Shown here: positions 1 through 64,000 of the stretch, one piece after another
Layout: every line of letters starts with the position of its first letter
How positions within the stretch are numbered: position 1 is the first letter of the stretch
Source: Acinetobacter rudis
GTDB taxonomy: Bacteria > Pseudomonadota > Gammaproteobacteria > Pseudomonadales > Moraxellaceae
Assembly: GCF_031157835.1 (NCBI RefSeq)
Contig: NZ_JAVIDR010000002.1
Span: forward strand, 248,001 to 312,000
Reading direction: 5' to 3'
DNA length: 64,000 nt
The notes under the pieces: model-generated
Told to the model about the DNA's origin: nothing
The model's database searches: none
The model's input: only the letters and a program-made list of their open reading frames with translations
Made by a program: the position numbers and the translations under genes

Positions 1-439
1 CAATGTGGTCTAACAGGTTGTTTAATTCTGCAAGATCTTGTGTTTCGTCACTAACACCAACAATCAAATCATCCATGGCAGGATCTATATTCAATGGCTT
101 AACTCTAAACTGAGCTGTCACTGTATAGATCGATCCTTCTTTACTACTCAATGTTGGAGTGCCAATAAAATAACACTGGTAAGGCTGAACGATCGGATCA
201 TCAATACAAAGCTTAGCCAAGAACCGTTGTGATGGATTTCTTGCCCACACTCGATAGAAGGCCATTAAGTATTGATAACCACTTTTTTTAACCACCCATC
301 GCACACTTGCTGTATGGTATGTTCCTTTTAAAGCCCTACGGTGGCGAGGTGCGCCACCATCAAGCTCTTGGGAAATCACACCATCACCGACCTGTGCCGA
401 ATATCCACTTTGAGTGGAGCAATACATTAATGTGTGCAT
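1..439 (-). CDS. Phage tail-region protein, partial (C-terminus outside window)
   Basis: An open frame runs leftward from an ATG at 439 to the window edge, giving at least 146 residues beginning MHTLMYCSTQSGYSAQ. It starts two bases after the tape measure stop, and a GGAG ribosome site lies inside the end of that gene, so the two are translationally linked. Position directly downstream of the tape measure is where siphophages encode distal tail or minor tail proteins. I do not recognise the family, so the tail assignment rests on position only. Confidence 0.7.
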   Translation of the reverse strand, partial: MHTLMYCSTQSGYSAQVGDGVISQELDGGAPRHRRALKGTYHTASVRWVVKKSGYQYLMAFYRVWARNPSQRFLAKLCIDDPIVQPYQCYFIGTPTLSSKEGSIYTVTAQFRVKPLNIDPAMDDLIVGVSDETQDLAELNNLLDHI

Positions 440-441
440 AA

Positions 442-3400
442 TTATCTCCGAGGCCCAGCTGTTGTGTGCTGTCGAATAGCTTTTGACTCATCTGAACTTG
501 GTCGGCCTAGATTTCTCCAAGACTGCTTATTAACATCCTCGGCGATCTTTCGCATCCGAACCTCTAAAACTCCATCATTCCACTCAACATCAGCTGTTTG
601 ACCAGGTAATGTATGAATGTTTACTGTTGGTGCTGATTGGCTGCTTGAAAAATCGATATTCGGAAATGATCTTGTTGAACTAGATCCAACAATCCCACCA
701 TCAGAATAGCCACCGAGACTACGACCTAAACGCATCGCCTCAACATTGGCCACACCGCCCCAACGTGCAATATCATCCTGCGACCAGACGACCTCGCCCT
801 TATGCACAATACCTGCAGCAACATATTTACCGCCATCACCAGTGTAACCACCATCATAAAATCCAGCAGATACAGACTGGATACTAGAAACAATGTTTGC
901 AGTAGCAGCGGCTACAGAAGCCATAGCAGCAATGTTATAAGGGAATGGATTAGCAGATGCTTCAGCAATACCGGTTTGAATGGCCATAATAGATCGAGCA
1001 ATTGCAGCACTCTTTTCCATCACAAGCATTGTTCGATAAATACCTGAGCGCTCATCACCTGATTTACGAAGCATTTCGGTCATGGATCCAAATCCAGCCT
1101 CAGCAGAAGCAAGTTGTGAATCAAGTTGAGCTTTCTTTAAATCCTTTTCCTCTTCATCGTACTTGTCATTTAAAGCCTGTTTTGCTTGAAGATACTCTTC
1201 ATGGGCAGCAAGCAATTTAGCATTACGCTCTTCCTCGTCTTCAATGCCTAAGAAAATACCAGCACGCTGTTCAGAGTAAGCTTTATCTAAACCACCACTC
1301 TCACCATCATATTGATTTTGTAAATCACTCCACGCTGCTCGGTCTGGTTGTTTCTTGAGGAATAAATAGTTGAGACTTTCATAATGAATGTCATCAATTT
1401 TCTGATCGTTTCGATCCATCTGACTGCCAAGCGATAAATCATAAGTCTTTAACAAAGCTTCGCGAGTTTCTTTAGTAAGTTGGGTGTTTTTGGCAATCTC
1501 ATCACGTTCAAGTTGGTAACGCTTCATGACAATTTCGGTTTCTGTCATATAGAGTTCCTGAGCCTGTAAGATCTGCTGTCTTTCCTCCAACTTAACAGCC
1601 TCTATCTCAGCTTGTTTTTGACGTTCTAAAGCTTCAACTGCGTCTGCTCGTTCCTTGACACCTAATTTAGAGTTAGTACCTAAAAGCGACTTTTGCGTAT
1701 CATAGCTATTTGTAATCTGAGTAATACGATCTTTCTCAAACTCAAAATATTGATCATATTCAGCCTGTGTATCAAGAATAAGTTTCTGACGATTCTCTTG
1801 ATAGATAATGTTATTTCTATCAAGCATTTCCTTGAGTTTTTCGGGTTGATCGGCAAATGTTTTATAGATTTGCTTTATGTAGTCTTCATTCTCCATCTCC
1901 ATTTGTTTAAGTGGCGATGGTGCCAACTGAATCATCATTGCTCTCTTAGCTTCGTCAGATGATTGCTTTGCTACCACTGCATCATTTTGGAGTTTCAGGA
2001 TATCCTCAGTAGTTGGTGCTGAAAAAGTGGAGTCAATCTGGGTGCTATTATTAGCTGCTGCTGTAAATCGCTTAGCATCAGCTACATATTTTCTATTAAC
2101 AGGTCCAATCTTAGTTCCAGCTTTTACATTGCCCTCACCTGCGTGATATGCAGAAACTGCTTTTTCCCAATCACCAAACATCCCATATAAATACTTTAAA
2201 TATTTACCAGCAGCATTTGCAGATTTACTTAGATCAAAAACATCATCTCCCTGTAATCCAAATCGCTTTGCTGTTCCATCTAAAAGCTGAAATCCACCTT
2301 TTGCAGTCCCTAAACCAGGATTCATTGGACCAACGATTTTTGCATTTCCTCGCGACTCATTCATGTGAATTGCGGACAAGAGACCACTAGGTAAGCCATT
2401 TAATTTCTCAATATCAGCAAAATTATATTTAATAGCATTCTCTCGAACCTTAATAAATGCTTTAAGTTCATTCTTGTCTATCTGGTGGTATTTAGAATTA
2501 AAATCCTCCTCAAGTTTTTTCTTAGAGAAATCATCCAATTTTAACTGATCTGATGGTTTGCTTGAGCCACTACTTGCGACTTGATAGCCAGCTAATGATG
2601 GCTTACCTGTTATAGTGGATACTAAAGAATTAGTAATAACCAAAGCTGATTGTAGTGCTGTAGCATCTTTCTGAGATAAACCCTCCTTAGGATTTGGATC
2701 ATAATAACCACCAGTAATACCAGTATCGGCATAATAAGCAGCTCTTTCAGCAGACCAGCCAGCAGCAACCTTTTCTTTAATATATGCAGTCCGCCAAGCA
2801 TCCTGATTAATCTTATCAATAACCTTTTGCTGACTCTCAGAAAGATCTCTATAAGCATCGGCTTGGCTTTTTACAGCTGCAGTAGTGCTTTCATGTGCTT
2901 TCTTGATCTTTGCCTCTTTGTCAGTAAGTGTTTCAACAACTTTTTGCTGTTTAGACATTGCCTCCTTTGCTTTATTGGAAGTGCCTATATGGGTATCCAA
3001 TACATTTTTATAATCATCAGATACTGTTGTCAGGCTATTTATTTTATTGGCCAATTCTTCAGAGGTTATTTGCTGTTTATTAAAAGCCTCAATCCACCCC
3101 TCAATTAAATCTCTAGTCTCCTCATCTTTGGCTGCATATTTTGCAATAGCACCAGCATAAAGACTGATTTTTTGCTCAGCAGCCTCATATTCATTTGTAA
3201 GCTCTTTAAGTTCCTTGGTTTCCGTATACTTAAATGCGCGACGCTGAGACTCTGAAAGCTCATTGTATTTTTGTATAAGCTCATCTGTGGTCTTGCCATG
3301 CTCATCTAACGATTCGGTAGCTTTGTCAGTATTACCCTTCATCATGTAATAACCACCAGCTACTGTTGCCAGTGTAAATATCAAGCCAGCAGGGCCACCG

Positions 3401-4602
3401 AGTACACCTAGCAATCCAGAACCAGCTTTACTAAGAGTCATTCCTGCTATAGATGCCTCTTTTGCAGCAGCAGCTTTTTGATATGTAGCTCTAGCACTAG
3501 CTACCATAGCAACGGTCTCAGCATTTGCAGCACCTGTCGCCTTAGCCATTGCAGCTGCAGCAGCTAATTCAGCCTTAGCAACCTCATAATCAGTCATGAT
3601 TTTCTTTTGTTTTGCTATGGAATCCGCAATAGTTGCAGCGGTTGACGTATACAAACTACCAACCATTCTCCCCATAATGACTGCACCAGCTATAGCACTA
3701 GCGTTTGCAACAATATCAATATTCTCACCAAGTGTAGACAACATGGCTGCAAAACTATTCGTTGCACCAGTTGTTTCATTTAGCTTTCCAATATAGACAG
3801 TTGCCTCATTTACAAGACGTGTAAAACCATCTTGCACACTGTTTCGCATACTATTTGCAAGTTCTTCATTCTTCTCACGAGATACTTCAAATGCAGCAGC
3901 TAAATCTTTAGCAGATAGTTTTCCTGTAGCACCTAATTTAAGAATTTCTTGCTCTGTTTTACCTGTTTGTTTTGCTAAATCTGCTGTAATTGTTGGAATA
4001 GCAGCCATGATGCTAGACCACGAATCCGCCTCAACTTTATTCTTAATAATTGAGTTTGTTACAGCATTGGTTGCGCTGGTAGCCTTGTCTGCTGCTGTAG
4101 CATTTGCTGTAAATGCAAATGACATTGAATCCGTAATATTCAATGTTTGTTCGGTTGTATACCCTACTTTTTCAAGTGCACCACCAACATCAAGCCATAC
4201 TTGTTGTGCTTCTTTTAATGGGCGATAAGTAGTGTTAGCTGTCTTGAGTAAACGCTCTTGAACATAGTTATATTTTTCTGCACTTTTAGCAGCATCATCA
4301 GTAACTTTGGTTGCAATTTCAATCTGCGCAGCCATTTGACCATAACCATCAGCCATATTGACCATAGTTGAAATAGTAATGCCACCAAGTAATGCTTTTG
4401 CTGAAGATGCAAAAAAACCAATAACTTTAGCTGTCTTCTCAGCTTCTGTTTGTTGTTTCTTCATAGCCTCAGTAACAGAGTCAACTTGCTTAACCATGCT
4501 TGAAGAGGCATCTTTTGTTTTACGCTCTGCAGCATTTAACGGCTCAACGTATTGCCCAATTTTAGCAACCAAGTCCAGCGTAAGAGTTCCTAGATTAGCC
4601 AT
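442..4602 (-). CDS. Tail tape measure protein with embedded lytic transglycosylase domain
   Basis: At 1386 residues this is the largest phage gene here. It sets tail length and is ejected during DNA entry. The N-terminus resembles the tape measure domain of lambda-like phages. Helical, Ala/Lys/Glu-rich stretches dominate, and a hydrophobic Gly-rich segment lies near residues 390-425. Around residues 735-850 there is a soluble lytic transglycosylase-like domain: catalytic Glu at about residue 749 in NESRG, then GGFQLL and SAYHAGEGNV. This would cut peptidoglycan during genome entry. The gene follows the frameshifted tail chaperone, as in lambda, but two small secreted-protein genes intervene. 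The start has no competing upstream Met. Confidence 0.92.
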   Translation of the reverse strand: MANLGTLTLDLVAKIGQYVEPLNAAERKTKDASSSMVKQVDSVTEAMKKQQTEAEKTAKVIGFFASSAKALLGGITISTMVNMADGYGQMAAQIEIATKVTDDAAKSAEKYNYVQERLLKTANTTYRPLKEAQQVWLDVGGALEKVGYTTEQTLNITDSMSFAFTANATAADKATSATNAVTNSIIKNKVEADSWSSIMAAIPTITADLAKQTGKTEQEILKLGATGKLSAKDLAAAFEVSREKNEELANSMRNSVQDGFTRLVNEATVYIGKLNETTGATNSFAAMLSTLGENIDIVANASAIAGAVIMGRMVGSLYTSTAATIADSIAKQKKIMTDYEVAKAELAAAAAMAKATGAANAETVAMVASARATYQKAAAAKEASIAGMTLSKAGSGLLGVLGGPAGLIFTLATVAGGYYMMKGNTDKATESLDEHGKTTDELIQKYNELSESQRRAFKYTETKELKELTNEYEAAEQKISLYAGAIAKYAAKDEETRDLIEGWIEAFNKQQITSEELANKINSLTTVSDDYKNVLDTHIGTSNKAKEAMSKQQKVVETLTDKEAKIKKAHESTTAAVKSQADAYRDLSESQQKVIDKINQDAWRTAYIKEKVAAGWSAERAAYYADTGITGGYYDPNPKEGLSQKDATALQSALVITNSLVSTITGKPSLAGYQVASSGSSKPSDQLKLDDFSKKKLEEDFNSKYHQIDKNELKAFIKVRENAIKYNFADIEKLNGLPSGLLSAIHMNESRGNAKIVGPMNPGLGTAKGGFQLLDGTAKRFGLQGDDVFDLSKSANAAGKYLKYLYGMFGDWEKAVSAYHAGEGNVKAGTKIGPVNRKYVADAKRFTAAANNSTQIDSTFSAPTTEDILKLQNDAVVAKQSSDEAKRAMMIQLAPSPLKQMEMENEDYIKQIYKTFADQPEKLKEMLDRNNIIYQENRQKLILDTQAEYDQYFEFEKDRITQITNSYDTQKSLLGTNSKLGVKERADAVEALERQKQAEIEAVKLEERQQILQAQELYMTETEIVMKRYQLERDEIAKNTQLTKETREALLKTYDLSLGSQMDRNDQKIDDIHYESLNYLFLKKQPDRAAWSDLQNQYDGESGGLDKAYSEQRAGIFLGIEDEEERNAKLLAAHEEYLQAKQALNDKYDEEEKDLKKAQLDSQLASAEAGFGSMTEMLRKSGDERSGIYRTMLVMEKSAAIARSIMAIQTGIAEASANPFPYNIAAMASVAAATANIVSSIQSVSAGFYDGGYTGDGGKYVAAGIVHKGEVVWSQDDIARWGGVANVEAMRLGRSLGGYSDGGIVGSSSTRSFPNIDFSSSQSAPTVNIHTLPGQTADVEWNDGVLEVRMRKIAEDVNKQSWRNLGRPSSDESKAIRQHTTAGPRR

Positions 4603-4620
4603 GTTTACTTTTCCTCAGGC

Positions 4621-4645
4621 AATAAAAAACCCTGCAGTTGCAGGG
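4621..4645 (-). terminator. Terminator hairpin before the tape measure gene
   Basis: On the minus strand a CCCTGC / GCAGGG stem with a 4-base loop is followed by TTTTTTATTGCC. It ends the transcript of the small secreted-protein gene at 4662 and stands just ahead of the tape measure. The same 3' flank (TTTTTTATTGCCTGA) follows another hairpin at 6998-7021. Confidence 0.6.
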
Positions 4646-4661
4646 CAAGTTTAGTAACATT

Positions 4662-5075
4662 TTATTGAGGTTTATCGTGATATAGACCGTCATCCCATAA
4701 AAATTTCACAATCCTGATTTCACCAATAACATCAGAGCCGTAACTATTTTCTGCGGTATACTTAGCAATAAACTCCAGAGTATTGGATACCTGCTCAACA
4801 GTAACCTCTCGTGGTTTAAACGAGTATGGATTTTTCAAATTCATTTTTTTTGCTTTTTCAAAAGCACTATTTGAAATATCACTTATATATTTTTTTGAAA
4901 TTGATTTCTCAAATCTTTGATCAAAAATAACAGTTATAGGCACAGAAATGCTTTTATCCTCTCCTGTACGCATTTCAATCTTATATGTTTGATTATTAGC
5001 AATCTTATCTGTAGTAGCTGCGAATGACACAGATGACATCACAAATATCATTGTCATTATAAATAGCTTTTTCAT
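4662..5075 (-). CDS. Small secreted protein of unknown function (probable phage moron)
   Basis: This 137-residue protein has a clear Sec signal peptide (MKKLFIMTMIFVMSS, cleavage after SFA near residue 19), so the mature protein of about 118 residues would be periplasmic or exported. I do not recognise the family. The gene lies between the tail chaperone and tape measure, a place where most siphophages have none. It has its own terminator downstream and a copy of a duplicated 68-bp module upstream, which fits an added lysogenic-conversion gene rather than a virion part. AGGA lies 8 bases before the ATG. Confidence 0.7.
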   Translation of the reverse strand: MKKLFIMTMIFVMSSVSFAATTDKIANNQTYKIEMRTGEDKSISVPITVIFDQRFEKSISKKYISDISNSAFEKAKKMNLKNPYSFKPREVTVEQVSNTLEFIAKYTAENSYGSDVIGEIRIVKFLWDDGLYHDKPQ

Positions 5076-5097
5076 ATCTTAAATCCAAAACATTTAG

Positions 5098-5165
5098 GCC
5101 AACATACTAAAAATTAAACAAAAAATAAACCCACTACCAGGAATCTGCTTATAAGGTTTTCATCA
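5098..5165. repeat. Copy A of duplicated 68-bp intergenic module
   Basis: This stretch aligns base for base, with roughly a dozen mismatches, to 5768-5835. Shared blocks include AACAAAAAATAAACC, GAATC and TATAAGGTT. On the minus strand each copy immediately precedes one secreted-protein gene. The other copy forms a terminator-like hairpin; here the stem is degraded. It is probably a terminator plus leader that travelled with each gene. Confidence 0.65.
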
Positions 5166-5205
5166 ACAAAGATACCGTAATTGCAGAACTATTAAGTCTT
5201 ATCAG

Positions 5206-5739
5206 CTACTCATATACATGATCTTTGCAATCTGATCTGGCTTTTTCTATTGCTTTTTTTGCCCCTGCTAGAGAAAACTCAGCCACTCCAAAACCTTTAA
5301 AATTCACAAATAATGAATTACCATTTTTTATCTTTTCATCAAAATATTTATCATCGACCACAATAAAAACAAATTCTGATCCTTCTTGCTCATGAAGTGA
5401 AGCCATTACCCTATTAGCATTAGATCCATCAAGCTGAATATTTCCATAAATCGTATTTTTAGTATCCTCCTCAGCAACACTATTGGTTTTATAAATTATT
5501 TCTACTGACTCTGGCACACACTTGTTATTAGCTATGTAATTTAAAGCAAGTGTGGCATCTATCCTCTTATCTTCTGTAGCTGCTCTTGTTCCCACTGTGC
5601 TACCAAAAAAGGTGTCTGCTATCGAAAAACTATACCAGTCTTTACTTTTTACAAAATCCTTAACATTACTCTCAAGATCAACAGCAAGTGCATTAGCGGC
5701 AAAACATACACACAAACCAAAAATTATTAAATATCTCAC
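5206..5739 (-). CDS. Secreted protein of unknown function (probable phage moron)
   Basis: I prefer the GTG at 5739 (177 residues), because the product then begins VRYLIIFGLCVCFAANALA, a typical signal peptide with cleavage after ALA, and GGGA lies just upstream. A TTG at 5772 would add 11 residues and lies inside the duplicated module. The mature part is mixed alpha/beta with no motif I recognise. Like its neighbour at 4662 it would act outside the cytoplasm. The position inside the late region, with repeats on both sides, suggests a later acquisition. Confidence 0.65.
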   Translation of the reverse strand: MRYLIIFGLCVCFAANALAVDLESNVKDFVKSKDWYSFSIADTFFGSTVGTRAATEDKRIDATLALNYIANNKCVPESVEIIYKTNSVAEEDTKNTIYGNIQLDGSNANRVMASLHEQEGSEFVFIVVDDKYFDEKIKNGNSLFVNFKGFGVAEFSLAGAKKAIEKARSDCKDHVYE

Positions 5740-5767
5740 ATCATCCCAACCATAAATCTTATTTACA

Positions 5768-5835
5768 GCCAAGATACTAATAATCCAACAAAAAATAAAC
5801 CGACTCCTAAGAATCGGTCTATAAGGTTCCCATCA
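5768..5835. repeat. Copy B of duplicated 68-bp intergenic module
   Basis: This is the partner of 5098-5165. On the minus strand it contains a hairpin (ACCGATTC, loop TTAG, GAGTCGGT, with one G-T pair) followed by TTATTTTTTG, a plausible terminator for the tail chaperone transcript. It overlaps the last codons of the frameshifted chaperone and runs up to the start region of the gene at 5206. Confidence 0.65.
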
Positions 5836-6450
5836 TTACATTGGTCAATTCATCATTACTATCGTAGTTTTCATCATTTACTGGTTTGGATTCATGTAAC
5901 ATCAAATCTACTGCTGTAACATCCTTAACACCTTTAGATACAAGTAACGAGTGGTGAATACGTGCTATTTCTTGCTCGATTCGTCGTCCAAAGTTGAGGC
6001 TTCCATACTTTCTGACGTAGGCTTCGTATTTTTTGATTTCGCGGTATTCGAGCGATTTGATTTCCGAGTACGTCCGCCCTGTCGCGATGCCGATTTCGAT
6101 GAAGAGCTCGTCTTCGATGTCGATGTCGGTTTCTTTCCCAACATATTAATCTCGACCACTTTCGCCCACATCGTCTCGATAAATGGCTGATTAAACTTAC
6201 TGCGAACATCATCTTCTGTGAAGATTAACACACCATTTTCATCACACATGACTGATGCAAGGATTCCTGCTAGTGCTTCCTTTTTCTCGCCAAAAGCACG
6301 CATTTGAGCAATCACTGCCTCATAACCAAATGGTGTAATATAAGAATCAAACTCATGTTCTTCACCATGAACCTTAACTGTCACGGTAATTTTCTCAGGT
6401 TTTCCGACCAGCACACCACTTTTAATTTGATCAATACTTAGTTTTTTCAT
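5819..6450 (-). CDS. Tail assembly chaperone, -1 frameshift product (gpGT-like)
   Basis: Zero-frame translation from 6450 gives a 161-residue protein ending at 5965, with a Ser/Thr/Lys-rich tail. At 6139-6133 the minus strand reads G-GGA-AAG, the same slippery heptamer used in lambda gene G. A -1 slip there joins residues 1-106 to a 104-residue second frame ending in TAG at 5819, total 210 residues. The second frame has normal protein composition (EIKSLEYREIKKYEAY, then IARIHHSLLV). Both products help assemble the tail tube around the tape measure and are absent from virions. Order (tail tube, chaperone pair, tape measure) is as in lambda. Confidence 0.88.
5965..6450 (-). CDS. Tail assembly chaperone, zero-frame product (gpG-like)
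   Basis: This is the unshifted product of the same start, 161 residues. The N-terminal 106 residues carry the conserved chaperone domain (GEEHEFDSYITPFGYE, then a helix around IAQMRAFGEKKEALAG). After the slip site the zero frame stays open for 55 more codons but encodes a low-complexity, TCG-rich run. That is probably a by-product of the overlapping second frame rather than a folded domain. In lambda the short product is far more abundant than the fusion; the same ratio is assumed here. Confidence 0.8.
   Translation of the reverse strand: MKKLSIDQIKSGVLVGKPEKITVTVKVHGEEHEFDSYITPFGYEAVIAQMRAFGEKKEALAGILASVMCDENGVLIFTEDDVRSKFNQPFIETMWAKVVEINMLGKKPTSTSKTSSSSKSASRQGGRTRKSNRSNTAKSKNTKPTSESMEASTLDDESSKK
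6133..6139 (-). promoter_or_regulatory. GGGAAAG programmed -1 frameshift site
   Basis: The minus strand reads G GGA AAG in the zero frame, so both tRNAs can re-pair on GGG AAA after slipping back one base. The -1 frame is open from here to 5819. Position, heptamer and neighbours all match the lambda G/GT system. Confidence 0.88.
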
Positions 6451-6460
6451 TTTTTCACCA

Positions 6461-6487
6461 AAAAATTAGCCCCAGATTGAGGGGCTA
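6461..6487 (-). terminator. Terminator after the tail tube gene
   Basis: On the minus strand TAGCCCC pairs with GGGGCTA around a 7-base loop, followed by ATTTTTTGG. It lies between the tail tube gene and the chaperone and probably lowers chaperone expression relative to the tube protein. Confidence 0.55.
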
Positions 6488-6500
6488 TGGTTTGAGTTGA

Positions 6501-6971
6501 TTAGGTTGTTTCGGGCTTAAAATCTGTTTTGGACTTACGTTGCATTGTAATGGTGCAGTTGACCAAAGTGTCTTGGTCAAACTTCCACACAGGAGTTGTT
6601 AATGTCGCATCAAACACCCACCAAGTTCGAGTTTTAGGGAAAATCAAAGCACCATCTTCAACTGTTGGAACAGCATCCGAATCTGCCGACCCAACAATGA
6701 TTGTTAATTGCTTCTTCTGATTTGCCCATTCAACAATTTCTAGGTGGCTAGGATTTTTGATATCAATATCAAAACCAAGCGAACCATCACCTGGATCAGA
6801 AAGACCTGGTACTGAAGATTTTGTATCAGGCTCATCCAAGCACGTATCATCAATCTTTGTGGTTGAGTCGCTACCAGGGTCAAAAGTTTTTAAACATTGC
6901 ATGCGTTTAATATTTTCGCCATCGAACGCGAAGAATCGCGAACCTTGGACTTTTAGTTTCTTGCTTGCCAT
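6501..6971 (-). CDS. Major tail tube protein
   Basis: The product is 156 residues from the ATG at 6971, which has AGGAG 11 bases upstream. A TTG at 6998 would add nine residues but would swallow that ribosome site. The sequence is beta-rich (FDIDIKNPSHLEIVEW, LTIIVGSADSD, WWVFDATLTTPVWKFD), as expected for the tube subunit that polymerises around the tape measure. It is flanked by terminator hairpins on both sides and immediately precedes the chaperone pair, the normal place for this gene. Family assignment is by recall and context. Confidence 0.8.
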   Translation of the reverse strand: MASKKLKVQGSRFFAFDGENIKRMQCLKTFDPGSDSTTKIDDTCLDEPDTKSSVPGLSDPGDGSLGFDIDIKNPSHLEIVEWANQKKQLTIIVGSADSDAVPTVEDGALIFPKTRTWWVFDATLTTPVWKFDQDTLVNCTITMQRKSKTDFKPETT

Positions 6972-6997
6972 ATCTGAGGTGCTCCTTATTTCAGGCA

Positions 6998-7021
6998 ATA
7001 AAAAAGCACCCGATTGGGTGC
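6998..7021 (-). terminator. Terminator upstream of the tail tube gene
   Basis: On the minus strand GCACCC, loop AATC, GGGTGC is followed by TTTTTTATTGCC. It separates the small membrane-protein gene at 7043 from the tail tube gene. Confidence 0.6.
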
Positions 7022-7042
7022 TATAGTTTATTTAGGCTTGGT

Positions 7043-7156
7043 TTATTTCAGAACCACAGCCAATGTTGCGAATGCGTTAATAATATTAGATAGCTGCCAG
7101 ATGGTGATCCCAAGTAAAACCACTCCTGATACCTTCCAATAACCGTATTTATCCAT
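7043..7156 (-). CDS. Small single-span membrane protein, phage
   Basis: A 37-residue product begins MDKYGYWKVSG and carries one hydrophobic segment (VVLLGITIWQL). The ATG at 7156 has GAGG five bases upstream. An in-frame ATG at 7201, with AAGGAG 13 bases away, would add 15 residues. It has a terminator on each side, so it may be a separate transcription unit inside the tail region. Function is unknown. Confidence 0.5.
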   Translation of the reverse strand: MDKYGYWKVSGVVLLGITIWQLSNIINAFATLAVVLK

Positions 7157-7238
7157 TACAACCTCTACTTTTTGCAGAATTGCTGATATAATTTCTAACA
7201 TATACTTGTAATGTCTCCTTACTTTGTAAGTTGATATA

Positions 7239-7275
7239 AAAAACCCCGACAGTTGGTAGCTATCGGGGTTTTGCT
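7239..7275. terminator. Terminator-like hairpin in tail region
   Basis: AAAACCCCGA pairs with TCGGGGTTTT across a loop of about 15 bases. T-runs on both strands allow it to work in either direction. The following bases 7276-7457 are AT-rich and I see no gene in them. Confidence 0.55.
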
Positions 7276-7457
7276 TTCTCTTAGATGAAGACTAATAAAT
7301 CCATCCCATCTTATACGTGTAACTCTTTCTAAATTCTAAAATCCTATATAACTTCTATCTTATTAGTGCGACTTCTAAAAACATTTAAAATTCAAACATT
7401 TATATCATGCTTTTTTCATGTCAATCTTATCGATGTATATATTTGTATCTAAACACC

Positions 7458-7814
7458 TTAACGTTCTAAAATCCAATTAGCATCAAAGCCACGGCCATGA
7501 AGTTTTGTTACTGGATCTTTTAGATTGATTTGTGAATTATTAATAATGCAGTCATTCTCAAGCACTTGTCGCACCTGTTCTCGTAGCTGCATAGCTTTCA
7601 GCTGATTTGTATCGTAGATCATGACTTGAAACATCAAGTTATCAGTATCGCCAGCACAATCAATTCCACGATATGGAGTGCCTGATACGATTTGCCACAC
7701 AATATATGGTGCTTTTGTTTCTAGTGGTGCCTCTGAGTCGTAGATACGATCACCAAAAATTTTAAGCAAATCTGCATTAGTGCGAATCATCTTGAAAATT
7801 GGCAAAACCGTCAC
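7458..7814 (-). CDS. Tail completion protein (DUF3168 / gp17-like)
   Basis: The 118-residue product (MTVLPIFKMIRTNADLLKIF, YIVWQIVSGTPYRGID) looks like the DUF3168 family, whose members cap the tail tube at the head-proximal end. It overlaps the upstream HK97 gp10-like gene by four bases (ATGA), the usual order in this phage group (head closure, gp10-like, tail completion, tail tube). Confidence 0.75.
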   Translation of the reverse strand: MTVLPIFKMIRTNADLLKIFGDRIYDSEAPLETKAPYIVWQIVSGTPYRGIDCAGDTDNLMFQVMIYDTNQLKAMQLREQVRQVLENDCIINNSQINLKDPVTKLHGRGFDANWILER

Positions 7815-8260
7815 TTCGCTAACTCCTCATCAACACCAAATATAAATTCTTCAGCAAACTTGGCTGTCACAACATCAATATTGGTGGCCAATGCAGGGCG
7901 CATAAATGGAAATGCCATTGCACCTGATCGACCATACTCAACCCATCTCCAATGCCGAGTATCACCGCCACTTGTATTAGGTGGTTCGGGATTTGAGAAT
8001 GAAGCTCCACCACGCACACCGACTCGCATCTTGATTGCATTTCTATCTCGAGTCTTACCGCCTTGTGTAGAGATGTTTTTCCAAATCATTTCGTCGGTAT
8101 CAAGATCATCAATAGCTTTAGCATTTTGTCGAGCAGCATCACGAACAATATTCATCGCTTTTCGAGCAGATCGGCGAGCAATTCGCTTTGCTGCTTTGGG
8201 GTCTGCAAGAGCATCGAGCTTTCGCTTAACCTCATCATAGCCAGTGAGATTAACCTGCAT
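7811..8260 (-). CDS. HK97 gp10-like tail component
   Basis: I take the ATG at 8260 (MQVNLTGYDEVKRKLDAL, 149 residues), which has a GGTGG site just upstream. An ATG at 8275 would add five residues. The basic N-terminal helix with many Ala/Arg/Lys (AKRIARRSARKAMNIVRDA) and the later RHWRWVEYG and PFMRPAL motifs are typical of the HK97-gp10 family, a minor protein at the head-tail junction. It overlaps the head closure gene upstream. Confidence 0.82.
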   Translation of the reverse strand: MQVNLTGYDEVKRKLDALADPKAAKRIARRSARKAMNIVRDAARQNAKAIDDLDTDEMIWKNISTQGGKTRDRNAIKMRVGVRGGASFSNPEPPNTSGGDTRHWRWVEYGRSGAMAFPFMRPALATNIDVVTAKFAEEFIFGVDEELAK

Positions 8261-8597
8261 ATTTTTCCACCCCATCGCTCAGCATAAACGTCTGATATTC
8301 AAGACCACTTTCAGCGTCTGCTTGTGGTGGTCCATCAATCGCATAGATAAGGCCACGATGAATTACACGCATTTGGGTAGTTATATCTTCTCGATAGCGG
8401 ATTTTCATACGAGCAACGGTTTGAGCTTGTGCACCTTGAGCCGCTATAAGGTCTTTGGTTGATAATGGAGTGACTTTGGCCCATAACTTGATGTGATCAG
8501 ACCACAGTTCGTCAACTTCGTAGTTGTTTTCATCACGACCACTATTAGATTTTTGGATGGTGACACGATGGCGTAGTTCACCAGCTGAAATACCCAT
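8250..8597 (-). CDS. Head closure / head-tail adaptor protein
   Basis: This 115-residue protein starts MGISAGELRHRVTIQK, the hallmark of the SPP1 gp16-like head closure family, and has the expected beta-barrel core (KLWAKVTPLS, ARMKIRYREDITTQMRV). It would sit between the connector and the tail to hold DNA in the filled head. Four bases separate it from the upstream connector gene. Confidence 0.85.
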   Translation of the reverse strand: MGISAGELRHRVTIQKSNSGRDENNYEVDELWSDHIKLWAKVTPLSTKDLIAAQGAQAQTVARMKIRYREDITTQMRVIHRGLIYAIDGPPQADAESGLEYQTFMLSDGVEKYAG

Positions 8598-8600
8598 GAT

Positions 8601-8921
8601 TTACCCCATATTCACAAACCGATGTCTGCGCCAAAGCCACTCGGTAGCAAGTGGCATGTTCTGCATACTCCCCACCGCCTCTTTGTTTTTATACCAATGG
8701 CCAATAAGTAGTTTTGCGCCTTGAATAATTGCTGAACTAACATGAACTCCATTTTTTATGTCATCTGGAATTTCAACATTTTTAGCAAACAACTTTCTAT
8801 TTGTAGATTCCTCAAATGCTATAAAGGAGGCCTCAATCAAGGCCTCAATATCTGAGTCCTCGTCATCTTGATCAATTTTAAGGTGTAGTTTTACCTGTTC
8901 CAGTGTTAGAAACTGACTCAT
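8601..8921 (-). CDS. Head-tail connector protein (gp6-like)
   Basis: The ATG at 8921 (MSQFLTLEQVKLHLKID, 106 residues) has AAGG eight bases upstream and is preferred over one at 8951. The start pattern, the acidic DDEDSDIEALIEAS helix and the later GVHVSSAIIQGAKLLIGHWY helix match the HK97 gp6-like connector family, a ring bound below the portal. It overlaps the end of the next upstream gene by 44 bases. Confidence 0.83.
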   Translation of the reverse strand: MSQFLTLEQVKLHLKIDQDDEDSDIEALIEASFIAFEESTNRKLFAKNVEIPDDIKNGVHVSSAIIQGAKLLIGHWYKNKEAVGSMQNMPLATEWLWRRHRFVNMG

Positions 8922-9081
8922 TTTGCTTACCTTTAGCTTTAAATACTGCAACCTTTAAATGATTTACAGCCACATTCGCAATACGATCAGATACATCCTG
9001 ATCGCCTTTTTCTACCACAATAATTTTATTTCCATTCTCAATTGCAATTTTGAATGTTTGTTTAACTGTGATGATTGGCAT
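8878..9081 (-). CDS. Small phage head-region protein, unknown
   Basis: The 67-residue product has a beta-rich front half (MPIITVKQTFKIAIENG) and a DVSDRIANVAVNHLKVA helix. It lies between the major capsid and connector genes, where siphophages often carry a short protein of unknown role. The long overlap with the connector gene suggests both are real and translated together. I cannot name a function. Confidence 0.65.
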   Translation of the reverse strand: MPIITVKQTFKIAIENGNKIIVVEKGDQDVSDRIANVAVNHLKVAVFKAKGKQNESVSNTGTGKTTP

Positions 9082-9096
9082 TATTTTTCCACCCCA

Positions 9097-9127
9097 ATAT
9101 ATGCCTCACTAAATGTGAGGCATATAT
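9097..9127. terminator. Perfect 13-bp hairpin after the capsid gene
   Basis: ATATATGCCTCAC pairs exactly with GTGAGGCATATAT across a 5-base loop. It begins 12 bases after the capsid stop on the transcribed strand. There is no long T-run, so it may protect the 3' end of capsid mRNA rather than stop transcription. Confidence 0.6.
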
Positions 9128-9139
9128 AAATAATTAAGT

Positions 9140-10339
9140 TTATGCGGCCAATGTTAAAGCCTTAATTGCATTGCTATCTAAAAGCATTCCACCTGTACGT
9201 TTTGTTGTATAAAAACCAACATACGGCTTATTGGTGTATGGATCGCGTAGTACACGTGTTCCCATGCGGTCTACAATCAAATAACCACGCTTAAAGTTAC
9301 CAAACAAAACTGCATTAGCATCTGCTTCAGCTTCTGGCATATCTTCATTTTCTTCAATGCCATAACCAAGTAATGTTGATGGTTGACCTAATTGCAAACC
9401 AGGCTGCCACAAGTAATTACCCTCAGAGTCCTTAAACTTTCGCACTTTTGCTTGAGTTAGGTTCGTCATCATAAATAAGGCACCATTGCGATGGCCTTTC
9501 TTCAATGAGTAGATCAAATCAATAAGGCTGTCACCATTAAAATTACCTGCCTGACCTGAAAGTATTTGCTGAATTGAACCAAATGCACGATCTTTATCAG
9601 CTTCTGTGGTCAATGTGTTGGCTAGAATGCCCTTCGGTTTTTTAGAACCATCTCCAAGCAAGAATGCATGACCTTCTTTTTCTGCAAACTCACGCGCAAC
9701 CTCTGTCGAAATCCAGCTTTCAACATTAAAGAACACGTCATCTAATGATGTCTGTGTTGCTTGAGGGTTTGCATAAATTTCACCCATTGTTGCTTGAAGC
9801 TGAGCTAGTGTCGGGGTTCCTGTTACAGGTCGTGGATCTGTTTCACCCACCCAACCTGAACCAGCACCGCCAAGATTGACCAATTTTTTATAATCAGACG
9901 ATCCAACGGTTATTTGAGAACATACGCTACGCATTGGACTTTCATCTTTCAAAAGTTCCAGCAACGTGCGATCTAGTTCTTCTGGGACTGCAAAGCCACC
10001 ATCAGGATTAGTAGTGGTTTGAACAGCTTTGCGCTCCAAGTCCGCAAGACCATCATCAACGCCTTTACGAAGAAATTGATAAAAAGCAGTTTTATGCTCA
10101 TCAACACCTTCACCACCAGCCACACCTGGACGCCTAGCTGCTTTAAGCTCTTTTTCAAGTTCAGTTTTAAGCTTGTCGATATCACCTAATTTTTCGTTAA
10201 GTTTTTCAACTTGCTCACCCAGTTTGCCCTTTTCAGATTTGATTGCTTCAAGTTCTTGGTCATTTTTCTTCTTAAAGTCTTCAAACGTACCTTTAAGGTC
10301 TGCTGCAACTTCTTCAATATCTTTTTTTTCAATAGCCAT
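9140..10339 (-). CDS. Major capsid protein (HK97 gp5 family)
   Basis: The 399-residue product has an N-terminal charged coiled coil (about residues 5-75, the HK97 delta or scaffold region removed by the prohead protease) followed by the HK97-fold shell domain (FAVPEELDRTLLELLKDES, LGDGSKKPKGIL, NLTQAKVRKFKDSEGNYLW). It follows the protease and portal genes as usual. A strong hairpin directly after the stop probably raises its mRNA level. Confidence 0.95.
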   Translation of the reverse strand: MAIEKKDIEEVAADLKGTFEDFKKKNDQELEAIKSEKGKLGEQVEKLNEKLGDIDKLKTELEKELKAARRPGVAGGEGVDEHKTAFYQFLRKGVDDGLADLERKAVQTTTNPDGGFAVPEELDRTLLELLKDESPMRSVCSQITVGSSDYKKLVNLGGAGSGWVGETDPRPVTGTPTLAQLQATMGEIYANPQATQTSLDDVFFNVESWISTEVAREFAEKEGHAFLLGDGSKKPKGILANTLTTEADKDRAFGSIQQILSGQAGNFNGDSLIDLIYSLKKGHRNGALFMMTNLTQAKVRKFKDSEGNYLWQPGLQLGQPSTLLGYGIEENEDMPEAEADANAVLFGNFKRGYLIVDRMGTRVLRDPYTNKPYVGFYTTKRTGGMLLDSNAIKALTLAA

Positions 10340-10342
10340 GAT

Positions 10343-11011
10343 TTATTTACCTGCTGTAAAAATGGATTTTAAGTCTTTGAGTGATTGAAGCGCGTCATCA
10401 GTTTGCTCAGTATTTCTCTGTGCACTAATCGCTCCGTAACCTTTAGCCATGAAAGCTTTGGCTTGTTGAAGTGTGAAACCAGCATCTCGCAATGCTCGCT
10501 CTACTTCCATTTCAGATGGGGTTTCCCCTCGATCCAACGCTGATTTCACATCCGAAACTCGCGCTTCATCATTTGCAGGAAAGGTCACAAGTGATACTTC
10601 CCACAAATCAATGTCTGTTAGCTTGTAGACACCAAGCTGTTTGTCGTATTCGTAATCACGAAGAATAAAACCGATAGATAAGCCACCTATTGATTTTGCT
10701 TTCAAATGACCATGTGCACGTTTTGCCAGTGGGTCATCCTCAATAAGCAAACGGCCTTTTACATAAAGGCCGTTTTCATCTTCTTTCATTTCCAGATATG
10801 GTCCCAAGGGTTCATCTGATTTGTGCTGCCATAACATGGCAGGTAAACGACCTTTTTGAGACCATTCATTTAGTGTTCGCTTGAATGCGCCTGGCATAAC
10901 CACATCACCATAGCTATCCTTAACACCAAATACCGAACCATAGCCCTCAAACTCACCTGTGGCTGATACAGATTTGATTTCAAAAGGCACATTAAGATGC
11001 TTTTTTTGCAT
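10343..11011 (-). CDS. HK97-family prohead protease
   Basis: I choose the ATG at 11011 (222 residues, MQKKHLNVPFEIKSV), because GAGG lies nine bases upstream; an ATG at 11020 would add three residues. Motifs match the herpesvirus-like serine protease fold: EGYGSVFGVKDSYGDVVMPG, His in PAMLWQHKSDEPLG and Ser in KSIGGLSIGF. It cleaves the capsid N-terminal arm during head maturation. It overlaps the portal gene by 20 bases. Confidence 0.92.
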   Translation of the reverse strand: MQKKHLNVPFEIKSVSATGEFEGYGSVFGVKDSYGDVVMPGAFKRTLNEWSQKGRLPAMLWQHKSDEPLGPYLEMKEDENGLYVKGRLLIEDDPLAKRAHGHLKAKSIGGLSIGFILRDYEYDKQLGVYKLTDIDLWEVSLVTFPANDEARVSDVKSALDRGETPSEMEVERALRDAGFTLQQAKAFMAKGYGAISAQRNTEQTDDALQSLKDLKSIFTAGK

Positions 11012-12218
11012 CACTATCATCCTCAGGTTTAGTTGTCATATTCATCGGGGTTAAGTAAATATCCCCACCTTCACGTGGATTCATATCTTCAAGTTCTCGA
11101 CAATCATTAGGGCTTAACCATCCCCATTGAATACCTTTTCCATAAGACTCATAACGTGTTTTCAAGTCACCACGTAAAAGTGCGCCAGCATTGAATTTTG
11201 CATAGTGATTTTTACGATCTTTTTCATTGAGCAGTCCAACTCTGATTCTTGATTCAATTCGTGTCATATAAGGGACCAGTGAATAATTCACAAAGCTCAT
11301 CCCCATATGTTCAATATTGTTTAAAGTCATCTTGTCCATCGCTGCCACTAAATGTGGAGGCACTCGGAACAATCCGCAGATTTCGCTTTTTTGATATTCA
11401 CGTGTTTCTAAGAATTGAGAATCTTCAAGATTTAATGCTGTTGGTTTCCACTTTAAACCTTGCTCAAGAATCATTGGCTTGTATGTATTAGCTAAGCCCG
11501 TGTAGTTTTCTTCAAATTCGGTTTTCAAACGATTGAATGCAACATCAGTCAATGACTCTTCAGTTTCTAAAACACCCGAAGTAACAGCACCATTTTTAAA
11601 TAACTTTGCACCATGTTCTTCTGTATCTAACCCTAGACCTATACATTTACGTGCATATGCCACAGGATTTAGACCAGTTAAGCCATCCAAAGTAAATAAA
11701 CGAACATGCCAAATTTCATTTTGACTCAGTGTCCTGATACCGCCATTCTTAAAATTAACCTGATATTCAACTGTCCAATCATCCTTTAATTTTGGCGTAA
11801 CTGAACTTGGATCAAGAGGAAGTAGTTCAACAATCTCACCAAGTGCATAAACCTTGTAAGCATAAAAGTTTCCTCTCAAGCAAAGACAAACCATGAGTAA
11901 TTCCCAAAACTCTTGAGCTGTCATATAGTCATTTGGTGCGAGATTCAAAAGATCATAAAGCTTATGACTTACTGCAGGGTGCTTATACTTGTCATCCTGC
12001 TTATAAAGTCTACAAGGCAGCATCCCCATAGACTCTGAAAGTACTCTGACACACGAAAATACGATCGAGAGCTGCATAGCTCTTAGTGGAGTAACTGTTT
12101 GACCCGAACTAGTCACAAATTCCGCACCAAATATGCGAGCCAACTCATCGGGTCCAGAAACAACAAGGGGAGCAGCTTTAAATCCAAGCCACCCCCCTAT
12201 TTTTGATTTTATGCTCAT
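10992..12218 (-). CDS. Portal protein (HK97 gp3 family)
   Basis: The 408-residue product contains the typical portal core: CVRVLSESMGMLPCRLY near residues 55-72, the WELLMVCLCLRGNFYAYKV helix, and LEDSQFLETREYQKSEICGLF before the stem region. It forms the dodecameric DNA channel at one capsid vertex. Its start overlaps the terminase stop (TAATG), showing translational coupling. Confidence 0.94.
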   Translation of the reverse strand: MSIKSKIGGWLGFKAAPLVVSGPDELARIFGAEFVTSSGQTVTPLRAMQLSIVFSCVRVLSESMGMLPCRLYKQDDKYKHPAVSHKLYDLLNLAPNDYMTAQEFWELLMVCLCLRGNFYAYKVYALGEIVELLPLDPSSVTPKLKDDWTVEYQVNFKNGGIRTLSQNEIWHVRLFTLDGLTGLNPVAYARKCIGLGLDTEEHGAKLFKNGAVTSGVLETEESLTDVAFNRLKTEFEENYTGLANTYKPMILEQGLKWKPTALNLEDSQFLETREYQKSEICGLFRVPPHLVAAMDKMTLNNIEHMGMSFVNYSLVPYMTRIESRIRVGLLNEKDRKNHYAKFNAGALLRGDLKTRYESYGKGIQWGWLSPNDCRELEDMNPREGGDIYLTPMNMTTKPEDDSDAKKAS

Positions 12219-13939
12219 TAGAGTCTTCTAACCCCATGTTTTTCAATATGACTTGAAAGATCATCATCTGATGGATTGCTGTTAAGTGTAAGGATTCGAC
12301 TAATGCCCATTAAGGCAGCTACCGCACCATCAATTTTCTTAAAGCTTTTTTCCTTATCTGGAAATTCAGTTTCGTTCTTTCCTGTTTTTGAAATCACATT
12401 ACCAATCATCCAAGATAAAATCGGATTCCCATCATGATGAAAGCGACCTGCTGCTATTGCAGCCTCAAGCTCTTTCATTGCTGGAGAAAATGTTTTGGTG
12501 ATTTTTGGCATTTTTATTGAATCATAACCAGCATCATCAATGTTTTTTGCAATCTGAAAACCACCCCATTCATCGTATGGGACTTCTTTAATCGTTAAAT
12601 TAATCGCATCATCAATAATCTCTTGAGCAATTTCATTTAAATCATTCTCAGCATCACCACTGACTGTAAGTAACTCTAGATTTAGCCATTTTTGATATCG
12701 CTCAATAACTTGCTTTTCCTCACCGTTATAAACAGTGTCATATGGCAAATAAAATCTAGGTTTAATACTGTAGTAGTGAATTTTCCCTTCAATAATTCGA
12801 TAAAAAAGATTGATACGCGCAGCAATATCAATCTTTGAGGAGAGATCCACACAAATCATGCATGCATCATTTTTAAAGTCATCAAGCTTTAAATTTTCAT
12901 CTTTGCACTTATTCCACTGCTCCATGTTAAAGAAAGCAGATTTAGCAGAAACCCATACATTTAAATGCTTTGTCTTAAATGCGTTTTGTTTTGCTGCGCT
13001 TTGTATGGCTCGTCTTTGTTGTGATTCAAGATAGTCTGCATAAACCGAAACACCATAATTGGGATTAGCCTTTGCCAACACCTTAGGATTAGTCCAGTCA
13101 TCACCCTCGTCTATCGTCCAAATCATTCCAAACAACTCATCATCTGGAACAGTGCCTAGCAGCATCTCTTGGATTCGGACACGCAAATCATAACAAGGCC
13201 CCTCAATATTGAAGCCAGCCGTTGTAATCGTGAATATTAAGGGTTGTCGCCTTGCCCCCATACCTGTCTGCATCGTGTCATACATTGCAGATGTTTGATG
13301 TTCGTGAAATTCATCAATAACAGCACAGTGTGGTGATTGACCATCTGGTGGATCGCCAATAATCGTTTCAAATAACGAACCATCTTCTGGTATTTCGAGA
13401 CTTCCTGCATTAACCAAAACTCCTGCAGCCTCTACAAAATCAGGTGAACGTAAGGCCATTAAGCGTGCAGGCTTAAAAACTTCCCATGCTTGTTTCTCAG
13501 TGGTAGCGCCAGCATAAACCTCTGAACCAAATTCACCATCATTTGCAAACATATTGAGAGCGACACCAGCTGCAATTGCAGACTTGCCATTTTTACGCGG
13601 TATTTCCCAATAACTTTCTCGAAAACGACGATAACCGTCTTTTTTCCGAACCCAACCAAAGGTGCACGCTATTCCAAATTTTTGCCAAGGCTCAAGAGTC
13701 AACTTCATGCGCTTCATCGCCCATTCACCTTTTGTGTGGGGCAACAATTCAATAAAAGCGATCTTCTTTTCAGCTAAACGAGCATCAAATTTGTATGGAA
13801 ATTCCTTTTTTTTACTACTTTTTAAATCATTTAAGTGACGCTCACAGGCTAATTTTATCCATTTACATGCAGGAATCTTGTTTAAAACGACTTGCCTAGC
13901 CCACTTATTTGCAATGTCTACATTTGGGTAAGCTGCCAT
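12218..13939 (-). CDS. Terminase large subunit
   Basis: This 573-residue packaging motor has the terminase-type Walker A PRKNGKS (about residues 114-120), a Walker B AVIDEFHEH with Asp209-Glu210, and an ITTAG coupling motif shortly after. The C-terminal half carries the nuclease domain (MICVDLSSKIDIAA, later PYDEWGG). It resembles the HK97 type, which generates cohesive ends. It lies directly after the small subunit. Confidence 0.95.
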   Translation of the reverse strand: MAAYPNVDIANKWARQVVLNKIPACKWIKLACERHLNDLKSSKKKEFPYKFDARLAEKKIAFIELLPHTKGEWAMKRMKLTLEPWQKFGIACTFGWVRKKDGYRRFRESYWEIPRKNGKSAIAAGVALNMFANDGEFGSEVYAGATTEKQAWEVFKPARLMALRSPDFVEAAGVLVNAGSLEIPEDGSLFETIIGDPPDGQSPHCAVIDEFHEHQTSAMYDTMQTGMGARRQPLIFTITTAGFNIEGPCYDLRVRIQEMLLGTVPDDELFGMIWTIDEGDDWTNPKVLAKANPNYGVSVYADYLESQQRRAIQSAAKQNAFKTKHLNVWVSAKSAFFNMEQWNKCKDENLKLDDFKNDACMICVDLSSKIDIAARINLFYRIIEGKIHYYSIKPRFYLPYDTVYNGEEKQVIERYQKWLNLELLTVSGDAENDLNEIAQEIIDDAINLTIKEVPYDEWGGFQIAKNIDDAGYDSIKMPKITKTFSPAMKELEAAIAAGRFHHDGNPILSWMIGNVISKTGKNETEFPDKEKSFKKIDGAVAALMGISRILTLNSNPSDDDLSSHIEKHGVRRL

Positions 13940-13951
13940 TTAACGACCTCA

Positions 13952-14398
13952 CTACATATTTAATACCCCTGCAAATGCATTATTTTTTGGCTTGCCACCA
14001 CCAGCCATCAGCCGAGTTCGTGATGCAGGATCTAGACCCAACATCGCACCAAATGAGGCAATTTGTTTTGACGACTCATTAACTACTGTCAATGCAGGAT
14101 TCTTAATCCGTCCCGACTCTGTTTGAATCGTAACCCCATATAAAACAACCTCATGCTGGGCTTCGCGCAAGTTGTGGTAAGCCATACAAAACATTTCTAC
14201 GTTGTGCATGTCAGTTAGCTTTAGGATTTTTCGCTTTAATAATTCAGGGACAATTGATCTCCACATAACAACTGCTTGATCCATTTGTTGAAGATGAAGT
14301 GGAACATCAATATCGTAAACATTTTCAAAATCATTGCTTGGGTCTGGCTTAACTCTTGGCTTACGCCCGACTCCTGCGACTGCCTTAATTCCACCCAT
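13952..14398 (-). CDS. Terminase small subunit (P27 family)
   Basis: The 148-residue product, with a basic N-terminus (GVGRKPRVKPDPS) and a helix-rich body (MQKWRS-type spacing around AVVMWRSIVPELLKRKIL, MFCMAYHNLREAQHEV), fits the P27 small terminase family that recognises the packaging site. It is 13 bases upstream of the large subunit, and the cos site is expected close by. Confidence 0.85.
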   Translation of the reverse strand: MGGIKAVAGVGRKPRVKPDPSNDFENVYDIDVPLHLQQMDQAVVMWRSIVPELLKRKILKLTDMHNVEMFCMAYHNLREAQHEVVLYGVTIQTESGRIKNPALTVVNESSKQIASFGAMLGLDPASRTRLMAGGGKPKNNAFAGVLNM

Positions 14399-14455
14399 AA
14401 GTCAAGACCCTCAATTTTTAATTTCGCTCACGTAAAAAAATGGTTAAGGGGGCGG

Positions 14456-14839
14456 TCATTTAGCGCAAAGGCTAGAGCTTTTTGACTCCCCCCTCCCTTC
14501 TGTGGCTGTTTTTTCTTTATGACACGGCGAGCAAAGCGACTGTAAGTTATCCATATTATCCGTACCTCCATTCGCTTTATTAACGATGTGATCGACATCA
14601 GTAGCCTCTACAAGCTGCCCTTTGGCCATGTGTGCAACACAGAGATAGTTATCACGCTTTAGCACCTGAACACGCAGCTTACGCCACGTGTGACCATAGC
14701 CACGTTCAGTCGTTGAACCTGTTCGATCTTCACGGCGTGACCAACCTGATCGTTTATCGGCATGGTTATCACAATAACCTTTCTGACTTCGAGACTTAAC
14801 AAGATTAGGGCAACCCCATTCACGGCACGGTCTAGACAT
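14456..14839 (-). CDS. HNH endonuclease next to terminase
   Basis: The ATG at 14839 (MSRPCREWGCPNLV, 127 residues) has an AAGAAGG site and overlaps the upstream stop by eight bases. Zn-binding pairs CREWGC and YCDNH precede the HNH core (VDHIVNKANGGTDNMDNLQ, then CSPCHKEKT). In HK97-like phages an HNH protein beside the terminase genes is required for cohesive-end cleavage during packaging; the same role is inferred. Confidence 0.9.
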   Translation of the reverse strand: MSRPCREWGCPNLVKSRSQKGYCDNHADKRSGWSRREDRTGSTTERGYGHTWRKLRVQVLKRDNYLCVAHMAKGQLVEATDVDHIVNKANGGTDNMDNLQSLCSPCHKEKTATEGRGESKSSSLCAK

Positions 14840-15152
14840 TACCTTCTTCTTTAGGTGCGCAAGCAGGATGACCATTGATGGAACCGCGATCCATCTGTTC
14901 AAGTGGTGAAACATACCCACCTTTAGCAAATAGATTGGACACCTGCTCATTGGTCAAAACACTTGAGGTAGTGACCTGAACTTTCCATGCATTATCAACA
15001 CCACCAGTAAGTTGAATATCTTTCACATCACCAAGGTACTGACCATTGCTTAAACACACTCTAGTACCAGTTAAGGATTTACTCTTATTGTCTGGCGCTT
15101 CAATACCGACAACTGTTAAGCGATTCTCTTTGTATTGTTTGAGTGGCATCAT
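14832..15152 (-). CDS. Phage protein of unknown function
   Basis: The 106-residue product contains a beta-rich first half (NRLTVVGIEAPD, TGTRVCLSNGQYLGDV, WKVQVTTSSV) and a flexible C-terminus. I do not recognise it. It is in the same leftward unit as the HNH gene and overlaps it. The start could be either of two adjacent ATGs. Confidence 0.6.
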   Translation of the reverse strand: MMPLKQYKENRLTVVGIEAPDNKSKSLTGTRVCLSNGQYLGDVKDIQLTGGVDNAWKVQVTTSSVLTNEQVSNLFAKGGYVSPLEQMDRGSINGHPACAPKEEGNV

Positions 15153-15154
15153 AT

Positions 15155-15325
15155 TTAATCATCCAAGTTCTTAGTTTGATTAGTTGTTTCTTCATCGCTG
15201 ATCTGCATCAACAGCTCATTGTTCTCTTGAAGTAAATCAAGAATGATTTGATCTTTTGTTTCTATCTTTTCGATCAGCACCGTGTTCTGCTCAACGATCT
15301 TTGTTAGTAGTGATTCAATTGACAT
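15155..15325 (-). CDS. Short coiled-coil phage protein (56 aa)
   Basis: A short frame from ATG 15325 to TAA 15155 encodes MSIESLLTKIVEQNTVLIEK, then regularly spaced Ile/Leu residues (IILDLLQENNELLM) and an acidic end. The heptad pattern predicts a small coiled coil. It overlaps the next gene upstream by 11 bases and ends two bases before the next start, fitting the tightly packed neighbourhood. Confidence 0.55.
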   Translation of the reverse strand: MSIESLLTKIVEQNTVLIEKIETKDQIILDLLQENNELLMQISDEETTNQTKNLDD

Positions 15326-15536
15326 TAGCTAACGCCTCCTTCAATTCAGACAACTTGTAATGCGTGTGATGGTTATGAACACCAACAATGCACTTATCTG
15401 CATAGAACCCATGAACACCACCAAAGTTCTCAGTCCAAGCATCAACGTAGTAGTGTGCATCAGAGTGAGCCTTATCAACAATCTCACGCACCTTATCCAC
15501 ACCTAGCTTTTTAATAAGTCGCTTTGCTTTCTTCAT
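15315..15536 (-). CDS. Phage protein of unknown function (73 aa)
   Basis: The protein starts with a basic helix (MKKAKRLIKKLGVDKVRE) and has a His/Tyr-rich centre (DAHYYVDAW, VGVHNHHTHYKLSELK). The clustered histidines could bind metal, but no family is recognised. It sits two bases after the membrane-protein gene at 15539. Confidence 0.55.
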   Translation of the reverse strand: MKKAKRLIKKLGVDKVREIVDKAHSDAHYYVDAWTENFGGVHGFYADKCIVGVHNHHTHYKLSELKEALANVN

Positions 15537-15538
15537 GG

Positions 15539-15922
15539 TTATTCACCAACTGGTCGCTTACCAGCCTCAAGGATTGGAATATTTGCCTCGGTTGGCACAT
15601 AAACAATTTGCTGAATCTTGCCATCACGTAAAGCATCACCAAACGCACCAATGAACTCTTGATTGCGGTATTCAGGATATTGCTTTGCTGTTTCGCCAAT
15701 TACCTTGATAGCCTGTGCACGTAACTGAGCACTTTCTAGTTCAGCCTTAGCGGTTTCAATAGCAATTTGCTTTGACTGTTGTGCCTCGGCTAAACGAGCC
15801 TGACCACTCATGCCCTGTTGCCATACTCGGTATTGCGGCCATACAAATAGCAGAACAATAAGTGCAATGATCGCACCAGCAATTGAAATACCAACAACTG
15901 CATTACCTTTTTGATTCTTCAC
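15539..15922 (-). CDS. Small membrane protein with Band7/SPFH-like C-terminus
   Basis: I prefer the GTG at 15922 (127 residues), which has GAGG eight bases upstream; an ATG at 15955 lacks a good site. One membrane segment (VVGISIAGAIIALIVLLFVW) is followed by an Ala/Glu/Gln helix (ARLAEAQQSKQIAIETAKAE) and a QQIVYVPTEANIPILEAGK end, like the tail of prohibitin/Band7 proteins. Most SPFH proteins are longer, so this is a trimmed version. Its role in the phage is unknown. Confidence 0.6.
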   Translation of the reverse strand: MKNQKGNAVVGISIAGAIIALIVLLFVWPQYRVWQQGMSGQARLAEAQQSKQIAIETAKAELESAQLRAQAIKVIGETAKQYPEYRNQEFIGAFGDALRDGKIQQIVYVPTEANIPILEAGKRPVGE

Positions 15923-16011
15923 TACACTTTCCTCCACGCAAAAAGAAACCCACACAAGGTGGGCTGTATTAAATTACTTATGTTTTAAACATGGTTTTAA
16001 ATTCAAAAGGT

Positions 16012-16194
16012 TTAACTTGAGATTGAATCTCGCTGAGCAACCAACTCACCAAACTTAATTGCTTTCGTGATAATCGATTCAAGTTGATCTTCACCTTCAT
16101 TAGGCAACAAGTGCTCAACGCAAAAATCTGATTTCATTTCAGTAATCTCTGCATCGAGATTTTTAATTTTTTGATTCATATCTTCTTTACTCAT
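16012..16194 (-). CDS. Short phage protein of unknown function (60 aa)
   Basis: The product opens with a charged helix of coiled-coil type (MSKEDMNQKIKNLDAEITEM) and has a short second helix (LESIITKAIKFGELV). No family is recognised. It is the first protein gene downstream of the tRNA in the late transcript. Confidence 0.5.
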   Translation of the reverse strand: MSKEDMNQKIKNLDAEITEMKSDFCVEHLLPNEGEDQLESIITKAIKFGELVAQRDSISS

Positions 16195-16225
16195 TCTGAT
16201 ATCCTAATTGTGATTTTATAAAATT

Positions 16226-16302
16226 TGGCACGCCTAACAGGATTCGAACCTGTGACCATCCACTTAGAAGGCGGATACTCTAGTCAACTGAGCTATAGGC
16301 GC
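16226..16302 (-). tRNA. tRNA-Arg (anticodon TCT), prophage-borne
   Basis: On the minus strand the sequence folds as a full cloverleaf: acceptor GCGCCTA with TAGGCGT (one G-T pair), D arm with AGCTCAGTTGA, anticodon loop CTTCTAA giving TCT, T arm with GGTTCGAATCC, discriminator G and an encoded CCA. It reads AGA. It lies inside the phage late region, not at a chromosomal boundary, so it is cargo rather than an integration site. Confidence 0.93.
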
Positions 16303-16450
16303 ATAATGCCCGTATCGACACGAACAGGCGGTCGTCATGAAACCTCACTAAGGTTGTCTAATTCGTTATGCACCTATGGCGTGCTAGAAAAGGGTTCTAA
16401 TGCCACGAACTGGGGCGTACGACAATATTGAAACTAAAAGAAGCTCCAAC

Positions 16451-16478
16451 AAAAAAACCCCGCAAATGCGAGGCTTTT
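16451..16478 (-). terminator. Terminator between Q-like gene and late genes (tR'-like)
   Basis: On the minus strand CCTCGC / GCGGGG with a short ATTT loop is followed by seven T. It stands about 30-60 bases after the predicted start of late transcription and before the tRNA and structural genes. This is where a Q-type antiterminator would act. Confidence 0.7.
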
Positions 16479-16515
16479 TGATGGCGTTAAATACATAAAT
16501 CGCCACGGTATCACA

Positions 16516-16544
16516 AATATGCCACACCCCGTATATGCAGTCAA
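16516..16544 (-). promoter_or_regulatory. Candidate late promoter (pR'-like)
   Basis: On the minus strand the -35 TTGACT (16544-16539) overlaps the Q-like stop codon. It is separated by exactly 17 bases from CATATT (16521-16516). A strong terminator follows within about 70 bases, as in lambdoid pR'-tR' units. Confidence 0.5.
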
Positions 16545-17050
16545 GCAAACTCAATTTCATTACTGACGTTCTTAGCAAACTTTTCAATTTGAAAATGTGG
16601 GTAACGAGATTTAATAAATGCCAATCCACATTTAATATCCTGTTGTATTTGAGCTATATATGTATCATTGCTCTTTGCAATATCACGAATCGACTCACCC
16701 ATCACATAATGCCACCAGATTGCCCCAATCCACTCTTGTACAACTTCATCATCAACAGACTGAAGATCAATTAAGAGTTTTTGAATCGCGCGAGCTTCGT
16801 TACTATCCAATTCACAGCACGTTCCTTTACGGCGCACACACAATCGATCTTTTAAGTTTTCATCACTCATATACATGGCTAGTAACTTTTCTCTATGTTT
16901 TTGAGTAATTCGTTTTAGTGGCATGGTTTTTACGATACGCACCATGGTTTCATTATCACCATTGATCCACGCACCAAGCTGACGGCACCATTCCTCAAAA
17001 CTATACTTTTTCCAGTTTGTTGCCTGCATAATCGTTATTGCTGAACTCAT
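16541..17050 (-). CDS. Q-like late antitermination protein
   Basis: The 169-residue product from ATG 17050 has GAGG eight bases upstream; ATGs at 17056 and 17095 are also in frame. The segment YSFEEWCRQLGAWINGDN resembles the start of phage antitermination Q proteins, and the C-terminal part has a sigma-like HTH look (YVMGESIRDIAKSNDTYIAQI). It lies upstream of the late genes, next to a promoter-terminator pair. The identity is supported by context more than by sequence. Confidence 0.65.
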   Translation of the reverse strand: MSSAITIMQATNWKKYSFEEWCRQLGAWINGDNETMVRIVKTMPLKRITQKHREKLLAMYMSDENLKDRLCVRRKGTCCELDSNEARAIQKLLIDLQSVDDEVVQEWIGAIWWHYVMGESIRDIAKSNDTYIAQIQQDIKCGLAFIKSRYPHFQIEKFAKNVSNEIEFA

Positions 17051-17060
17051 TGTCATACCC

Positions 17061-17222
17061 TCACTTAAACCATTTGCACGTGTACTGTGTACCATTTACC
17101 CAAAATACATCTTGTGTTTTACAGACCTGTATTGTGTTGAATGTATTAAGTGCTAAAGCCACAACAACAAAGATCATGAACAACACCACATACAGCCATG
17201 ACTTATCTTTTTTCTTACGCAT
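17061..17222 (-). CDS. Small membrane protein, phage (53 aa)
   Basis: A 53-residue frame from ATG 17222 to TGA 17061 encodes MRKKKDKSWLYVVLFMIFVV and a short extracytoplasmic end with two Cys (TIQVCKTQD, QYTCKWFK). The basic start and single span suggest an N-in membrane protein. It overlaps the upstream nuclease gene by eight bases and ends just before the Q-like gene. Function unknown. Confidence 0.6.
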   Translation of the reverse strand: MRKKKDKSWLYVVLFMIFVVVALALNTFNTIQVCKTQDVFWVNGTQYTCKWFK

Positions 17223-17616
17223 CGTTCACCATCCCCTTAATCTGCTCTATCGCCCTACCGCTCTTCACATCCGCCGTGCTAAACCTCAGCACCGTATAAC
17301 CCAACATTGCAGCCGCGTTATACTTCTCTATATCTGCCTGATAACCACTGCCTCTTGTATGCCTTCCATTACTCCAGATACCGCCCTCAACCTCGATCAA
17401 CAACTTAGTTCCAGTTAAATAAAAATCAGCTCTCCATTTTCTTGTCTCATGAAACTTAAACTCTGTCTCAAAACCAATCCCGTGAACTTTTAAATGCTGA
17501 GCCAGTATTGCTTCACCCTCACTCACTACCTTTTGAGTTTTGACCGCAGGACGCTTACGTCTTACGGGCTTTTTCTTAACAAGCTGCTTGTACTCAGCTA
17601 TCGACATACTGCTCAT
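17215..17616 (-). CDS. DUF559/VSR-type PD-(D/E)XK endonuclease-like protein
   Basis: From ATG 17616 the protein has 133 residues. A basic linker is followed by a Vsr-like nuclease fold: EGEAILAQHL, then WRADFYL (Asp64) and LLIEVEGG (Glu75, Glu77), then NAAAMLGYTVLRFS. It would cut or process DNA, perhaps as a resolvase or repair enzyme in phage replication. A longer start at 17691 is possible, but the ATGA overlap with a 33-residue gene upstream favours 17616. Confidence 0.75.
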   Translation of the reverse strand: MSSMSIAEYKQLVKKKPVRRKRPAVKTQKVVSEGEAILAQHLKVHGIGFETEFKFHETRKWRADFYLTGTKLLIEVEGGIWSNGRHTRGSGYQADIEKYNAAAMLGYTVLRFSTADVKSGRAIEQIKGMVNDA

Positions 17617-17714
17617 AGATAACCTAGTGCGTGATGCACACTCTGTTGTGATGATGCAAACACGGCGATAACAATGAGAATTAGCATGCAAATTAGGAAT
17701 TGGTTAGGTGTCAT
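17613..17714 (-). CDS. Phage microprotein ending HHALGYL, copy 1 (33 aa)
   Basis: The frame from ATG 17714 to TGA 17613 encodes MTPNQFLICMLILIVIAVFA and a tail ending SVHHALGYL. It starts inside the end of the gene at 17704, after a GGTGG site, and its TGA overlaps the next ATG. The same seven C-terminal residues end the microprotein at 18036, with different synonymous codons, which argues for real translation. It is a single-span hydrophobic peptide of unknown role. Confidence 0.6.
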   Translation of the reverse strand: MTPNQFLICMLILIVIAVFASSQQSVHHALGYL

Positions 17715-18039
17715 GGGTTCCACCCTTTACGTCCACCCAATCTCCTTTGTGCCAGTCAAATACATTCCTTTTATTCTGAATTGTCCCGTTGATAATATTT
17801 GGTACACCCTGATCTCTTAACTGACGAACAGCCTCGATAACTTGATCACAAGTCCAGCCAGTACTCGCACTCAAACCATTAACACCATGCAACATTCCAG
17901 AGATTTGGCGCATAGCTCTTTCAAAACGATCTTTGCGCACCACCTGACCATCAGCATCAAATTCAAGGTCTTCTAGTTTTAACTTAGGATCTCTAAATTC
18001 AGGCATTCGCAGATCTAATTCAGACACTTCGCTTTTCAT
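17704..18039 (-). CDS. Phage protein of unknown function (111 aa)
   Basis: This soluble, charged protein (LDLRMPEFRDPKLKLEDLEF, FERAMRQISGMLHGVNGLSA) has a helical middle and a Trp-containing end (FDWHKGDWVDVKGG). It is probably a DNA- or protein-binding accessory factor, but I do not recognise it. Start and stop both overlap microprotein genes. Confidence 0.6.
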   Translation of the reverse strand: MKSEVSELDLRMPEFRDPKLKLEDLEFDADGQVVRKDRFERAMRQISGMLHGVNGLSASTGWTCDQVIEAVRQLRDQGVPNIINGTIQNKRNVFDWHKGDWVDVKGGTHDT

Positions 18040-18122
18040 AAATACCCCAACGCATGATGTTGATTACTACCTGCACCAGCCACGGCGCAGAAGATAATTA
18101 GAAGTAAAAGGCTTAGTCTCAT
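18036..18122 (-). CDS. Phage microprotein ending HHALGYL, copy 2 (28 aa)
   Basis: ATG 18122 to TGA 18036 encodes MRLSLLLLIIFCAVAGAGSN and then QHHALGYL. ATGA overlaps link it to the genes on both sides. It looks like a short signal or membrane peptide. The C-terminus is identical to copy 1 at 17613 at the protein level while nearly every third base differs, a pattern of coding constraint. Confidence 0.58.
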   Translation of the reverse strand: MRLSLLLLIIFCAVAGAGSNQHHALGYL

Positions 18123-18544
18123 TGGGCAGCCACCAAAGCTTGTTTTAATAACACAATAGCCCTGTCAGATTGATTGGACTCATACCCCCATAATTCACAT
18201 TCAGAAATTAAGCTATCAAAAAGGTACTTCAATGATTTTCTCTTAGCCTCGAGCTCTTTAATTTGCGCATCCTTTTGATCTAACTCAGCCTTCAAAGTCT
18301 TTGCTACATTTTTAAAGTAATCACCCAGCTCAATTGCTTTTAACCACTCCTTGGTGCGCTCTTCCAACACGATATTTAAATGATCAATCTCAGTCTGCTT
18401 AACTGCCATATCAACAAGTGCAATGATGTTTAATGGATGAGCCACCACATCAATAAATGGCTTGTAGTGCTTATTTGCAGCATGAATAGCATCTTCAGCA
18501 GCACGACGAATAACTGTTAGTTCCTCTTGTGTTAATTCATTCAT
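18119..18544 (-). CDS. Phage protein with coiled coil, unknown (141 aa)
   Basis: A predicted coiled coil occupies about residues 55-115 (NIVLEERTKEWLKAIELG, LKAELDQKDAQIKELEAK). The N-terminal part (LTVIRRAAEDAIHAANKHYK) is helical too. No family recognised. It is coupled by overlaps to its neighbours in the leftward accessory cluster. Confidence 0.6.
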   Translation of the reverse strand: MNELTQEELTVIRRAAEDAIHAANKHYKPFIDVVAHPLNIIALVDMAVKQTEIDHLNIVLEERTKEWLKAIELGDYFKNVAKTLKAELDQKDAQIKELEAKRKSLKYLFDSLISECELWGYESNQSDRAIVLLKQALVAAQ

Positions 18545-18747
18545 TTCCGCTCTGCCTCCAATATTGCCTCTGGTGTACCCGTCTTAACTTCACGATCAAC
18601 AATGGCCACACACTTAAAAGTCTTATTACCTAGAAAGAACCCACCTAGACGCTCACATTCAGCTGCGATCATTCTGTGGATGTAATTGCCACATATCCAC
18701 CAAGCTACGATGCCACCAATCAATAAACCGATAAGGAAGTTACTCAT
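18541..18747 (-). CDS. Small membrane protein, phage (68 aa)
   Basis: An N-terminal membrane segment (MSNFLIGLLIGGIVAWWICG) is followed by a soluble tail with two Cys (AAECERLGGFFLGNKTFKC). It overlaps both neighbours by four bases. The function is unknown; the high density of single-span proteins in this cluster is notable. Confidence 0.6.
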   Translation of the reverse strand: MSNFLIGLLIGGIVAWWICGNYIHRMIAAECERLGGFFLGNKTFKCVAIVDREVKTGTPEAILEAERK

Positions 18748-18884
18748 TTACACCCTCTACAACTTGTCAAATAAACACCCGTGTCGTAGTGATATCCATT
18801 AGCCTTGCAATGCGCTGTATGTAGTGAACGTAAATACTTAAGATTTATTGCAAAAAACTTGGCTTCGAAAGTGACCTTATTCAT
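18744..18884 (-). CDS. Short phage protein with Cys/His, unknown (46 aa)
   Basis: The ATG at 18884 (MNKVTFEAKFFAINLKYLRS) lies inside the end of the gene at 18877 and is preferred to an upstream start at 18956, which would overlap that gene by 80 bases. The C-terminus has His, Tyr and three Cys (TAHCKANGYHYD, TSCRGCK), possibly a small metal site. Confidence 0.5.
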   Translation of the reverse strand: MNKVTFEAKFFAINLKYLRSLHTAHCKANGYHYDTGVYLTSCRGCK

Positions 18885-19155
18885 GCTCACCACCCAACTG
18901 ATAAACAGTTTCAAGAATTTTTTTAACAGCTGTATACATCCGCTTTCCATCACCATCCTGATAATTGAAGCTATTAACGAATGTAGAAAAGCTCAGACCC
19001 TCACCATTCTTTTTTGACCACTTAACCCAATGGTTTGCCACATCTAGTGCTTTCTCTTGAAACTTTTCTAAAGCAAGCTTTTGGGCAGCTTTTTCTCGTC
19101 TTGATATGATTAACTGACGTTCTTCTGGAGTTAAACGGATTGGTTTCACTGACAA
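18877..19155 (-). CDS. Phage protein of unknown function (92 aa)
   Basis: The product is mostly helical and basic (LTPEERQLIISRREKAAQKL), with an aromatic middle (VANHWVKWSKKNGEGLSFST) and a C-terminal helix. No known family. It overlaps the HNH gene upstream by ten bases. Confidence 0.58.
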   Translation of the reverse strand: MSVKPIRLTPEERQLIISRREKAAQKLALEKFQEKALDVANHWVKWSKKNGEGLSFSTFVNSFNYQDGDGKRMYTAVKKILETVYQLGGEHE

Positions 19156-19547
19156 GCCCCTCCAAACGTCTCAAAGAAGAAAACAACAGGATTAGGCTTA
19201 ATCTCAATCAATCCAAAACGATGTAAATGTCTTGCATGAGTACTATCCCGAAGTAATTGAACATCACGATAATGACCAAGCATGTGTCGCCAGCTTTCCA
19301 GTGACATAGAAGACTTATTGGTATTACACGGCACACATGCAGGGTTAAGATTTTCCAGTGTGTCGTTATGTGGTCGCAGCATTTCACTGGTTGTGCGCAA
19401 CACACCGCCACCAACATACTCAAGTTCACGCTTAACAGCTTCGATATGATCTGCATGCCACTTATCACCAAGCAATTCACCACAATAGGCACAATGGCCA
19501 TTAAATTTTTGCTTGAGTTCGGCGCGTTGGATTTTGCTCAATTTCAT
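19146..19547 (-). CDS. HNH endonuclease (replication region)
   Basis: The 133-residue protein has the zinc pair CAYCG near residue 19, the HNH core HADHIEAVKRE and the second pair CVPCNTNK, in normal order. The C-terminal extension (WRHMLGHYRDVQLLRDS) is often seen in phage HNH proteins. It is translated with the DnaB-type helicase gene (four-base overlap). It may be a homing-type or recombination nuclease; no intron or intein is evident nearby. Confidence 0.85.
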   Translation of the reverse strand: MKLSKIQRAELKQKFNGHCAYCGELLGDKWHADHIEAVKRELEYVGGGVLRTTSEMLRPHNDTLENLNPACVPCNTNKSSMSLESWRHMLGHYRDVQLLRDSTHARHLHRFGLIEIKPNPVVFFFETFGGACQ

Positions 19548-20920
19548 GCCACCTTCTCCATACCCTGAATCTGCTCAATTGCACTACTATCCAAGTTAGA
19601 AAACTGGCAGTACTTCAACTGTGAATGCATTAATGCTCTACCCACCTCACCATGTCGGTTTTTACCCACAATGGCCTCGGCAATACCTGCGTATTTAGAT
19701 TCTTTGTTGTAGACCTCATCCCGATACAAGAAAACGATTTGATCAGCATCTTGTTCAATGGCTCCTGATTCACGTAAATCTGACATCATTGGTCGTTTGT
19801 TTGGTCGCTTCTCAAGTTCACGATTAAGCTGTGACAAAAGTACAATCACACAATCAAACTCCTTAGCCATTGCCTTGAGCTCACCTGTGAAATACGCAAT
19901 CTTCAAATCTTCACGTGCAAAGTTCTTACTGGTTTTCATGATCTGCAAGTAATCCACTAGGACCACACCAACAGAACCGTATTTGTGTTTAACCTTGCGA
20001 ATAGTCTCTTGAATATTTGCGATTGATGGGCGTGAAGTATCGTTAATCTCCATTGGTACGTTTTTAAGCATAGCCACGGCGTTCGTATAAGCCGTAAATT
20101 CGTCTTTTGACAACTCGTGTGGAGCATTACGCACCTTACCTATGTCAGCAGGCCCTACAGCGCAACACAGGCGCATTGCGATCTGTTCTTTAGGCATCTC
20201 ACCCGACATAATCACACTAGGTTTGCCTTGAACGATTGAAACGTGACTGGCAATGGTCTGCATCATTGTGGTTTTACCCATTGCAGGACGAGCAGCCAAA
20301 ACAAGTAAACACCCTGGTTCAACATCACCAAGCATTTTGTCCAAGTCATGAATACCAGTCTGAATACCGCGAATCATCGTTTGACCACTCGCATACTGTT
20401 CAAGCTTGCGATGTATCTCACCAAACGTATTTGCGGCTGCATCGTGGATGTGTGCCAGTGATTCACTACCCTGATCTGTGTTGATATCAGCAAACATACC
20501 CTGAGCGTTTAAAACCAAATCACCACGGCTTACATCTGAGTGACGAGCTAAATTCATCACTTTGAACGCTTCCGCTTCAACCTTGCGACGAATCGATAGA
20601 TCTTTGAGTTTTTCAGCGTATGAAATCAGGTTGTGATAACTAGACGGCGCTTCACCCATGACTTGCATCAAATACTGCTCACCGCCTGATGCTTCAATTT
20701 GGCTATTGCGTTCTAACGACTCATTGACCAGTACCACATCGTACGGTGAGTTTTTAGAATCCAAGTCTGTGATGGTTTTAAAAATCACTTTGTGGCGCGT
20801 AGCGTGAAAGCAATCCTCAGTCAGAATATTTTCAACTCGTGCATATGACCCTGAAACGGTCATGAGCGCAGCCAGCACAGCTTGTTCGATTTGGATGCTA
20901 TGAATTTTAGTGTCGATCAT
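19544..20920 (-). CDS. DnaB-type replicative DNA helicase, phage
   Basis: The 458-residue product has the DnaB N-terminal domain (IEQAVLAALM, MGEAPSSYHN) and a RecA-like C-terminal domain with Walker A RPAMGKTT (about 211-218), Walker B VGVVLVDYLQIM and the SDLRESGAIEQDAD motif. Carrying its own helicase, the phage need not borrow host DnaB but needs a loader. The initiator gene directly upstream is coupled by an ATGA overlap. Confidence 0.94.
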   Translation of the reverse strand: MIDTKIHSIQIEQAVLAALMTVSGSYARVENILTEDCFHATRHKVIFKTITDLDSKNSPYDVVLVNESLERNSQIEASGGEQYLMQVMGEAPSSYHNLISYAEKLKDLSIRRKVEAEAFKVMNLARHSDVSRGDLVLNAQGMFADINTDQGSESLAHIHDAAANTFGEIHRKLEQYASGQTMIRGIQTGIHDLDKMLGDVEPGCLLVLAARPAMGKTTMMQTIASHVSIVQGKPSVIMSGEMPKEQIAMRLCCAVGPADIGKVRNAPHELSKDEFTAYTNAVAMLKNVPMEINDTSRPSIANIQETIRKVKHKYGSVGVVLVDYLQIMKTSKNFAREDLKIAYFTGELKAMAKEFDCVIVLLSQLNRELEKRPNKRPMMSDLRESGAIEQDADQIVFLYRDEVYNKESKYAGIAEAIVGKNRHGEVGRALMHSQLKYCQFSNLDSSAIEQIQGMEKVA

Positions 20921-21804
20921 TGTGCTGCTCCCAAGAATCCTTTTGGTTTTAATGGGAGGTTGATCACTGGTGTTTGATTAACCTGTGGTTGTGTTTCTGT
21001 GTTATTCACGGCGTTGTTTTCAAGTTGATCTAACTCAGCGTTGATTTCTTGCCAATTCCAACTTGAATTAAACGAATCCCACCCCTTTGCAGCGATGATC
21101 AGGAAAGCACGTTCGTTCGAGATATTTGCTTTCTTGGCTTGGTTTAAAACAAGTTTGATCACAGTCTCAGTAACCGATTTCTTTTTCTTGTTTCTCAAGT
21201 TGAGATATTCGTTTGCAGTGTTTTCAGAAACACCGTTTTCAATGAGATATTTTTTAGCTGAAAATTTAGAAGATTTTTCAAGTGTGTGCGCACTAGTACT
21301 CTCTTGAGTATTCTCTTGTAATTCTCTTGTATAGATTGGTTCATTTTGACCCAATGGAGATTGGTTCATTTTGACCTCATCCATTGGTTCATTTTGACCC
21401 AATGCATTGGTGCAATCTGACCCTATGCATTGGCTCATTTTGACCTCATGAATAAAATCAATAGGTTGCATGATTTCAGCCTCTAATTTGGCTAAATTTT
21501 CATAATTAATTGAGTAGAAATTAATTTGATTTGAGCGAACCTTATCGAATTGTTCCACAATCAGTAAATCTTGATTTTTTAATGAATTGATAGCTCGTTT
21601 TAAAGTCGAAATAGACAGATATTTAAGCTGATCCACCCACTCCTGATAACTGTTATAAACCCACTTTCGACCATCACGCACAAATCTAGATGCACCCATC
21701 CAGTAATGGAGTTGCTGTAAAAAAATAGCTTCATTCAAGCCTATCGCTTTTGCTAAAGATGGTTGTACCTGTAGAGGTGATTCATTGATTAGTAATCTAC
21801 TCAT
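20917..21804 (-). CDS. Phage replication initiator (O-like) with internal iterons
   Basis: The first 100 residues form a winged-helix-like replication domain (LAKAIGLNEAIFLQQLHYWM, YLSISTLKRAINSLKNQDLL) found in many phage replication proteins. A central linker (about residues 120-160) is encoded by five 17-bp DNA repeats and shows repeated GQNEP motifs. The C-terminal part (LIENGVSENTANEYLNLRN) likely contacts the helicase. The architecture, DNA-binding front half then iterons inside the gene, follows lambda O. Confidence 0.82.
   Translation of the reverse strand: MSRLLINESPLQVQPSLAKAIGLNEAIFLQQLHYWMGASRFVRDGRKWVYNSYQEWVDQLKYLSISTLKRAINSLKNQDLLIVEQFDKVRSNQINFYSINYENLAKLEAEIMQPIDFIHEVKMSQCIGSDCTNALGQNEPMDEVKMNQSPLGQNEPIYTRELQENTQESTSAHTLEKSSKFSAKKYLIENGVSENTANEYLNLRNKKKKSVTETVIKLVLNQAKKANISNERAFLIIAAKGWDSFNSSWNWQEINAELDQLENNAVNNTETQPQVNQTPVINLPLKPKGFLGAAQ
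21335..21445. repeat. Five iterons inside the initiator gene: candidate phage origin
   Basis: ATTGGTTCATTTTGACC occurs exactly at 21335, 21360 and 21383, with one change at 21429 and several changes at 21406. Steps are 25, 23, 23 and 23 bases, about two helical turns. An AT-rich stretch lies beside it at 21446-21540. Repeats inside an initiator gene are the lambda ori pattern. Confidence 0.75.
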
Positions 21805-21986
21805 GCTTCAACCCCTTTAGGCATTTTTGCCTTCTGTCCTTTCACAGAGTTATAAAGATTCTGACGAGCCGTTTCCAGTTCAAAAGAAGTGTGTAAATTC
21901 TTACACTTAACGTGGTTTTCGACTGCGATTTCGAGTAAGTGAATCTTCTGACTTAGCTCAATATCTGTTAAGATATTCATGTTCAT
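21801..21986 (-). CDS. Short phage protein of unknown function (61 aa)
   Basis: The product is helical and charged (MNMNILTDIELSQKIHLLEI) with a basic end. AGGG lies about eight bases before the ATG. It is coupled to the initiator gene by overlap and belongs to the leftward early operon. Family unknown. Confidence 0.58.
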   Translation of the reverse strand: MNMNILTDIELSQKIHLLEIAVENHVKCKNLHTSFELETARQNLYNSVKGQKAKMPKGVEA

Positions 21987-22027
21987 TTAGTGACCCTAAT
22001 TGAATACTAAAAGCCTGACCTCGACCG

Positions 22028-22519
22028 TCAGGCTTTTTCTGTTTGTAGAGCTGACAAATACTTTGCACACTCTGATTTCATTGCTTGACGCAATGCTCTA
22101 ATGTTTACTTCTAGCTGCTCTAAAATTTGATCTGTTTCATCCATTTCAGATGGTGTTACTACTCCATCTGCCATAACGTCATGAACTTGTTGATTGACTT
22201 GCCCTACATTGATATTTGTACCCAATAAAGACTCAAGGACAGTTAGGTGGTGATCCTTTCCATCTGTGTTGTTTACTGGAACCAACATAAAGCCAAGCAT
22301 GTGAGACCATACTTTTAGGCAGGCAGGGTTTTGCGTGTAAACAAGCATTGATTCAAAAGCTTTGAGGCTCGGTAAATGCGTGTCCATGTTTGGATTGGCA
22401 TAGTTCAAAACGGTTTTGTGCGAAACACCTAGAACATCAGCAACATCCTTTGGCGTGATACCAGTGGAGTGATGAATCATCTTGTGTAATGCTGTTTTTG
22501 TTTCTTTGGAAATTTCCAT
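22028..22519 (-). CDS. CII-like phage regulatory protein
   Basis: The 163-residue protein has an N-terminal helix-turn-helix (ITPKDVADVLGVSHKTVLNY) and a LPSLKAFESMLVYTQN segment resembling the phage regulatory protein CII (CP76) family. The C-terminal helix (ILEQLEVNIRALRQAM) may oligomerise. The position after the cro-like gene and before replication genes is that of lambda cII. The role in lysogeny choice is inferred. Confidence 0.65.
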   Translation of the reverse strand: MEISKETKTALHKMIHHSTGITPKDVADVLGVSHKTVLNYANPNMDTHLPSLKAFESMLVYTQNPACLKVWSHMLGFMLVPVNNTDGKDHHLTVLESLLGTNINVGQVNQQVHDVMADGVVTPSEMDETDQILEQLEVNIRALRQAMKSECAKYLSALQTEKA

Positions 22520-22587
22520 GTGAATCCTTGGGTTTATTCACGTTTATTTGATGATGATGAGTTGAGATACTTTACTCATGGTTATTT

Positions 22588-22779
22588 TTAAGCAGTTAAA
22601 GATTGGGTGTTGCGTAAGATTGGTTTTTTTCCAGCAGCTAAATCGAGAACCTGATATTCCCGAGCTAAAGGAATTTTCTCTTCTGGCCACTGGTAAACAG
22701 CGGCAGGTTTAATTTTCAATAAAGCAGCCAAGCCAACCCCATTAACCCCCAGGAGTGCACAGGCTTCCTGTTTAGTCAT
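22588..22779 (-). CDS. Cro-like repressor
   Basis: The ATG at 22779 (MTKQEACALLGVNGVGLAAL, 63 residues) follows a GGTGA site and is preferred to one at 22791. The helix-turn-helix and the PAAVYQWPEEKIPLARE turn are typical of Cro proteins that read host-style DNA-binding helix pairs. It is the first gene of the leftward early operon and faces away from cI across the operator region. Confidence 0.82.
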   Translation of the reverse strand: MTKQEACALLGVNGVGLAALLKIKPAAVYQWPEEKIPLAREYQVLDLAAGKKPILRNTQSLTA

Positions 22780-22796
22780 AAAATTCACCATAAAAG

Positions 22797-22855
22797 TAAG
22801 ATTTCTTAGTATTAAATCAAAGAATTCTTACTTTTACAAGATGTAAGATAACTTA
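22797..22855. promoter_or_regulatory. Right-operator-like region: three CI/Cro sites between cro and cI
   Basis: Three 12-bp palindromes fit TAAGA-NN-TCTTA: TAAGATTTCTTA at 22797, AAAGAATTCTTA at 22819 and TAAGATAACTTA at 22844. Each of the last two has one mismatch. They cover the start of cro transcription, the promoter spacer and the bases immediately before the cI start codon. Confidence 0.7.
22811..22839 (-). promoter_or_regulatory. Leftward early promoter for cro (PR-like)
   Basis: On the minus strand -35 TTGTAA (22839-22834), 17-base spacer, -10 TTTAAT (22816-22811). The middle operator lies within the spacer and another covers the expected transcription start. Confidence 0.62.
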
Positions 22856-22856
22856 T

Positions 22857-23537
22857 ATGAATACTGAAACTATTGGGCAGCGCATTCGCACCCTTCGACG
22901 ATCGAAAAAATTAACGCAAGCCCAGTTGGCCAAAGTTGCGGGGGTGAGTTCACCTGCTGTTACAGAGTGGGAAAAAGATAGTTACCAGCCTAAGGCTGCA
23001 TCTTTAGAAGCTATGGCTAATTTATTTGGTGTTACTACTGAATACATTCTGACTGGTAATGGTAGTTCCACCCACAAAACTCCAACCGATAGCTCTTTCA
23101 GTAATGTACGTATTAATGAAAAACCGTTAAGACGCATTCCTGTTCTGGATTTTGTACAAGCCGGAACATTTCATGAAACTGGTTATGATGGCATAAATGC
23201 CAAAGGTGAAACCTACACCACGTATGAAAATTCAAAACCTGAAAGTGTATTTTCGCTTGAGGTATCAGGTTTAAGCATGACCCCTGAATTTAACCCTGGT
23301 GATAAGCTTGTGGTGGATGCCTCAAAACTTGCTTATCCAGGATGTTATGTAATTGCTCAGAATGGCTGTCATGAGGCTACGTTTAAGAAATATCGAGCAA
23401 TTGGTTATGACGAGCATGGCCGAGAAACATTTGAATTAATCCCACTTAATCAAGACTTTCCTGTTATGGACTCCACTAAACAAGAGATCCGTATAATTGG
23501 CGTGGTTGTAGAGCATGTAAGGCAGTTTGGGAAATAA
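22857..23537 (+). CDS. CI-type phage repressor (HTH plus S24 peptidase)
   Basis: Residues 5-62 form an HTH_3 domain (TQAQLAKVAGVSSPAVTEWE). A linker leads to a LexA/S24 domain with cleavage site Ala102-Gly103 (FVQAGTF), catalytic Ser140 in GLSMTP and Lys177 in EATFKKY. It keeps the prophage silent and should self-cleave with RecA after DNA damage. No clear ribosome site precedes the ATG and an operator ends two bases before it, so the mRNA may be leaderless like lambda cI from PRM. That last point is inference. Confidence 0.93.
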   Translation: MNTETIGQRIRTLRRSKKLTQAQLAKVAGVSSPAVTEWEKDSYQPKAASLEAMANLFGVTTEYILTGNGSSTHKTPTDSSFSNVRINEKPLRRIPVLDFVQAGTFHETGYDGINAKGETYTTYENSKPESVFSLEVSGLSMTPEFNPGDKLVVDASKLAYPGCYVIAQNGCHEATFKKYRAIGYDEHGRETFELIPLNQDFPVMDSTKQEIRIIGVVVEHVRQFGK

Positions 23538-23590
23538 AGTACCAAGCACAATGTCTCATCAAAAGACATAAACTCAATAACATACTTCTT

Positions 23591-23596
23591 TATAAT
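23591..23596 (+). promoter_or_regulatory. Candidate -10 box of the HsdR-N-like gene
   Basis: A perfect TATAAT lies 24 bases before the ATG at 23620, with a weak -35 region, and a strong GGGGGAT ribosome site follows. It suggests expression independent of the lytic promoters. Confidence 0.4.
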
Positions 23597-23619
23597 TTAA
23601 TTAACTCATTGGGGGATAT

Positions 23620-24786
23620 ATGGAAAATTTTGTAGACAAACTCAAAGGCCATATTGAGCATGTAAAAAAAGTTGGTGCACACTGCTCAACAGAAGAAACC
23701 ACCAAGCAGGCCTTAATTTTACCGCTTTTGGATATATTGGGATTTAGTCCATATGACCCAACCAAGGTATTGGCTGAATTCGCAGCAGATTTCCCCGGAG
23801 TCAAGGCTACTGAGCGTGTTGATTATGCGTTGTATTGCAATAATCAGCCCGTGATGTTTATTGAGGCGAAATCTTATGCTTCAGATCTAACCAATCATGC
23901 TCCCCAGTTATCTAGATACTTTAATAGCAGTCTTGGTGTGACAATAGGTGCTATTACAAATGGCAGGGAGTGGAGATTTTTTACGGATCTAATTAATACC
24001 AATGTAATGGATGAACGACCATTCCTGACTATTGATTTCACCAAGTCAAAGCCAGAGGATTTGGTCCAACTTGCTGAGTTTAGACATGATAACTTTCATG
24101 CAGAGAAATTACGTTATTTTGCGGAAGAAAATCAATATATACAGCAATTTAAAACAGTGATACGGAAATGTATAAACGAGTCGGATATAGATTTTGTTCG
24201 CTATGTTGCTCAGCAGGCTACTGTACCACGCCAACTCAATACAAAGTTTCTAGAATCAATTCAGCCTTTTGTTAAACAGGCAGTTCAACAAGTTATCAGT
24301 GATACTGTTGTAAAAGGGCTATCATCACCAACAATTATCACTGCACAACCTGTTGAACAAAAGCAAAAAATTACAGAAGATCAAGAAGTTGTTGAGGTCG
24401 TAGATTATATCGTTAATCCAGACAACGAAAAAATCATTACCACCAAAGAAGAGCTGGAATTACAAAAAATTATTACAGATTTATTCCCTGGTATTGAGTT
24501 GATTTCGAAGGACACTGAGAGCTATTTCTCTATCCTTTACCAAGGGAAGAATAATCGATGGTTGTTTAGATATGATGTAAATAGAAAGCGCCCAACCATC
24601 CAATTTATTGTTCCGATGGATCAAGCTAAGCGATCGGAACTTGAAAGAGCTGGACTTGAAGTACAAGCAAATGGTTCTATCTTTTTGGATAAACCTGAAT
24701 ATATTTACCGGGCTGTTGGTGTTCTAAGAGATTCACTAGATTATTGTATAGATGACGATAACTTTAAGCGTGGACAAACATCCTAA
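23620..24786 (+). CDS. HsdR N-terminal-like nuclease-fold protein, lysogen-expressed moron
   Basis: The 388-residue protein resembles the N-terminal domain of type I restriction HsdR subunits: Glu25/26 in STEETTKQALILPLLDILGF, Asp68 in ERVDYAL, and Glu82-Ala-Lys84 in VMFIEAKSYA, a PD-(D/E)XK core without any helicase motor. The C-terminal third (ELQKIITDLFPGIELISKD, WLFRYDVNRKRPTIQFIV) looks like a separate alpha/beta domain. It lies between cI and the left operator with its own promoter and terminator, a common place for superinfection-exclusion or defence genes. That role is inferred. Confidence 0.78.
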   Translation: MENFVDKLKGHIEHVKKVGAHCSTEETTKQALILPLLDILGFSPYDPTKVLAEFAADFPGVKATERVDYALYCNNQPVMFIEAKSYASDLTNHAPQLSRYFNSSLGVTIGAITNGREWRFFTDLINTNVMDERPFLTIDFTKSKPEDLVQLAEFRHDNFHAEKLRYFAEENQYIQQFKTVIRKCINESDIDFVRYVAQQATVPRQLNTKFLESIQPFVKQAVQQVISDTVVKGLSSPTIITAQPVEQKQKITEDQEVVEVVDYIVNPDNEKIITTKEELELQKIITDLFPGIELISKDTESYFSILYQGKNNRWLFRYDVNRKRPTIQFIVPMDQAKRSELERAGLEVQANGSIFLDKPEYIYRAVGVLRDSLDYCIDDDNFKRGQTS

Positions 24787-24828
24787 AAATTACATATTAA
24801 TTCTAACCTAAATCCAGATTCACAATAT

Positions 24829-24857
24829 GAACCCGCGGAATATTCTGCGGGTTTTTC
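24829..24857 (+). terminator. Terminator after the HsdR-N-like gene
   Basis: ACCCGC and GCGGGT enclose the inner palindrome GAATATTC and are followed by a T-rich tail. It isolates this gene from the rightward operon. Confidence 0.75.
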
Positions 24858-24890
24858 TTTATCAAAAAAATAAGTTACCAAAATTAAAAG

Positions 24891-24927
24891 TAAGTTTTCT
24901 TATTGACAATAAAACTAAGTTTTCTTA
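24891..24927. promoter_or_regulatory. Left-operator-like region: two identical CI sites
   Basis: TAAGTTTTCTTA occurs at 24891-24902 and 24916-24927, a 25-base step. The sites share the half-site architecture of the three near cI and flank the -35 box of a strong promoter. Confidence 0.68.
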
Positions 24928-24931
24928 TATT
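24903..24931 (+). promoter_or_regulatory. Strong rightward early promoter (PL-like)
   Basis: A perfect -35 TTGACA at 24903 is 17 bases from -10 TATATT at 24926. One operator ends just before the -35 and the other fills the spacer, so CI should shut it tightly. It should drive the genes from 25008 on. Confidence 0.78.
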
Positions 24932-24950
24932 TATCTCGAACAAACAAAAA

Positions 24951-24988
24951 AAAGGCACATCAATCCTCTTAACTACTGATGTGCCTTT
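24951..24988 (+). promoter_or_regulatory. 12-bp perfect leader hairpin
   Basis: AAAGGCACATCA pairs with TGATGTGCCTTT across a 14-base loop, about 13 bases into the predicted transcript and before the first gene. There is only a TTT after the stem, so it is a weak terminator at best. It could be an attenuator, a 5' stabiliser or an antitermination element. Confidence 0.55.
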
Positions 24989-25007
24989 GCCCTAAAGCGA
25001 GATCATT

Positions 25008-25223
25008 ATGAAAAAACTTCACCCTAAAAGTCAAACCACGGCGATCCTTTACGATCCACCGCCATCACCACAACCTAAAGGCTCAGGTCTTGTCGCCGTG
25101 TCAGTATTCATCATTATTATGACTTTGTCCTTTGTGATGTTTAAAGGCTGCTCTGATGAAGTGGAGCGTCAAACTATTACAGCGCAGGATCATGCGGTTA
25201 TGTTGTCGGTTAAAGGAGAATAA
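25008..25223 (+). CDS. Small membrane protein, first gene of rightward operon (71 aa)
   Basis: The protein has a soluble Pro-rich N-terminus (ILYDPPPSPQPKGSG), one membrane span (about residues 28-46, LVAVSVFIIIMTLSFVMF) and a short outside tail. It is not recognised. As the first product of the PL-like promoter it is made at once after infection or induction. Confidence 0.62.
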   Translation: MKKLHPKSQTTAILYDPPPSPQPKGSGLVAVSVFIIIMTLSFVMFKGCSDEVERQTITAQDHAVMLSVKGE

Positions 25224-25225
25224 TC

Positions 25226-26014
25226 ATGGAAAATAATATTAATGTATCAGCCTTAGCACAAAATATTGCAGATCAATGCAAGCGCTTTGAAGAGTCCCAA
25301 GAATACAAAGATATGATCACGGCTGCTGTAAAAAAACTTTATACAGGTGCCATTGATGATGTGTTTCGCTGGGGAGAGTTTCCAGATCGTGTAAAAGAGG
25401 CTATTAAAAATGCCATGCCTAGTGATATTGGTAATTTTGTTGACTTAGCAAAATACAACACCCTTATAACCAATACATTAAAGACTGAGTGGGGCGAATC
25501 AGGCATTGAAGACAATGCGGTACAAAAAATTAAATCCGTGGCAATAGATGCAATCAATAATCTAAAGATTCCAGAATTTGTATTAATGTCTGAACTTTTT
25601 GAAGCATTTATTGAAAGCAATGAAGATGAGGCTGCAGAAAATGGTTGGGAAAAACCTAATATTTTACTTAAAGACTCTGAGAGTGTTGATGGATATTGGA
25701 GCATTGGATTTGAAGCGGAGCCAGAGACAACTAGTAGTTATATGTCAGCTAAAACACATACTTTTAGTTTTGAAAATTGCTTAAATCTAAGCCCAGTCTT
25801 CATCGATCGAAAGAATAAAGAATTTAAGCTTCATGAAGGGAATGAATGCTATGAACTTTATGCTGGCAAAATTCGTGGCGACATTCTTGGTAAAGAAGTA
25901 ATTAAACCTTACAGCGAGTATGAAAAATTAATCTGTGCCCTCTATTTTGGTGGTGCTTACTTGGTTTTGGATGATTTTGATCCTGAAGATATTTACTACC
26001 CGAATGAGTATTGA
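25226..26014 (+). CDS. Phage early protein of unknown function (262 aa)
   Basis: The first 120 residues are helical and acidic (ALAQNIADQCKRFEESQEYK), the rest mixed and rich in Tyr, Asp and Glu (ESVDGYWSIGFEAEPE, LVLDDFDPEDIYYPNEY). No catalytic motif is seen. It is the largest unknown in the rightward operon. Low basic content argues against DNA binding; a protein-inhibitor or DNA-mimic role is possible but unproven. Confidence 0.6.
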   Translation: MENNINVSALAQNIADQCKRFEESQEYKDMITAAVKKLYTGAIDDVFRWGEFPDRVKEAIKNAMPSDIGNFVDLAKYNTLITNTLKTEWGESGIEDNAVQKIKSVAIDAINNLKIPEFVLMSELFEAFIESNEDEAAENGWEKPNILLKDSESVDGYWSIGFEAEPETTSSYMSAKTHTFSFENCLNLSPVFIDRKNKEFKLHEGNECYELYAGKIRGDILGKEVIKPYSEYEKLICALYFGGAYLVLDDFDPEDIYYPNEY

Positions 26015-26023
26015 GGTGACAGC

Positions 26024-26392
26024 ATGAAAACATCTAATCAATTAACACCTGTTGAAGTAGTACGTGGTGAATATGGTTTTTGGATTCACCCAGTACTGGA
26101 TAAATATCTTACCGAGATACTTGGTGAACGTGAATTTATGACTGAATCTGAGCATTCAAAAATGGCTCTTCACTTCAATGTTCATTTCTACCGAAGAGAA
26201 ATGGAGTGGGATTGTTCTGAAGAGTTGGCTGAAAAATACTGGGGTGATGGTGATATTGATGCTGTAAAAGAATGGCAACCTACACCTCCTCCTAGTGGAA
26301 GATGGTTTTTGGTATTAATCAATGATACAGATGACGGCCCAGTAGCTTGGTTTGCTAAGGAAGTTCGTTCTGAAAGTGAGGTTGGAGTATGA
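26024..26392 (+). CDS. Phage early protein of unknown function (122 aa)
   Basis: The product combines a helical front (HPVLDKYLTEILGEREFMTE), an acidic centre (DCSEELAEKYWGDGDIDAV) and a beta-rich end (GRWFLVLINDTDDGPVAWFA). The C-terminal part resembles short segments in phage accessory proteins. A small gap follows the gene at 25226; it overlaps the next gene by four bases. Confidence 0.58.
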   Translation: MKTSNQLTPVEVVRGEYGFWIHPVLDKYLTEILGEREFMTESEHSKMALHFNVHFYRREMEWDCSEELAEKYWGDGDIDAVKEWQPTPPPSGRWFLVLINDTDDGPVAWFAKEVRSESEVGV

Positions 26393-26574
26393 CTGAAAGA
26401 AAACCTATTTTACTCGGCTTGTGTGATGGACGTATTACACATATGTCAGTCGACACAACCAAGGCAGAGCGTATTTCATTTATTAAAGGTGGTTGCGACA
26501 CAGTAGTTGTTCACACTGGCGAATGTCCAGATTTTAACAAGATATATCGTGTTGAAGTGAGTGAGGTGGAGTGA
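26389..26574 (+). CDS. Short phage early protein (61 aa)
   Basis: A compact, beta-rich sequence (PILLGLCDGRITHMSVDTTK, IYRVEVSEVE) with three Cys and no recognised family. It is coupled by overlap to genes on both sides of the rightward operon. Confidence 0.55.
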   Translation: MTERKPILLGLCDGRITHMSVDTTKAERISFIKGGCDTVVVHTGECPDFNKIYRVEVSEVE

Positions 26575-26807
26575 TGACTGAACACTGCAAAAATACTGGA
26601 AACTGGCTTGAAATGTGCGAAGCACTATCAGAAGTCACACGCAATGAATATGGTGATATTCAAGCACAACGCATGTCGCATCGTGCCGCTGACTCTGTAC
26701 GACTTCAAATCGTTGCAGGTCGTTTTAAGAAAAACCGTGTTGTATTAAATCACTGTCCTTTCTGTGGTGTTGATATTCGCACGAAGCACAAGGAGTCGGC
26801 AGCATGA
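26574..26807 (+). CDS. Zinc-ribbon-like phage early protein (77 aa)
   Basis: The ATG at 26574 overlaps the previous stop and follows GAGGTGGAG. The C-terminus ends in NHCPFCGVDIRTKH, a CxxC zinc knuckle, with an earlier His/Cys in MTEHCKNTGNWLEMC that could complete the site. Small phage zinc-ribbon proteins of this shape are common in early operons, usually with unknown targets. Confidence 0.62.
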   Translation: MTEHCKNTGNWLEMCEALSEVTRNEYGDIQAQRMSHRAADSVRLQIVAGRFKKNRVVLNHCPFCGVDIRTKHKESAA

Positions 26808-27187
26808 TGGATATTCAGAAAGAACCAAATAGCGACTTGGTGAATTTTCAAAAAGAATCCGAAGCTTTTGACTCATGGCATTATCAGGACTGGAGGTCAA
26901 ATATCTCTACCGATATCGATGAGAGCGAATACCCTGAATTGTATCGTCGGATATATTCACATTTTAGTGCTCAGTGTGAACGCGAATTACAGTTCAAGAC
27001 TTGGTTGGCTGCTAAAGCCCAAGCCGTACCAGAAGGTTTTGTTTTGGTGCCGAAGGAACCTACTGAAAAGATGATGATTAACGCTTTAGCTGTTATTGCC
27101 ACTGGAATTGGTAAAGATCACATTGATGTTGAAATTATAAAAATTTGGCAAAAAATGATCGAAGCTGCAGAGGATAAAAGCCTATGA
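26804..27187 (+). CDS. Phage early protein with VPEGFVLVPKEPT module (127 aa)
   Basis: The N-terminus is acidic and variable-looking (SEAFDSWHYQDWRSNISTDI). Near residue 72 it has AAKAQAVPEGFVLVPKEPTE, a short module seen in many otherwise unrelated phage accessory proteins, followed by a MINALAVIATGIGKDH helix. No activity is known for that module. It is coupled to the antirepressor-like gene by overlap. Confidence 0.6.
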   Translation: MMDIQKEPNSDLVNFQKESEAFDSWHYQDWRSNISTDIDESEYPELYRRIYSHFSAQCERELQFKTWLAAKAQAVPEGFVLVPKEPTEKMMINALAVIATGIGKDHIDVEIIKIWQKMIEAAEDKSL

Positions 27188-27879
27188 ATGCACTTGCAAA
27201 TCTCCAAACTCAAACCATGAGCAGCAAAGATTTGTTAGAAATAATCAATGCTGTCCGCGCTGAGTTTAATGAAAATCCAGTTCGCCTCAATGATTTTAAT
27301 AATCGCATTACGGATGAACTTGAAGGTGAGCACTACGAAAGTTTCGTAGTTCAAAATCCGAACAATACAACATCGATTGCTTATAACCTAACAATCGACC
27401 AATGCACCTTAATTGGTATGCGTGAATCTAAAGGTGTTCGTAAAAATGTACTAGCCAAGCTCAAAAGCTTGGCTGTACCACAAACTTATGCTGATGCCCT
27501 ACAACTTGCAGCAGATCAAGCCAAACAACTTGAGTTAGCACAATCTCAAATCCAAGTGTTAGAGCCTAAGGCACAGGCGCTTGATGTTATTGCCAGTACT
27601 GATGGCACCTACAATATTCGTGAATGTGCAAAAACCATTGGTATTGGTGAGCGTAAACTGATTGCTTTATTACTTGATAAAAAGTGGTGTTATCGAGATG
27701 GTCAAAAATTACAGCCCTATGCCGATAAAGTTACATCTGGTGTATTTATCAATCGTCCTTCTAATGTGATTGTTAATAAATATACAGGTGAAGAAAAAGT
27801 ACATTTACACATGCGAGTCACGGCGTTTGGTCTTACTCGTATTACTGGGTTGGTTAAAAAATTAGAGGAAAAAGCGTAA
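27184..27879 (+). CDS. Antirepressor-like protein with KilA-C/ANT domain
   Basis: The 231-residue protein has an N-terminal Rha-like or regulatory region (SKDLLEIINAVRAEF, SIAYNLTIDQCTLIGMRESK), a coiled linker (ADQAKQLELAQSQIQVLEPK) and a C-terminal ANT/KilA-C domain (IRECAKTIGIGERKLIALLL, KVHLHMRVTAFGLTRI). Such proteins bind DNA or repressors and promote induction. Position in the rightward early operon fits. Confidence 0.85.
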   Translation: MNALANLQTQTMSSKDLLEIINAVRAEFNENPVRLNDFNNRITDELEGEHYESFVVQNPNNTTSIAYNLTIDQCTLIGMRESKGVRKNVLAKLKSLAVPQTYADALQLAADQAKQLELAQSQIQVLEPKAQALDVIASTDGTYNIRECAKTIGIGERKLIALLLDKKWCYRDGQKLQPYADKVTSGVFINRPSNVIVNKYTGEEKVHLHMRVTAFGLTRITGLVKKLEEKA

Positions 27880-28157
27880 TGGCTAAATTAACAAAGCTAG
27901 ATCAAATTAGTCCAGAGGAGCGATTATCCGAAACTCAAAGATTTTGGGTATCTCCCGATGATGCGCTATTCCCCTCTAAAACAATTGCTCTTGTTTTCGA
28001 TGTATCGATACCATGGTTGCAGTTGAAACGTTGCACTGGTGATGGAATACCATATGTAAAGTCAGGACCACGGCGAGTCTTATACAAAAAGAAAGATGCG
28101 GTGGAGTTCTTCAATAAAAAGACAGTGCTTCACACAACCATGCAAAGCAGCCATTGA
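27879..28157 (+). CDS. Excisionase/AlpA-like HTH protein
   Basis: The 92-residue protein has a MerR/Xis-type winged helix (SKTIALVFDVSIPWLQLKRC, then IPYVKSGPRRVLYKKKDAVE), in which the protein reads DNA through the turn and the basic wing. It is the last phage gene and lies beside CATGTAGCC repeats spaced 11 bases apart, likely binding sites. An integrase is not in the window. Confidence 0.72.
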   Translation: MAKLTKLDQISPEERLSETQRFWVSPDDALFPSKTIALVFDVSIPWLQLKRCTGDGIPYVKSGPRRVLYKKKDAVEFFNKKTVLHTTMQSSH

Positions 28158-28167
28158 GCTGCTTTTT

Positions 28168-28222
28168 CATGTAGCCACCATGTAGCCACAAACATTAAAT
28201 TTCATGTAGCCTACATGTAGCC
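28168..28222. repeat. Four CATGTAGCC repeats, probable Xis or integrase arm sites
   Basis: CATGTAGCC occurs at 28168, 28179, 28203 and 28214: two pairs, each with an 11-base step, 35 bases between pairs. One-turn spacing next to an excisionase-like gene at a prophage end suggests recombination directionality sites. Confidence 0.62.
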
Positions 28223-28485
28223 AAAAAATAAATAGCTAAATATTTCCTATTATTGCTTATTATTGGATAAACACATTAATCATTGATTTTATTACAATAA
28301 ATATGCTTTATTATTGCTTAATATTGAATAAAAATGACTTTACCGTTGAACTTTAAGGGTTCAAGGGTAACGACATGCAGCGGCATCTCTGGAGACTTTA
28401 TTTAGACTACAAAAACAATAACTTACAATATTTCAAAATCCCCCACCCAATAGACCTATTACTTAATTTTTTAAAAAATATACCA
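28223..28485. other. Prophage right boundary region (attR candidate)
   Basis: No convincing gene is present. Two 23-base AT-rich repeats (TATTATTGCTTA followed by TATTGGATAA or ATTGAATAA forms) start near 28250 and 28311. A more GC-balanced stretch at 28340-28400 marks a change of composition and may be the first chromosomal DNA. The exact core cannot be set because the other end is outside the window. Confidence 0.45.
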
Positions 28486-28992
28486 TTAATAGACCGCAGG
28501 ATTATTTACAGGGTCTATTTCCATTACCATTATTGCCTCTTGACTTAACTCGATTGAATTCAAATCAATCCAAAATTGACCTTGCCTTTTTTTGTGAAAC
28601 CTAAATACAGCATCTGGACCAAACTCAGTGTCTAATTGCATTGTTAATATAGCCACACATGACACCTTAAAATTTTCCTGCCAGTACTCTTTAAATTCAT
28701 TCAGTAATTTAAGACCTATATTAGCCAATTGACCTAAACTTTGAAGATCTGTTTTACAGTAATCTTCAAGATGAAAACTATTAACAGCACATTCGAATCC
28801 TGTATCATCTGTATAATTCTTTCTAACCCATTCTTTATCAATAGGCTCATGTTCATTATGAAAAGCCTTAAATAAAAAGTATTCCTGATCAAAAGTAACA
28901 CCTTTTTTTATCAGTTCATGTAATTGCACAGGTAAAGTTAAAAAACTCCCCTGAGAAAGAAAAAAACTCATTTTAGAATTAATGAAAGTCAT
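28486..28992 (-). CDS. Orphan protein at prophage junction, possible immunity protein (168 aa)
   Basis: The acidic protein (LHELIKKGVTFDQEYFLFKA, EYWQENFKVSCVAILTMQLD) has no signal peptide or catalytic motif. AGGA lies eight bases before the ATG. A decayed frame directly upstream ends in an ATGA overlap with this start, an arrangement common for a toxin C-terminus followed by its immunity gene. It is AT-rich like many immunity genes. The immunity role is only an inference from organisation. Confidence 0.55.
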   Translation of the reverse strand: MTFINSKMSFFLSQGSFLTLPVQLHELIKKGVTFDQEYFLFKAFHNEHEPIDKEWVRKNYTDDTGFECAVNSFHLEDYCKTDLQSLGQLANIGLKLLNEFKEYWQENFKVSCVAILTMQLDTEFGPDAVFRFHKKRQGQFWIDLNSIELSQEAIMVMEIDPVNNPAVY

Positions 28993-29130
28993 TTGGTAAT
29001 TCCTAAATATTTTAAAATCTTATCAATACCTTTTGAAAAATCTGGATTTTTTAAAAGATCTTGGACCAATTTCAGGGCTAATGACGCTCACTTTTGCATA
29101 GTAGTTCAATAAATCAAGCTCGCAATTCAT
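28989..29130 (-). pseudogene. Frameshifted remnant upstream of the orphan gene
   Basis: From ATG 29130 one frame gives MNCELDLLNYYAKVS. An overlapping frame then gives KLVQDLLKNPDFSKGIDKIL and ends in a TGA that overlaps the next ATG. Joined at about 29090 they make one plausible helical C-terminus, suggesting the end of a larger gene that has lost its front and gained a frameshift. Bases 29131-29335 contain nothing else that I can support. Confidence 0.35.
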
Positions 29131-29335
29131 GCTTACTTTTCACTATTTTGCAAATAATCTTTTATTTTTTCACTTAGAAACATCGTAGCAATGTAAGCAA
29201 GTCTTTTAACTTTAGACAACAAAGATTATCCTATCCACAATCTGCTCTTTTGGTTCATATAGAGAAATTTCATATAATTTATCTATTATAACCAAACATC
29301 ATTTTGCATTTACTTGATCAAAGTTGCCTTTTTTT

Positions 29336-30121
29336 ATGAAAATCATCATCCTCAATAAGCCCTTTAATGTACTTTCTCAGTTTCGCGAGGATGATACACA
29401 CCCAACGATGGCAAACTTTATTGAAGATCCATCTTTACGTATTGCTGGACGACTTGATTTAGATTCTGAGGGATTATTACTATTAACTGATCATGGTGGT
29501 CTCAATCAGTTTATTACTCATCCAAATAACAAAAAATACAAAACCTATTTGGCCCAAGTAGATGGTGATATTACTGAAGAAGCAATAGCACAACTACAAC
29601 AAGGTGTTGAACTCAATGATGGAATGACCTTACCAACGCGTGTTAATAAAGTAAGCGAACCTGAGTGGTTATGGGAAAGAACACCACCTGTGCGCTATCG
29701 TGCAAATATTCCAACTTCTTGGGTAGAAATCCAAATCTGCGAAGGACGTAATCGTCAAGTGCGACGCATGACATCTGCTGTTGGTTTTCCTACATTACGC
29801 TTAATTCGAACCAAAGTGGGTAGCATCGACTTAATTCAATTACAGCTGCAACCAGGTGAGCAAACTGAAATTGAGCCGTTACTCTATCCAGATTTTAAAG
29901 ACTTACCACCAGATGAGCCTTATCGTTCACGTTCTTATATTAAAAAACCAGGTGGTAAAGGTGGCAAACCTATGCACCAAAAAAATAATAAAGAAGGTGA
30001 AAAGAAAAAATCAGGGACTAAACGTATTTGGCAAATGGATGAAAGCGAACGTCCACGCCGTAAAACCAATGGTACTACACGACCAAACAATAAAAACCGA
30101 GGCCGTGGCCGAGGTAGATAA
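29336..30121 (+). CDS. rluE: 23S rRNA pseudouridine synthase, RluE type
   Basis: I start at ATG 29336 (261 residues, MKIIILNKPFNVLSQF) rather than the TTG four codons upstream. The catalytic motif GRLDLDSEGLLLLTD (Asp in GRLD) and EGRNRQVRRM near residue 142 define the RsuA/RluB/E/F family. The short front, without an S4 domain, points to RluE, which modifies U2457 of 23S rRNA. The last 60 residues are a Lys/Arg/Gly-rich tail longer than in E. coli RluE, likely an RNA-binding extension. Confidence 0.9.
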   Translation: MKIIILNKPFNVLSQFREDDTHPTMANFIEDPSLRIAGRLDLDSEGLLLLTDHGGLNQFITHPNNKKYKTYLAQVDGDITEEAIAQLQQGVELNDGMTLPTRVNKVSEPEWLWERTPPVRYRANIPTSWVEIQICEGRNRQVRRMTSAVGFPTLRLIRTKVGSIDLIQLQLQPGEQTEIEPLLYPDFKDLPPDEPYRSRSYIKKPGGKGGKPMHQKNNKEGEKKKSGTKRIWQMDESERPRRKTNGTTRPNNKNRGRGRGR

Positions 30122-30132
30122 TTTTACCAAAG

Positions 30133-30172
30133 AAAAAAACCGCTTAGTTTTACAGATCTAAGCGGTTTTTAT
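30133..30172. terminator. Bidirectional terminator between rluE and the DEAD-box gene
   Basis: AACCGCTTAG pairs with CTAAGCGGTT over a 10-base loop, with A-run before and T-run after. The genes converge here. Confidence 0.8.
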
Positions 30173-30192
30173 TTAACGAAATATCTTTATGC

Positions 30193-31344
30193 TTAACAAT
30201 ATCCGTCCAAACGGGTTAGCGGTAGTTTTTGTCCGATTGCCTTTTCGATTTCTGGTAAATAGAAAGCATCATCTTCAGACAAGAAACTAATACTTACCCC
30301 TTGAGTCCCTGCCCGTCCAGTACGACCAATACGATGAACATAATCGTCTGATTGCTCAGGTAAAGTGAAGTTAACTACATGTGATACACCATCAACATGA
30401 ATACCACGCCCAGCAACATCTGTTGCAATCATGATGTTATGTTGACCATTTTTAAATTGATCCAACATTTTTAAACGTCGATCTTGCGCAATTTCACCCG
30501 ATAACATAACAACCTTATAACCATCATGTTTGAGATTGTCATACAGTTTACGTACTTGATCACGACGATTTGCAAAAATCATAACTTTTTCAATAGGTTC
30601 TTGCTTTAATATGTCACATAACAACTTATATTTATCTTTTTTCTCAACCAAGTACACACGCTGTTCAACATCTGCATTGGTTTTCTTTTCAGGCTCAATC
30701 TCAACCGTAACAGGTTCATACAACCACTGCTGCGCTAAATTAAGCACATCATAACTAAAAGTAGCTGAAAACATTAACGTTTGACGTTGTTCTTTACGTG
30801 GAGAATAACGCACAATTCGCTTAACTGAAGGAATAAAGCCCATATCAAGTAAACGATCCGCCTCATCAATCACTAAGAACTCTAAACGGTCTAACCAAAC
30901 TTCTTTTTGCTCAGTGAAGTCAATCAAACGGCCTGGTGTTGCCACCATGATATCAACAAAATTTTCATCTAATAATTTACGTTGCTTGTCAAAATCAACA
31001 CCACCAACCAATGTGACAACATTAAGCTGAGTAAATTTAACCAACTCTTTCGCATCATTCTCAATCTGGATAGCCAGTTCACGTGTTGGCGCCAAAATAA
31101 GCGCACGAGGCTCACCACGATAACGTGTTTCATTTAATGAATTATTTAATAAATCATTAATAACACTAATCAAAAACGCAGCAGTTTTACCAGTACCTGT
31201 TTGTGCACGACCAATTGCATCATGTCCAGCCAAAGTATATTTCAATACTTTTTGTTGGATAGGGGTCATTTCAGTAAACCCTAAAGCATCAATCGCTTGT
31301 TGTAATTGCGGATGTAATTTCAGGATTTGGAAAGCAAATGACAT
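30193..31344 (-). CDS. rhlB: DEAD-box RNA helicase, RhlB-like
   Basis: All family motifs are present in 383 residues: Q motif TPIQQ, Walker A AQTGTGKT (47-54), PTRELA, VIDEADRLLDMGF, SATF, and HRIGRTGRAG near residue 340. The protein lacks the long basic tail of RhlE or SrmB and has the compact RhlB length. It unwinds structured RNA, probably with the RNA degradosome. Subfamily choice is by recall. Confidence 0.88.
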   Translation of the reverse strand: MSFAFQILKLHPQLQQAIDALGFTEMTPIQQKVLKYTLAGHDAIGRAQTGTGKTAAFLISVINDLLNNSLNETRYRGEPRALILAPTRELAIQIENDAKELVKFTQLNVVTLVGGVDFDKQRKLLDENFVDIMVATPGRLIDFTEQKEVWLDRLEFLVIDEADRLLDMGFIPSVKRIVRYSPRKEQRQTLMFSATFSYDVLNLAQQWLYEPVTVEIEPEKKTNADVEQRVYLVEKKDKYKLLCDILKQEPIEKVMIFANRRDQVRKLYDNLKHDGYKVVMLSGEIAQDRRLKMLDQFKNGQHNIMIATDVAGRGIHVDGVSHVVNFTLPEQSDDYVHRIGRTGRAGTQGVSISFLSEDDAFYLPEIEKAIGQKLPLTRLDGYC

Positions 31345-31391
31345 AAATGGAGCTCTACAGTCAATGATTTAAATTTAAACCATTATATACA

Positions 31392-31423
31392 TAAAAACGC
31401 CTCAACTCATAAGAATTGAGGCG
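31392..31423 (-). terminator. Terminator of the cold-shock gene
   Basis: On the minus strand CGCCTCAA and TTGAGGCG stems close a loop of 10 bases and are followed by a run of T. It ends the transcript from 31664. Confidence 0.75.
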
Positions 31424-31451
31424 CTCTCACCAAGTGTTTTACACAAGGGAA

Positions 31452-31664
31452 TTAGTCTAAAGGTTGAACTTCTTCAGCCTGAAAACCTTTTTGACCTTGT
31501 ACAACGCTGAATTCAACGCGTTGACCGTCACGAAGTGAACGGTGGCCTTCACCCATAATCGCACGGAAGTGAACAAATACATCGTCACCGCCACTGCGTT
31601 GAATAAAGCCAAAACCTTTAGTATCATTAAACCACTTAACAACGCCTTGTTCGCGAGCTGTCAT
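31452..31664 (-). CDS. Cold-shock domain protein (CspA family)
   Basis: This 70-residue single CSD protein has RNP1 KGFGFIQ and RNP2 DVFVHFRAI, with the usual start GVVKWFND. It binds single-stranded RNA/DNA and melts secondary structure. GAGG precedes the ATG. Like other csp genes it is monocistronic and preceded by a long intergenic region that may carry a regulatory leader. Confidence 0.95.
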
Positions 31665-32076
31665 AAGTTAATCCTCTGTTATCAAGAATAAAAGGACCAC
31701 CCGGTGTTGCAAACAGCAGAGCAAACAAGAGTTCAAAATATTTTTTTATTTCAAAGCCTATAGTCATTCTGTATTACTATTAACAAATTCCGGTTACATC
31801 CATTAAAAATAAGAGCCTAAGTACAAATTTCTTATAGCTTAAAACCCAATTTCGCATCGAGCTTAACATGGGTTAGGGTCAATTAATAGATTTTTTTTAG
31901 TTATTTTATTTTAAACCAGATTTAAGATAAATATGTCATGGAATCGGTGAAATCTTTGGTTTTATTCCATAAAGTCATACATTTGAAATAAAAAGAGAAT
32001 TACCATTAAGCGTTGTTGAAATTCACTAGAGTTGGTTATACTAGTCATCTATTTTTTTGGTTTATTCTACATATAA
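31665..32076. other. Intergenic region between csp and tusA-like genes
   Basis: About 410 AT-rich bases without a gene I can support. They hold the ribosome site and probable long leader of the csp mRNA on the minus strand, and near 32037 a TATACT that may be the -10 of the tusA-like gene. No conserved RNA structure is recognised. Confidence 0.5.
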
Positions 32077-32301
32077 ATGAATTCAATTGTTGAAATCGAT
32101 GCAAGGGGAAAACCTTGTCCGATGCCGCTATTAATGTTGAAACGTGCTATAAAACAAGCGGGACAATCACACTGCTTTCACCTACTCTCAAGTGATCCAC
32201 ATAGTGAGATTGATATTGTCCGTTACTGTCGGCTGAATGGTATTTCATGTCGTGCTGAAAAAATATCTGCGACAGAATATCATTACTTTATTGAATATTA
32301 A
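32077..32301 (+). CDS. TusA-family sulfur carrier
   Basis: The 74-residue protein contains the family signature DARGKPCPMPLLMLKRAI, with the active Cys at residue 14, and the SSDPHSEIDIVRYCR segment. TusA-like proteins pass persulfide sulfur in tRNA thiolation or other sulfur relay steps. It is alone in front of rpoH. Whether it is TusA itself or a paralogue cannot be told from sequence. Confidence 0.88.
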   Translation: MNSIVEIDARGKPCPMPLLMLKRAIKQAGQSHCFHLLSSDPHSEIDIVRYCRLNGISCRAEKISATEYHYFIEY

Positions 32302-32440
32302 GTTTTTTTAATCAATCTATTGTGAAACTGTTTTTATATTTTAATTTACATTTTTATACCCAATGTTCCTTATCAATTGCACATATTCACTTTAAGATGA
32401 ATGCTTTGGTAAGTGAACGCAAAACCTGCAAGGAGATATT

Positions 32441-33310
32441 ATGAGTGACAGCCGCAATCAATTGATGCCCCTGTCCTTATCTGCACCTGGCGTAAATCTT
32501 GGTGCTTACATAAGCACTGTCAATCAAATTCCAATCTTAACAGCTGAGCAAGAAAAAGAGTTAGCTGAGCGTTATTTTAATGACCAAGATTTAGAAGCTG
32601 CTAAAATGCTGGTAATGTCGCATTTGCGTTTTGTTGTCCATATTGCCCGTAGTTATGCTGGCTATGGATTACCCCAGGGTGATTTAATTCAGGAAGGCAA
32701 TTTAGGCTTAATGAAAGCCGTTAAACGTTTCGATCCTAATATGGGTGTACGTTTGGTCTCGTTTGCCGTGCATTGGATCAAAGCTGAAATTCACGAATAC
32801 GTTATTCGTAACTGGCGTATTGTTAAAATTGCAACGACTAAAGCGCAGCGCAAATTATTCTTCAACTTACGAAGCTTAAAGAAATCGAGCAAAAAGTTAA
32901 CGTTGGAAGAAGCAAAATCCATCGCTAACGACCTGAATGTTACGCCAGAACAAGTACTTGAGATGGAAGGTCGTTTAACAGCCTATGATGCTGCTTTTGA
33001 AGCTCAGGGTGAAGATAACGATGAAACACCAACCTATGTCGCCCCAGCCTTGTATCTAGAAGATAATCGCTATGATCCTGCTCGTTTAGTGGAAAATGAA
33101 GATTATGAAGAGCAAAGCACTCAAGCACTTCATCAAGCAATGGGTCAACTTGACGATCGTTCACGGAATATTTTACAACGTCGCTGGTTAGATGATGATA
33201 AGTCTACACTGCACGAATTGGCCGCTGAATACAACGTATCAGCAGAACGTATTCGCCAACTAGAAAAGAATGCAATGGAAAAAATTAAAGTTGCAATGTC
33301 TTCAAACTAG
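32441..33310 (+). CDS. rpoH: Heat-shock sigma factor RpoH (sigma-32)
   Basis: The 289-residue sigma-70-family protein has region 1.2/2 ([40 protein letters not shown]), the RpoH box-like segment ([14 protein letters not shown]) and region 4 HTH ([20 protein letters not shown]). It directs transcription of chaperone and protease genes. AAGGAG lies 6 bases before ATG. E. coli rpoH folds a thermosensor in its 5' coding region; I cannot tell if one exists here. Confidence 0.96.
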
Positions 33311-33346
33311 TTCTAACGCAATTACACTTTTCAACTTATTCACCTA

Positions 33347-33377
33347 AGTAAAGAGCCATCAGGCTCTTTACTTTTGT
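33347..33377 (+). terminator. rpoH terminator
   Basis: GTAAAGAGCC, loop ATCA, GGCTCTTTAC is followed by TTTTG. Confidence 0.8.
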
Positions 33378-33486
33378 ATTGTATTTCATCATCTCCAAGC
33401 ATTGCTTGTCGTTCTTTTGCTTAGCCTTAAATTCTCAGATTTTTTATGCTAAGGTTAAACCTCATTTGTACAAACGAATCTTCACT

Positions 33487-33864
33487 ATGTGGATCGCTAT
33501 CTCAGCACTCAATTTAGCCCTTGCAGTTGTATTAGGGGCATTTGGCGCACATGGTCTAAAAACTTTCGCCAGTCCTGACCAACTATCGTGGTGGTATACT
33601 GCAACAGAATACTTTTTTTATCACGGCTTAGCTTTATTAGCACTCGCGATTTTGCAGCAAGTACATCCAAAGTTCCCCATTAAATTTAGCTTTATGAGCA
33701 TACAGCTTGGTATTGTACTTTTTTGTGGATCACTTTATATCATGGGCTTAGGCTTACCTCGTGGTTTAGGTGCAATCACTCCTATGGGTGGTGCACTCAT
33801 GATCATCGGTTGGCTAGCCCTCGCCTACAATGCTATAAAATTTAAGCCATCAAACATTGCCTAA
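33487..33864 (+). CDS. DUF423 small membrane protein
   Basis: The ATG at 33487 (125 residues) gives the usual family start MWIAISALNLALAVVLGAFG followed by AHGLK. An ATG at 33379 would add 36 residues with no similarity to the family. Four membrane segments are visible. DUF423 (YgdD-like) proteins are widespread inner-membrane proteins of unknown function. The thiazole genes follow at once. Confidence 0.88.
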   Translation: MWIAISALNLALAVVLGAFGAHGLKTFASPDQLSWWYTATEYFFYHGLALLALAILQQVHPKFPIKFSFMSIQLGIVLFCGSLYIMGLGLPRGLGAITPMGGALMIIGWLALAYNAIKFKPSNIA

Positions 33865-33877
33865 CTACAGGTTCATT

Positions 33878-34075
33878 ATGGAAATTTATCTGAATGGCCA
33901 AGCCATAGACACCCACTGTAAAAATCTTTTACAGCTGGTTCAGCAGCTAGAGCTGGAAGGAAAACGCTTTGCTGTAGAAGCGAATGAGCAAATTATTGGC
34001 AAAAGCCAACTCGAAAATACAACGATTTCTGCTCAAGATCGTATCGAAATTATTCATGCCGTTGGTGGCGGCTAA
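33878..34075 (+). CDS. thiS: Sulfur carrier protein ThiS
   Basis: The 65-residue ubiquitin-fold protein starts at ATG 33878 ([11 protein letters not shown]) and ends in the essential Gly-Gly (HAVGGG), where sulfur is attached as thiocarboxylate. It donates sulfur to ThiG for the thiazole ring of thiamine. It is followed by thiG with only a short gap, and no TPP riboswitch is seen upstream. Confidence 0.92.
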
Positions 34076-34089
34076 ACATGGAGTTAAGC

Positions 34090-34875
34090 ATGCAAGACAC
34101 CCCTCTGATCATTGGTTCCCGAAGTTTTAATTCACGTCTATTGGTAGGTACTGGCAAATATAAAGATCTCAATGAAACCGATCTTGCGATTCAAGCCAGT
34201 GGTGCTGAAATCGTGACGGTTGCTATTCGTCGTGTCAATATTGGACAGCATCCAGACCAACCGAATTTACTCTCAGTTATTCCACCAGAGAAGTATACAA
34301 TTCTGCCTAATACCGCAGGTTGTTTTGATGCTAACAGTGCAATACGCACGTGTATGTTAGCGCGTGAACTACTTGATGGTCACAACTTGGTTAAGCTAGA
34401 AGTACTTGGTGATGAACGAACGCTTTATCCTAATATTACTGAGACCCTTAAAGCTGCAAAGATCTTAGTTGATGATGGTTTTGAAGTGATGGTTTATACC
34501 TCTGATGATCCAATTGTTGCACAAGAACTCGAAAGTATGGGATGCGTTGCGGTTATGCCTCTTGGTAGTCTTATTGGATCTGGTTTAGGTATCTTAAATC
34601 CACACACTATTGCAATTATCAAAGAAAATGCCAAAGTTCCTATTTTAGTAGATGCAGGTGTAGGAACAGCAAGTGATGCTGCAATCGCAATGGAATTAGG
34701 TTGTGATGGTGTACTTATGAATACTGCTATTGCTGCGGCACAAAATCCAATTCTCATGGCATCAGCAATGAAAAAAGCTGTTGAAGCAGGACGTGAAGCA
34801 TTCTTAGCAGGCCGTATGCCACAAAAACGCCTCGCTAATGCAAGCTCTCCAGAAACAGGTTACTTCTTTAAATAA
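34090..34875 (+). CDS. thiG: Thiazole synthase ThiG
   Basis: From ATG 34090, with GGAG six bases upstream, the product is 261 residues. Lys102 in VKLEVLGD is the Schiff-base residue. [13 protein letters not shown] and [19 protein letters not shown] form the phosphate-binding end of the TIM barrel. It builds thiazole phosphate from deoxyxylulose phosphate, dehydroglycine and ThiS sulfur. An ATG at 34078 would add four residues. Confidence 0.95.
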
Positions 34876-34946
34876 AGACCCAGTAAATCATCCTGATAAG
34901 TAAAAGGCTCTAGAGACTCGTGAGCCTTTTACCTTACATTTAGATT

Positions 34947-35558
34947 TTATTTAATTAAACCTTCATCACGCATTGCGATTTGTACAGACTGACGCTGTGC
35001 CACAAGATCACGCAATAAATTGATATTTGTATAAGCCGAAAGATCATGTTTGATCAATTTAGACCAATTTGTAATAACAAATAGATAAGCATCAGCAGGT
35101 CCAAATCGATCATTAATTAAATAATCAAAGTCTGTATTTGCCAAATAATTTTCAATATATTTTAGTAAACGGTCAATTTCTTGATATGCACGTTGTTTTT
35201 GCTCATCATCAAGTGTACGACCAAAAAATACTGCATAAGCATCATGTAATTCAGAATTTAGATAACCAAGCCATTCTAAAACTTTTGCACGCCCCATTCC
35301 TGATGGAGGAATCAGATCTTGCTTAGGATCATGTTGTGCTAAAAAAGGTAAGATCGCAACAATTTCTGTAAGGATTAAACCAGGATTGATCTCTAAAGCA
35401 GGTACATAGCCTTTTGGATTAATAGTATAATAATCAACCCCTTTTTCTGTAGTATGTGTTTTTAAATCAACACGTTCTAAATCAAAATCAACATTTATTT
35501 CATTTAAAATAATATGCGCAGCGAGTGAACATGCTCCCGGCGTATAATAAAGTTTCAT
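34947..35558 (-). CDS. Glutathione S-transferase family protein
   Basis: From ATG 35558 (AGGAAAG upstream) the product is 203 residues. The thioredoxin-like N-domain (MKLYYTPGACSLAAHIILNE, with NPKGYVPALEINPG and TEIVAILPFLA) and the helical C-domain (LNSELHDAYAVFFGRT) are as in bacterial beta-class GST. It conjugates glutathione to electrophiles; substrate unknown. The open frame extends upstream to 35723 but without a family match. Confidence 0.9.
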   Translation of the reverse strand: MKLYYTPGACSLAAHIILNEINVDFDLERVDLKTHTTEKGVDYYTINPKGYVPALEINPGLILTEIVAILPFLAQHDPKQDLIPPSGMGRAKVLEWLGYLNSELHDAYAVFFGRTLDDEQKQRAYQEIDRLLKYIENYLANTDFDYLINDRFGPADAYLFVITNWSKLIKHDLSAYTNINLLRDLVAQRQSVQIAMRDEGLIK

Positions 35559-35843
35559 GGTCTTTCCTTGTTGTATAAAATTATAAATCTCTCTATATGT
35601 TTTAATGGGCTTTATAGCGACTTGCAAGTAGAAAACGTTATTTTCTAGTAAGTTGAGAATATAATCCGATGTTTCTCCCAATAAAGAGCACTCAACACAT
35701 TCAATAATACTCCCATCAATCAAACTTTAATTTAACTAGACATTCCAAACAGATACAAAATAAGGATTCTAACCAAGCTAGATCAATTCACAGCATAACT
35801 TATGATTAAATCTAAGTTGAAATAGCAATCGCAGGACAAATTC

Positions 35844-35876
35844 CAAAAAAAAGTCCGATGAATATCATCGGACTTT
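35844..35876 (-). terminator. Terminator of the KAS III-like gene
   Basis: AAAGTCCGATGA pairs exactly with TCATCGGACTTT over a 3-base loop. On the minus strand it is followed by a run of T. Confidence 0.75.
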
Positions 35877-35902
35877 AAATAGTAAAACAAGGTTATTACT
35901 TC

Positions 35903-37018
35903 TTAAACAACATGCTTCTGTACTAAAATTGCACCCACTGAATAGCCAGCACCAAATGAGCATAAAACACCATATTCACCATCAGCAACCTCGTGTTGAC
36001 TGCGATGCAATGCGATAATTACACCTGCTGAAGAAGTATTCGCGAACTCATCCAAAATAATCGGCACTAATTCTGGATCAGTCTCCGCTTTTTGTTTACC
36101 AACGACCAGTTTTAAAATCAATTCGTTCATTGAAGCATTCGCTTGGTGTAACCAAAAACGTTTTACTTGCTCAGGAGCAATTTGATTTTTCTCTAATTGT
36201 TGAGTAATAATTTTTGCAACAAGCGGACAAACTTCTTTAAATACTTTTCGGCCATCTTGGCGGAATTGCTTATCATCCTTTACTGCATCTTCACTACGAT
36301 TTAAAAAGCCAAAGTTATTTCGAATATTATTTGAGAACTGTGTAAACAAATGAGTATCTACAATTTCAAAGCCTGTTTTAGTGGTTGTATTTTCAATAAT
36401 AGATGCAGTCGCCACGTCACCAAAAATAAAATGACAATCACGTGAACGATAATTAGTATGTCCTGATGTAATTTCAACATTCACTAACAAGACACGACGT
36501 GCGCCCGATTGGATAGCATCATAAGCTTGCTTTAAACCAAAGGTTGCAGCTGAACACGCAACATTCATATCGTAGGCATAACCCTGAATACCCAATGCAG
36601 TTTGAATTTCAACAGCAACAGCAGGATAAGCACGTTGCATATTTGAACAAGCTAAAATCACCACATCAATGTCTTCTGCACTTACACCTGCATTTTCCAT
36701 TGCTTGTTTAGCCGCATATACGCCCCACTCTGCTTGAAGTGAAAGCTCATCATCTTCTCGCTCTTGTAAATATGGACGTAGGCGCTTAGGGTCAAGCACA
36801 CCTGTTTTTTCAACCACGTAGCGGCGCTTTACTCCAGAGGCCTTTTCAATAAACTCAGCACTAGAACCACGTAATGCCTCAAGTTCGCCAGCTTCAATTT
36901 CTGCGGCATGCTCAAGATTATATTGCTCCACATAGGCATTTAAACTTTCTACCAACTCTTCATTACTGATCACATGCTCAGGATGATATAAACCTGTACC
37001 CGTAATACGTATGCTCAT
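35903..37018 (-). CDS. 3-oxoacyl-ACP synthase III family protein (FabH-like)
   Basis: The 371-residue thiolase-fold enzyme has Cys155 ([11 protein letters not shown]), His291 (FWLHQANA) and Asn328 (EFANTSSAG), the complete Cys-His-Asn triad of KAS III enzymes. It is longer than FabH and has an insert near residues 28-95. Such long forms in Acinetobacter and Pseudomonas start fatty-acid or specialised acyl chain synthesis. AAGGA precedes ATG. Whether it is the main initiating enzyme is uncertain. Confidence 0.87.
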
Positions 37019-37058
37019 GTAAAGTTCCTTATCTTGGTTTATTAAATTAATGATTTAC

Positions 37059-40000
37059 TTAGCCTAGTGCCAATTCATTCCACACTTTCTGCAACCGTGT
37101 TGCTGAAATCGGAATTTTTGTTTTCATTGGCTGTGAAAACAATGAAACTCTGTATTCTTCAACCATACGATACAATGTATCTAAGCGTGAATCACCTTTA
37201 TACTTAAATAGCTTGTCCATCCAAGTATCAATACTCGCTATCGCGTCTACATCACGATTTAAATTATGATCTAAGCGATCTAAGCGGATCAATAATGCTT
37301 TTAAATACCGTGGGAATTCTTGCCAAATTTCGACAGGTTTACTATAAACAAAATCAGATAAACGCATCAAATCTAGTTGATCTTCAATATCATCAATACT
37401 TTTTGCAAAAATATTTTGATCCACCTGCAGTAGCTTATGCCTAATTTCTTGCCACTGTATATATATATCAGACATCATGCTCAATGCAACTTGACCATGA
37501 CTTAGAAAATCTTTTTTGATTTTAACTAATTGTTGATCAAAATCTGCTTTATTAACAGGAAGGTGATCTAGTGACATTTGTAAAGTTGCATAAATCAACA
37601 TATGTTCGAGTTTGGCTTTTTCACCCAATGGCGAATAAGCCAATGCCATATTTTTGGAAATTTGCTTTTTCAATTGACGGGTTAAATCGCCTAACTGCAT
37701 ATAGACTAAACGAATTATTCCCTCACGATGTTGACGCATAGCTTCAGCCTGATCATTAAACGTCTGAATCACAACACCCGCTATTTTTTGATTATTTTGT
37801 TGACTCAATTGTTCAAAACTCGTCACAGGAACTAAGGCTTGATACTGCTGTACCACAACACCTGTAACTTTTTTAGAAGCCTCGAAAATAAACTGTTCAG
37901 GGAATTGAGCAAATTCTCCTTGTAACTGTTGAACTGGACTATGTGTTTCAGTCCGACAACGGGCTTTTAACTCAGCCAAATCACGACCACTTTCAACAAT
38001 ACGCCCCTTTTCATCAATCACCTTAATAAAAGGAATCAAATAATCAGGTACTCGCTGAAAAGAAAAATCCTGTGACTTAATCTGCTCACCACGCAATTGA
38101 AATGCTAAATAATCAAATAAATGAGCATTTAGATCTTTCTCATTAATATTACGCATCAATTTCATAGCAGTATCTGGGATAGGAACCAGTTGTCTACGTT
38201 GCTCTTTACTCAGGGTTTTAAGCAAAGCTTCAATAAGTTCTTGACGCCATCCAGGTATTCCCCATGACCATATGCCCTCATCGACTTGTGCCAATGCCTG
38301 TAGAGGAATTTTAACTGACGCACCATCCTCAGCATGGCTCGGATCAAAACGATAACTCGCAGCCAAACGCAATTGACCATTACGTAAATAATCTGGGAAG
38401 AGCGCTGTTGTTGGACGATCATTGAGCCAAATACTTTCATCGTCTATAAATAAAAAGCGTGGATCAGTAGCTTCAACCGTTGCTCTCCAGTCTTCAAAAC
38501 TTCGTCGACTTGCAATATCTGTCGGAACTTTCGCTTGATAGAACTGGTAAATCGTTTCTTCATCTACAACCAAATCACGGCGACGTAATTTATCTTCAAC
38601 TCGCTCAACTTCTTCAAGTTTAAGTAAATTATGCTTTAAAAATGGAGGAGTAATTCCAAGATGACCTGTTGTTAAACCATCTCTTAAAAAGATTTCATTT
38701 GAAGCGGCCTGATCAACTTTCTCATAATTACATAAACGTTTTGGTTCAATAATCAAACCAAATAACGAAATCTGATCATAAGCATTTACTACACCATTTT
38801 TCTTTGACCAATGTGGTTCAAAATAATGGTGCTTCAATAAATCAGGTGCTGCTAACAAAATCCATTCAGGTTCAATCTTCGCCAATGTACGTAAATACAC
38901 TTGTGAAGTTTCCACCATTTCAAACGCCATAACCCACGATGTTTGTGTTTTATGTAACGCTGATGCTGGGAAAATACGTGCTTTTTGTTGACGTACAGCT
39001 TGATAGAGATTTTTTTCGTCGGTCTTATTGGCAATAAATGATAAAAGCCCCGTGAGTAATGCACGATGTAAATTTTCATAATTTGCAGGTTTGTCATTTG
39101 TAGACAACTTTAGGCTATTGGCCATATCTTGCAATTGTTCGTGGGTTTTTCTCCACTCACGCAAACGTAACCAACTGAGAAAATGCTGACGAGCAAATTG
39201 ACGACGCTTATTCTCTGTTAAAACTTCACGATTATTTTGTAAGGTTTCCCATAACTTAGTGTAAAACAAGAAATCGGAATCGGCTTGTTTAAACAAAGCA
39301 TGCTTCTGATCAGCCTGAGTCTGTTTATCTACAGGGCGTTCACGAGGATCTTGTACAGCTAATGCTGCAACAATGATCAGAATTTCTTTCAACACACCAA
39401 AATGCGAACCGGCTAAAATCATCCGAGCTAAACGTGGATCAATTGGCATGCGAGCCATCATATCGCCAATTTTAGTAAGTTGATCCTTCTGATCGTTATA
39501 CGCACCAAGTTCAATGAGCAATTTACGCCCATCGTTAACTAAACGGTGATCTGGTGGTTCGATAAAATCAAACGTTTCTACACTACCTAAGCCCAAATGC
39601 TGCATCTGTAAAATCACAGATGCCAAGTTGGTTCGCTTGATCTCAGGTTCTGTAAATTCTGGACGGCTTTGAAAATCCTCTTCACTATAAAGACGAATAC
39701 AGACCCCAGGCGCAATACGCCCACAACGACCTTTACGTTGATTAGCAGCAGCTTGAGAAACGGCTTCAATTGGCAAGCGCTGTACACGTGAACGATAGTT
39801 ATAACGCGAAATACGTGCAAAACCACTATCAATCACATAACGAATGTTTGGTACGGTAAGTGCAGTTTCAGCAACGTTTGTTGCAATAATAATCCGCCGC
39901 CCGCCTCCAGTCGGATTAAAAATCTTTTGCTGTTCTGCTAAAGCCAAACGTGCATACAAAGGTAAAATTTGTGTGTGACGCGGCCCATACTTCTGTAAGG

Positions 40001-40943
40001 TTTCTTGTAACTCTCTAATTTCTTGTTCTGTACTTGAAAAAATCAAAATATCGGCATGTTCTGGATGACCTTTTGTTTCAGCATCCTTAAAACATTCCTC
40101 TACAGCTTGCACCACTGCACGAGGTAAATTTTCTTCAAAATCATCAAAGTCATCATCATCACTCCCACCAATACTCATTTCAGAAATTGGACGATATAAC
40201 ACTTCAACTGGATAACTTCGCCCTTCAATCTCAAAAATAGGCGCTTGATTAAAGTACGCACTAAATCGATGCACATCGAGTGTTGCAGAAGTAATAATGA
40301 CTTTTAAATCTGGGCGCTTAGCAACCAATTGTTTGATATAGCCCATGATGAAATCAATATTTAATGAACGTTCATGTGCTTCATCAATAATAATCGTATC
40401 GTATTTATTTAAGTAGCGATCATTAGTTAACTCTGCAAGCAAAATCCCGTCTGTCATTAATCGAACAATTGAATCTTGCGAACCTTGCTCAGTAAAACGG
40501 ACTTTAAAACCAATGGATTCACCCAGTTTTTCCCCAACTTCCTCAGCAATACGTTGTGAAACACTACGTGCTGCTAAACGACGTGGCTGAGTATGTCCAA
40601 TCATTCCTGTTAGACCACGGCCTGCTAACATTGCAATCTGTGGTAGTTGAGTTGTTTTACCTGAGCCTGTTTCCCCTGCAACAATAATAATTTGATGCTT
40701 TTGAATCGCAGCTATAAGTTTATCTGCATGTTGAGTAACAGGAAGATCTTGATTAAGTGTAATTTTAGGAAGACGAGACAAGCGTTGGCGCACTTGTACA
40801 TTAGATTTTTCAAATAACGCTTGATACTGTTCGAGATTTGCCTGTTTACCTTTTTTCAGCCGATTTAAACGATGACGGTCACGGACCATGACCAATTGAT
40901 CGACATTTAAATGACTATGCACAGATAATTTATCCCAAAGCAA
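37059..40943 (-). CDS. hrpA: ATP-dependent RNA helicase HrpA
   Basis: At 1294 residues it has the DEAH-type motor: Walker A GETGSGKTTQ near residue 90, IIDEAHERSLNIDF, SAT, then QRKGRCGRIAPG. OB-fold and long HrpA-specific C-terminal region follow. E. coli HrpA resolves stalled ribosomes and processes mRNA. The frame begins with TTG at 40943; ATG 40889 is an alternative start, giving a product 18 residues shorter. Confidence 0.93.
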   Translation of the reverse strand: MLWDKLSVHSHLNVDQLVMVRDRHRLNRLKKGKQANLEQYQALFEKSNVQVRQRLSRLPKITLNQDLPVTQHADKLIAAIQKHQIIIVAGETGSGKTTQLPQIAMLAGRGLTGMIGHTQPRRLAARSVSQRIAEEVGEKLGESIGFKVRFTEQGSQDSIVRLMTDGILLAELTNDRYLNKYDTIIIDEAHERSLNIDFIMGYIKQLVAKRPDLKVIITSATLDVHRFSAYFNQAPIFEIEGRSYPVEVLYRPISEMSIGGSDDDDFDDFEENLPRAVVQAVEECFKDAETKGHPEHADILIFSSTEQEIRELQETLQKYGPRHTQILPLYARLALAEQQKIFNPTGGGRRIIIATNVAETALTVPNIRYVIDSGFARISRYNYRSRVQRLPIEAVSQAAANQRKGRCGRIAPGVCIRLYSEEDFQSRPEFTEPEIKRTNLASVILQMQHLGLGSVETFDFIEPPDHRLVNDGRKLLIELGAYNDQKDQLTKIGDMMARMPIDPRLARMILAGSHFGVLKEILIIVAALAVQDPRERPVDKQTQADQKHALFKQADSDFLFYTKLWETLQNNREVLTENKRRQFARQHFLSWLRLREWRKTHEQLQDMANSLKLSTNDKPANYENLHRALLTGLLSFIANKTDEKNLYQAVRQQKARIFPASALHKTQTSWVMAFEMVETSQVYLRTLAKIEPEWILLAAPDLLKHHYFEPHWSKKNGVVNAYDQISLFGLIIEPKRLCNYEKVDQAASNEIFLRDGLTTGHLGITPPFLKHNLLKLEEVERVEDKLRRRDLVVDEETIYQFYQAKVPTDIASRRSFEDWRATVEATDPRFLFIDDESIWLNDRPTTALFPDYLRNGQLRLAASYRFDPSHAEDGASVKIPLQALAQVDEGIWSWGIPGWRQELIEALLKTLSKEQRRQLVPIPDTAMKLMRNINEKDLNAHLFDYLAFQLRGEQIKSQDFSFQRVPDYLIPFIKVIDEKGRIVESGRDLAELKARCRTETHSPVQQLQGEFAQFPEQFIFEASKKVTGVVVQQYQALVPVTSFEQLSQQNNQKIAGVVIQTFNDQAEAMRQHREGIIRLVYMQLGDLTRQLKKQISKNMALAYSPLGEKAKLEHMLIYATLQMSLDHLPVNKADFDQQLVKIKKDFLSHGQVALSMMSDIYIQWQEIRHKLLQVDQNIFAKSIDDIEDQLDLMRLSDFVYSKPVEIWQEFPRYLKALLIRLDRLDHNLNRDVDAIASIDTWMDKLFKYKGDSRLDTLYRMVEEYRVSLFSQPMKTKIPISATRLQKVWNELALG

Positions 40944-40983
40944 ACAATAGAGCGCGCTATTTTACGCTGTAATGTTCAATAAA

Positions 40984-41011
40984 GAAAACCCCGGATTAAC
41001 CGAGGCTTCTT
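40984..41011 (-). terminator. glnA terminator
   Basis: On the minus strand CCTCGGTTAATCCGGGG forms a short stem and is followed by TTTTC. It lies 18 bases after the glnA stop. Confidence 0.7.
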
Positions 41012-41028
41012 TTCACACCAACAATGGA

Positions 41029-42444
41029 TTACAAGCTGTAATACATATCAAATTCAACGGGGTGAGTCGTTGTATTTAAACGACGTACGTCTTCAGTTTT
41101 CAATTCGATGTAAGCATCAAGCATGTCTTTAGTGAATACATCACCTTTGAGCAAGAATTCATGATCTTCTTTCAATGCATCAAGAGCCATTTCTAAGCTA
41201 TGAGCAACTGTTGGAATTTTTGCTTCTTCTTCCGGTGGAAGATCATACAAGTTCTTATCAGCTGCATCACCAGGATGAATTTTATTTTGAATACCATCAA
41301 GACCAGCCATAAGCAGAGCAGCAAATGACAAGTATGGGTTCGCCATTGGATCAGGGAAACGCGCTTCAATACGTTTACCTTTAGGGCTTGAAACGTAAGG
41401 AATACGAATAGAAGCAGAACGGTTACGTGCAGAATACGCCAACATAATTGGTGCTTCAAAATGTGGAACCAAACGCTTATATGAGTTTGTTGATGGATTT
41501 GTAATCGCATTCAACGCACGTGCGTGTTTAATGATACCGCCAATAAAGTACAGCGCCATTTCTGAAAGACCAGCGTATTCATCACCAGCAAAAAGGTTTT
41601 TACCATCTTTAGAAATAGACATATGTACATGCATACCAGAACCGTTGTCACCAACCATTGGTTTAGGCATGAATGTAGCTGTTTTTGCATATTGATGTGC
41701 AACGTTCCAAACAGCATATTTGAATTGTTGAACTTCATCTGCTTTACGAACCAAAGTATTGAAGCTAACACCAATTTCTAACTGACAAGATGCAACTTCA
41801 TGGTGATGTACTTCTACACGACCTGGTCCCATAATTTCTTCAATTTTGGCACACATTTCTGCACGCATATCTTGTGAAGAATCAACAGGTGGTACTGGGA
41901 AATATCCACCTTTAACGCGTGGACGATGACCTGAGTTACCTGCTTCATAGTCTTTACCTGTTGACCAAGCAGCTTCTTCTGCGATCAATGTATGACGAGC
42001 GCCAGACATATCAATGTCCCATTTCACTTCGTCAAAAACAAAGAATTCTGGTTCAGGACCAAAGAAAGCAGTATCACCAATACCTGTAGATTTTAGATAC
42101 TCTTCAGCACGACGAGCGATCGAACGTGGATCACGTTCATAACCTTGACCAGTAGATGGCTCGATAACATCACAAGTAACAACGACAGTCGGTTCAGCAA
42201 AGAACGGATCTAAGAAACATGAGTCTTCGTCAGGACGTAAAATCATGTCTGATGCTTCAATACCTTTCCAACCCGCAATTGAAGAACCATCAAACATTTT
42301 ACCGTCTTCAAATGTATCTTCGTCGATTGAGTCAGCAGGATAAGTAACATGTTGTTCTTTCCCTTTAGTGTCAGTAAAGCGAAAATCGACCCATCTTGCG
42401 CCACTTTCTTGTATGAGTTGAAGGACTTTATTCGCCATGCTCAT
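41029..42444 (-). CDS. glnA: Glutamine synthetase type I
   Basis: ATG 42444 with GGAG upstream gives 471 residues; the open frame begins farther up with a TTG at 42477. Signature [17 protein letters not shown], active-site [11 protein letters not shown] and [10 protein letters not shown], and the adenylation site near Tyr in [15 protein letters not shown] are all present. It makes glutamine from glutamate and ammonia and is likely regulated by adenylylation. A TATAAT lies at 42596-42591; I see no good sigma-54 site. Confidence 0.96.
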
Positions 42445-42849
42445 TTTGCTCCAATGAAATTTTGTTGCACTTATCAAGTGCGTGTGAGTTATTGATCATA
42501 TCAATGCAAATCCCGTACCAACTTTCAAAAAAAGTTAAGCTGCTGAATTTCCTCGTAGATCATACAGTAATAACTGCTCTATCGAGACTCATTATACTGT
42601 GTGCCAATACAATTGCACCATCTTCACACACTGTTATTTTGAATTGATCTAAAACTATACGAACAAGTACCAAAATGGTGCATAACAAATATGAATTTTT
42701 CATTATTTCGCAATTTACTCCAGCATTCTTCGACAGAATTTGTGTTAATTTCCTTATTTATGGCATATTGCTCAGTCAAATGTGCTCAAAAACGTGCCCC
42801 TGTAAAATACTTTTAGTCAAAATAACGATTATTTTCATAGGAAAAATAA
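42445..42849. other. Divergent promoter region glnA / deaminase
   Basis: No gene is supported in these 405 bases. On the minus strand TATAAT at 42596-42591 is a good -10 for glnA with a poor -35. The plus-strand half leads to the deaminase, with AGGAAAAATAA before its ATG. Short open frames here look like chance. Confidence 0.5.
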
Positions 42850-43284
42850 ATGGATAGACTTAAGCAAGTTGATTTCTTAGAACTCCGTTCTGCTGCAACT
42901 GCTGTACTTGCTCCAACCGAACTTAACCGCAATGTTGCCTTTGGAAGTGTTGCAGCGGCAATTTTGAGTCAATCTGGTGCAGTCTATACTGGAATTTGTC
43001 TTGATACTGCATGTTCATTGGGCTTCTGTGCTGAACATGCAGCAGTTGCTGAAATGCTTAAACACGGCGAGTATCAAATCCGTGCATGTGTTGCCGTCAA
43101 TCGCTTAGGACAAGCAATTCCACCTTGTGGTCGCTGCCGTGAATTATTAAGTCAACTCAGTCAAGATAACCTAAATGCAGAGATCGAAATCAGCAATGGG
43201 CAGATCTTAAGTTTAGAACAATTATTACCTTTTGACTGGAAAACAACGCAACGGCTAAAACCGCAAATGTTAAGCACAGACTAA
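42850..43284 (+). CDS. Cytidine deaminase-like protein
   Basis: In 144 residues the zinc deaminase motifs are present: CAEH with Cys60 and Glu62, and PPCGRCRELL with Cys93 and Cys96. The catalytic Glu and three Cys ligands match the small tetrameric CDA class. It may deaminate cytidine in pyrimidine salvage, but similar proteins act on blasticidin or other amines. It runs convergent with dusB. Confidence 0.87.
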   Translation: MDRLKQVDFLELRSAATAVLAPTELNRNVAFGSVAAAILSQSGAVYTGICLDTACSLGFCAEHAAVAEMLKHGEYQIRACVAVNRLGQAIPPCGRCRELLSQLSQDNLNAEIEISNGQILSLEQLLPFDWKTTQRLKPQMLSTD

Positions 43285-43304
43285 ATCCATTTACGATATC
43301 GCAC

Positions 43305-44348
43305 TTAGACATCTAGCAAATTAACATGCTCTGTCTGGACATCACTCATTATCTGTCCTTGCCCTAATAAGTGGTCAAAATACTGTTCCACCACTTGTGC
43401 CTGTGCTGCAGTAGTCTCAACTTGATACATCCGTTGCCTAAACTCATTACTACCATGTAAGCCTTTGGTATACCAAGCAATATGTTTACGTGCGATACGG
43501 CAACCAGAATATTCACCATAAAACTGATAAAGTTCAGCCAAATGCCCGAGTAACACTTGTTTAACTTCAATAATTTCTGGAGCAGCTAAATGAGTCCCTG
43601 TTCTTAAATAATGTGCTATTTCACGAAAAATCCATGGTCGGCCTTGTGCTGCACGACCAATCATTAATGCATCTGCACCAGTTTCACGCAAAACCATTTG
43701 TGCCTTTTCAGGGCTATCAATATCACCATTAGCGATCACAGGAATAGTAATATTGGCTTTGACCTGTTTAATCAACTCATAACGCGCCGTATTTAAGTAC
43801 ATGTCTTCCCGAGTTCGACCATGCAAAGCTAAAGCGGCAATGCCGGCTTGCTCTGCACGTTGTGCAACTCTTAAAATATTTTCATGACCATTTAAAAAAC
43901 CCAATCGAGTTTTTAACGTTACAGGCACATCTACAGCGGCAACTACATGATCTAGTATGCGTGCGACTAAATCTTCATCTTGTAATAAAGCAGAACCTGC
44001 TAACTTGGAACAAACCTTTTTCGCAGGGCATCCCATATTAATATCAACAATTTGTGCACCATTTGCTACTTGATAACGCGCAGCCTCTGCCAGATCAATA
44101 GGATCTGCCCCTGCGATCTGTGCTGAAATCGGTGCAATTTCACCATCAAAGTTTGCCCGATACAGACTCTTTTTGCTCATTCTTAAGGTTTTGTCTGCTG
44201 TCATCATTTCGCTGACGGCATGTCCTGCACCAAAATATTTACATAAGGTACGAAAAGGGCGATCTGTTACTCCTGCCATAGGGGCAACCCAGATTTTTTG
44301 ATCTATAGGACGATCAAATAAACCTTGAATAACCTGATGCTGACTCAA
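43305..44348 (-). CDS. dusB: tRNA-dihydrouridine synthase, DusB type
   Basis: The TTG start at 44348 is supported by GAGG eight bases upstream (347 residues). Motifs VAPMAGVTDRPFR, VDINMGCPAKKVCSK (catalytic Cys) and IANGDIDSP, GADALMIGRAAQGRPW define a Dus flavoprotein. The GCPAKKV form is that of DusB, which in E. coli modifies several D-loop positions. No fis gene follows, unlike in enterobacteria. Confidence 0.92.
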   Translation of the reverse strand: MSQHQVIQGLFDRPIDQKIWVAPMAGVTDRPFRTLCKYFGAGHAVSEMMTADKTLRMSKKSLYRANFDGEIAPISAQIAGADPIDLAEAARYQVANGAQIVDINMGCPAKKVCSKLAGSALLQDEDLVARILDHVVAAVDVPVTLKTRLGFLNGHENILRVAQRAEQAGIAALALHGRTREDMYLNTARYELIKQVKANITIPVIANGDIDSPEKAQMVLRETGADALMIGRAAQGRPWIFREIAHYLRTGTHLAAPEIIEVKQVLLGHLAELYQFYGEYSGCRIARKHIAWYTKGLHGSNEFRQRMYQVETTAAQAQVVEQYFDHLLGQGQIMSDVQTEHVNLLDV

Positions 44349-44426
44349 TGGATGAACCTCGTTGATGCGTTAAATTTACAGCGGCTAGTTTAGGGATTTT
44401 CCTTTTAAATTTCCATTAGATTAAAA

Positions 44427-44450
44427 AAGCCTGCGATTGCAGGCTTTTAT
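44427..44450 (-). terminator. Terminator of the lipoprotein gene
   Basis: AAGCCTGC and GCAGGCTT close a 4-base loop; a T-run follows on the minus strand. Confidence 0.7.
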
Positions 44451-44464
44451 TTGCTTTATTTTTA

Positions 44465-44719
44465 TTAGGTTGATGGTTTATCTATAGTAGCAATTGCTTG
44501 GTTATCTGCTTTTTCTTCAGTTGCAGGTGTTTCTGCTACTGACGTACTTGTTTCTGTTGATGGTGCTGCAACTGGTTCAACTGGTACAGCATTGCTTACT
44601 TCTGCTGGCACATCAGAAGCTGTTGAAGCCGGTACTTCCTCTTTCTTTTTAGAACATCCAACAAAAGCCAAAGCTGCTGTAGCCAATACAACAATTGAAA
44701 CTGTTTTAAAGTTAAGCAT
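44465..44719 (-). CDS. Small lipoprotein with Ala/Pro/Thr-rich tail (84 aa)
   Basis: From ATG 44719 (GGAT upstream) the product has a lipoprotein signal ending LAFVGC, Cys22 being the lipidation site, then KKKEE and a disordered Ala/Pro/Val/Thr/Glu tail. It would be anchored in the outer or inner membrane. No fold is expected; function unknown. An upstream ATG at 44794 would destroy the signal geometry. Confidence 0.78.
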   Translation of the reverse strand: MLNFKTVSIVVLATAALAFVGCSKKKEEVPASTASDVPAEVSNAVPVEPVAAPSTETSTSVAETPATEEKADNQAIATIDKPST

Positions 44720-44818
44720 TTTTAATCCAAACCAATATAAATGATTGAGAATAGTACTGATAAAATATGAAAGATTAATGAAAGCTATAATCACAACATA
44801 TTAAGTACTAGCTCCAAG

Positions 44819-45781
44819 CTACGTTGATTTATTCCAGTGAAACAACTTTGTTATTTTATCAATCATATGACTAAAAATATGCTGTTGAAATAAATAACAT
44901 GTCACCACACTCAAAAGAAAACAAAGCAGAATTTTTAGCTCAAAAGACCCTGGTAAACTTAGGCTATTTGCTATGATGATCACAACAAACCCATGTAGCA
45001 AATAGACTGCCAATGTATTCTGACCGAGCTGTAACATATATTTAGACTCTGTATTTGGTACTAAGGCCAATAAAGCCAAACAGCCAATAGTCGATAATAA
45101 CATCAAGCCTACTCGCATCCCGACTGCTGTTAATCCATAAACATGAAGTTGATTAAAACTATAACTTCCATAGAGCCAAGCTGAAGAAATAGGAAAAAAT
45201 GCAAAAATTAGAGCTATTACACATATAACAATAAAACCCAATATATTAAGTTTAGGATTTCGTTTTAACCATCCAAGCAAATCTTTTCCATACAAATGCC
45301 CGAGAACAAAAAATGGAAGAAAAGTAAAAACTCGTCCAATGGATAATATGTAGTTATTAATAGGTGAAAAGCCAACCAAGACGGCCAATAACATTGAAAC
45401 AAAAAGTGGATACTTAGTTTTTAAAATAACAGGAAGTAGTAATGACCAGCAAATCATGCCAAACAAATACCATAGAATCCAATAGGGTTGATACCACCAT
45501 GCTGTACTCCACTGGCCCGTGAATGCATAATTAAACAATAAATAGAAAAGTTGGAATGGGATTAAAAGTGATAAGAAATAAATTATCTTATCTACAATAT
45601 TTTTATTCTTAAACAACATCCCTGAAATAAATATAAAAGCAGGCATATGAATTGCATAAATAGTTGTTAATAAAATACGACTCTCATCAATCCCCCAACC
45701 GACTAAACGTTCTAGAAAATGTCCCCAAACAACGAGAAAAATTAATACGCCCTTACTACGATCGATAAGTGGATCTCGCAT
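44819..45781 (-). CDS. Acyltransferase 3 family membrane protein
   Basis: ATG 45781 gives 320 residues starting MRDPLIDRSKGVLIFLVVWG followed by HFLER, the conserved start with catalytic His. About ten membrane segments follow. Such proteins acetylate or succinylate surface sugars. The target here is not evident because no polysaccharide locus is adjacent. An ATG at 45850 would add 23 residues. Confidence 0.85.
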   Translation of the reverse strand: MRDPLIDRSKGVLIFLVVWGHFLERLVGWGIDESRILLTTIYAIHMPAFIFISGMLFKNKNIVDKIIYFLSLLIPFQLFYLLFNYAFTGQWSTAWWYQPYWILWYLFGMICWSLLLPVILKTKYPLFVSMLLAVLVGFSPINNYILSIGRVFTFLPFFVLGHLYGKDLLGWLKRNPKLNILGFIVICVIALIFAFFPISSAWLYGSYSFNQLHVYGLTAVGMRVGLMLLSTIGCLALLALVPNTESKYMLQLGQNTLAVYLLHGFVVIIIANSLSLPGSFELKILLCFLLSVVTCYLFQQHIFSHMIDKITKLFHWNKST

Positions 45782-45991
45782 GACAAACTCAGTATTAAAG
45801 AAAACTATTTTGCTGAAAGTCTGCAATAACTCAGTAAGATTATCAATCAACTCAGCAAGAGATATTCATTATAATCAATTCTCTTTTCTTATATTAATAA
45901 CCATAAAATACATTTTAAGCCTAACAATTCGCCAAAGATTGCGTATACTAATCAGGTATATTTCCTTTATTCTTGAGCGCTCTTCGTTCAT

Positions 45992-47200
45992 ATGAAAACA
46001 CATCATCATCTCCGTAATGTCATTCAGTTGACCACGATTATTGGTCTCGCTTTCACTTTATCTGCTTGTGGCAAAGGTGGTTGGTGGTCCAATGATGAAA
46101 CGAAGTCTCTTAATGAAGATCAAATTAGAAAATTAATCCCAGCACGTGTCAATGATCGTGCCTCATGGGCGAAAGATATAGCCAGTATTACAAACACGCT
46201 TAAAATTGAAAACAGTAAAGAAAATATCTGTAGCATCATTGCCATCGTTGATCAAGAATCGAACTTCGTTGCCAATCCGAACGTGCCTGGTCTTGGACAA
46301 AAGGCCGTCAAAGAGGTCAGTAACCGTTTACAAGAAAAATTTGAAGATAAACTCGGTGAAACATTAGGTGGCCCTTTAGCAAATTATTTTAACGATGTGC
46401 TGCGTACGCAACCCTCTGTTGAAGATAATTACTTAAAACAAATGAGCAAGGTCAAAAATGAACAACAACTTGATGTATTGTATCGAGAAATTTTTGAATA
46501 CATGTCTCAGCACTACCATGTCAGTGCATTAACAGGCGCAGCAAAGCTTGTTGGTCAAGATTTAGCAGAAAAAATGAATCCAATCACCACATTGGGTTCA
46601 ATGCAGGTGCATATTAATTATGCAAAAGAGCATAAACGCAACTCTATGAATAATAATGAGTTACGGGATGATTTATATACCCAATACGGTGGTTTGTATT
46701 ATGGTATTCACCGCTTGATGCTCTACCCTGCTGCATATGACAAAGCAATTTATCGTTTCGCTGACTACAACTCAGGAATGTATTCAAGCCGCAATGCTGC
46801 AGTACAAAAAATGGTGGAGAAACTTACAGGTATTGATTTGAGTTTGGATGGTGACTTACTCTCGTATGACAAAAATGCTAAGCCTTTAATCGCTGCAACA
46901 TCATCAGAAAAGGCCATCAACACACTTTTTATCACCAATAAAGTGCTTATTACACCACGTCAGATACGTAATGACCTAAAAGATGAGAAAAGTGCTGACT
47001 TTGAAAAAACACAAACATATCTTGCCATTTCCAAACTCTATCAAGAGAAAACAGGAAAAAATCCAATTTATGCCATCATGCCTGAAGTTGTAATTTCAGG
47101 ACCAAAACTGAGCCGCGATTATAACACCAATTGGTATGCAAGCCGGGTAAATGGACGATTTGAAACATGTATGCAACGCGCAAAACATATAAAAATTTAG
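45992..47200 (+). CDS. DUF1615 lipoprotein with lytic transglycosylase-like motifs
   Basis: The 402-residue protein has a lipoprotein signal (LSACGK, Cys26). The DUF1615 body shows Glu89 in AIVDQESNF, TLGSMQVHIN and FADYNSGMYSSRNA, which match the ES-GxMQ-AYNxG pattern of lysozyme-like transglycosylases. It may therefore cut peptidoglycan. The end overlaps the next gene by 34 bases. Catalytic activity has not been shown from sequence alone. Confidence 0.85.
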   Translation: MKTHHHLRNVIQLTTIIGLAFTLSACGKGGWWSNDETKSLNEDQIRKLIPARVNDRASWAKDIASITNTLKIENSKENICSIIAIVDQESNFVANPNVPGLGQKAVKEVSNRLQEKFEDKLGETLGGPLANYFNDVLRTQPSVEDNYLKQMSKVKNEQQLDVLYREIFEYMSQHYHVSALTGAAKLVGQDLAEKMNPITTLGSMQVHINYAKEHKRNSMNNNELRDDLYTQYGGLYYGIHRLMLYPAAYDKAIYRFADYNSGMYSSRNAAVQKMVEKLTGIDLSLDGDLLSYDKNAKPLIAATSSEKAINTLFITNKVLITPRQIRNDLKDEKSADFEKTQTYLAISKLYQEKTGKNPIYAIMPEVVISGPKLSRDYNTNWYASRVNGRFETCMQRAKHIKI

Positions 47201-47817
47201 CCCTATTTGACTTTGATGGTACCTTATACCCAGGTGATAGTTTCACTGGTTTTATTTTTTATACGCGCAGTAAACGACATATTATTAAAAATGGCTTGAA
47301 AATATTACCTTGGATTCAAGCCTATTATTTAAAACTATATCCTGCTCGATCAATGCGACCAAAACTATTTTCAGCCATATTTAGTCAAACCACACTGAGT
47401 GAGTTAACACCGATTATTCCAGATTATGCCCAGTACCTCATTTCAAGACTAGATGAAAAAATGTACCAACAACTCTTAAAACACCAACAGCACGGTGACG
47501 ATGTTGTGTTGGTATCAGCATCTATAGATCTTTACTTAGAAACTGTCTGTCAATTACTCAACATAGACCTGATTTGTAGTGAAACTGAGCGTATTGGACA
47601 CACACTCACTGGAAAATATAACACTCCTGATTGTAGTGAAGCACAGAAATCTTTACGTATTCAAGAACGTTATTCTCTTGAAAAGTACCAATATATCTAT
47701 GCTTATGGTAATAGCGAGGAAGACCGCGCCATGTTAGAGCTCGCTGATTTCCCCTATATGGTTGGCACTGATAAACAGCTCCCTACAGTACAGTCCAAAA
47801 TAAAAAGAGGTGCATGA
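47167..47817 (+). CDS. HAD-IB phosphoserine-phosphatase-like hydrolase
   Basis: The 216-residue protein has HAD motifs DFDGTLYPGD (Asp15, Asp17), VLVSASID and YGNSEEDRAML. The IB-type helical cap (residues 35-95) fits phosphoserine phosphatase and lipid-phosphate phosphatase relatives. Substrate unknown. It overlaps the preceding lipoprotein gene, so they are likely co-translated. Confidence 0.88.
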   Translation: MYATRKTYKNLALFDFDGTLYPGDSFTGFIFYTRSKRHIIKNGLKILPWIQAYYLKLYPARSMRPKLFSAIFSQTTLSELTPIIPDYAQYLISRLDEKMYQQLLKHQQHGDDVVLVSASIDLYLETVCQLLNIDLICSETERIGHTLTGKYNTPDCSEAQKSLRIQERYSLEKYQYIYAYGNSEEDRAMLELADFPYMVGTDKQLPTVQSKIKRGA

Positions 47818-47886
47818 TCTATATCACACACCCCTTTCTTTCATCTCTAACTCATCAAATTCAATAATCACTTTTAGGATAAAGTT

Positions 47887-49197
47887 TTATTCATAGACAA
47901 CGACTGATTTTTTATAAGTAAAAGCAAGATAACCATAATACCCATGATAATCACCAATACCTGAAAGACCGCTACCACCAAATGGTAAATAAGGCGAAAA
48001 TGCCTGTAGCATTACACCATTTACAATGACATCACCTGCAGGAATTTTGGATAAAACCTGACGTGCTTGATCTGTATTTTTACTAAAAACATAAGCAGCT
48101 AAAGGTTTTGGATGATTAAAATTAATCGCTTCTATTGCTAAATTGATATCACTAAAGCTCAATACAGGTAAAATTGGCCCAAAGAGTTCTTGCTGCATTA
48201 AAGCATCATTCCAATCCACCTGATCCACTACCGTCGCTTGAAAATAACGTTGTTCAACATCATACGCCCCACCAAAAGCAACCTCACCACCTGTATGTTC
48301 TAGCATATCTGCAAGACGTTGAATTTGCTGACTACTAATGACCTTGCCATTAGAATCTACATCGGGAAAATCAGTTTTCAGTTTTGCTATTAATTTATCT
48401 AGTAAATCTTTCTTTATGCTCTCATGTACCATCAAATAATCTGGCGCTACACAAGTTTGACCACTATTCGCACATTTACCAAAAACCAATTGAGCAACAG
48501 TCTGATCTAAATCTGCATCAGGCATAACAATGAACGGACTTTTACCACCTAACTCTAAAATACAGGGTGTTAGGTTTTTAGCCGCCGCTTGCATGACGAG
48601 TTTTCCAACAGTTGTACTACCTGTAAAGAAAATTAAATCAAAATTGAGTGATAATAAAAATTCATTTTCTTCACGTGCCCCCTGCACAACAGCAACGTGT
48701 TCGGGAGCAAATGTGGCCGCAACAATCTCTGCAATTAAAATCGAAGTTGCTGGTGTATTTTCTGAGGGTTTAATAATCGCAGTATTTCCTGCGCAAATAG
48801 CTGCAACCAAAGGTGCAAAAGCCAAATTAACAGGATAGTTAAATGGACAAACGATATACGTAACACCATAAGCCTCATGTTCAACAAAACATTGAGCAGG
48901 CTCTAGCAACGCATAAGTCGGTACTTTCTCTGCTTGTACCCATTGGTCGATATGATCTAAAGCAAAATCAACCTCTGTTACCACTTCACCAATTTCAGCC
49001 AAATCTACAAACGCCTTGCTTTTACCCAAATCCTGCGCTAAAGCAACATAGATTTGTTCCTTAAAAGACAAAACAGCATCTTTCAATTTGTGTAATTGTG
49101 CTTTCTTAAATGCCAAATCTTTTGTTGCACCACTCGCAAAAAAGGCTTTTTGCTGATTAAAAATAGACTGTATTGTTTTTTGATCTGTGAATTTCAT
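47887..49197 (-). CDS. Aldehyde dehydrogenase (class 3 / coniferyl aldehyde type)
   Basis: From ATG 49197 the product has 436 residues. Catalytic Cys249 (CANSGQTCVAPD) and Glu215 (LELGGKSP) are present, with the NAD motif FTGSTTVGK. The length and end (GYLAFTYKKSVVVY) fit class 3 or coniferyl aldehyde dehydrogenases. It is next to an alcohol dehydrogenase, so together they likely oxidise an aromatic or alkyl alcohol to the acid. Confidence 0.88.
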   Translation of the reverse strand: MKFTDQKTIQSIFNQQKAFFASGATKDLAFKKAQLHKLKDAVLSFKEQIYVALAQDLGKSKAFVDLAEIGEVVTEVDFALDHIDQWVQAEKVPTYALLEPAQCFVEHEAYGVTYIVCPFNYPVNLAFAPLVAAICAGNTAIIKPSENTPATSILIAEIVAATFAPEHVAVVQGAREENEFLLSLNFDLIFFTGSTTVGKLVMQAAAKNLTPCILELGGKSPFIVMPDADLDQTVAQLVFGKCANSGQTCVAPDYLMVHESIKKDLLDKLIAKLKTDFPDVDSNGKVISSQQIQRLADMLEHTGGEVAFGGAYDVEQRYFQATVVDQVDWNDALMQQELFGPILPVLSFSDINLAIEAINFNHPKPLAAYVFSKNTDQARQVLSKIPAGDVIVNGVMLQAFSPYLPFGGSGLSGIGDYHGYYGYLAFTYKKSVVVYE

Positions 49198-49216
49198 TCT
49201 ATCTACATCCTGTAAA

Positions 49217-50332
49217 TTAAATATGATAATTTTTATCAACCACCAAAACTGGTTTAATGGTTTTGCCAGAGAGTGAATCTGCTGAGGCCTGATTAATATC
49301 CTCAAAATCATATAACTGAATTAAACGATCAAAAGGGAACAGTCCATTTTTATAATATTCAATCATTTTAGGAATACTCAGCTGTGGGACTGTTGCCCCC
49401 ATTAATACACCAATCATTTTTTTGCTTGAGAGTGCTAAGTCTGTCAGGGTATTCAAAGTAATATTTTGATTAGTCACTGCAATTGGCGCAGCTACGCCAC
49501 GAATTGCCAAAACATCCAGTGAAAGCTTCATTACCGACTCTACACCAGTGGTATCAACAGAATAGTTCACACCAACTTGATTGGTAATCTCTCGAATTTT
49601 CTCTAGCACATCTGTCGATTTACTATTAATAATATGTGTCGCACCAAGCTCTTTGGCCAAAGTTAAACGCGCATCATGTATATCCACTGCAATAATGGTT
49701 GTACAGCCACTAATTTTTGCAGCCATCATTGCAGCTAAGCCTACTGCACCTGTTCCAAAAATCACAATGCTCGAACCAGGTTTCACCGCTAATCCATTGA
49801 CTACAGTTCCAACACCTGTCATTAACCCACAAGCCAAAGGTGCAACCAAACGCAGGTCAACATCTTTATCAACTTGAGTGATATTCGTTGCTTTTACATT
49901 GATGTGACTTGCAAATGAAGATTGATGAAAAAAGTTTCGTACAACTTCACCATTGTCACGGGTGAAAAATGGAGTGCCATCGGGATGAAGCTCTCCCCAA
50001 TTTAGCGCAAGCCAATCTGTACAGGCAGCAGGAATTCCTTCTAGGCAATGATGACAATGGCTACAATATGCGTAAGCCAACACCACATGATCACCTTCTT
50101 GAACGTTGCTTACACCAGCACCAACTTTTTCTACAATACCAGCACCCTCATGCCCCAATACTCCAGGAAACTCATAAGCAGCATGCCCTAGACGCAAGGC
50201 ATCATCTGAATGACAAATTCCTGTTGCCACAATTCGTACACGAACTTCATCGTCTTTTAACTCGGCAAGATTAAGGGTTTCAAAGGTATAAGGTTGATTT
50301 ACACCATTTACTACAGCGGCTTTTACTTTCAT
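49217..50332 (-). CDS. Zinc-dependent alcohol dehydrogenase (aryl-alcohol type)
   Basis: The 371-residue MDR enzyme has catalytic zinc ligands Cys40 and His61-Glu62 (GHEGAG) and Cys near 168, structural Cys90, Cys93, Cys96 and Cys104, and a Rossmann motif (FGTGAVGLAAM). It resembles benzyl/aryl alcohol dehydrogenases such as AreB. Gene order AraC regulator, this enzyme, aldehyde dehydrogenase suggests an inducible alcohol oxidation unit. Confidence 0.9.
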   Translation of the reverse strand: MKVKAAVVNGVNQPYTFETLNLAELKDDEVRVRIVATGICHSDDALRLGHAAYEFPGVLGHEGAGIVEKVGAGVSNVQEGDHVVLAYAYCSHCHHCLEGIPAACTDWLALNWGELHPDGTPFFTRDNGEVVRNFFHQSSFASHINVKATNITQVDKDVDLRLVAPLACGLMTGVGTVVNGLAVKPGSSIVIFGTGAVGLAAMMAAKISGCTTIIAVDIHDARLTLAKELGATHIINSKSTDVLEKIREITNQVGVNYSVDTTGVESVMKLSLDVLAIRGVAAPIAVTNQNITLNTLTDLALSSKKMIGVLMGATVPQLSIPKMIEYYKNGLFPFDRLIQLYDFEDINQASADSLSGKTIKPVLVVDKNYHI

Positions 50333-50512
50333 TGTGCATATTCCATTTGCTTATATTTAAAAATTCGTAGTACACAACACACTGTAAACTCCAATGCTAA
50401 GCCATGGATTACATAAACATTGTGCTGTACTACAACTTCGATTTTAAACACAGCAAATTCACATCGGTTACCGAAAATAGGCAAACAATGTCAATATTCG
50501 GCAATAAAGCTG

Positions 50513-51517
50513 TCAATTCCTTTTAATGGTCGTTGAGGGTAACTCACCATATTTTTGTTTATATTGTTTAGCAAAGTCACCTAAGTTTATATATCCGCAC
50601 GCATAAGCAATATCCATTACATTACTTGCAGCATCCGCAGCCAACAATCTTGCTCGCACCTGCTCCAATCTAACTTTTCTCAACATTTGCCCAACAGTCA
50701 TTTGTTGATGTCGTTTAAATGTTGATGAAAGTGTTCGAATACTCACACCTACAGCCTGTGCAATCTCTACGATGGTTGGACTATATTGGTAATTTGCATA
50801 GATATATTCTACTGCTCGCTTAATATGATGAGGTGCAACATCAATCGGCTGATTGAGGTCTATATTCTCTCGGCGTGCCCATGCATTAATAATATGTAGC
50901 CCCATCATTTGCTGTAAATGTTGACCTGCTTTTAGTGCCAAAGCCTGTTCAGGAATTTCTTTTAAACAATGATAAACATAGTGTAGTAAGGCCATCCAAC
51001 TTGCTTGATCTCCATCAAAGCGGCTACGAGACTGCCATAGACTCAAAGGTGCATCATGCCCAAAATTGGCAATAGTAAGTTCCTGTAGAGCATGTTTTGG
51101 AATACTTAAATTAAGCTGGATATTATCTTCACTACATAAAAAAGCATAATCATCTGGATAACTCGAATCCATAATATAAGATTGGTTTAGACCTGTAACA
51201 ATACTTCTCGTCTTATCAATCTTATGTCGTGCATGACCATGAATTGTCGTTAATAATAATACTCTCGAACAATTTTCAGAAAATTTTGATATTTCAACAG
51301 GTATGCCATAAGTAAATCGAGTCAATATAAATTGACCAATATTAATACGTGACATATAGGCTGTAGGATCATAAATCTCACCTGTTGGCCTTACTTGAAA
51401 TGGTAAATAAACTTGATCAGACCAATTTTGAATCAGCCCCCAATCTTGCTCAAAACTCATTTGTTTTTGGAAAAGACTATTTTCTACACCTTGATCTAAA
51501 TAGTATTTAATCGACAT
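50513..51517 (-). CDS. AraC-family transcriptional regulator
   Basis: From ATG 51517 (GGAG upstream) the product has 334 residues. The C-terminal 100 residues form two HTH motifs (VEIAQAVGVSIRTLSSTFKR, MDIAYACGYINLGDFAKQYK). The front half is an AraC-type ligand domain of the AraC_binding_2 kind. It lies 180 bases upstream of the dehydrogenase genes in the same direction and probably activates them with an aromatic or alcohol inducer. Confidence 0.9.
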   Translation of the reverse strand: MSIKYYLDQGVENSLFQKQMSFEQDWGLIQNWSDQVYLPFQVRPTGEIYDPTAYMSRINIGQFILTRFTYGIPVEISKFSENCSRVLLLTTIHGHARHKIDKTRSIVTGLNQSYIMDSSYPDDYAFLCSEDNIQLNLSIPKHALQELTIANFGHDAPLSLWQSRSRFDGDQASWMALLHYVYHCLKEIPEQALALKAGQHLQQMMGLHIINAWARRENIDLNQPIDVAPHHIKRAVEYIYANYQYSPTIVEIAQAVGVSIRTLSSTFKRHQQMTVGQMLRKVRLEQVRARLLAADAASNVMDIAYACGYINLGDFAKQYKQKYGELPSTTIKRN

Positions 51518-51620
51518 CAAAAACACTCCATGTTCTCTATGATGCAATTAGCTTTTAAATAAACTGACTTTTTTCACAGCATACAGAATGAATCTTTCCT
51601 TACAATTTTTCAAGTCCCTA

Positions 51621-51649
51621 AAAAAAACCTCGTAATAAATTACGAGGTT
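51621..51649 (-). terminator. proB terminator
   Basis: AACCTCGTAA and TTACGAGGTT pair over a 4-base loop; on the minus strand TTTTTT follows. Confidence 0.8.
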
Positions 51650-51679
51650 GAATACATCATTTAAAATTGAAGACGATCA

Positions 51680-52813
51680 TTAATAAATCGCCATGTGATC
51701 GCGATGGATCATTTCCAATGAGCGAGATTCGCCGAGGACTTGATACACTTTATCTGATGCAAGACCTTTGACTAATTCTGCGGAACGGGAACTAAAGTTT
51801 ACTCGACCAACAGCAACACGTTTGCCATTAACATCAACACACTCCACCACATCTCCACGCTCAAAATAGCCTTCAATTGCTTTTACCCCAACAGGCAATA
51901 AACTACGATGCTGTTTTTTAATCGCTTGTACAGCACCATCGTCAATAACTAAACGACCTGCTGTTTGTAAATGTGCGGCTAACCATTGCTGACGAGCAGT
52001 AATACGATCATTGTCAGCAACAAACAAAGTACCTAGCATTTCACCAGCCATAAGGCGTGATAAAACACCATCACTTTCACCACTTGCAATCAAAGTCGGA
52101 CAACCTGACTTCGCGGCTAAACGTGCTGCACGAACTTTAGTTAACATACCACCGCTGCCTAAAGCACCACTACCACCAGCCATTTCAAACAGGCCATCAT
52201 CTAGTGCACGCACAGTTGAAAGTAATACTGCATCAGGGTTACTGCGGGGGTCAGAGTCAAACATGCCCTGTTGATCCGTCAATATAATCAATAAATCAGC
52301 ATGAACTTGCCCTGCAACCATTGCAGCTAATGTATCGTTATCACCAAAACGAATCTCATTAGTTGAGACCGTATCATTTTCATTGATGACTGGAATAACA
52401 CGCCACTCTAATAACTGCTGCATTGCATCACAAGAATTAAGATAACGACGACGATCACTAAGATCGTCATGCGTAAGTAATACTTGTGCTGTTCCAACAT
52501 GATGTCGATCAAGTACACTTGACCAAGTCTGAATCAAACCCATCTGACCAATGGCAGCACAGGCTTGTAAACTGGGTAAATCAGTGGGTCGACTTGACAA
52601 CTTCATCCGCACCATCCCCTCTGCTACAGCACCAGATGATACTAAAATCATCTCGTGACCAGCTTGATGTAGATCTACAATTTGCTTCGCCCAGTGCGAA
52701 ATCGCCTCAAGATCTAAACCAGCACCATTTGCTGTAAGTAGAGAAGATCCGATTTTGACAACGATACGTTTACACGCCTTAAGTTGACGTTGTCCATCTA
52801 CCACTTCTATCAT
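51680..52813 (-). CDS. proB: Glutamate 5-kinase
   Basis: The 377-residue protein combines an amino-acid kinase domain ([55 protein letters not shown]) and a C-terminal PUA domain (about residues 285-377). It phosphorylates glutamate for proline synthesis and is feedback-inhibited by proline in the family. GAGG precedes ATG. Placement next to obg is common in gammaproteobacteria. Confidence 0.95.
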
Positions 52814-52849
52814 GATTTTCCTCAGCTCTCATTCTCGTACAGATTAAAA

Positions 52850-54073
<1,224 letters not shown>

Positions 54074-54200
54074 CTAAAATCTTTGAAACCGCATATTTTG
54101 CCATATTTTGTAAAATTTCTCGAATAATATTATGGCTTATATGATTTTTTTTCATAACATCTGAGATAGGAAGCCTAGAACAAGGTCATACAACATCATT

Positions 54201-54575
54201 TTATCTTGCACATGAGGTTTGTTGTGCAACCAATTCTGGTAGATTACGCTCAATCCATACAATTAAGGCATTCACTTTTTCTGCTGCTTGAGCACCCGTA
54301 ATACTTAATTGATATTCAACACGTGGGGGAACTTCAGGATACACTGTACGTAATACAAAGCCATCTCGTTCCAGCGTTTTTAATGTCTGCGCCAACATTT
54401 TTTCACTAATACCATCGATACGCTTAAACAGGCTATTAAAACGATGCACCCCTTCACTCAGGCAACGTAATATTAATACAGACCACTTATTAGTAAGATG
54501 TTCTAAGATTTCTCTTGAAGGACATTGACTTGATAAAACCTGACCAATGATCGCACTACTGGCATAGAGACTCAT
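54201..54575 (-). CDS. HxlR-family transcriptional regulator
   Basis: From ATG 54575 (GGAG upstream) the 124-residue winged-helix protein reads ILEHLTNKWSVLILRCLSEG and FNSLFKRIDGISEKMLAQTL, the family core. HxlR proteins sense electrophiles or other small molecules and regulate a neighbouring gene. No obvious target operon is adjacent. The frame is open upstream to 54671 without family similarity. Confidence 0.88.
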   Translation of the reverse strand: MSLYASSAIIGQVLSSQCPSREILEHLTNKWSVLILRCLSEGVHRFNSLFKRIDGISEKMLAQTLKTLERDGFVLRTVYPEVPPRVEYQLSITGAQAAEKVNALIVWIERNLPELVAQQTSCAR

Positions 54576-54712
54576 AATTGCTCCAAATGCAATTTGCTTA
54601 CGATAAGATATAAACTTACACAATGATAGCATCAGGTATAAATCATAGCACTCTGCTGATAAAATAAACAATATTATTTATATCAGCAGATCGGACAGAT
54701 CTCAATTTAGGT

Positions 54713-55393
54713 TTAAGGATGAACATTCTTTAACGGTAACTCAATATTCATTTCTAAATTTGCTGTAGAGTCCCGTTCTATATTTTGCATAGTTGCAGAA
54801 AAATCAGCGAGCCTTTTCATTGTCATTGGATCATCAATGCTCATAGTTGGTGTTAATTTATGCTTAATTGGAACATTTAAAACCTCATCAAATACAAAAT
54901 AGGTTTTCCCATCAAACATAATTTTAATTGGAACAACATAACTTCGTTTTAAATGAAACGGCACATCTAACTGAATGGGGATATCTACCTTAAGAGGAAA
55001 TCGAGGTAAATATTTTTTTTGATAAACCAAATCGGTCGTTGCATCTAATGGCAAGATCGTATTAATTTTTACCGTAGTCTGATAATCAATATTGACCTTT
55101 ACAGGTGTCTCAACCACGAACTTCAAATTTGCAGGATAGCGCCCCTTTAATGGCAAATCCAACCGTTGATCCATATTAATAATCGTATTTAATTTACCCT
55201 TAGCTTTAGTCTCCAAATAATTAGATACATGGATTTTTGTTTCCAAACGGTCAGACAATTATATTTTTGCCTTTTGGGCAGTGACATACATAGATGCCTG
55301 TACATTCAAATACAACCAAAATAATGCAGCAATTAACATCATCAATATGACAAAGCAGATGAGCCAAGGAAATACCGAGCGAAAAGTTTTCAT
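54713..55393 (-). pseudogene. Membrane-anchored beta-rich protein, split by in-frame TAA
   Basis: ATG 55393 has AGGAGG upstream and opens a 44-residue frame with a membrane anchor (VFPWLICFVILMMLIAALFW) that stops at TAA 55261-55259. The next codon (TTG 55258) continues in the same frame for 181 residues of repeated Pro/Val/Leu strands (FPLKVDIPIQLDVPF). The paralogue at 55406 has the same anchor-plus-repeat layout uninterrupted. One change of TAA to CAA would restore a 226-residue protein. Read-through or restart at TTG cannot be excluded. Confidence 0.72.
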
Positions 55394-55405
55394 CGCATTC
55401 CCTCC

Positions 55406-56137
55406 TTAAGGCTGAGTCGTTGCAACAGGATGACTCACAGGCGCACTCATAGGATCACGTAATAACTTGACACTATTTAGTGGAATTTTAAGATTACCTT
55501 GTTGAATCTTAACAGGTAAGACGTTTTCTACATTCACAGTCGCATTGAGTGGTGTTTTTACTGGTACATTTAAACGCCCATTAATTGGAATTTGTGTATC
55601 TAAGGTGGTAACCAAAGGTACGCGTAAACTCTCTTTCAAATCAGTTCTAACTTTGCTGTCAAACTTTAAATGCACTGCTTGATCTAAAGGCACTTGTAAT
55701 TCAATAGGTACATCCATTTTAATTGGAATGACACCTTTTAAAGGAAAGCTTAGATCCTTACCAAAAACATTTACCTTCACTTTGGTATCAATCGGCATAT
55801 CTTGTTCGACTTTTAATACCTCTTTCACTGGAATTGTTGTTTTAATTGGGACCATATTATCAAAATAGACATGTGGCATAAGTGTTTGATTAACTGGAAT
55901 AGTCAATTGCTCATTGATTGGAATGACTGCTTGCACATTTCCTGTTACATCAACATCTAAAGCATCATGTATTGTGACTTTTGCTTTTAATGCCTCTTGC
56001 AATTCAATGTTTACTGCCTGATTTTCAAGAGGAATATAAATATTAAAATGCTTGAATACCCAAATCGCAATAAGAACGCCGCAAACAGCGGCAACGATCA
56101 GAAAACCCAATATCATTATTAGTTTTTTAATTTTCAA
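55406..56137 (-). CDS. Membrane-anchored beta-rich repeat protein, unknown (243 aa)
   Basis: One membrane segment near the N-terminus (IMILGFLIVAAVCGVLIAIW) is followed by about ten repeats of 18-22 residues alternating Pro and Val/Ile strands (VIPINEQLTIPVNQTLMP, GVIPIKMDVPIELQVPLD). The layout suggests a periplasmic beta-helix or beta-solenoid. I cannot name it. It is transcribed with the broken paralogue downstream, likely a gene duplication. Confidence 0.7.
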   Translation of the reverse strand: MKIKKLIMILGFLIVAAVCGVLIAIWVFKHFNIYIPLENQAVNIELQEALKAKVTIHDALDVDVTGNVQAVIPINEQLTIPVNQTLMPHVYFDNMVPIKTTIPVKEVLKVEQDMPIDTKVKVNVFGKDLSFPLKGVIPIKMDVPIELQVPLDQAVHLKFDSKVRTDLKESLRVPLVTTLDTQIPINGRLNVPVKTPLNATVNVENVLPVKIQQGNLKIPLNSVKLLRDPMSAPVSHPVATTQP

Positions 56138-56522
56138 CGCTCTATCCTTAAAACGCTTATCTATTTTCTTGAGTGTAACTGTTTTTTTTGTGATTGGATT
56201 TGCACATTTTTCAACAATGCCGTTACAACGGTCAATAGAGCATCATCAAAATTTTAGCCAACAATGAAAAAATTAATATATTTCAATTTATTATAAAATA
56301 TAGCCAACGAAGTTAGGCCTAAAAAATTCATCTGATTATTTATATATTTTCTAAAATTTTTACTTTAAATGTGATTTTAATTATTTCTCTTACAACTTGC
56401 ATTGCAATACAAATAAAGTGATTAAATGAATAAATTCAACACTAAGCTCCTCAAACGTAATGATTTTTCAAACAAAAAAAAGGGTTTCAATGAAACCCTT
56501 TTTTCGTTTTACAAATTAGTCA
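56138..56522. other. Intergenic region after the GAPDH gene
   Basis: This AT-rich stretch carries no supported gene. It has the GAPDH terminator at 56474-56499 and presumably the promoter of the beta-rich protein genes, which I cannot place. Confidence 0.5.
56474..56504 (-). terminator. Terminator of the GAPDH gene
   Basis: AAGGGTTTCA and TGAAACCCTT form a perfect stem with T-runs on both sides (minus strand TTTTTTTT after the stem). It lies 19 bases after the stop. Confidence 0.82.
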
Positions 56523-57980
56523 TTAAGCATTTTTTTCAGCAGGAACTTTTGCGTATTTAACACCACACATTTGTTCAGCAATACGTAATACTTGACAGCT
56601 ATAACCTACTTCATTGTCATACCAAACATATGCAGTTAAACGTGTACCAGCTGCAATTGTAGCTTGAGCATCAAAAACACCCGCAGTACGTGAACCAATA
56701 AAGTCACTAGAAACAACTTCAGTTGAGTTGGTATAACCAATCTGACCTTGTAGGTTAGAGTTGATCGAGATTTGACGAATATACTCGTTCACTTCTTCGC
56801 GATCTGCAGCTTTCTCAAGTGTTAAGTTTAAGATAGCTAAAGAAACGTTTGGTGTAGGTACACGTACAGAGTTACCTGTTAGCTTACCTTGTAATGCAGG
56901 CAATGCTTTTGCAACGGCTTTTGCAGCACCTGTTTCAGTGATCACCATATTCAATGTTGCAGCACGGCCACGACGGTCAGCTTTATGATAGTTATCAATT
57001 AAGTTTTGATCGTTAGTGAATGAATGTACTGTTTCAACATGACCATTAATTACAGTGTATTTGTCATGAAGAACTTTCAATACTGGTGTAATTGCGTTTG
57101 TTGTGCAGCTTGCAGCAGAAATGATTTTGTCTTCATCAACGATATCTGCTTGGTTTACACCAAATACAACGTTCTTCATGTCACCTTTACCAGGTGCAGT
57201 CAATACAACACGTGCAACGCCTGGGCATTTCAAGTGTTGGCTTAGACCTTCAGCATCACGCCATTTACCAGTGTTATCAATCACAAGCGCATTTTCAATA
57301 CCATACTCAGTATAATCAACTTCGCTAGGGTTAGATGCATAAATCACTTTGATGAAGTTACCATTTGCAATAATAGCTTCATTCTCTTCATCTACAGAAA
57401 TAGTTCCTGCAAAAGTACCATGAATAGAATCACGGCGTAAAAGTGAAGCACGTTTTGCTAAATCGCCATCAGATGATTTACGTACAACAATTGCTTTTAA
57501 GCTCAAGCCACGACCTAGACCAGATTGACTGATCATTAAACGCGCTAAGATACGACCAATACGACCAAAACCATAAAGTACAACGTCTTTTGGAGTTTCA
57601 ACAGTTGCATTGCCTTTTAAACCAGCAACAGCTGCTGCAACAAATGCGTCAATATCGCCACCTTGCTGCTTATACTCTACTGCAAGTTTACCGATATCTA
57701 CTTCTGCAGTACCCATATCTTCAACTTTCATCAATGCTTCAAGAATTGGGAAAGTATTTACAACTGACAGTTCAACATCCAATACACGGGTACGACGGTG
57801 TGTTTTTAAAATTTGAATAACAGAACGGTTAATCAAAGAGCGACCGTAAACAGATACCACAACATTTTTTTCGCGGTAAAGTTGGCCAATTAAGGCAATC
57901 ATACGTTCCGCGATTTCTTCACGGTTTTTCCAACGACCTTGGTGCTCTGCGTGTAAGGCGATGATAGTGTCTTTGCTCAC
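56523..57980 (-). CDS. gap: Glyceraldehyde-3-phosphate dehydrogenase, long form
   Basis: GTG 57980 with GAGG upstream gives 485 residues. The last 350 are a normal GAPDH: NAD motif GFGRIGR (137-143), catalytic Cys292 in SAASCTTN and His later in VETVHSF. The first 125 residues are a helical extension found in the long GAPDH of Acinetobacter, Pseudomonas and relatives, proposed to work mainly in gluconeogenesis. It is well separated from other genes by terminators. Confidence 0.93.
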   Translation of the reverse strand: MSKDTIIALHAEHQGRWKNREEIAERMIALIGQLYREKNVVVSVYGRSLINRSVIQILKTHRRTRVLDVELSVVNTFPILEALMKVEDMGTAEVDIGKLAVEYKQQGGDIDAFVAAAVAGLKGNATVETPKDVVLYGFGRIGRILARLMISQSGLGRGLSLKAIVVRKSSDGDLAKRASLLRRDSIHGTFAGTISVDEENEAIIANGNFIKVIYASNPSEVDYTEYGIENALVIDNTGKWRDAEGLSQHLKCPGVARVVLTAPGKGDMKNVVFGVNQADIVDEDKIISAASCTTNAITPVLKVLHDKYTVINGHVETVHSFTNDQNLIDNYHKADRRGRAATLNMVITETGAAKAVAKALPALQGKLTGNSVRVPTPNVSLAILNLTLEKAADREEVNEYIRQISINSNLQGQIGYTNSTEVVSSDFIGSRTAGVFDAQATIAAGTRLTAYVWYDNEVGYSCQVLRIAEQMCGVKYAKVPAEKNA

Positions 57981-58154
57981 AGATACGTCCTCTAATAAAT
58001 ATCTATATAGACTTGAAATTTAAATCGCCACAATTGTAATGTAAAACGCACCAAGATTGAATCAAAAGCTGACCAGCAAAGCTATTTTTAAACAAAAAGC
58101 CCTTTAAATACTGCTTTTTAGAGCTCATTTTTTTGATAAATATGTTTATTTATT

Positions 58155-59075
58155 TTACTGATCTATGTTTTGTATCCGTTTTTTCAACCGTTGCGCCTGT
58201 TTACGTTGTTGGTAAATATGCCAAGAACCTTCAAGTACCAACACCAGTACAGCGGCCCAAATCGCAATATATGTCCACCATTCGGAAGCTTCTATACTTT
58301 CCCCCAGCAACATTGATACTAAAGCCAAAAGTACAGGTTCCAGATAACTTAATAAACCAAATAAGATCAGAGGCAAATAACGACTCGCTAAAATATAACT
58401 TCCCAGCCCAATCGAACTTAGTAATCCTAAACCCAGTACAATAAGCAGCGTTATTGGATCAAATAAAATTTGAACCCAAATTTGTGGTTGCGTATCAATA
58501 AAATAAATTGCAACAGGAAGACATAGTAATAAGTCCCACCAAAACCCGCCCAGATGATCTGTTGCTAGCTTTTTTCTGAGTAAAAAATAGAGTGCATAAC
58601 CCACAGCAACAACAATAGTTTCCCAAGCAATTCCACCCTGTCGCCATATCGCTAAAGCTACGCCAAATGCAGCCAATATCACAGAGAGAAGCTGAAACTT
58701 TGATAGTTTTTCTTTAAAAAACACACAGCCAAAAAGAACCAAGACCATAGGTAATAAGAAATAACCTAAAGAGACCTGTAAACCTCGACCATGAATGGGG
58801 CCCCATAAAAACAACCAAAGTTGTAATGAAGATAGGGCTGAAGTCAGTAATAGCCCCAAAAGCAATATAGGTTTTTTACAAATCCTGCGATAAATCACAG
58901 CTATATTGCCAATTTCACCAGTAAAATACATAAATGCAGTAAGAAATGGCAAGGTTGCTAATATACGCCAACCAAATGTCTGTTCACTATCAAACATACC
59001 CAATAATTGAGTATAAAAATACAATACCCCAAAGGTTACTGAAGCCAATACAGAGAGCACAATCCCTTTAAACAC
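58155..59075 (-). CDS. EamA/RarD-family transporter
   Basis: GTG 59075 with GGAG upstream gives 306 residues. Ten membrane segments in two EamA halves are visible (IVLSVLASVTFGVLYFYTQL; LILFGLLSYLEPVLLALVSM). It resembles RarD, a predicted exporter. Substrate unknown. A basic cytoplasmic tail ends the protein. Confidence 0.88.
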   Translation of the reverse strand: MFKGIVLSVLASVTFGVLYFYTQLLGMFDSEQTFGWRILATLPFLTAFMYFTGEIGNIAVIYRRICKKPILLLGLLLTSALSSLQLWLFLWGPIHGRGLQVSLGYFLLPMVLVLFGCVFFKEKLSKFQLLSVILAAFGVALAIWRQGGIAWETIVVAVGYALYFLLRKKLATDHLGGFWWDLLLCLPVAIYFIDTQPQIWVQILFDPITLLIVLGLGLLSSIGLGSYILASRYLPLILFGLLSYLEPVLLALVSMLLGESIEASEWWTYIAIWAAVLVLVLEGSWHIYQQRKQAQRLKKRIQNIDQ

Positions 59076-59111
59076 AGCTAATACGCTCCTGCTCTAACTG
59101 TCTGATTTTTA

Positions 59112-59672
59112 CTACTGATGTGTTGTGTATATCACATCTTCCACTTTATAACCCAAGTTTTTGGCGTAATTTAAATACTGTTGGATCAGTGCTTGGTTTG
59201 GATGTGGTTGCCGTGATAATAACCATAAGGCTTGTCTATTTGGTTCACCAATCAAAGCCATTTGATATTGGTCATCTAGCTTTAAAATCCAATAATCATT
59301 TTGTGCCAAAGGTAACCAACGGATCGCTTCTGGCATAAAACTCAGTTTAAATTTGCTATAGCGTGGTGCATTTACTGGATAGGCTTCACCAACCAAAGTC
59401 AATGGTTTAGCATCTTGATCTAAACATTGCCGTTCAGCCAACAAATGACCGTATTCATTTAATGTATAGGTTGATGTAATATCTCGACTACAACGTTTCT
59501 CCGTTGAACTTGGCTTGCTTAAAATTTCATACCAAACCCCAAGAAACTTATCGATTTCAACTTTCTCTACCGCAGATAAATCCGCAGCTTGAGTGGAGAG
59601 AGAAAACGCGCACACTCCACATACAGTCAACACAGTATTCGTCAGCCATTGCTTGATCATCACATTATTCAT
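59112..59672 (-). CDS. Lipocalin family protein (Blc-like, signal peptide)
   Basis: The 186-residue protein has a signal sequence cleaved after QAA (residues near 29) and lipocalin motifs GVWYEI (residues 45-50) and YWILKLDDQYQMALIG near the C-terminal end. Unlike E. coli Blc it shows no evident lipobox, although Cys at 18 and 21 lie in the signal. It binds lipids or hydrophobic ligands in the periplasm or envelope. Confidence 0.88.
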   Translation of the reverse strand: MNNVMIKQWLTNTVLTVCGVCAFSLSTQAADLSAVEKVEIDKFLGVWYEILSKPSSTEKRCSRDITSTYTLNEYGHLLAERQCLDQDAKPLTLVGEAYPVNAPRYSKFKLSFMPEAIRWLPLAQNDYWILKLDDQYQMALIGEPNRQALWLLSRQPHPNQALIQQYLNYAKNLGYKVEDVIYTTHQ

Positions 59673-59782
59673 GGTGATTCCTGTGGTTTTTCTTATTTTT
59701 AAAGTCTAGACGAGTTTAGCCTAAACTTTAAACTTTGTAACGCCAAATCACAGAATAAACAATAAATTAAATGTAATATGCA

Positions 59783-61804
59783 TTACACAATCATCTGTGC
59801 TTTCAATCGAAGAATATCATCTCTAATTTGTGCTGCTTGCTCAAATTGTAATTCCTTCGATGCCTTCAACATTTGTTTTTCTAAGTTTCCTATGTGGCGT
59901 GCAAATAATTTAGGATCAGAAAGAATATGGCGCTCATCTGCACTCATACTGCTAAACTGATTAAACAATGCTTCATCATATTGCTCTTGTTCTAAGTCCT
60001 CACCTGTATCAATCTCTCTAACAGCCTGACGAACAGCACTTCTTGGAACAATACCATGTTCTTCATTAAACTCAATTTGCTTTAAACGTCGACGCTCTGT
60101 CTCATCAATTGCTTTTTGCATCGAATCTGTAATGCGGTCAGCATACAAAATAGCTTTACCTTTTACGTTTCGTGCAGCTCGACCAATCGTCTGAATTAAT
60201 GAACGCTCAGAGCGTAAGAAACCCTCTTTATCAGCATCGAGTATTGCGACTAAACTAACTTCGGGCATATCAAGCCCTTCTCGAAGTAAGTTAATACCAA
60301 CCAAAGCATCATATACGCCAGTACGTAATTCATGAATGATTTTTACCCGCTCTACCGTATCTATATCAGAATGCAGATACGCAACTTTAATTGAATATTC
60401 TTTTAAATAAGCAGTGAGATCTTCAGCCATACGCTTCGTGAGTGTGGTAATCAATACTCGCTCATCAAGTTCTTTACGTATATTAATTTCTGACAGAACA
60501 TCATCAACCTGAGTCAACACTGGGCGAATTTCTATTTCAGGATCAATCAATCCTGTTGGACGTACCACCTGTTCAACTACGCGCTCAGACTTTTCTAACT
60601 CGTAAGCTGCAGGAGTTGCACTCACAAAAATTGTCGTTGGGATAATTCGTTCCCATTCCTCAAATTTCATTGGTCGGTTATCTAAAGCACTAGGCAAACG
60701 GAAACCATAATTCACCAAATTTTCTTTACGTGAACGGTCACCTTTATACATCGCACCGATCTGTGGCACAGTTACATGTGACTCATCAATAATCAACAAT
60801 GCATCATCTGGTAAATAATCAAATAAAGTTGGTGGCGCTGCCCCAGCTGAACGACCAGATAAATGACGTGAATAGTTTTCAATGCCATTGGTATAACCCA
60901 ATTGCTGCATCATCTCTAAATCATAACGTGTACGTTGTTCAATACGCTGAGCTTCTAATAACTTATCGTTTTCTTTAAAAAAAGCTAATTGATCTTGTAA
61001 TTCGATTTTAATACTGTCAATCGCACGGGCTAAATGATCCTTAGGTGTAACATAATGACTCTTAGGATAAATGGTTACACGTGGAACTTTGCGCACCATT
61101 TTGCCATTAATTGGATCGAACCAACGAATTGAATCAACTTCATCGTCAAATAATTCAATGCGAATTGCATATTGATCTGATTCGGCAGGGAAAATATCTA
61201 AAATTTCACCACGAATCCTATATGTACCACGCAAAAACTCAAGTTCATTACGGCTATATTGCATTTCAACCAAACGGCGAATAAGTTCATCACGAACCAC
61301 GCGATCACCTTGAACAACATGCAATAACATACTCATATAGGCATTTGGGTCACCCAAACCATAAATAGCCGAGACCGAAGCAACAATAATTGCATCACGA
61401 CGCTCAAGCAGAGAACGAGTTGCAGATAAACGCATCTGATCGATATGATCATTAATTGCTGCATCTTTCTCAATAAAAGTGTCAGAAGATGGTACATATG
61501 CTTCTGGTTGATAATAGTCATAATAACTCACAAAATATTCAACGGCATTGTGAGGAAAAAATGCTTTAAACTCTCCGTATAATTGCGCTGCTAAAGTTTT
61601 ATTATGCGCCATAATAATTGTTGGTCGCTGTAGCTGTGCAATGACGTTGGCCATGGTATAGGTTTTACCAGAGCCCGTAACCCCTAATAATAATTGATCT
61701 TTTAGGCCTGCATGCACCCCTTGCACTAACTTCTCAATTGCCTGTGGTTGATCGCCAGCAGGTTGATAATGGGTGACTAACTCAAAGGGTTGCTTTTCAT
61801 TCAC
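59783..61804 (-). CDS. uvrB: Excinuclease ABC subunit B (UvrB)
   Basis: The GTG start at 61804 gives 673 residues. Walker [11 protein letters not shown] (41-50), beta-hairpin [18 protein letters not shown], the helicase motif [21 protein letters not shown] and a C-terminal UVR motif (residues 630-670) are present. UvrB verifies damage and loads UvrC in nucleotide excision repair. A LexA box is not sought here since Acinetobacter lacks canonical LexA. Confidence 0.96.
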
Positions 61805-62108
61805 TGCAGATCACTTCCTCAAAACCAATATTCAAAAAATAATTTTTAGCGCCAACAAATCAATTCGTTGAGTTCAGATCTTTCTCAACGCTTGATCTTA
61901 AAATGCATTATAAAGAATATTCGTGACGCAAAAACAATTATATCTTTCGATCAATTATTTTAAATCCAAAACTCAGCAGCCCTAAAGACTCTAAAAGTCT
62001 TACCCAATACATAATCTGTAATCTACAAGATCATGAATCAATGAACAAAGCACTTGACCCAATAAACAAAGCTCTGCAACATGAAGCAATCCACACCTTC
62101 TTGATGCA
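61805..62108. other. Divergent region between uvrB and the phage-like macro gene
   Basis: It holds promoters of both genes that I cannot define, and a 23-codon open frame at 62041-62112 (MNKALDPINKALQHEAIHTF...) whose TGA overlaps the next ATG. That frame lacks a clear ribosome site; it could be a leader peptide or chance. Confidence 0.4.
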
Positions 62109-62894
62109 ATGATCATGAGCTACCATTATCACAATGAGACAATTATTAAAAACTTAGCTGAAGACATGGTATTTGTCTTTGGAAGCAATATGGCAGGCAC
62201 CCATGCCGGTGGTGCAGCTAAAATTGCTTTACAACACTTTGGCGCAACACGTGGTGTAGGTCGTGGTTGGGCTGGGCAAAGCTTCGCCATTCCAACGATG
62301 AATGAGCATTTACAACAAATGCCTTTATCTCAAATCGAATACTATATTGATGATTTCAAAATTTATGTTAAAAATCATGCCCAAACAATTTTCTTTATTA
62401 CTGCTGTTGGCTGTGGAGTTGCAGGTTATAAAGTAGAGGAAATCGCCCCTATGTTTAAAGGCATTGCACATAATGTTATTTTTCCTGAGTCATTTCGTCC
62501 ATTTGTTGAAAAGACCTTACCTAAAATAAATCAACATTTCTTAAAACAAGTGATTGATCCTCAGTTAATTCTCGCAAGTGAGCCTGAACAAGTACTTGAA
62601 ACACTTCACTTAACTGCTGCTGAACGAAGTCTTGCAACGATTTTACTTAATACCCCAATGTTTCCTGTAGATAGCAATGGACGTGAACGTGACTTTGAAA
62701 TTCAAGATATCTTGCACACTTTAAACAATAAAATTCCACGGTTTATTGCTAATGATGCAACTGCACTTCCTGTAGGTGGTGTCATTTTGGCGTTATTGGA
62801 GCTTTATCGTATCAATGAACAAGACTTTGTAGATGTGTATTTAGGACAACGTGAGATTTCAGCACCATCTGCTGCAAATCATGCTAAAAAATAA
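62109..62894 (+). CDS. A1S_2505-like protein with macro-like N-terminal domain
   Basis: The first 130 residues (VFVFGSNMAGTHAGGAAKIA, GRGWAGQSFAIPTMNE, FFITAVGCGVAGYKVEEIAP) resemble a small family known from Acinetobacter phages and plasmids as a non-structural protein; the fold looks macro-domain-like (nucleotide or ADP-ribose binding). Here it carries an extra 120-residue helical C-terminal domain not in the short phage forms. ATG 62115 is an alternative start. Function unproven. Confidence 0.68.
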   Translation: MIMSYHYHNETIIKNLAEDMVFVFGSNMAGTHAGGAAKIALQHFGATRGVGRGWAGQSFAIPTMNEHLQQMPLSQIEYYIDDFKIYVKNHAQTIFFITAVGCGVAGYKVEEIAPMFKGIAHNVIFPESFRPFVEKTLPKINQHFLKQVIDPQLILASEPEQVLETLHLTAAERSLATILLNTPMFPVDSNGRERDFEIQDILHTLNNKIPRFIANDATALPVGGVILALLELYRINEQDFVDVYLGQREISAPSAANHAKK

Positions 62895-63040
62895 TTTTAA
62901 AGTTTAATCTGATGTAGACCAAGCATGGTCTACATTATTCCTGTCCCCTTTACTGACATCACTACATATTCATAATTTAATGATATCTAAAAATAAATTT
63001 AATGAATTGATTGATGGTTAAGATTATATTTTAAATAATA

Positions 63041-63077
63041 AAAAGACACCCTGGGTAAATTACTCAGGGTGTCTTTT
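63041..63077. terminator. Bidirectional terminator
   Basis: AAAAGACACCCTG pairs with CAGGGTGTCTTTT over an 11-base loop, with A/T tails on both sides. It separates the gene at 62109 from the small minus-strand gene at 63101. Confidence 0.82.
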
Positions 63078-63100
63078 TATGTTAATTCGCATTATACGAC

Positions 63101-63268
63101 TTAACGTTTGCCCATTGACCGTCGTGTACCACGTGGTGGTGGCCAAGTTTTATCGGCATAACCTTCTGGTTTAGGACGCACGGCATTATGCGTCACATCC
63201 TCTGCATTTTCTTGCTGTACAGGAACAGGAAAGGGCAAGCTTACCTTGCGCTTTGGTGTTTTAGACAT
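63101..63268 (-). CDS. Small basic protein, unknown (55 aa)
   Basis: ATG 63268, with GAGG eight bases upstream, to TAA 63101 gives a Lys/Arg/Pro-rich, probably disordered product (MSKTPKRKVSLPFPVPVQQE, TWPPPRGTRRSMGKR). The good ribosome site and a terminator just after it support a real gene. I do not recognise the family. Confidence 0.6.
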   Translation of the reverse strand: MSKTPKRKVSLPFPVPVQQENAEDVTHNAVRPKPEGYADKTWPPPRGTRRSMGKR

Positions 63269-63484
63269 GAGTATGACCTCAAATAGCGTATTGCTGATTT
63301 TAATTATTTTTAACGTAATAAGCGAGTCTTGATATTACTGAACACCCAAAATTGCAACAATTTTCAAATTATCAAAAAAAATATAGTAATTTACTATTTT
63401 TCTTCAATATTCGTCCCTGAATATAAATTTTTAGGCTAAGATAAGCTGTTTTTATTTTTTTATCCCCATAAGAGGAATATTGCC

Positions 63485-64000
63485 GTGGACGTTCGTCTTT
63501 CTGATCGTGTCAATGCCATCAAACCGTCCCCTACCCTTGCGGTGACCAACAAAGCTGCAGAACTTAAAGCTGCTGGTAAAAACGTTATTGGTCTAGGCGC
63601 GGGTGAACCTGATTTTGATACCCCTCAACACATCAAAGATGCGGCGATTAACGCCATTAACAACGGTTTCACCAAATACACCGCTGTTGACGGTACTCCT
63701 GGTTTGAAAAAAGCAATTATTGCTAAACTCAAACGCGATAACCAACTTGATTATCAAGCAAACCAAATCTTGGTTTCTTGTGGTGGTAAACAGTCATTCT
63801 TTAACCTTGCTCTAGCACTGTTAAACAAAGGTGATGAAGTTATCATCCCTGCACCTTACTGGGTAAGTTATCCAGATATGGTGATCATCGCTGAAGGTAC
63901 GCCTGTAATCGTAAAATGTGGTGAAGATCAACGTTTTAAAATCACTGCTGCTCAACTTGAAGCTGCTATTACTGACAAAACTCGTCTTGTAGTACTCAAC
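63485..64000 (+). CDS. Class I aminotransferase (aspartate/aromatic), partial
   Basis: GTG 63485 follows GAGG. The first 172 residues (MDVRLSDRVNAIKPSPTLAV, LGAGEPDFDTPQHI, YTAVDGTPGLKKAII, VSCGGKQSFFNLALAL) are the N-terminal half of the type Ib aspartate aminotransferase group. The window ends before the PLP-binding Lys, so substrate class cannot be checked. It transfers the amino group from aspartate or an aromatic amino acid to 2-oxoglutarate. Confidence 0.9.
   Translation, partial: MDVRLSDRVNAIKPSPTLAVTNKAAELKAAGKNVIGLGAGEPDFDTPQHIKDAAINAINNGFTKYTAVDGTPGLKKAIIAKLKRDNQLDYQANQILVSCGGKQSFFNLALALLNKGDEVIIPAPYWVSYPDMVIIAEGTPVIVKCGEDQRFKITAAQLEAAITDKTRLVVLN

Follow-up and report, generated by a model that had tools for sequence, protein, structure and literature searches.

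What is a gene for a stand-alone nuclease of the HsdR N-terminal type doing between the repressor gene and the left operator of an Acinetobacter rudis prophage? The gene lies at 23620..24786 (+ strand) of the window, the 64,000-nucleotide stretch of DNA that was analysed, and an earlier sequence-only reading of the same letters had already assigned it both that fold and that position. The genome measures 3.57 Mb; the window is part of its contig C22 and holds most of a temperate phage, with genes for the tape measure, major head, portal and terminase subunits, a Q-like antiterminator, a replicative helicase, a helicase loader and CII-, Cro- and CI-like regulators. The sole tyrosine integrase match on the contig, at contig positions 236266-236706, is about 11 kb to the left of the window, and so the prophage probably extends beyond it.

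The genes of the switch region fall in a familiar order. A cII-type gene (22028..22519, − strand; Phage_CP76 match) and a cro-type gene (22588..22791, − strand; P22_Cro, E 2.8e-7) are read leftward, and the gene for a cI-type repressor with HTH_3 and Peptidase_S24 domains in Pfam (22857..23537, + strand) is read rightward. The nuclease gene, read rightward like cI, begins 82 bases past the cI stop, with the GGGGGAT ribosome-binding site that the sequence-only reading had called strong preceding its ATG (23611..23617, +), and is followed by the terminator that it had also proposed, seen in a sequence scan as a terminator-like hairpin (24829..24854, +). Next come the elements of the left operator: a pL-like promoter found by promoter scan, TTGACA-17-TATATT (24903-24931, +), overlapped by operator-like 15-mers at 24888-24902 and 24913-24927 (+), which match those beside cro at 22794-22808 and 22819-22833. 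These four sites in the window compare with a shuffle mean of 1.39, and 3 of 100 shuffles reach four. The left operon opens with an ORF for a small protein (25008..25223, +). The lambda map runs cI-rexA-rexB-pL, and the layout here is its mirror image with the slot between cI and the left operon taken by a single gene.

Recognition of the protein as HsdR-like is secure. It matches HSDR_N (E 1.4e-13, 51.6 bits against a Pfam cut-off of 25.1) and HSDR_N_2 (E 1.8e-6, 28.4 bits against 25), and ETTKQALILPLL, taken previously for an HsdR-N-type start, is present at residues 26-37. An NCBIfam type I endonuclease model matches residues 52-102 only, below its cut-off. As the sequence-only reading had it, there is no motor: no motor family in Pfam or NCBIfam exceeds its cut-off anywhere in the 388 amino acids, the sole motor-type match being a sub-threshold one to AAA_6 (E 0.065, 12.7 bits against 25.2). 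With no SF2 motor family above cut-off and no hsdM or hsdS among the scanned neighbours in the window, an HsdR subunit of a type I restriction enzyme was rejected.

The acidic and lysine residues singled out beforehand as a nuclease core proved to be fixed in the family. Asp68 (codon 23821..23823, +), Glu82 and Lys84 of the E-x-K element Glu82-Ala83-Lys84 (codons 23863..23871, +), and Gln96 and Tyr100 of an HsdR/RecB-type motif, Q96-x3-Y100 (23905..23919, +), are each unchanged in all 58 non-redundant members, these being what remained of 145 proteins of 340-410 amino acids without internal stop after reduction at 90% identity, with shorter or broken copies excluded from the count. Glu25, Glu26, Thr28 and Lys29 are likewise invariant across the 58. 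When the protein was shuffled 20,000 times, the exact pattern D-x13-E-x-K-x11-Q-x3-Y came up in 10 cases. The family conserves both the D...(D/E)-x-K and the QxxxY that mark PD-(D/E)XK nucleases of the HsdR/RecB type.

An AlphaFold2 model of the full-length protein (mean pLDDT 90.4, pTM 0.60) has two domains, the nuclease domain (residues 1-172; 23620..24135, +) and a small C-terminal one, joined via helices and a linker predicted to be disordered (residues 238-258, pLDDT below 50; 24331..24393, +). In VIA-align comparisons the nuclease domain is closest to that of DrdV, which we take to be a type IIG enzyme (Z 12.2, rmsd 3.0, 138 residues aligned), followed by the HsdR of 3h1t (Z 11.8, rmsd 3.6, 127 aligned), BpuSI (Z 9.9, rmsd 4.2, 147 aligned) and the EcoR124I HsdR of 2w00 (Z 8.4, rmsd 4.1, 140 aligned). 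The PDB, searched by sequence, yielded a single match at E 0.43, taken as chance. The QxxxY motif of EcoR124I HsdR is described as Gln179/Tyr183 (PMC4454674), and its Glu165 is named in the title of PDB 4xjx. The Glu and Gln of the protein from the window are 14 residues apart as well. The further active-site positions of EcoR124I HsdR are presumably Asp151 and Lys167.

The likeness to EcoR124I HsdR consists of the nuclease fold with E-x-K and QxxxY; the helicase motor, the methylase-contact domain and the HsdM and HsdS partners of that enzyme are all missing here. BpuSI, a type IIG enzyme by its PDB title, and DrdV are among the closest solved nuclease domains and share the motor-less HsdR-like nuclease, but type IIG enzymes also carry a methyltransferase and a target-recognition domain, of which this protein has neither. 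Residues and modelled fold together show a PD-(D/E)XK nuclease domain of the HsdR type in which every catalytic-type residue is kept and to which no ATP motor is joined; the protein is probably an active member of a conserved group of stand-alone HsdR-type nucleases.

The sequence-only reading had entertained an anti-restriction decoy, a mimic of HsdR that would shield the phage from type I enzymes of the host. The N-terminal domain is indeed HsdR-like, and HSDR_N and N6_Mtase matches on contigs C29 and C6 point to two type I-like sets in the host. A decoy has no need of catalytic residues, however, and since five residues of catalytic type are invariant in 58 of 58 members, an inactive decoy was rejected. 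Nor is there anything like the C-terminal helical part of HsdR that is presumed to contact the methylase (PMC4454674), and the gene follows the repressor gene instead of lying within an early lytic operon. Such mimicry is very improbable.

The suggestion that the gene might be undescribed did not survive for the family. It belongs to phrog_4225, already annotated as "endonuclease", whose profile it matches over its full length (E 5e-133; residues 1-379 against profile positions 1-357 of 357) and whose members occupy a post-repressor position in many phages. In records, relatives carry the labels "HsdR N-terminal domain-containing protein" and "type I restriction endonuclease", the latter in RefSeq. 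We take the protein to fall in COG4748. That group is counted among the restriction endonucleases in Tn7 cargo (PMC8649781) and is reported in Sinorhizobium prophages (PMC12429752). PADLOC gave no family for the protein up to an E of 1, and a literature search, which subscription journals largely lay beyond, found no published functional test of the phrog_4225 family. The finding is new in detail, not in kind: what is added here to phrog_4225 is evidence from residues, structure, a cassette and a slot.

The cassette bears on how the gene is read. The sequence-only reading had given it a −10 box of its own, from which a lysogen would express it. A TATAAT hexamer is present at 23591..23596 (+), but with no recognisable −35; the promoter scan reports no promoter there, and among eight relatives the hexamer recurs in the cI-to-gene spacer of only one (L015), these spacers being A+T-rich. 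A private sigma-70 promoter was accordingly rejected. G-rich ribosome sites are found upstream of the nuclease gene in the eight relatives also.

More telling is a pair of loci from a search with a second type of cI. The cI proteins of two genomes, G053 and G048, both match the query cI at 100%. In the first (locus L341) the nuclease gene comes right after cI. The nuclease protein has matches in 26 of 175 Acinetobacter genomes, and the second genome (locus L337) is not one of these. The DNA of the two loci is 99.1% identical as far as the cI stop; about 1.23 kb extra then follows in L341, after which the identity is 90.6%. The stem-loop directly 3′ of cI in L337 is the one 3′ of the nuclease gene in L341, and, as it is without a clear T-run, to call it the cI terminator is a guess. 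By this alignment the nuclease gene of L341 is a discrete cassette, inserted where cI ends and ahead of the stem-loop. Such a placement suggests that in a lysogen the transcript of cI extends through it, and co-transcription with cI, in the manner of lambda rexAB, is most likely. Expression in a lysogen, as claimed before, is therefore still probable, though by co-transcription with cI, which fits better than a promoter of the gene's own. Near-identical cI genes with and without the nuclease gene also mean that the nuclease is not an obligate partner of CI, an idea that the pair led us to reject.

The sequence-only reading had also held that this position often houses defence genes. Viral contigs, searched with peptide patterns, gave no relatives of the window cI or of the left-operon protein, so that the claim was pursued with cI relatives in genomes; the left-operon protein was found in its own genome only among the 175 of Acinetobacter. 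Relatives of the window-type cI (E 1e-30) occur at 39 places in 35 of these genomes and those of the second type at 50 places in 49. The slot sample comprised 40 loci, 33 of the 39 and 7 of the 50, with L341 put in on purpose as the filled partner of the pair and with L315 and L316 being alike places in one genome. The first ORF of at least 50 codons after cI belongs to any of 28 sequence families over the 40 loci, while in two more a very short ORF comes first; as 13 of the first ORFs are shorter than 100 amino acids and 5 are on the opposite strand, so that some may be non-genes, the figure of 28 is an upper guide to the diversity of the slot. The nuclease gene itself is in one of the 40 loci, the chosen L341.

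PADLOC was run on a pool of 34 slot proteins, chosen by eye and drawn from 20 of the 40 loci, and listed 25 of 113 families without resolving the member responsible; 20 of the 34 were also compared with Pfam, and 10 of the 34, from six loci, were run through PADLOC one by one. Named systems were recognised in three of these six loci, out of the 40 sampled. One slot holds Lamassu (L319; LmuA 4.1e-142, LmuB 1.8e-256), another ietAS (L322; IetA 5.3e-71, IetS 1.1e-33), and the third a GmrSD_N gene that scores as NsnA (1.9e-56) or as PD-T4-2_A (3.2e-31) and is adjoined by HEPN and methyltransferase genes (L330). The slot of L311 has a SMEK gene and an ATPase that scores as candidate PDC-M68B. Pfam found HATPase, MqsA, HipA-like, NA37 and M78/DUF4411 domains in other slot proteins; those of L342 had no PADLOC match and those of L310 and L339 no Pfam match. 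With variable content between its anchors and known defence systems inside, Lamassu, ietAS and a GmrSD-type system among them, the cI-to-left-operator slot agrees with the claim and looks like another prophage defence hotspot. Hotspots of this kind are described in P2, in P4, in a Vibrio phage between cI and integrase, and in a Bacillus prophage (Rousset et al. 2022, PMC9122126). They too include a small variable locus beside cI with defence systems, but the anchors of the Vibrio one are cI and the integrase, whereas here they are cI and the left operon of lambda-like Acinetobacter phages.

Beyond this slot, relatives of the nuclease are of similar length and domain order, the closest among named genomes being from Acinetobacter. 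Eighteen phage records, some of them near-duplicates, contain one. Of 11 that were opened, 8 have a repressor or regulator, by label or note, upstream on the same strand, either next to it or separated from it by a peptidase gene or small ORFs (Klebsiella, Enterococcus, two Streptococcus, Acetoanaerobium, Terrisporobacter, Corynebacterium and Fusobacterium); of the other three, one is unannotated, that from Lacticaseibacillus is unlabelled and that from Porphyromonas is an exception. By their sequences and labels, then, related genes share the post-repressor position in phages of several phyla.

Viral contigs give the same picture in numbers. The loci compared were the best 80 of 405 from a first scan and the best 80 of at least 538 from a second, many of them closely related. 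Of the 158 loci with sufficient DNA upstream, 112 have a same-strand repressor no more than 1.5 kb ahead of the gene; for tiled control ORFs the figure is 118 of 792. Eight repressor seeds added by eye had raised the first-scan count from 30 to 44 of 78, and the control stood at 119 of 973 ORFs before that addition. The share is 14/16 for close relatives (80-87% identity), 30/62 for the other first-scan loci and 68/80 for the second scan, in which a repressor or an ImmA-type protease is present in 73 of 80. In the second scan 66 of 73 loci have an integrase no more than 5 kb downstream, in the first only 5 of 73. No repressor was detected nearby in 46 of the 158; several of these inspected proved to be tail operons, some with the gene before an antirepressor-like one, and for such copies expression in a lysogen is not implied. 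E. coli prophages offer both arrangements, with one copy in a baseplate region and another right after a repressor-type gene.

When 610 neighbouring genes from 160 loci were grouped by single linkage into 234 clusters, the commonest was of repressor type (103 of 160 loci, a cluster that single linkage may have swollen with unrelated genes). The largest family beyond repressor, ImmA-type and integrase genes is antirepressor-like, as judged by eye, and reaches 18 of 160. Among the 14 largest clusters, which were inspected and some of which are unlabelled, no methyltransferase, hsdM/hsdS or antitoxin was recognised; the scanned neighbours in the window likewise include no methyltransferase, hsdM or hsdS. 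With the repressor as the sole very widely shared neighbour, the protein probably acts alone; no conserved partner gene was recognised in these clusters.

That one neighbour by far outnumbers all others, and that ImmA-type proteases are found in many second-scan loci, is also what might be expected of a lysogeny regulator, for instance one sensing DNA damage together with CI or an ImmA protease in the switch. Yet nearly the same cI DNA is found with and without the nuclease gene in L341 and L337, and copies in tail and baseplate operons, as well as chromosomal orphans, are without an adjoining repressor, which makes a part in the switch distinctly unlikely.

Most probably the gene is one of prophage defence, expressed together with cI. 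Stated in full, the reading we favour, with confidence somewhat above even, is of a single-gene, prophage-borne, lysogen-expressed nuclease that would act against other phages in a restriction-like manner. What commends the anti-phage reading is the combination of a conserved active site, a post-cI position, an exchangeable cassette, a slot that bears defence systems and the lack of a recognised conserved partner. Without a methyltransferase partner the protein would be restriction-like and triggered by the invader, not a system that tells self from non-self by methylation, and some trigger is likely because an uncontrolled nuclease would harm the lysogen. The nuclease would be made in the lysogen from the cI transcript, as are the rexAB products of lambda; its C-terminal domain would recognise a feature of the invader, be it a phage protein or DNA that is unusual or modified; and this would place or activate the nuclease so that the DNA of the invader is cut, or, as an alternative outcome, host DNA may be cut too and the infection aborted. 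An HsdR-type nuclease lacking a motor is described within a restriction system in the HsdR_N-HsdM fusion of Zymomonas (PMC8432527). Motor-less nucleases of this type work with an attached recognition part, and here the attached part would be the C-terminal domain at the end of the linker.

Exclusion genes in such a position are well known. In lambda rexAB is just downstream of cI, and RexAB of Pseudomonas putida is likewise a post-cI exclusion system, reported with two genes between (PMC12894663). The gene in the window has the same placement, after cI, on the same strand and before the left operator, but RexAB is the product of two genes, a sensor and a membrane channel, and in place of that pair the slot holds one gene for a soluble-looking protein of nuclease fold. 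The established exclusion genes ltp and sie2009 of Streptococcus and Lactococcus phages are described in the same lysogeny module (PMC3952083, PMC7693887); Sie and Ltp are membrane- or lipid-anchored and Ltp blocks DNA injection, a mechanism other than that of a nuclease.

Where the trigger might be sensed leads to the C-terminal domain (residues 262-388; 24403..24783, +), which the sequence-only reading had thought distinct and which structure prediction makes a compact unit, modelled separately with a pLDDT of 94.0 and a pTM of 0.84. No Pfam family matches it in a search to E 5; in 67 members Pfam found, besides the nuclease families, only scattered matches in one or two of the 67, and hhalign detected no similarity between a Borreliella relative labelled DUF5655 and the profile of the domain. 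The predicted fold is more informative. Foldseek puts T4 MotA first: its C-terminal domain fills the top five chains, at E 7e-3 to 2e-2 and query TM 0.41-0.46, and YdhG-like proteins come next. VIA ranks YdhG-like chains highest (Z 8.7 with rmsd 3.1 over 105 aligned residues, then Z 8.4), ahead of 2kl4 (7.5), DUF419 (6.7), MotA (6.6, 6.1 and 5.9) and YjbR (6.4), after which the next row drops to 4.2. With Z below 9 and Foldseek E above 0.001 this likeness is modest and may reflect a common arrangement. Invariant in 67 of 67 members are T274, T275, E278, D298, Y302, W314 and R317. MotA-CTD and YjbR are "double wing" DNA-binding folds, and on the strength of the model a DNA-reading domain is a possibility. 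Net charge weighs against plain DNA binding: that of the domain is below zero in 62 of the 67, zero in four and positive in one.

The anti-phage reading can be sharpened: the protein would then be a modification-dependent, type IV-like enzyme, in which the C-terminal domain reads modified bases and directs the nuclease to them. The resemblance of the model to MotA-CTD in Foldseek and to YdhG, DUF419, YjbR and MotA in VIA speaks for it. MotA-CTD is reported to straddle the major groove with room left for glucosylated hydroxymethylcytosine (PMC6755090), and YjbR-type domains to occur fused to nucleases and to a modified-base reader (PMC7641849). A type IV enzyme would have no cognate methyltransferase, and none was seen in the window or in the 14 largest of the 234 neighbour clusters. 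A modest likeness of fold says nothing of function, however, and the predominantly negative charge sits badly with it, so that we consider this version unlikely, if worth keeping in mind. Quite improbable as a whole is the boldest extension, a large class of one-gene prophage restriction systems in several phyla, in which an HsdR nuclease free of motor and methylase would be joined to a MotA/YjbR-like double wing reading modified DNA and would cut T4-like, base-modified invaders. Were the reading of modified DNA true, resident phages would be using the fold of a T4 transcription factor against T4-like invaders.

If the anti-phage reading of the protein is right, a family now annotated "type I restriction endonuclease" would be a widespread one-protein prophage defence gene, and the slot between cI and the left operator of Acinetobacter phages a ready place to seek more defence systems. 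The C-terminal fold offers a concrete idea of a possible trigger, and the pair of L337 and L341 makes expression and function directly testable.

The copies outside prophages merit separate attention. Several Acinetobacter have chromosomal orphans beside a glutamate-symporter-like gene, and others elsewhere are near a citrate-synthase-like gene and a YgiQ-like gene (all names by eye). The clade of chromosomal copies in Acinetobacter and the RecB-type QxxxY motif would suit a housekeeping nuclease of DNA repair or recombination, of phage or host, with no anti-phage role. Occurrence is too patchy for this, with matches in 26 of 175 Acinetobacter genomes, some having broken copies only, in 13 of 369 genomes at the level of the class, its own included, and in 186 of 5426 complete E. 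coli genomes, these being one branch; and the strong link to the repressor slot would be odd for a repair gene. A housekeeping role is thus hardly credible beside the defence role preferred here. Split or truncated Acinetobacter copies are present in G010, G018, G093 and G099. In a tree, where place labels were given by eye, seven rows are unlabelled and long branches make the deeper joins unsure, so that no direction of transfer is claimed, phage and chromosomal copies cluster; four changes of place are needed, at least two of them forced by starred branches. In the genome opened from the E. coli branch the copy is beside hicAB, and the Porphyromonas phage relative, among structural genes, is also next to hicAB.

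In Acinetobacter genomes the region between the repressor gene cI and the left operon, where the prophage of the window carries its nuclease gene, is a variable locus (40 cI-relative loci, L304-L343), and across these loci it harbours Lamassu, ietAS, GmrSD/HEPN/MTase, SMEK/ATPase and HATPase genes as well as others of toxin-antitoxin-like kind. Other slots hold unnamed pairs, among them those of L310 (332 and 200 aa), L339 (334 and 167 aa) and L342 and a two-gene set in L323/L324, and these are candidate new systems. A family of about 90 aa recurs in 4 of the 40 loci (L305, L307, L331 and L336), and by eye it looks Cas2/VapD-like. The slot of L311 has a SMEK gene and an AAA ATPase gene with an ORF between them (approximately L311:1875-3083) that, again judged by eye, looks like an IS256-type transposase.

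The nuclease half of the window protein has a relative on a Borreliella plasmid (L359:1977-3140, labelled DUF5655), and an hhalign comparison of the C-terminal part of this relative with that of the window protein gave no similarity. This result suggests that the nuclease half is paired with differing second domains in different proteins. Elsewhere in Acinetobacter, copies of the nuclease gene are split or truncated in the genomes G010, G018, G093 and G099 and at locus L039.

In E. coli one member of the family is a chromosomal orphan (L361:9001-10080) that adjoins hicAB and, in the one genome opened, lies with an araD/MFS/GH127 cluster on one side and aldB on the other; the branch that it represents was found in 186 of 5426 complete genomes. 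A prophage copy, also from E. coli, is within a baseplate operon (L362:6001-7161). The tail operons of some other phages hold the nuclease gene upstream of a gene that, named by eye, is antirepressor-like, and the neighbour cluster so named is present at 18 of 160 loci.

The host genome of the window has two type I-like restriction-modification sets, on contigs C29 and C6; their HSDR_N-bearing frames, 1097 and 1149 aa long, share these contigs with N6_Mtase matches. Inside the window prophage itself there is a tRNA-Arg(tct) gene (window 16226-16302, minus strand), with packaging genes on one side of it and the antiterminator gene on the other.
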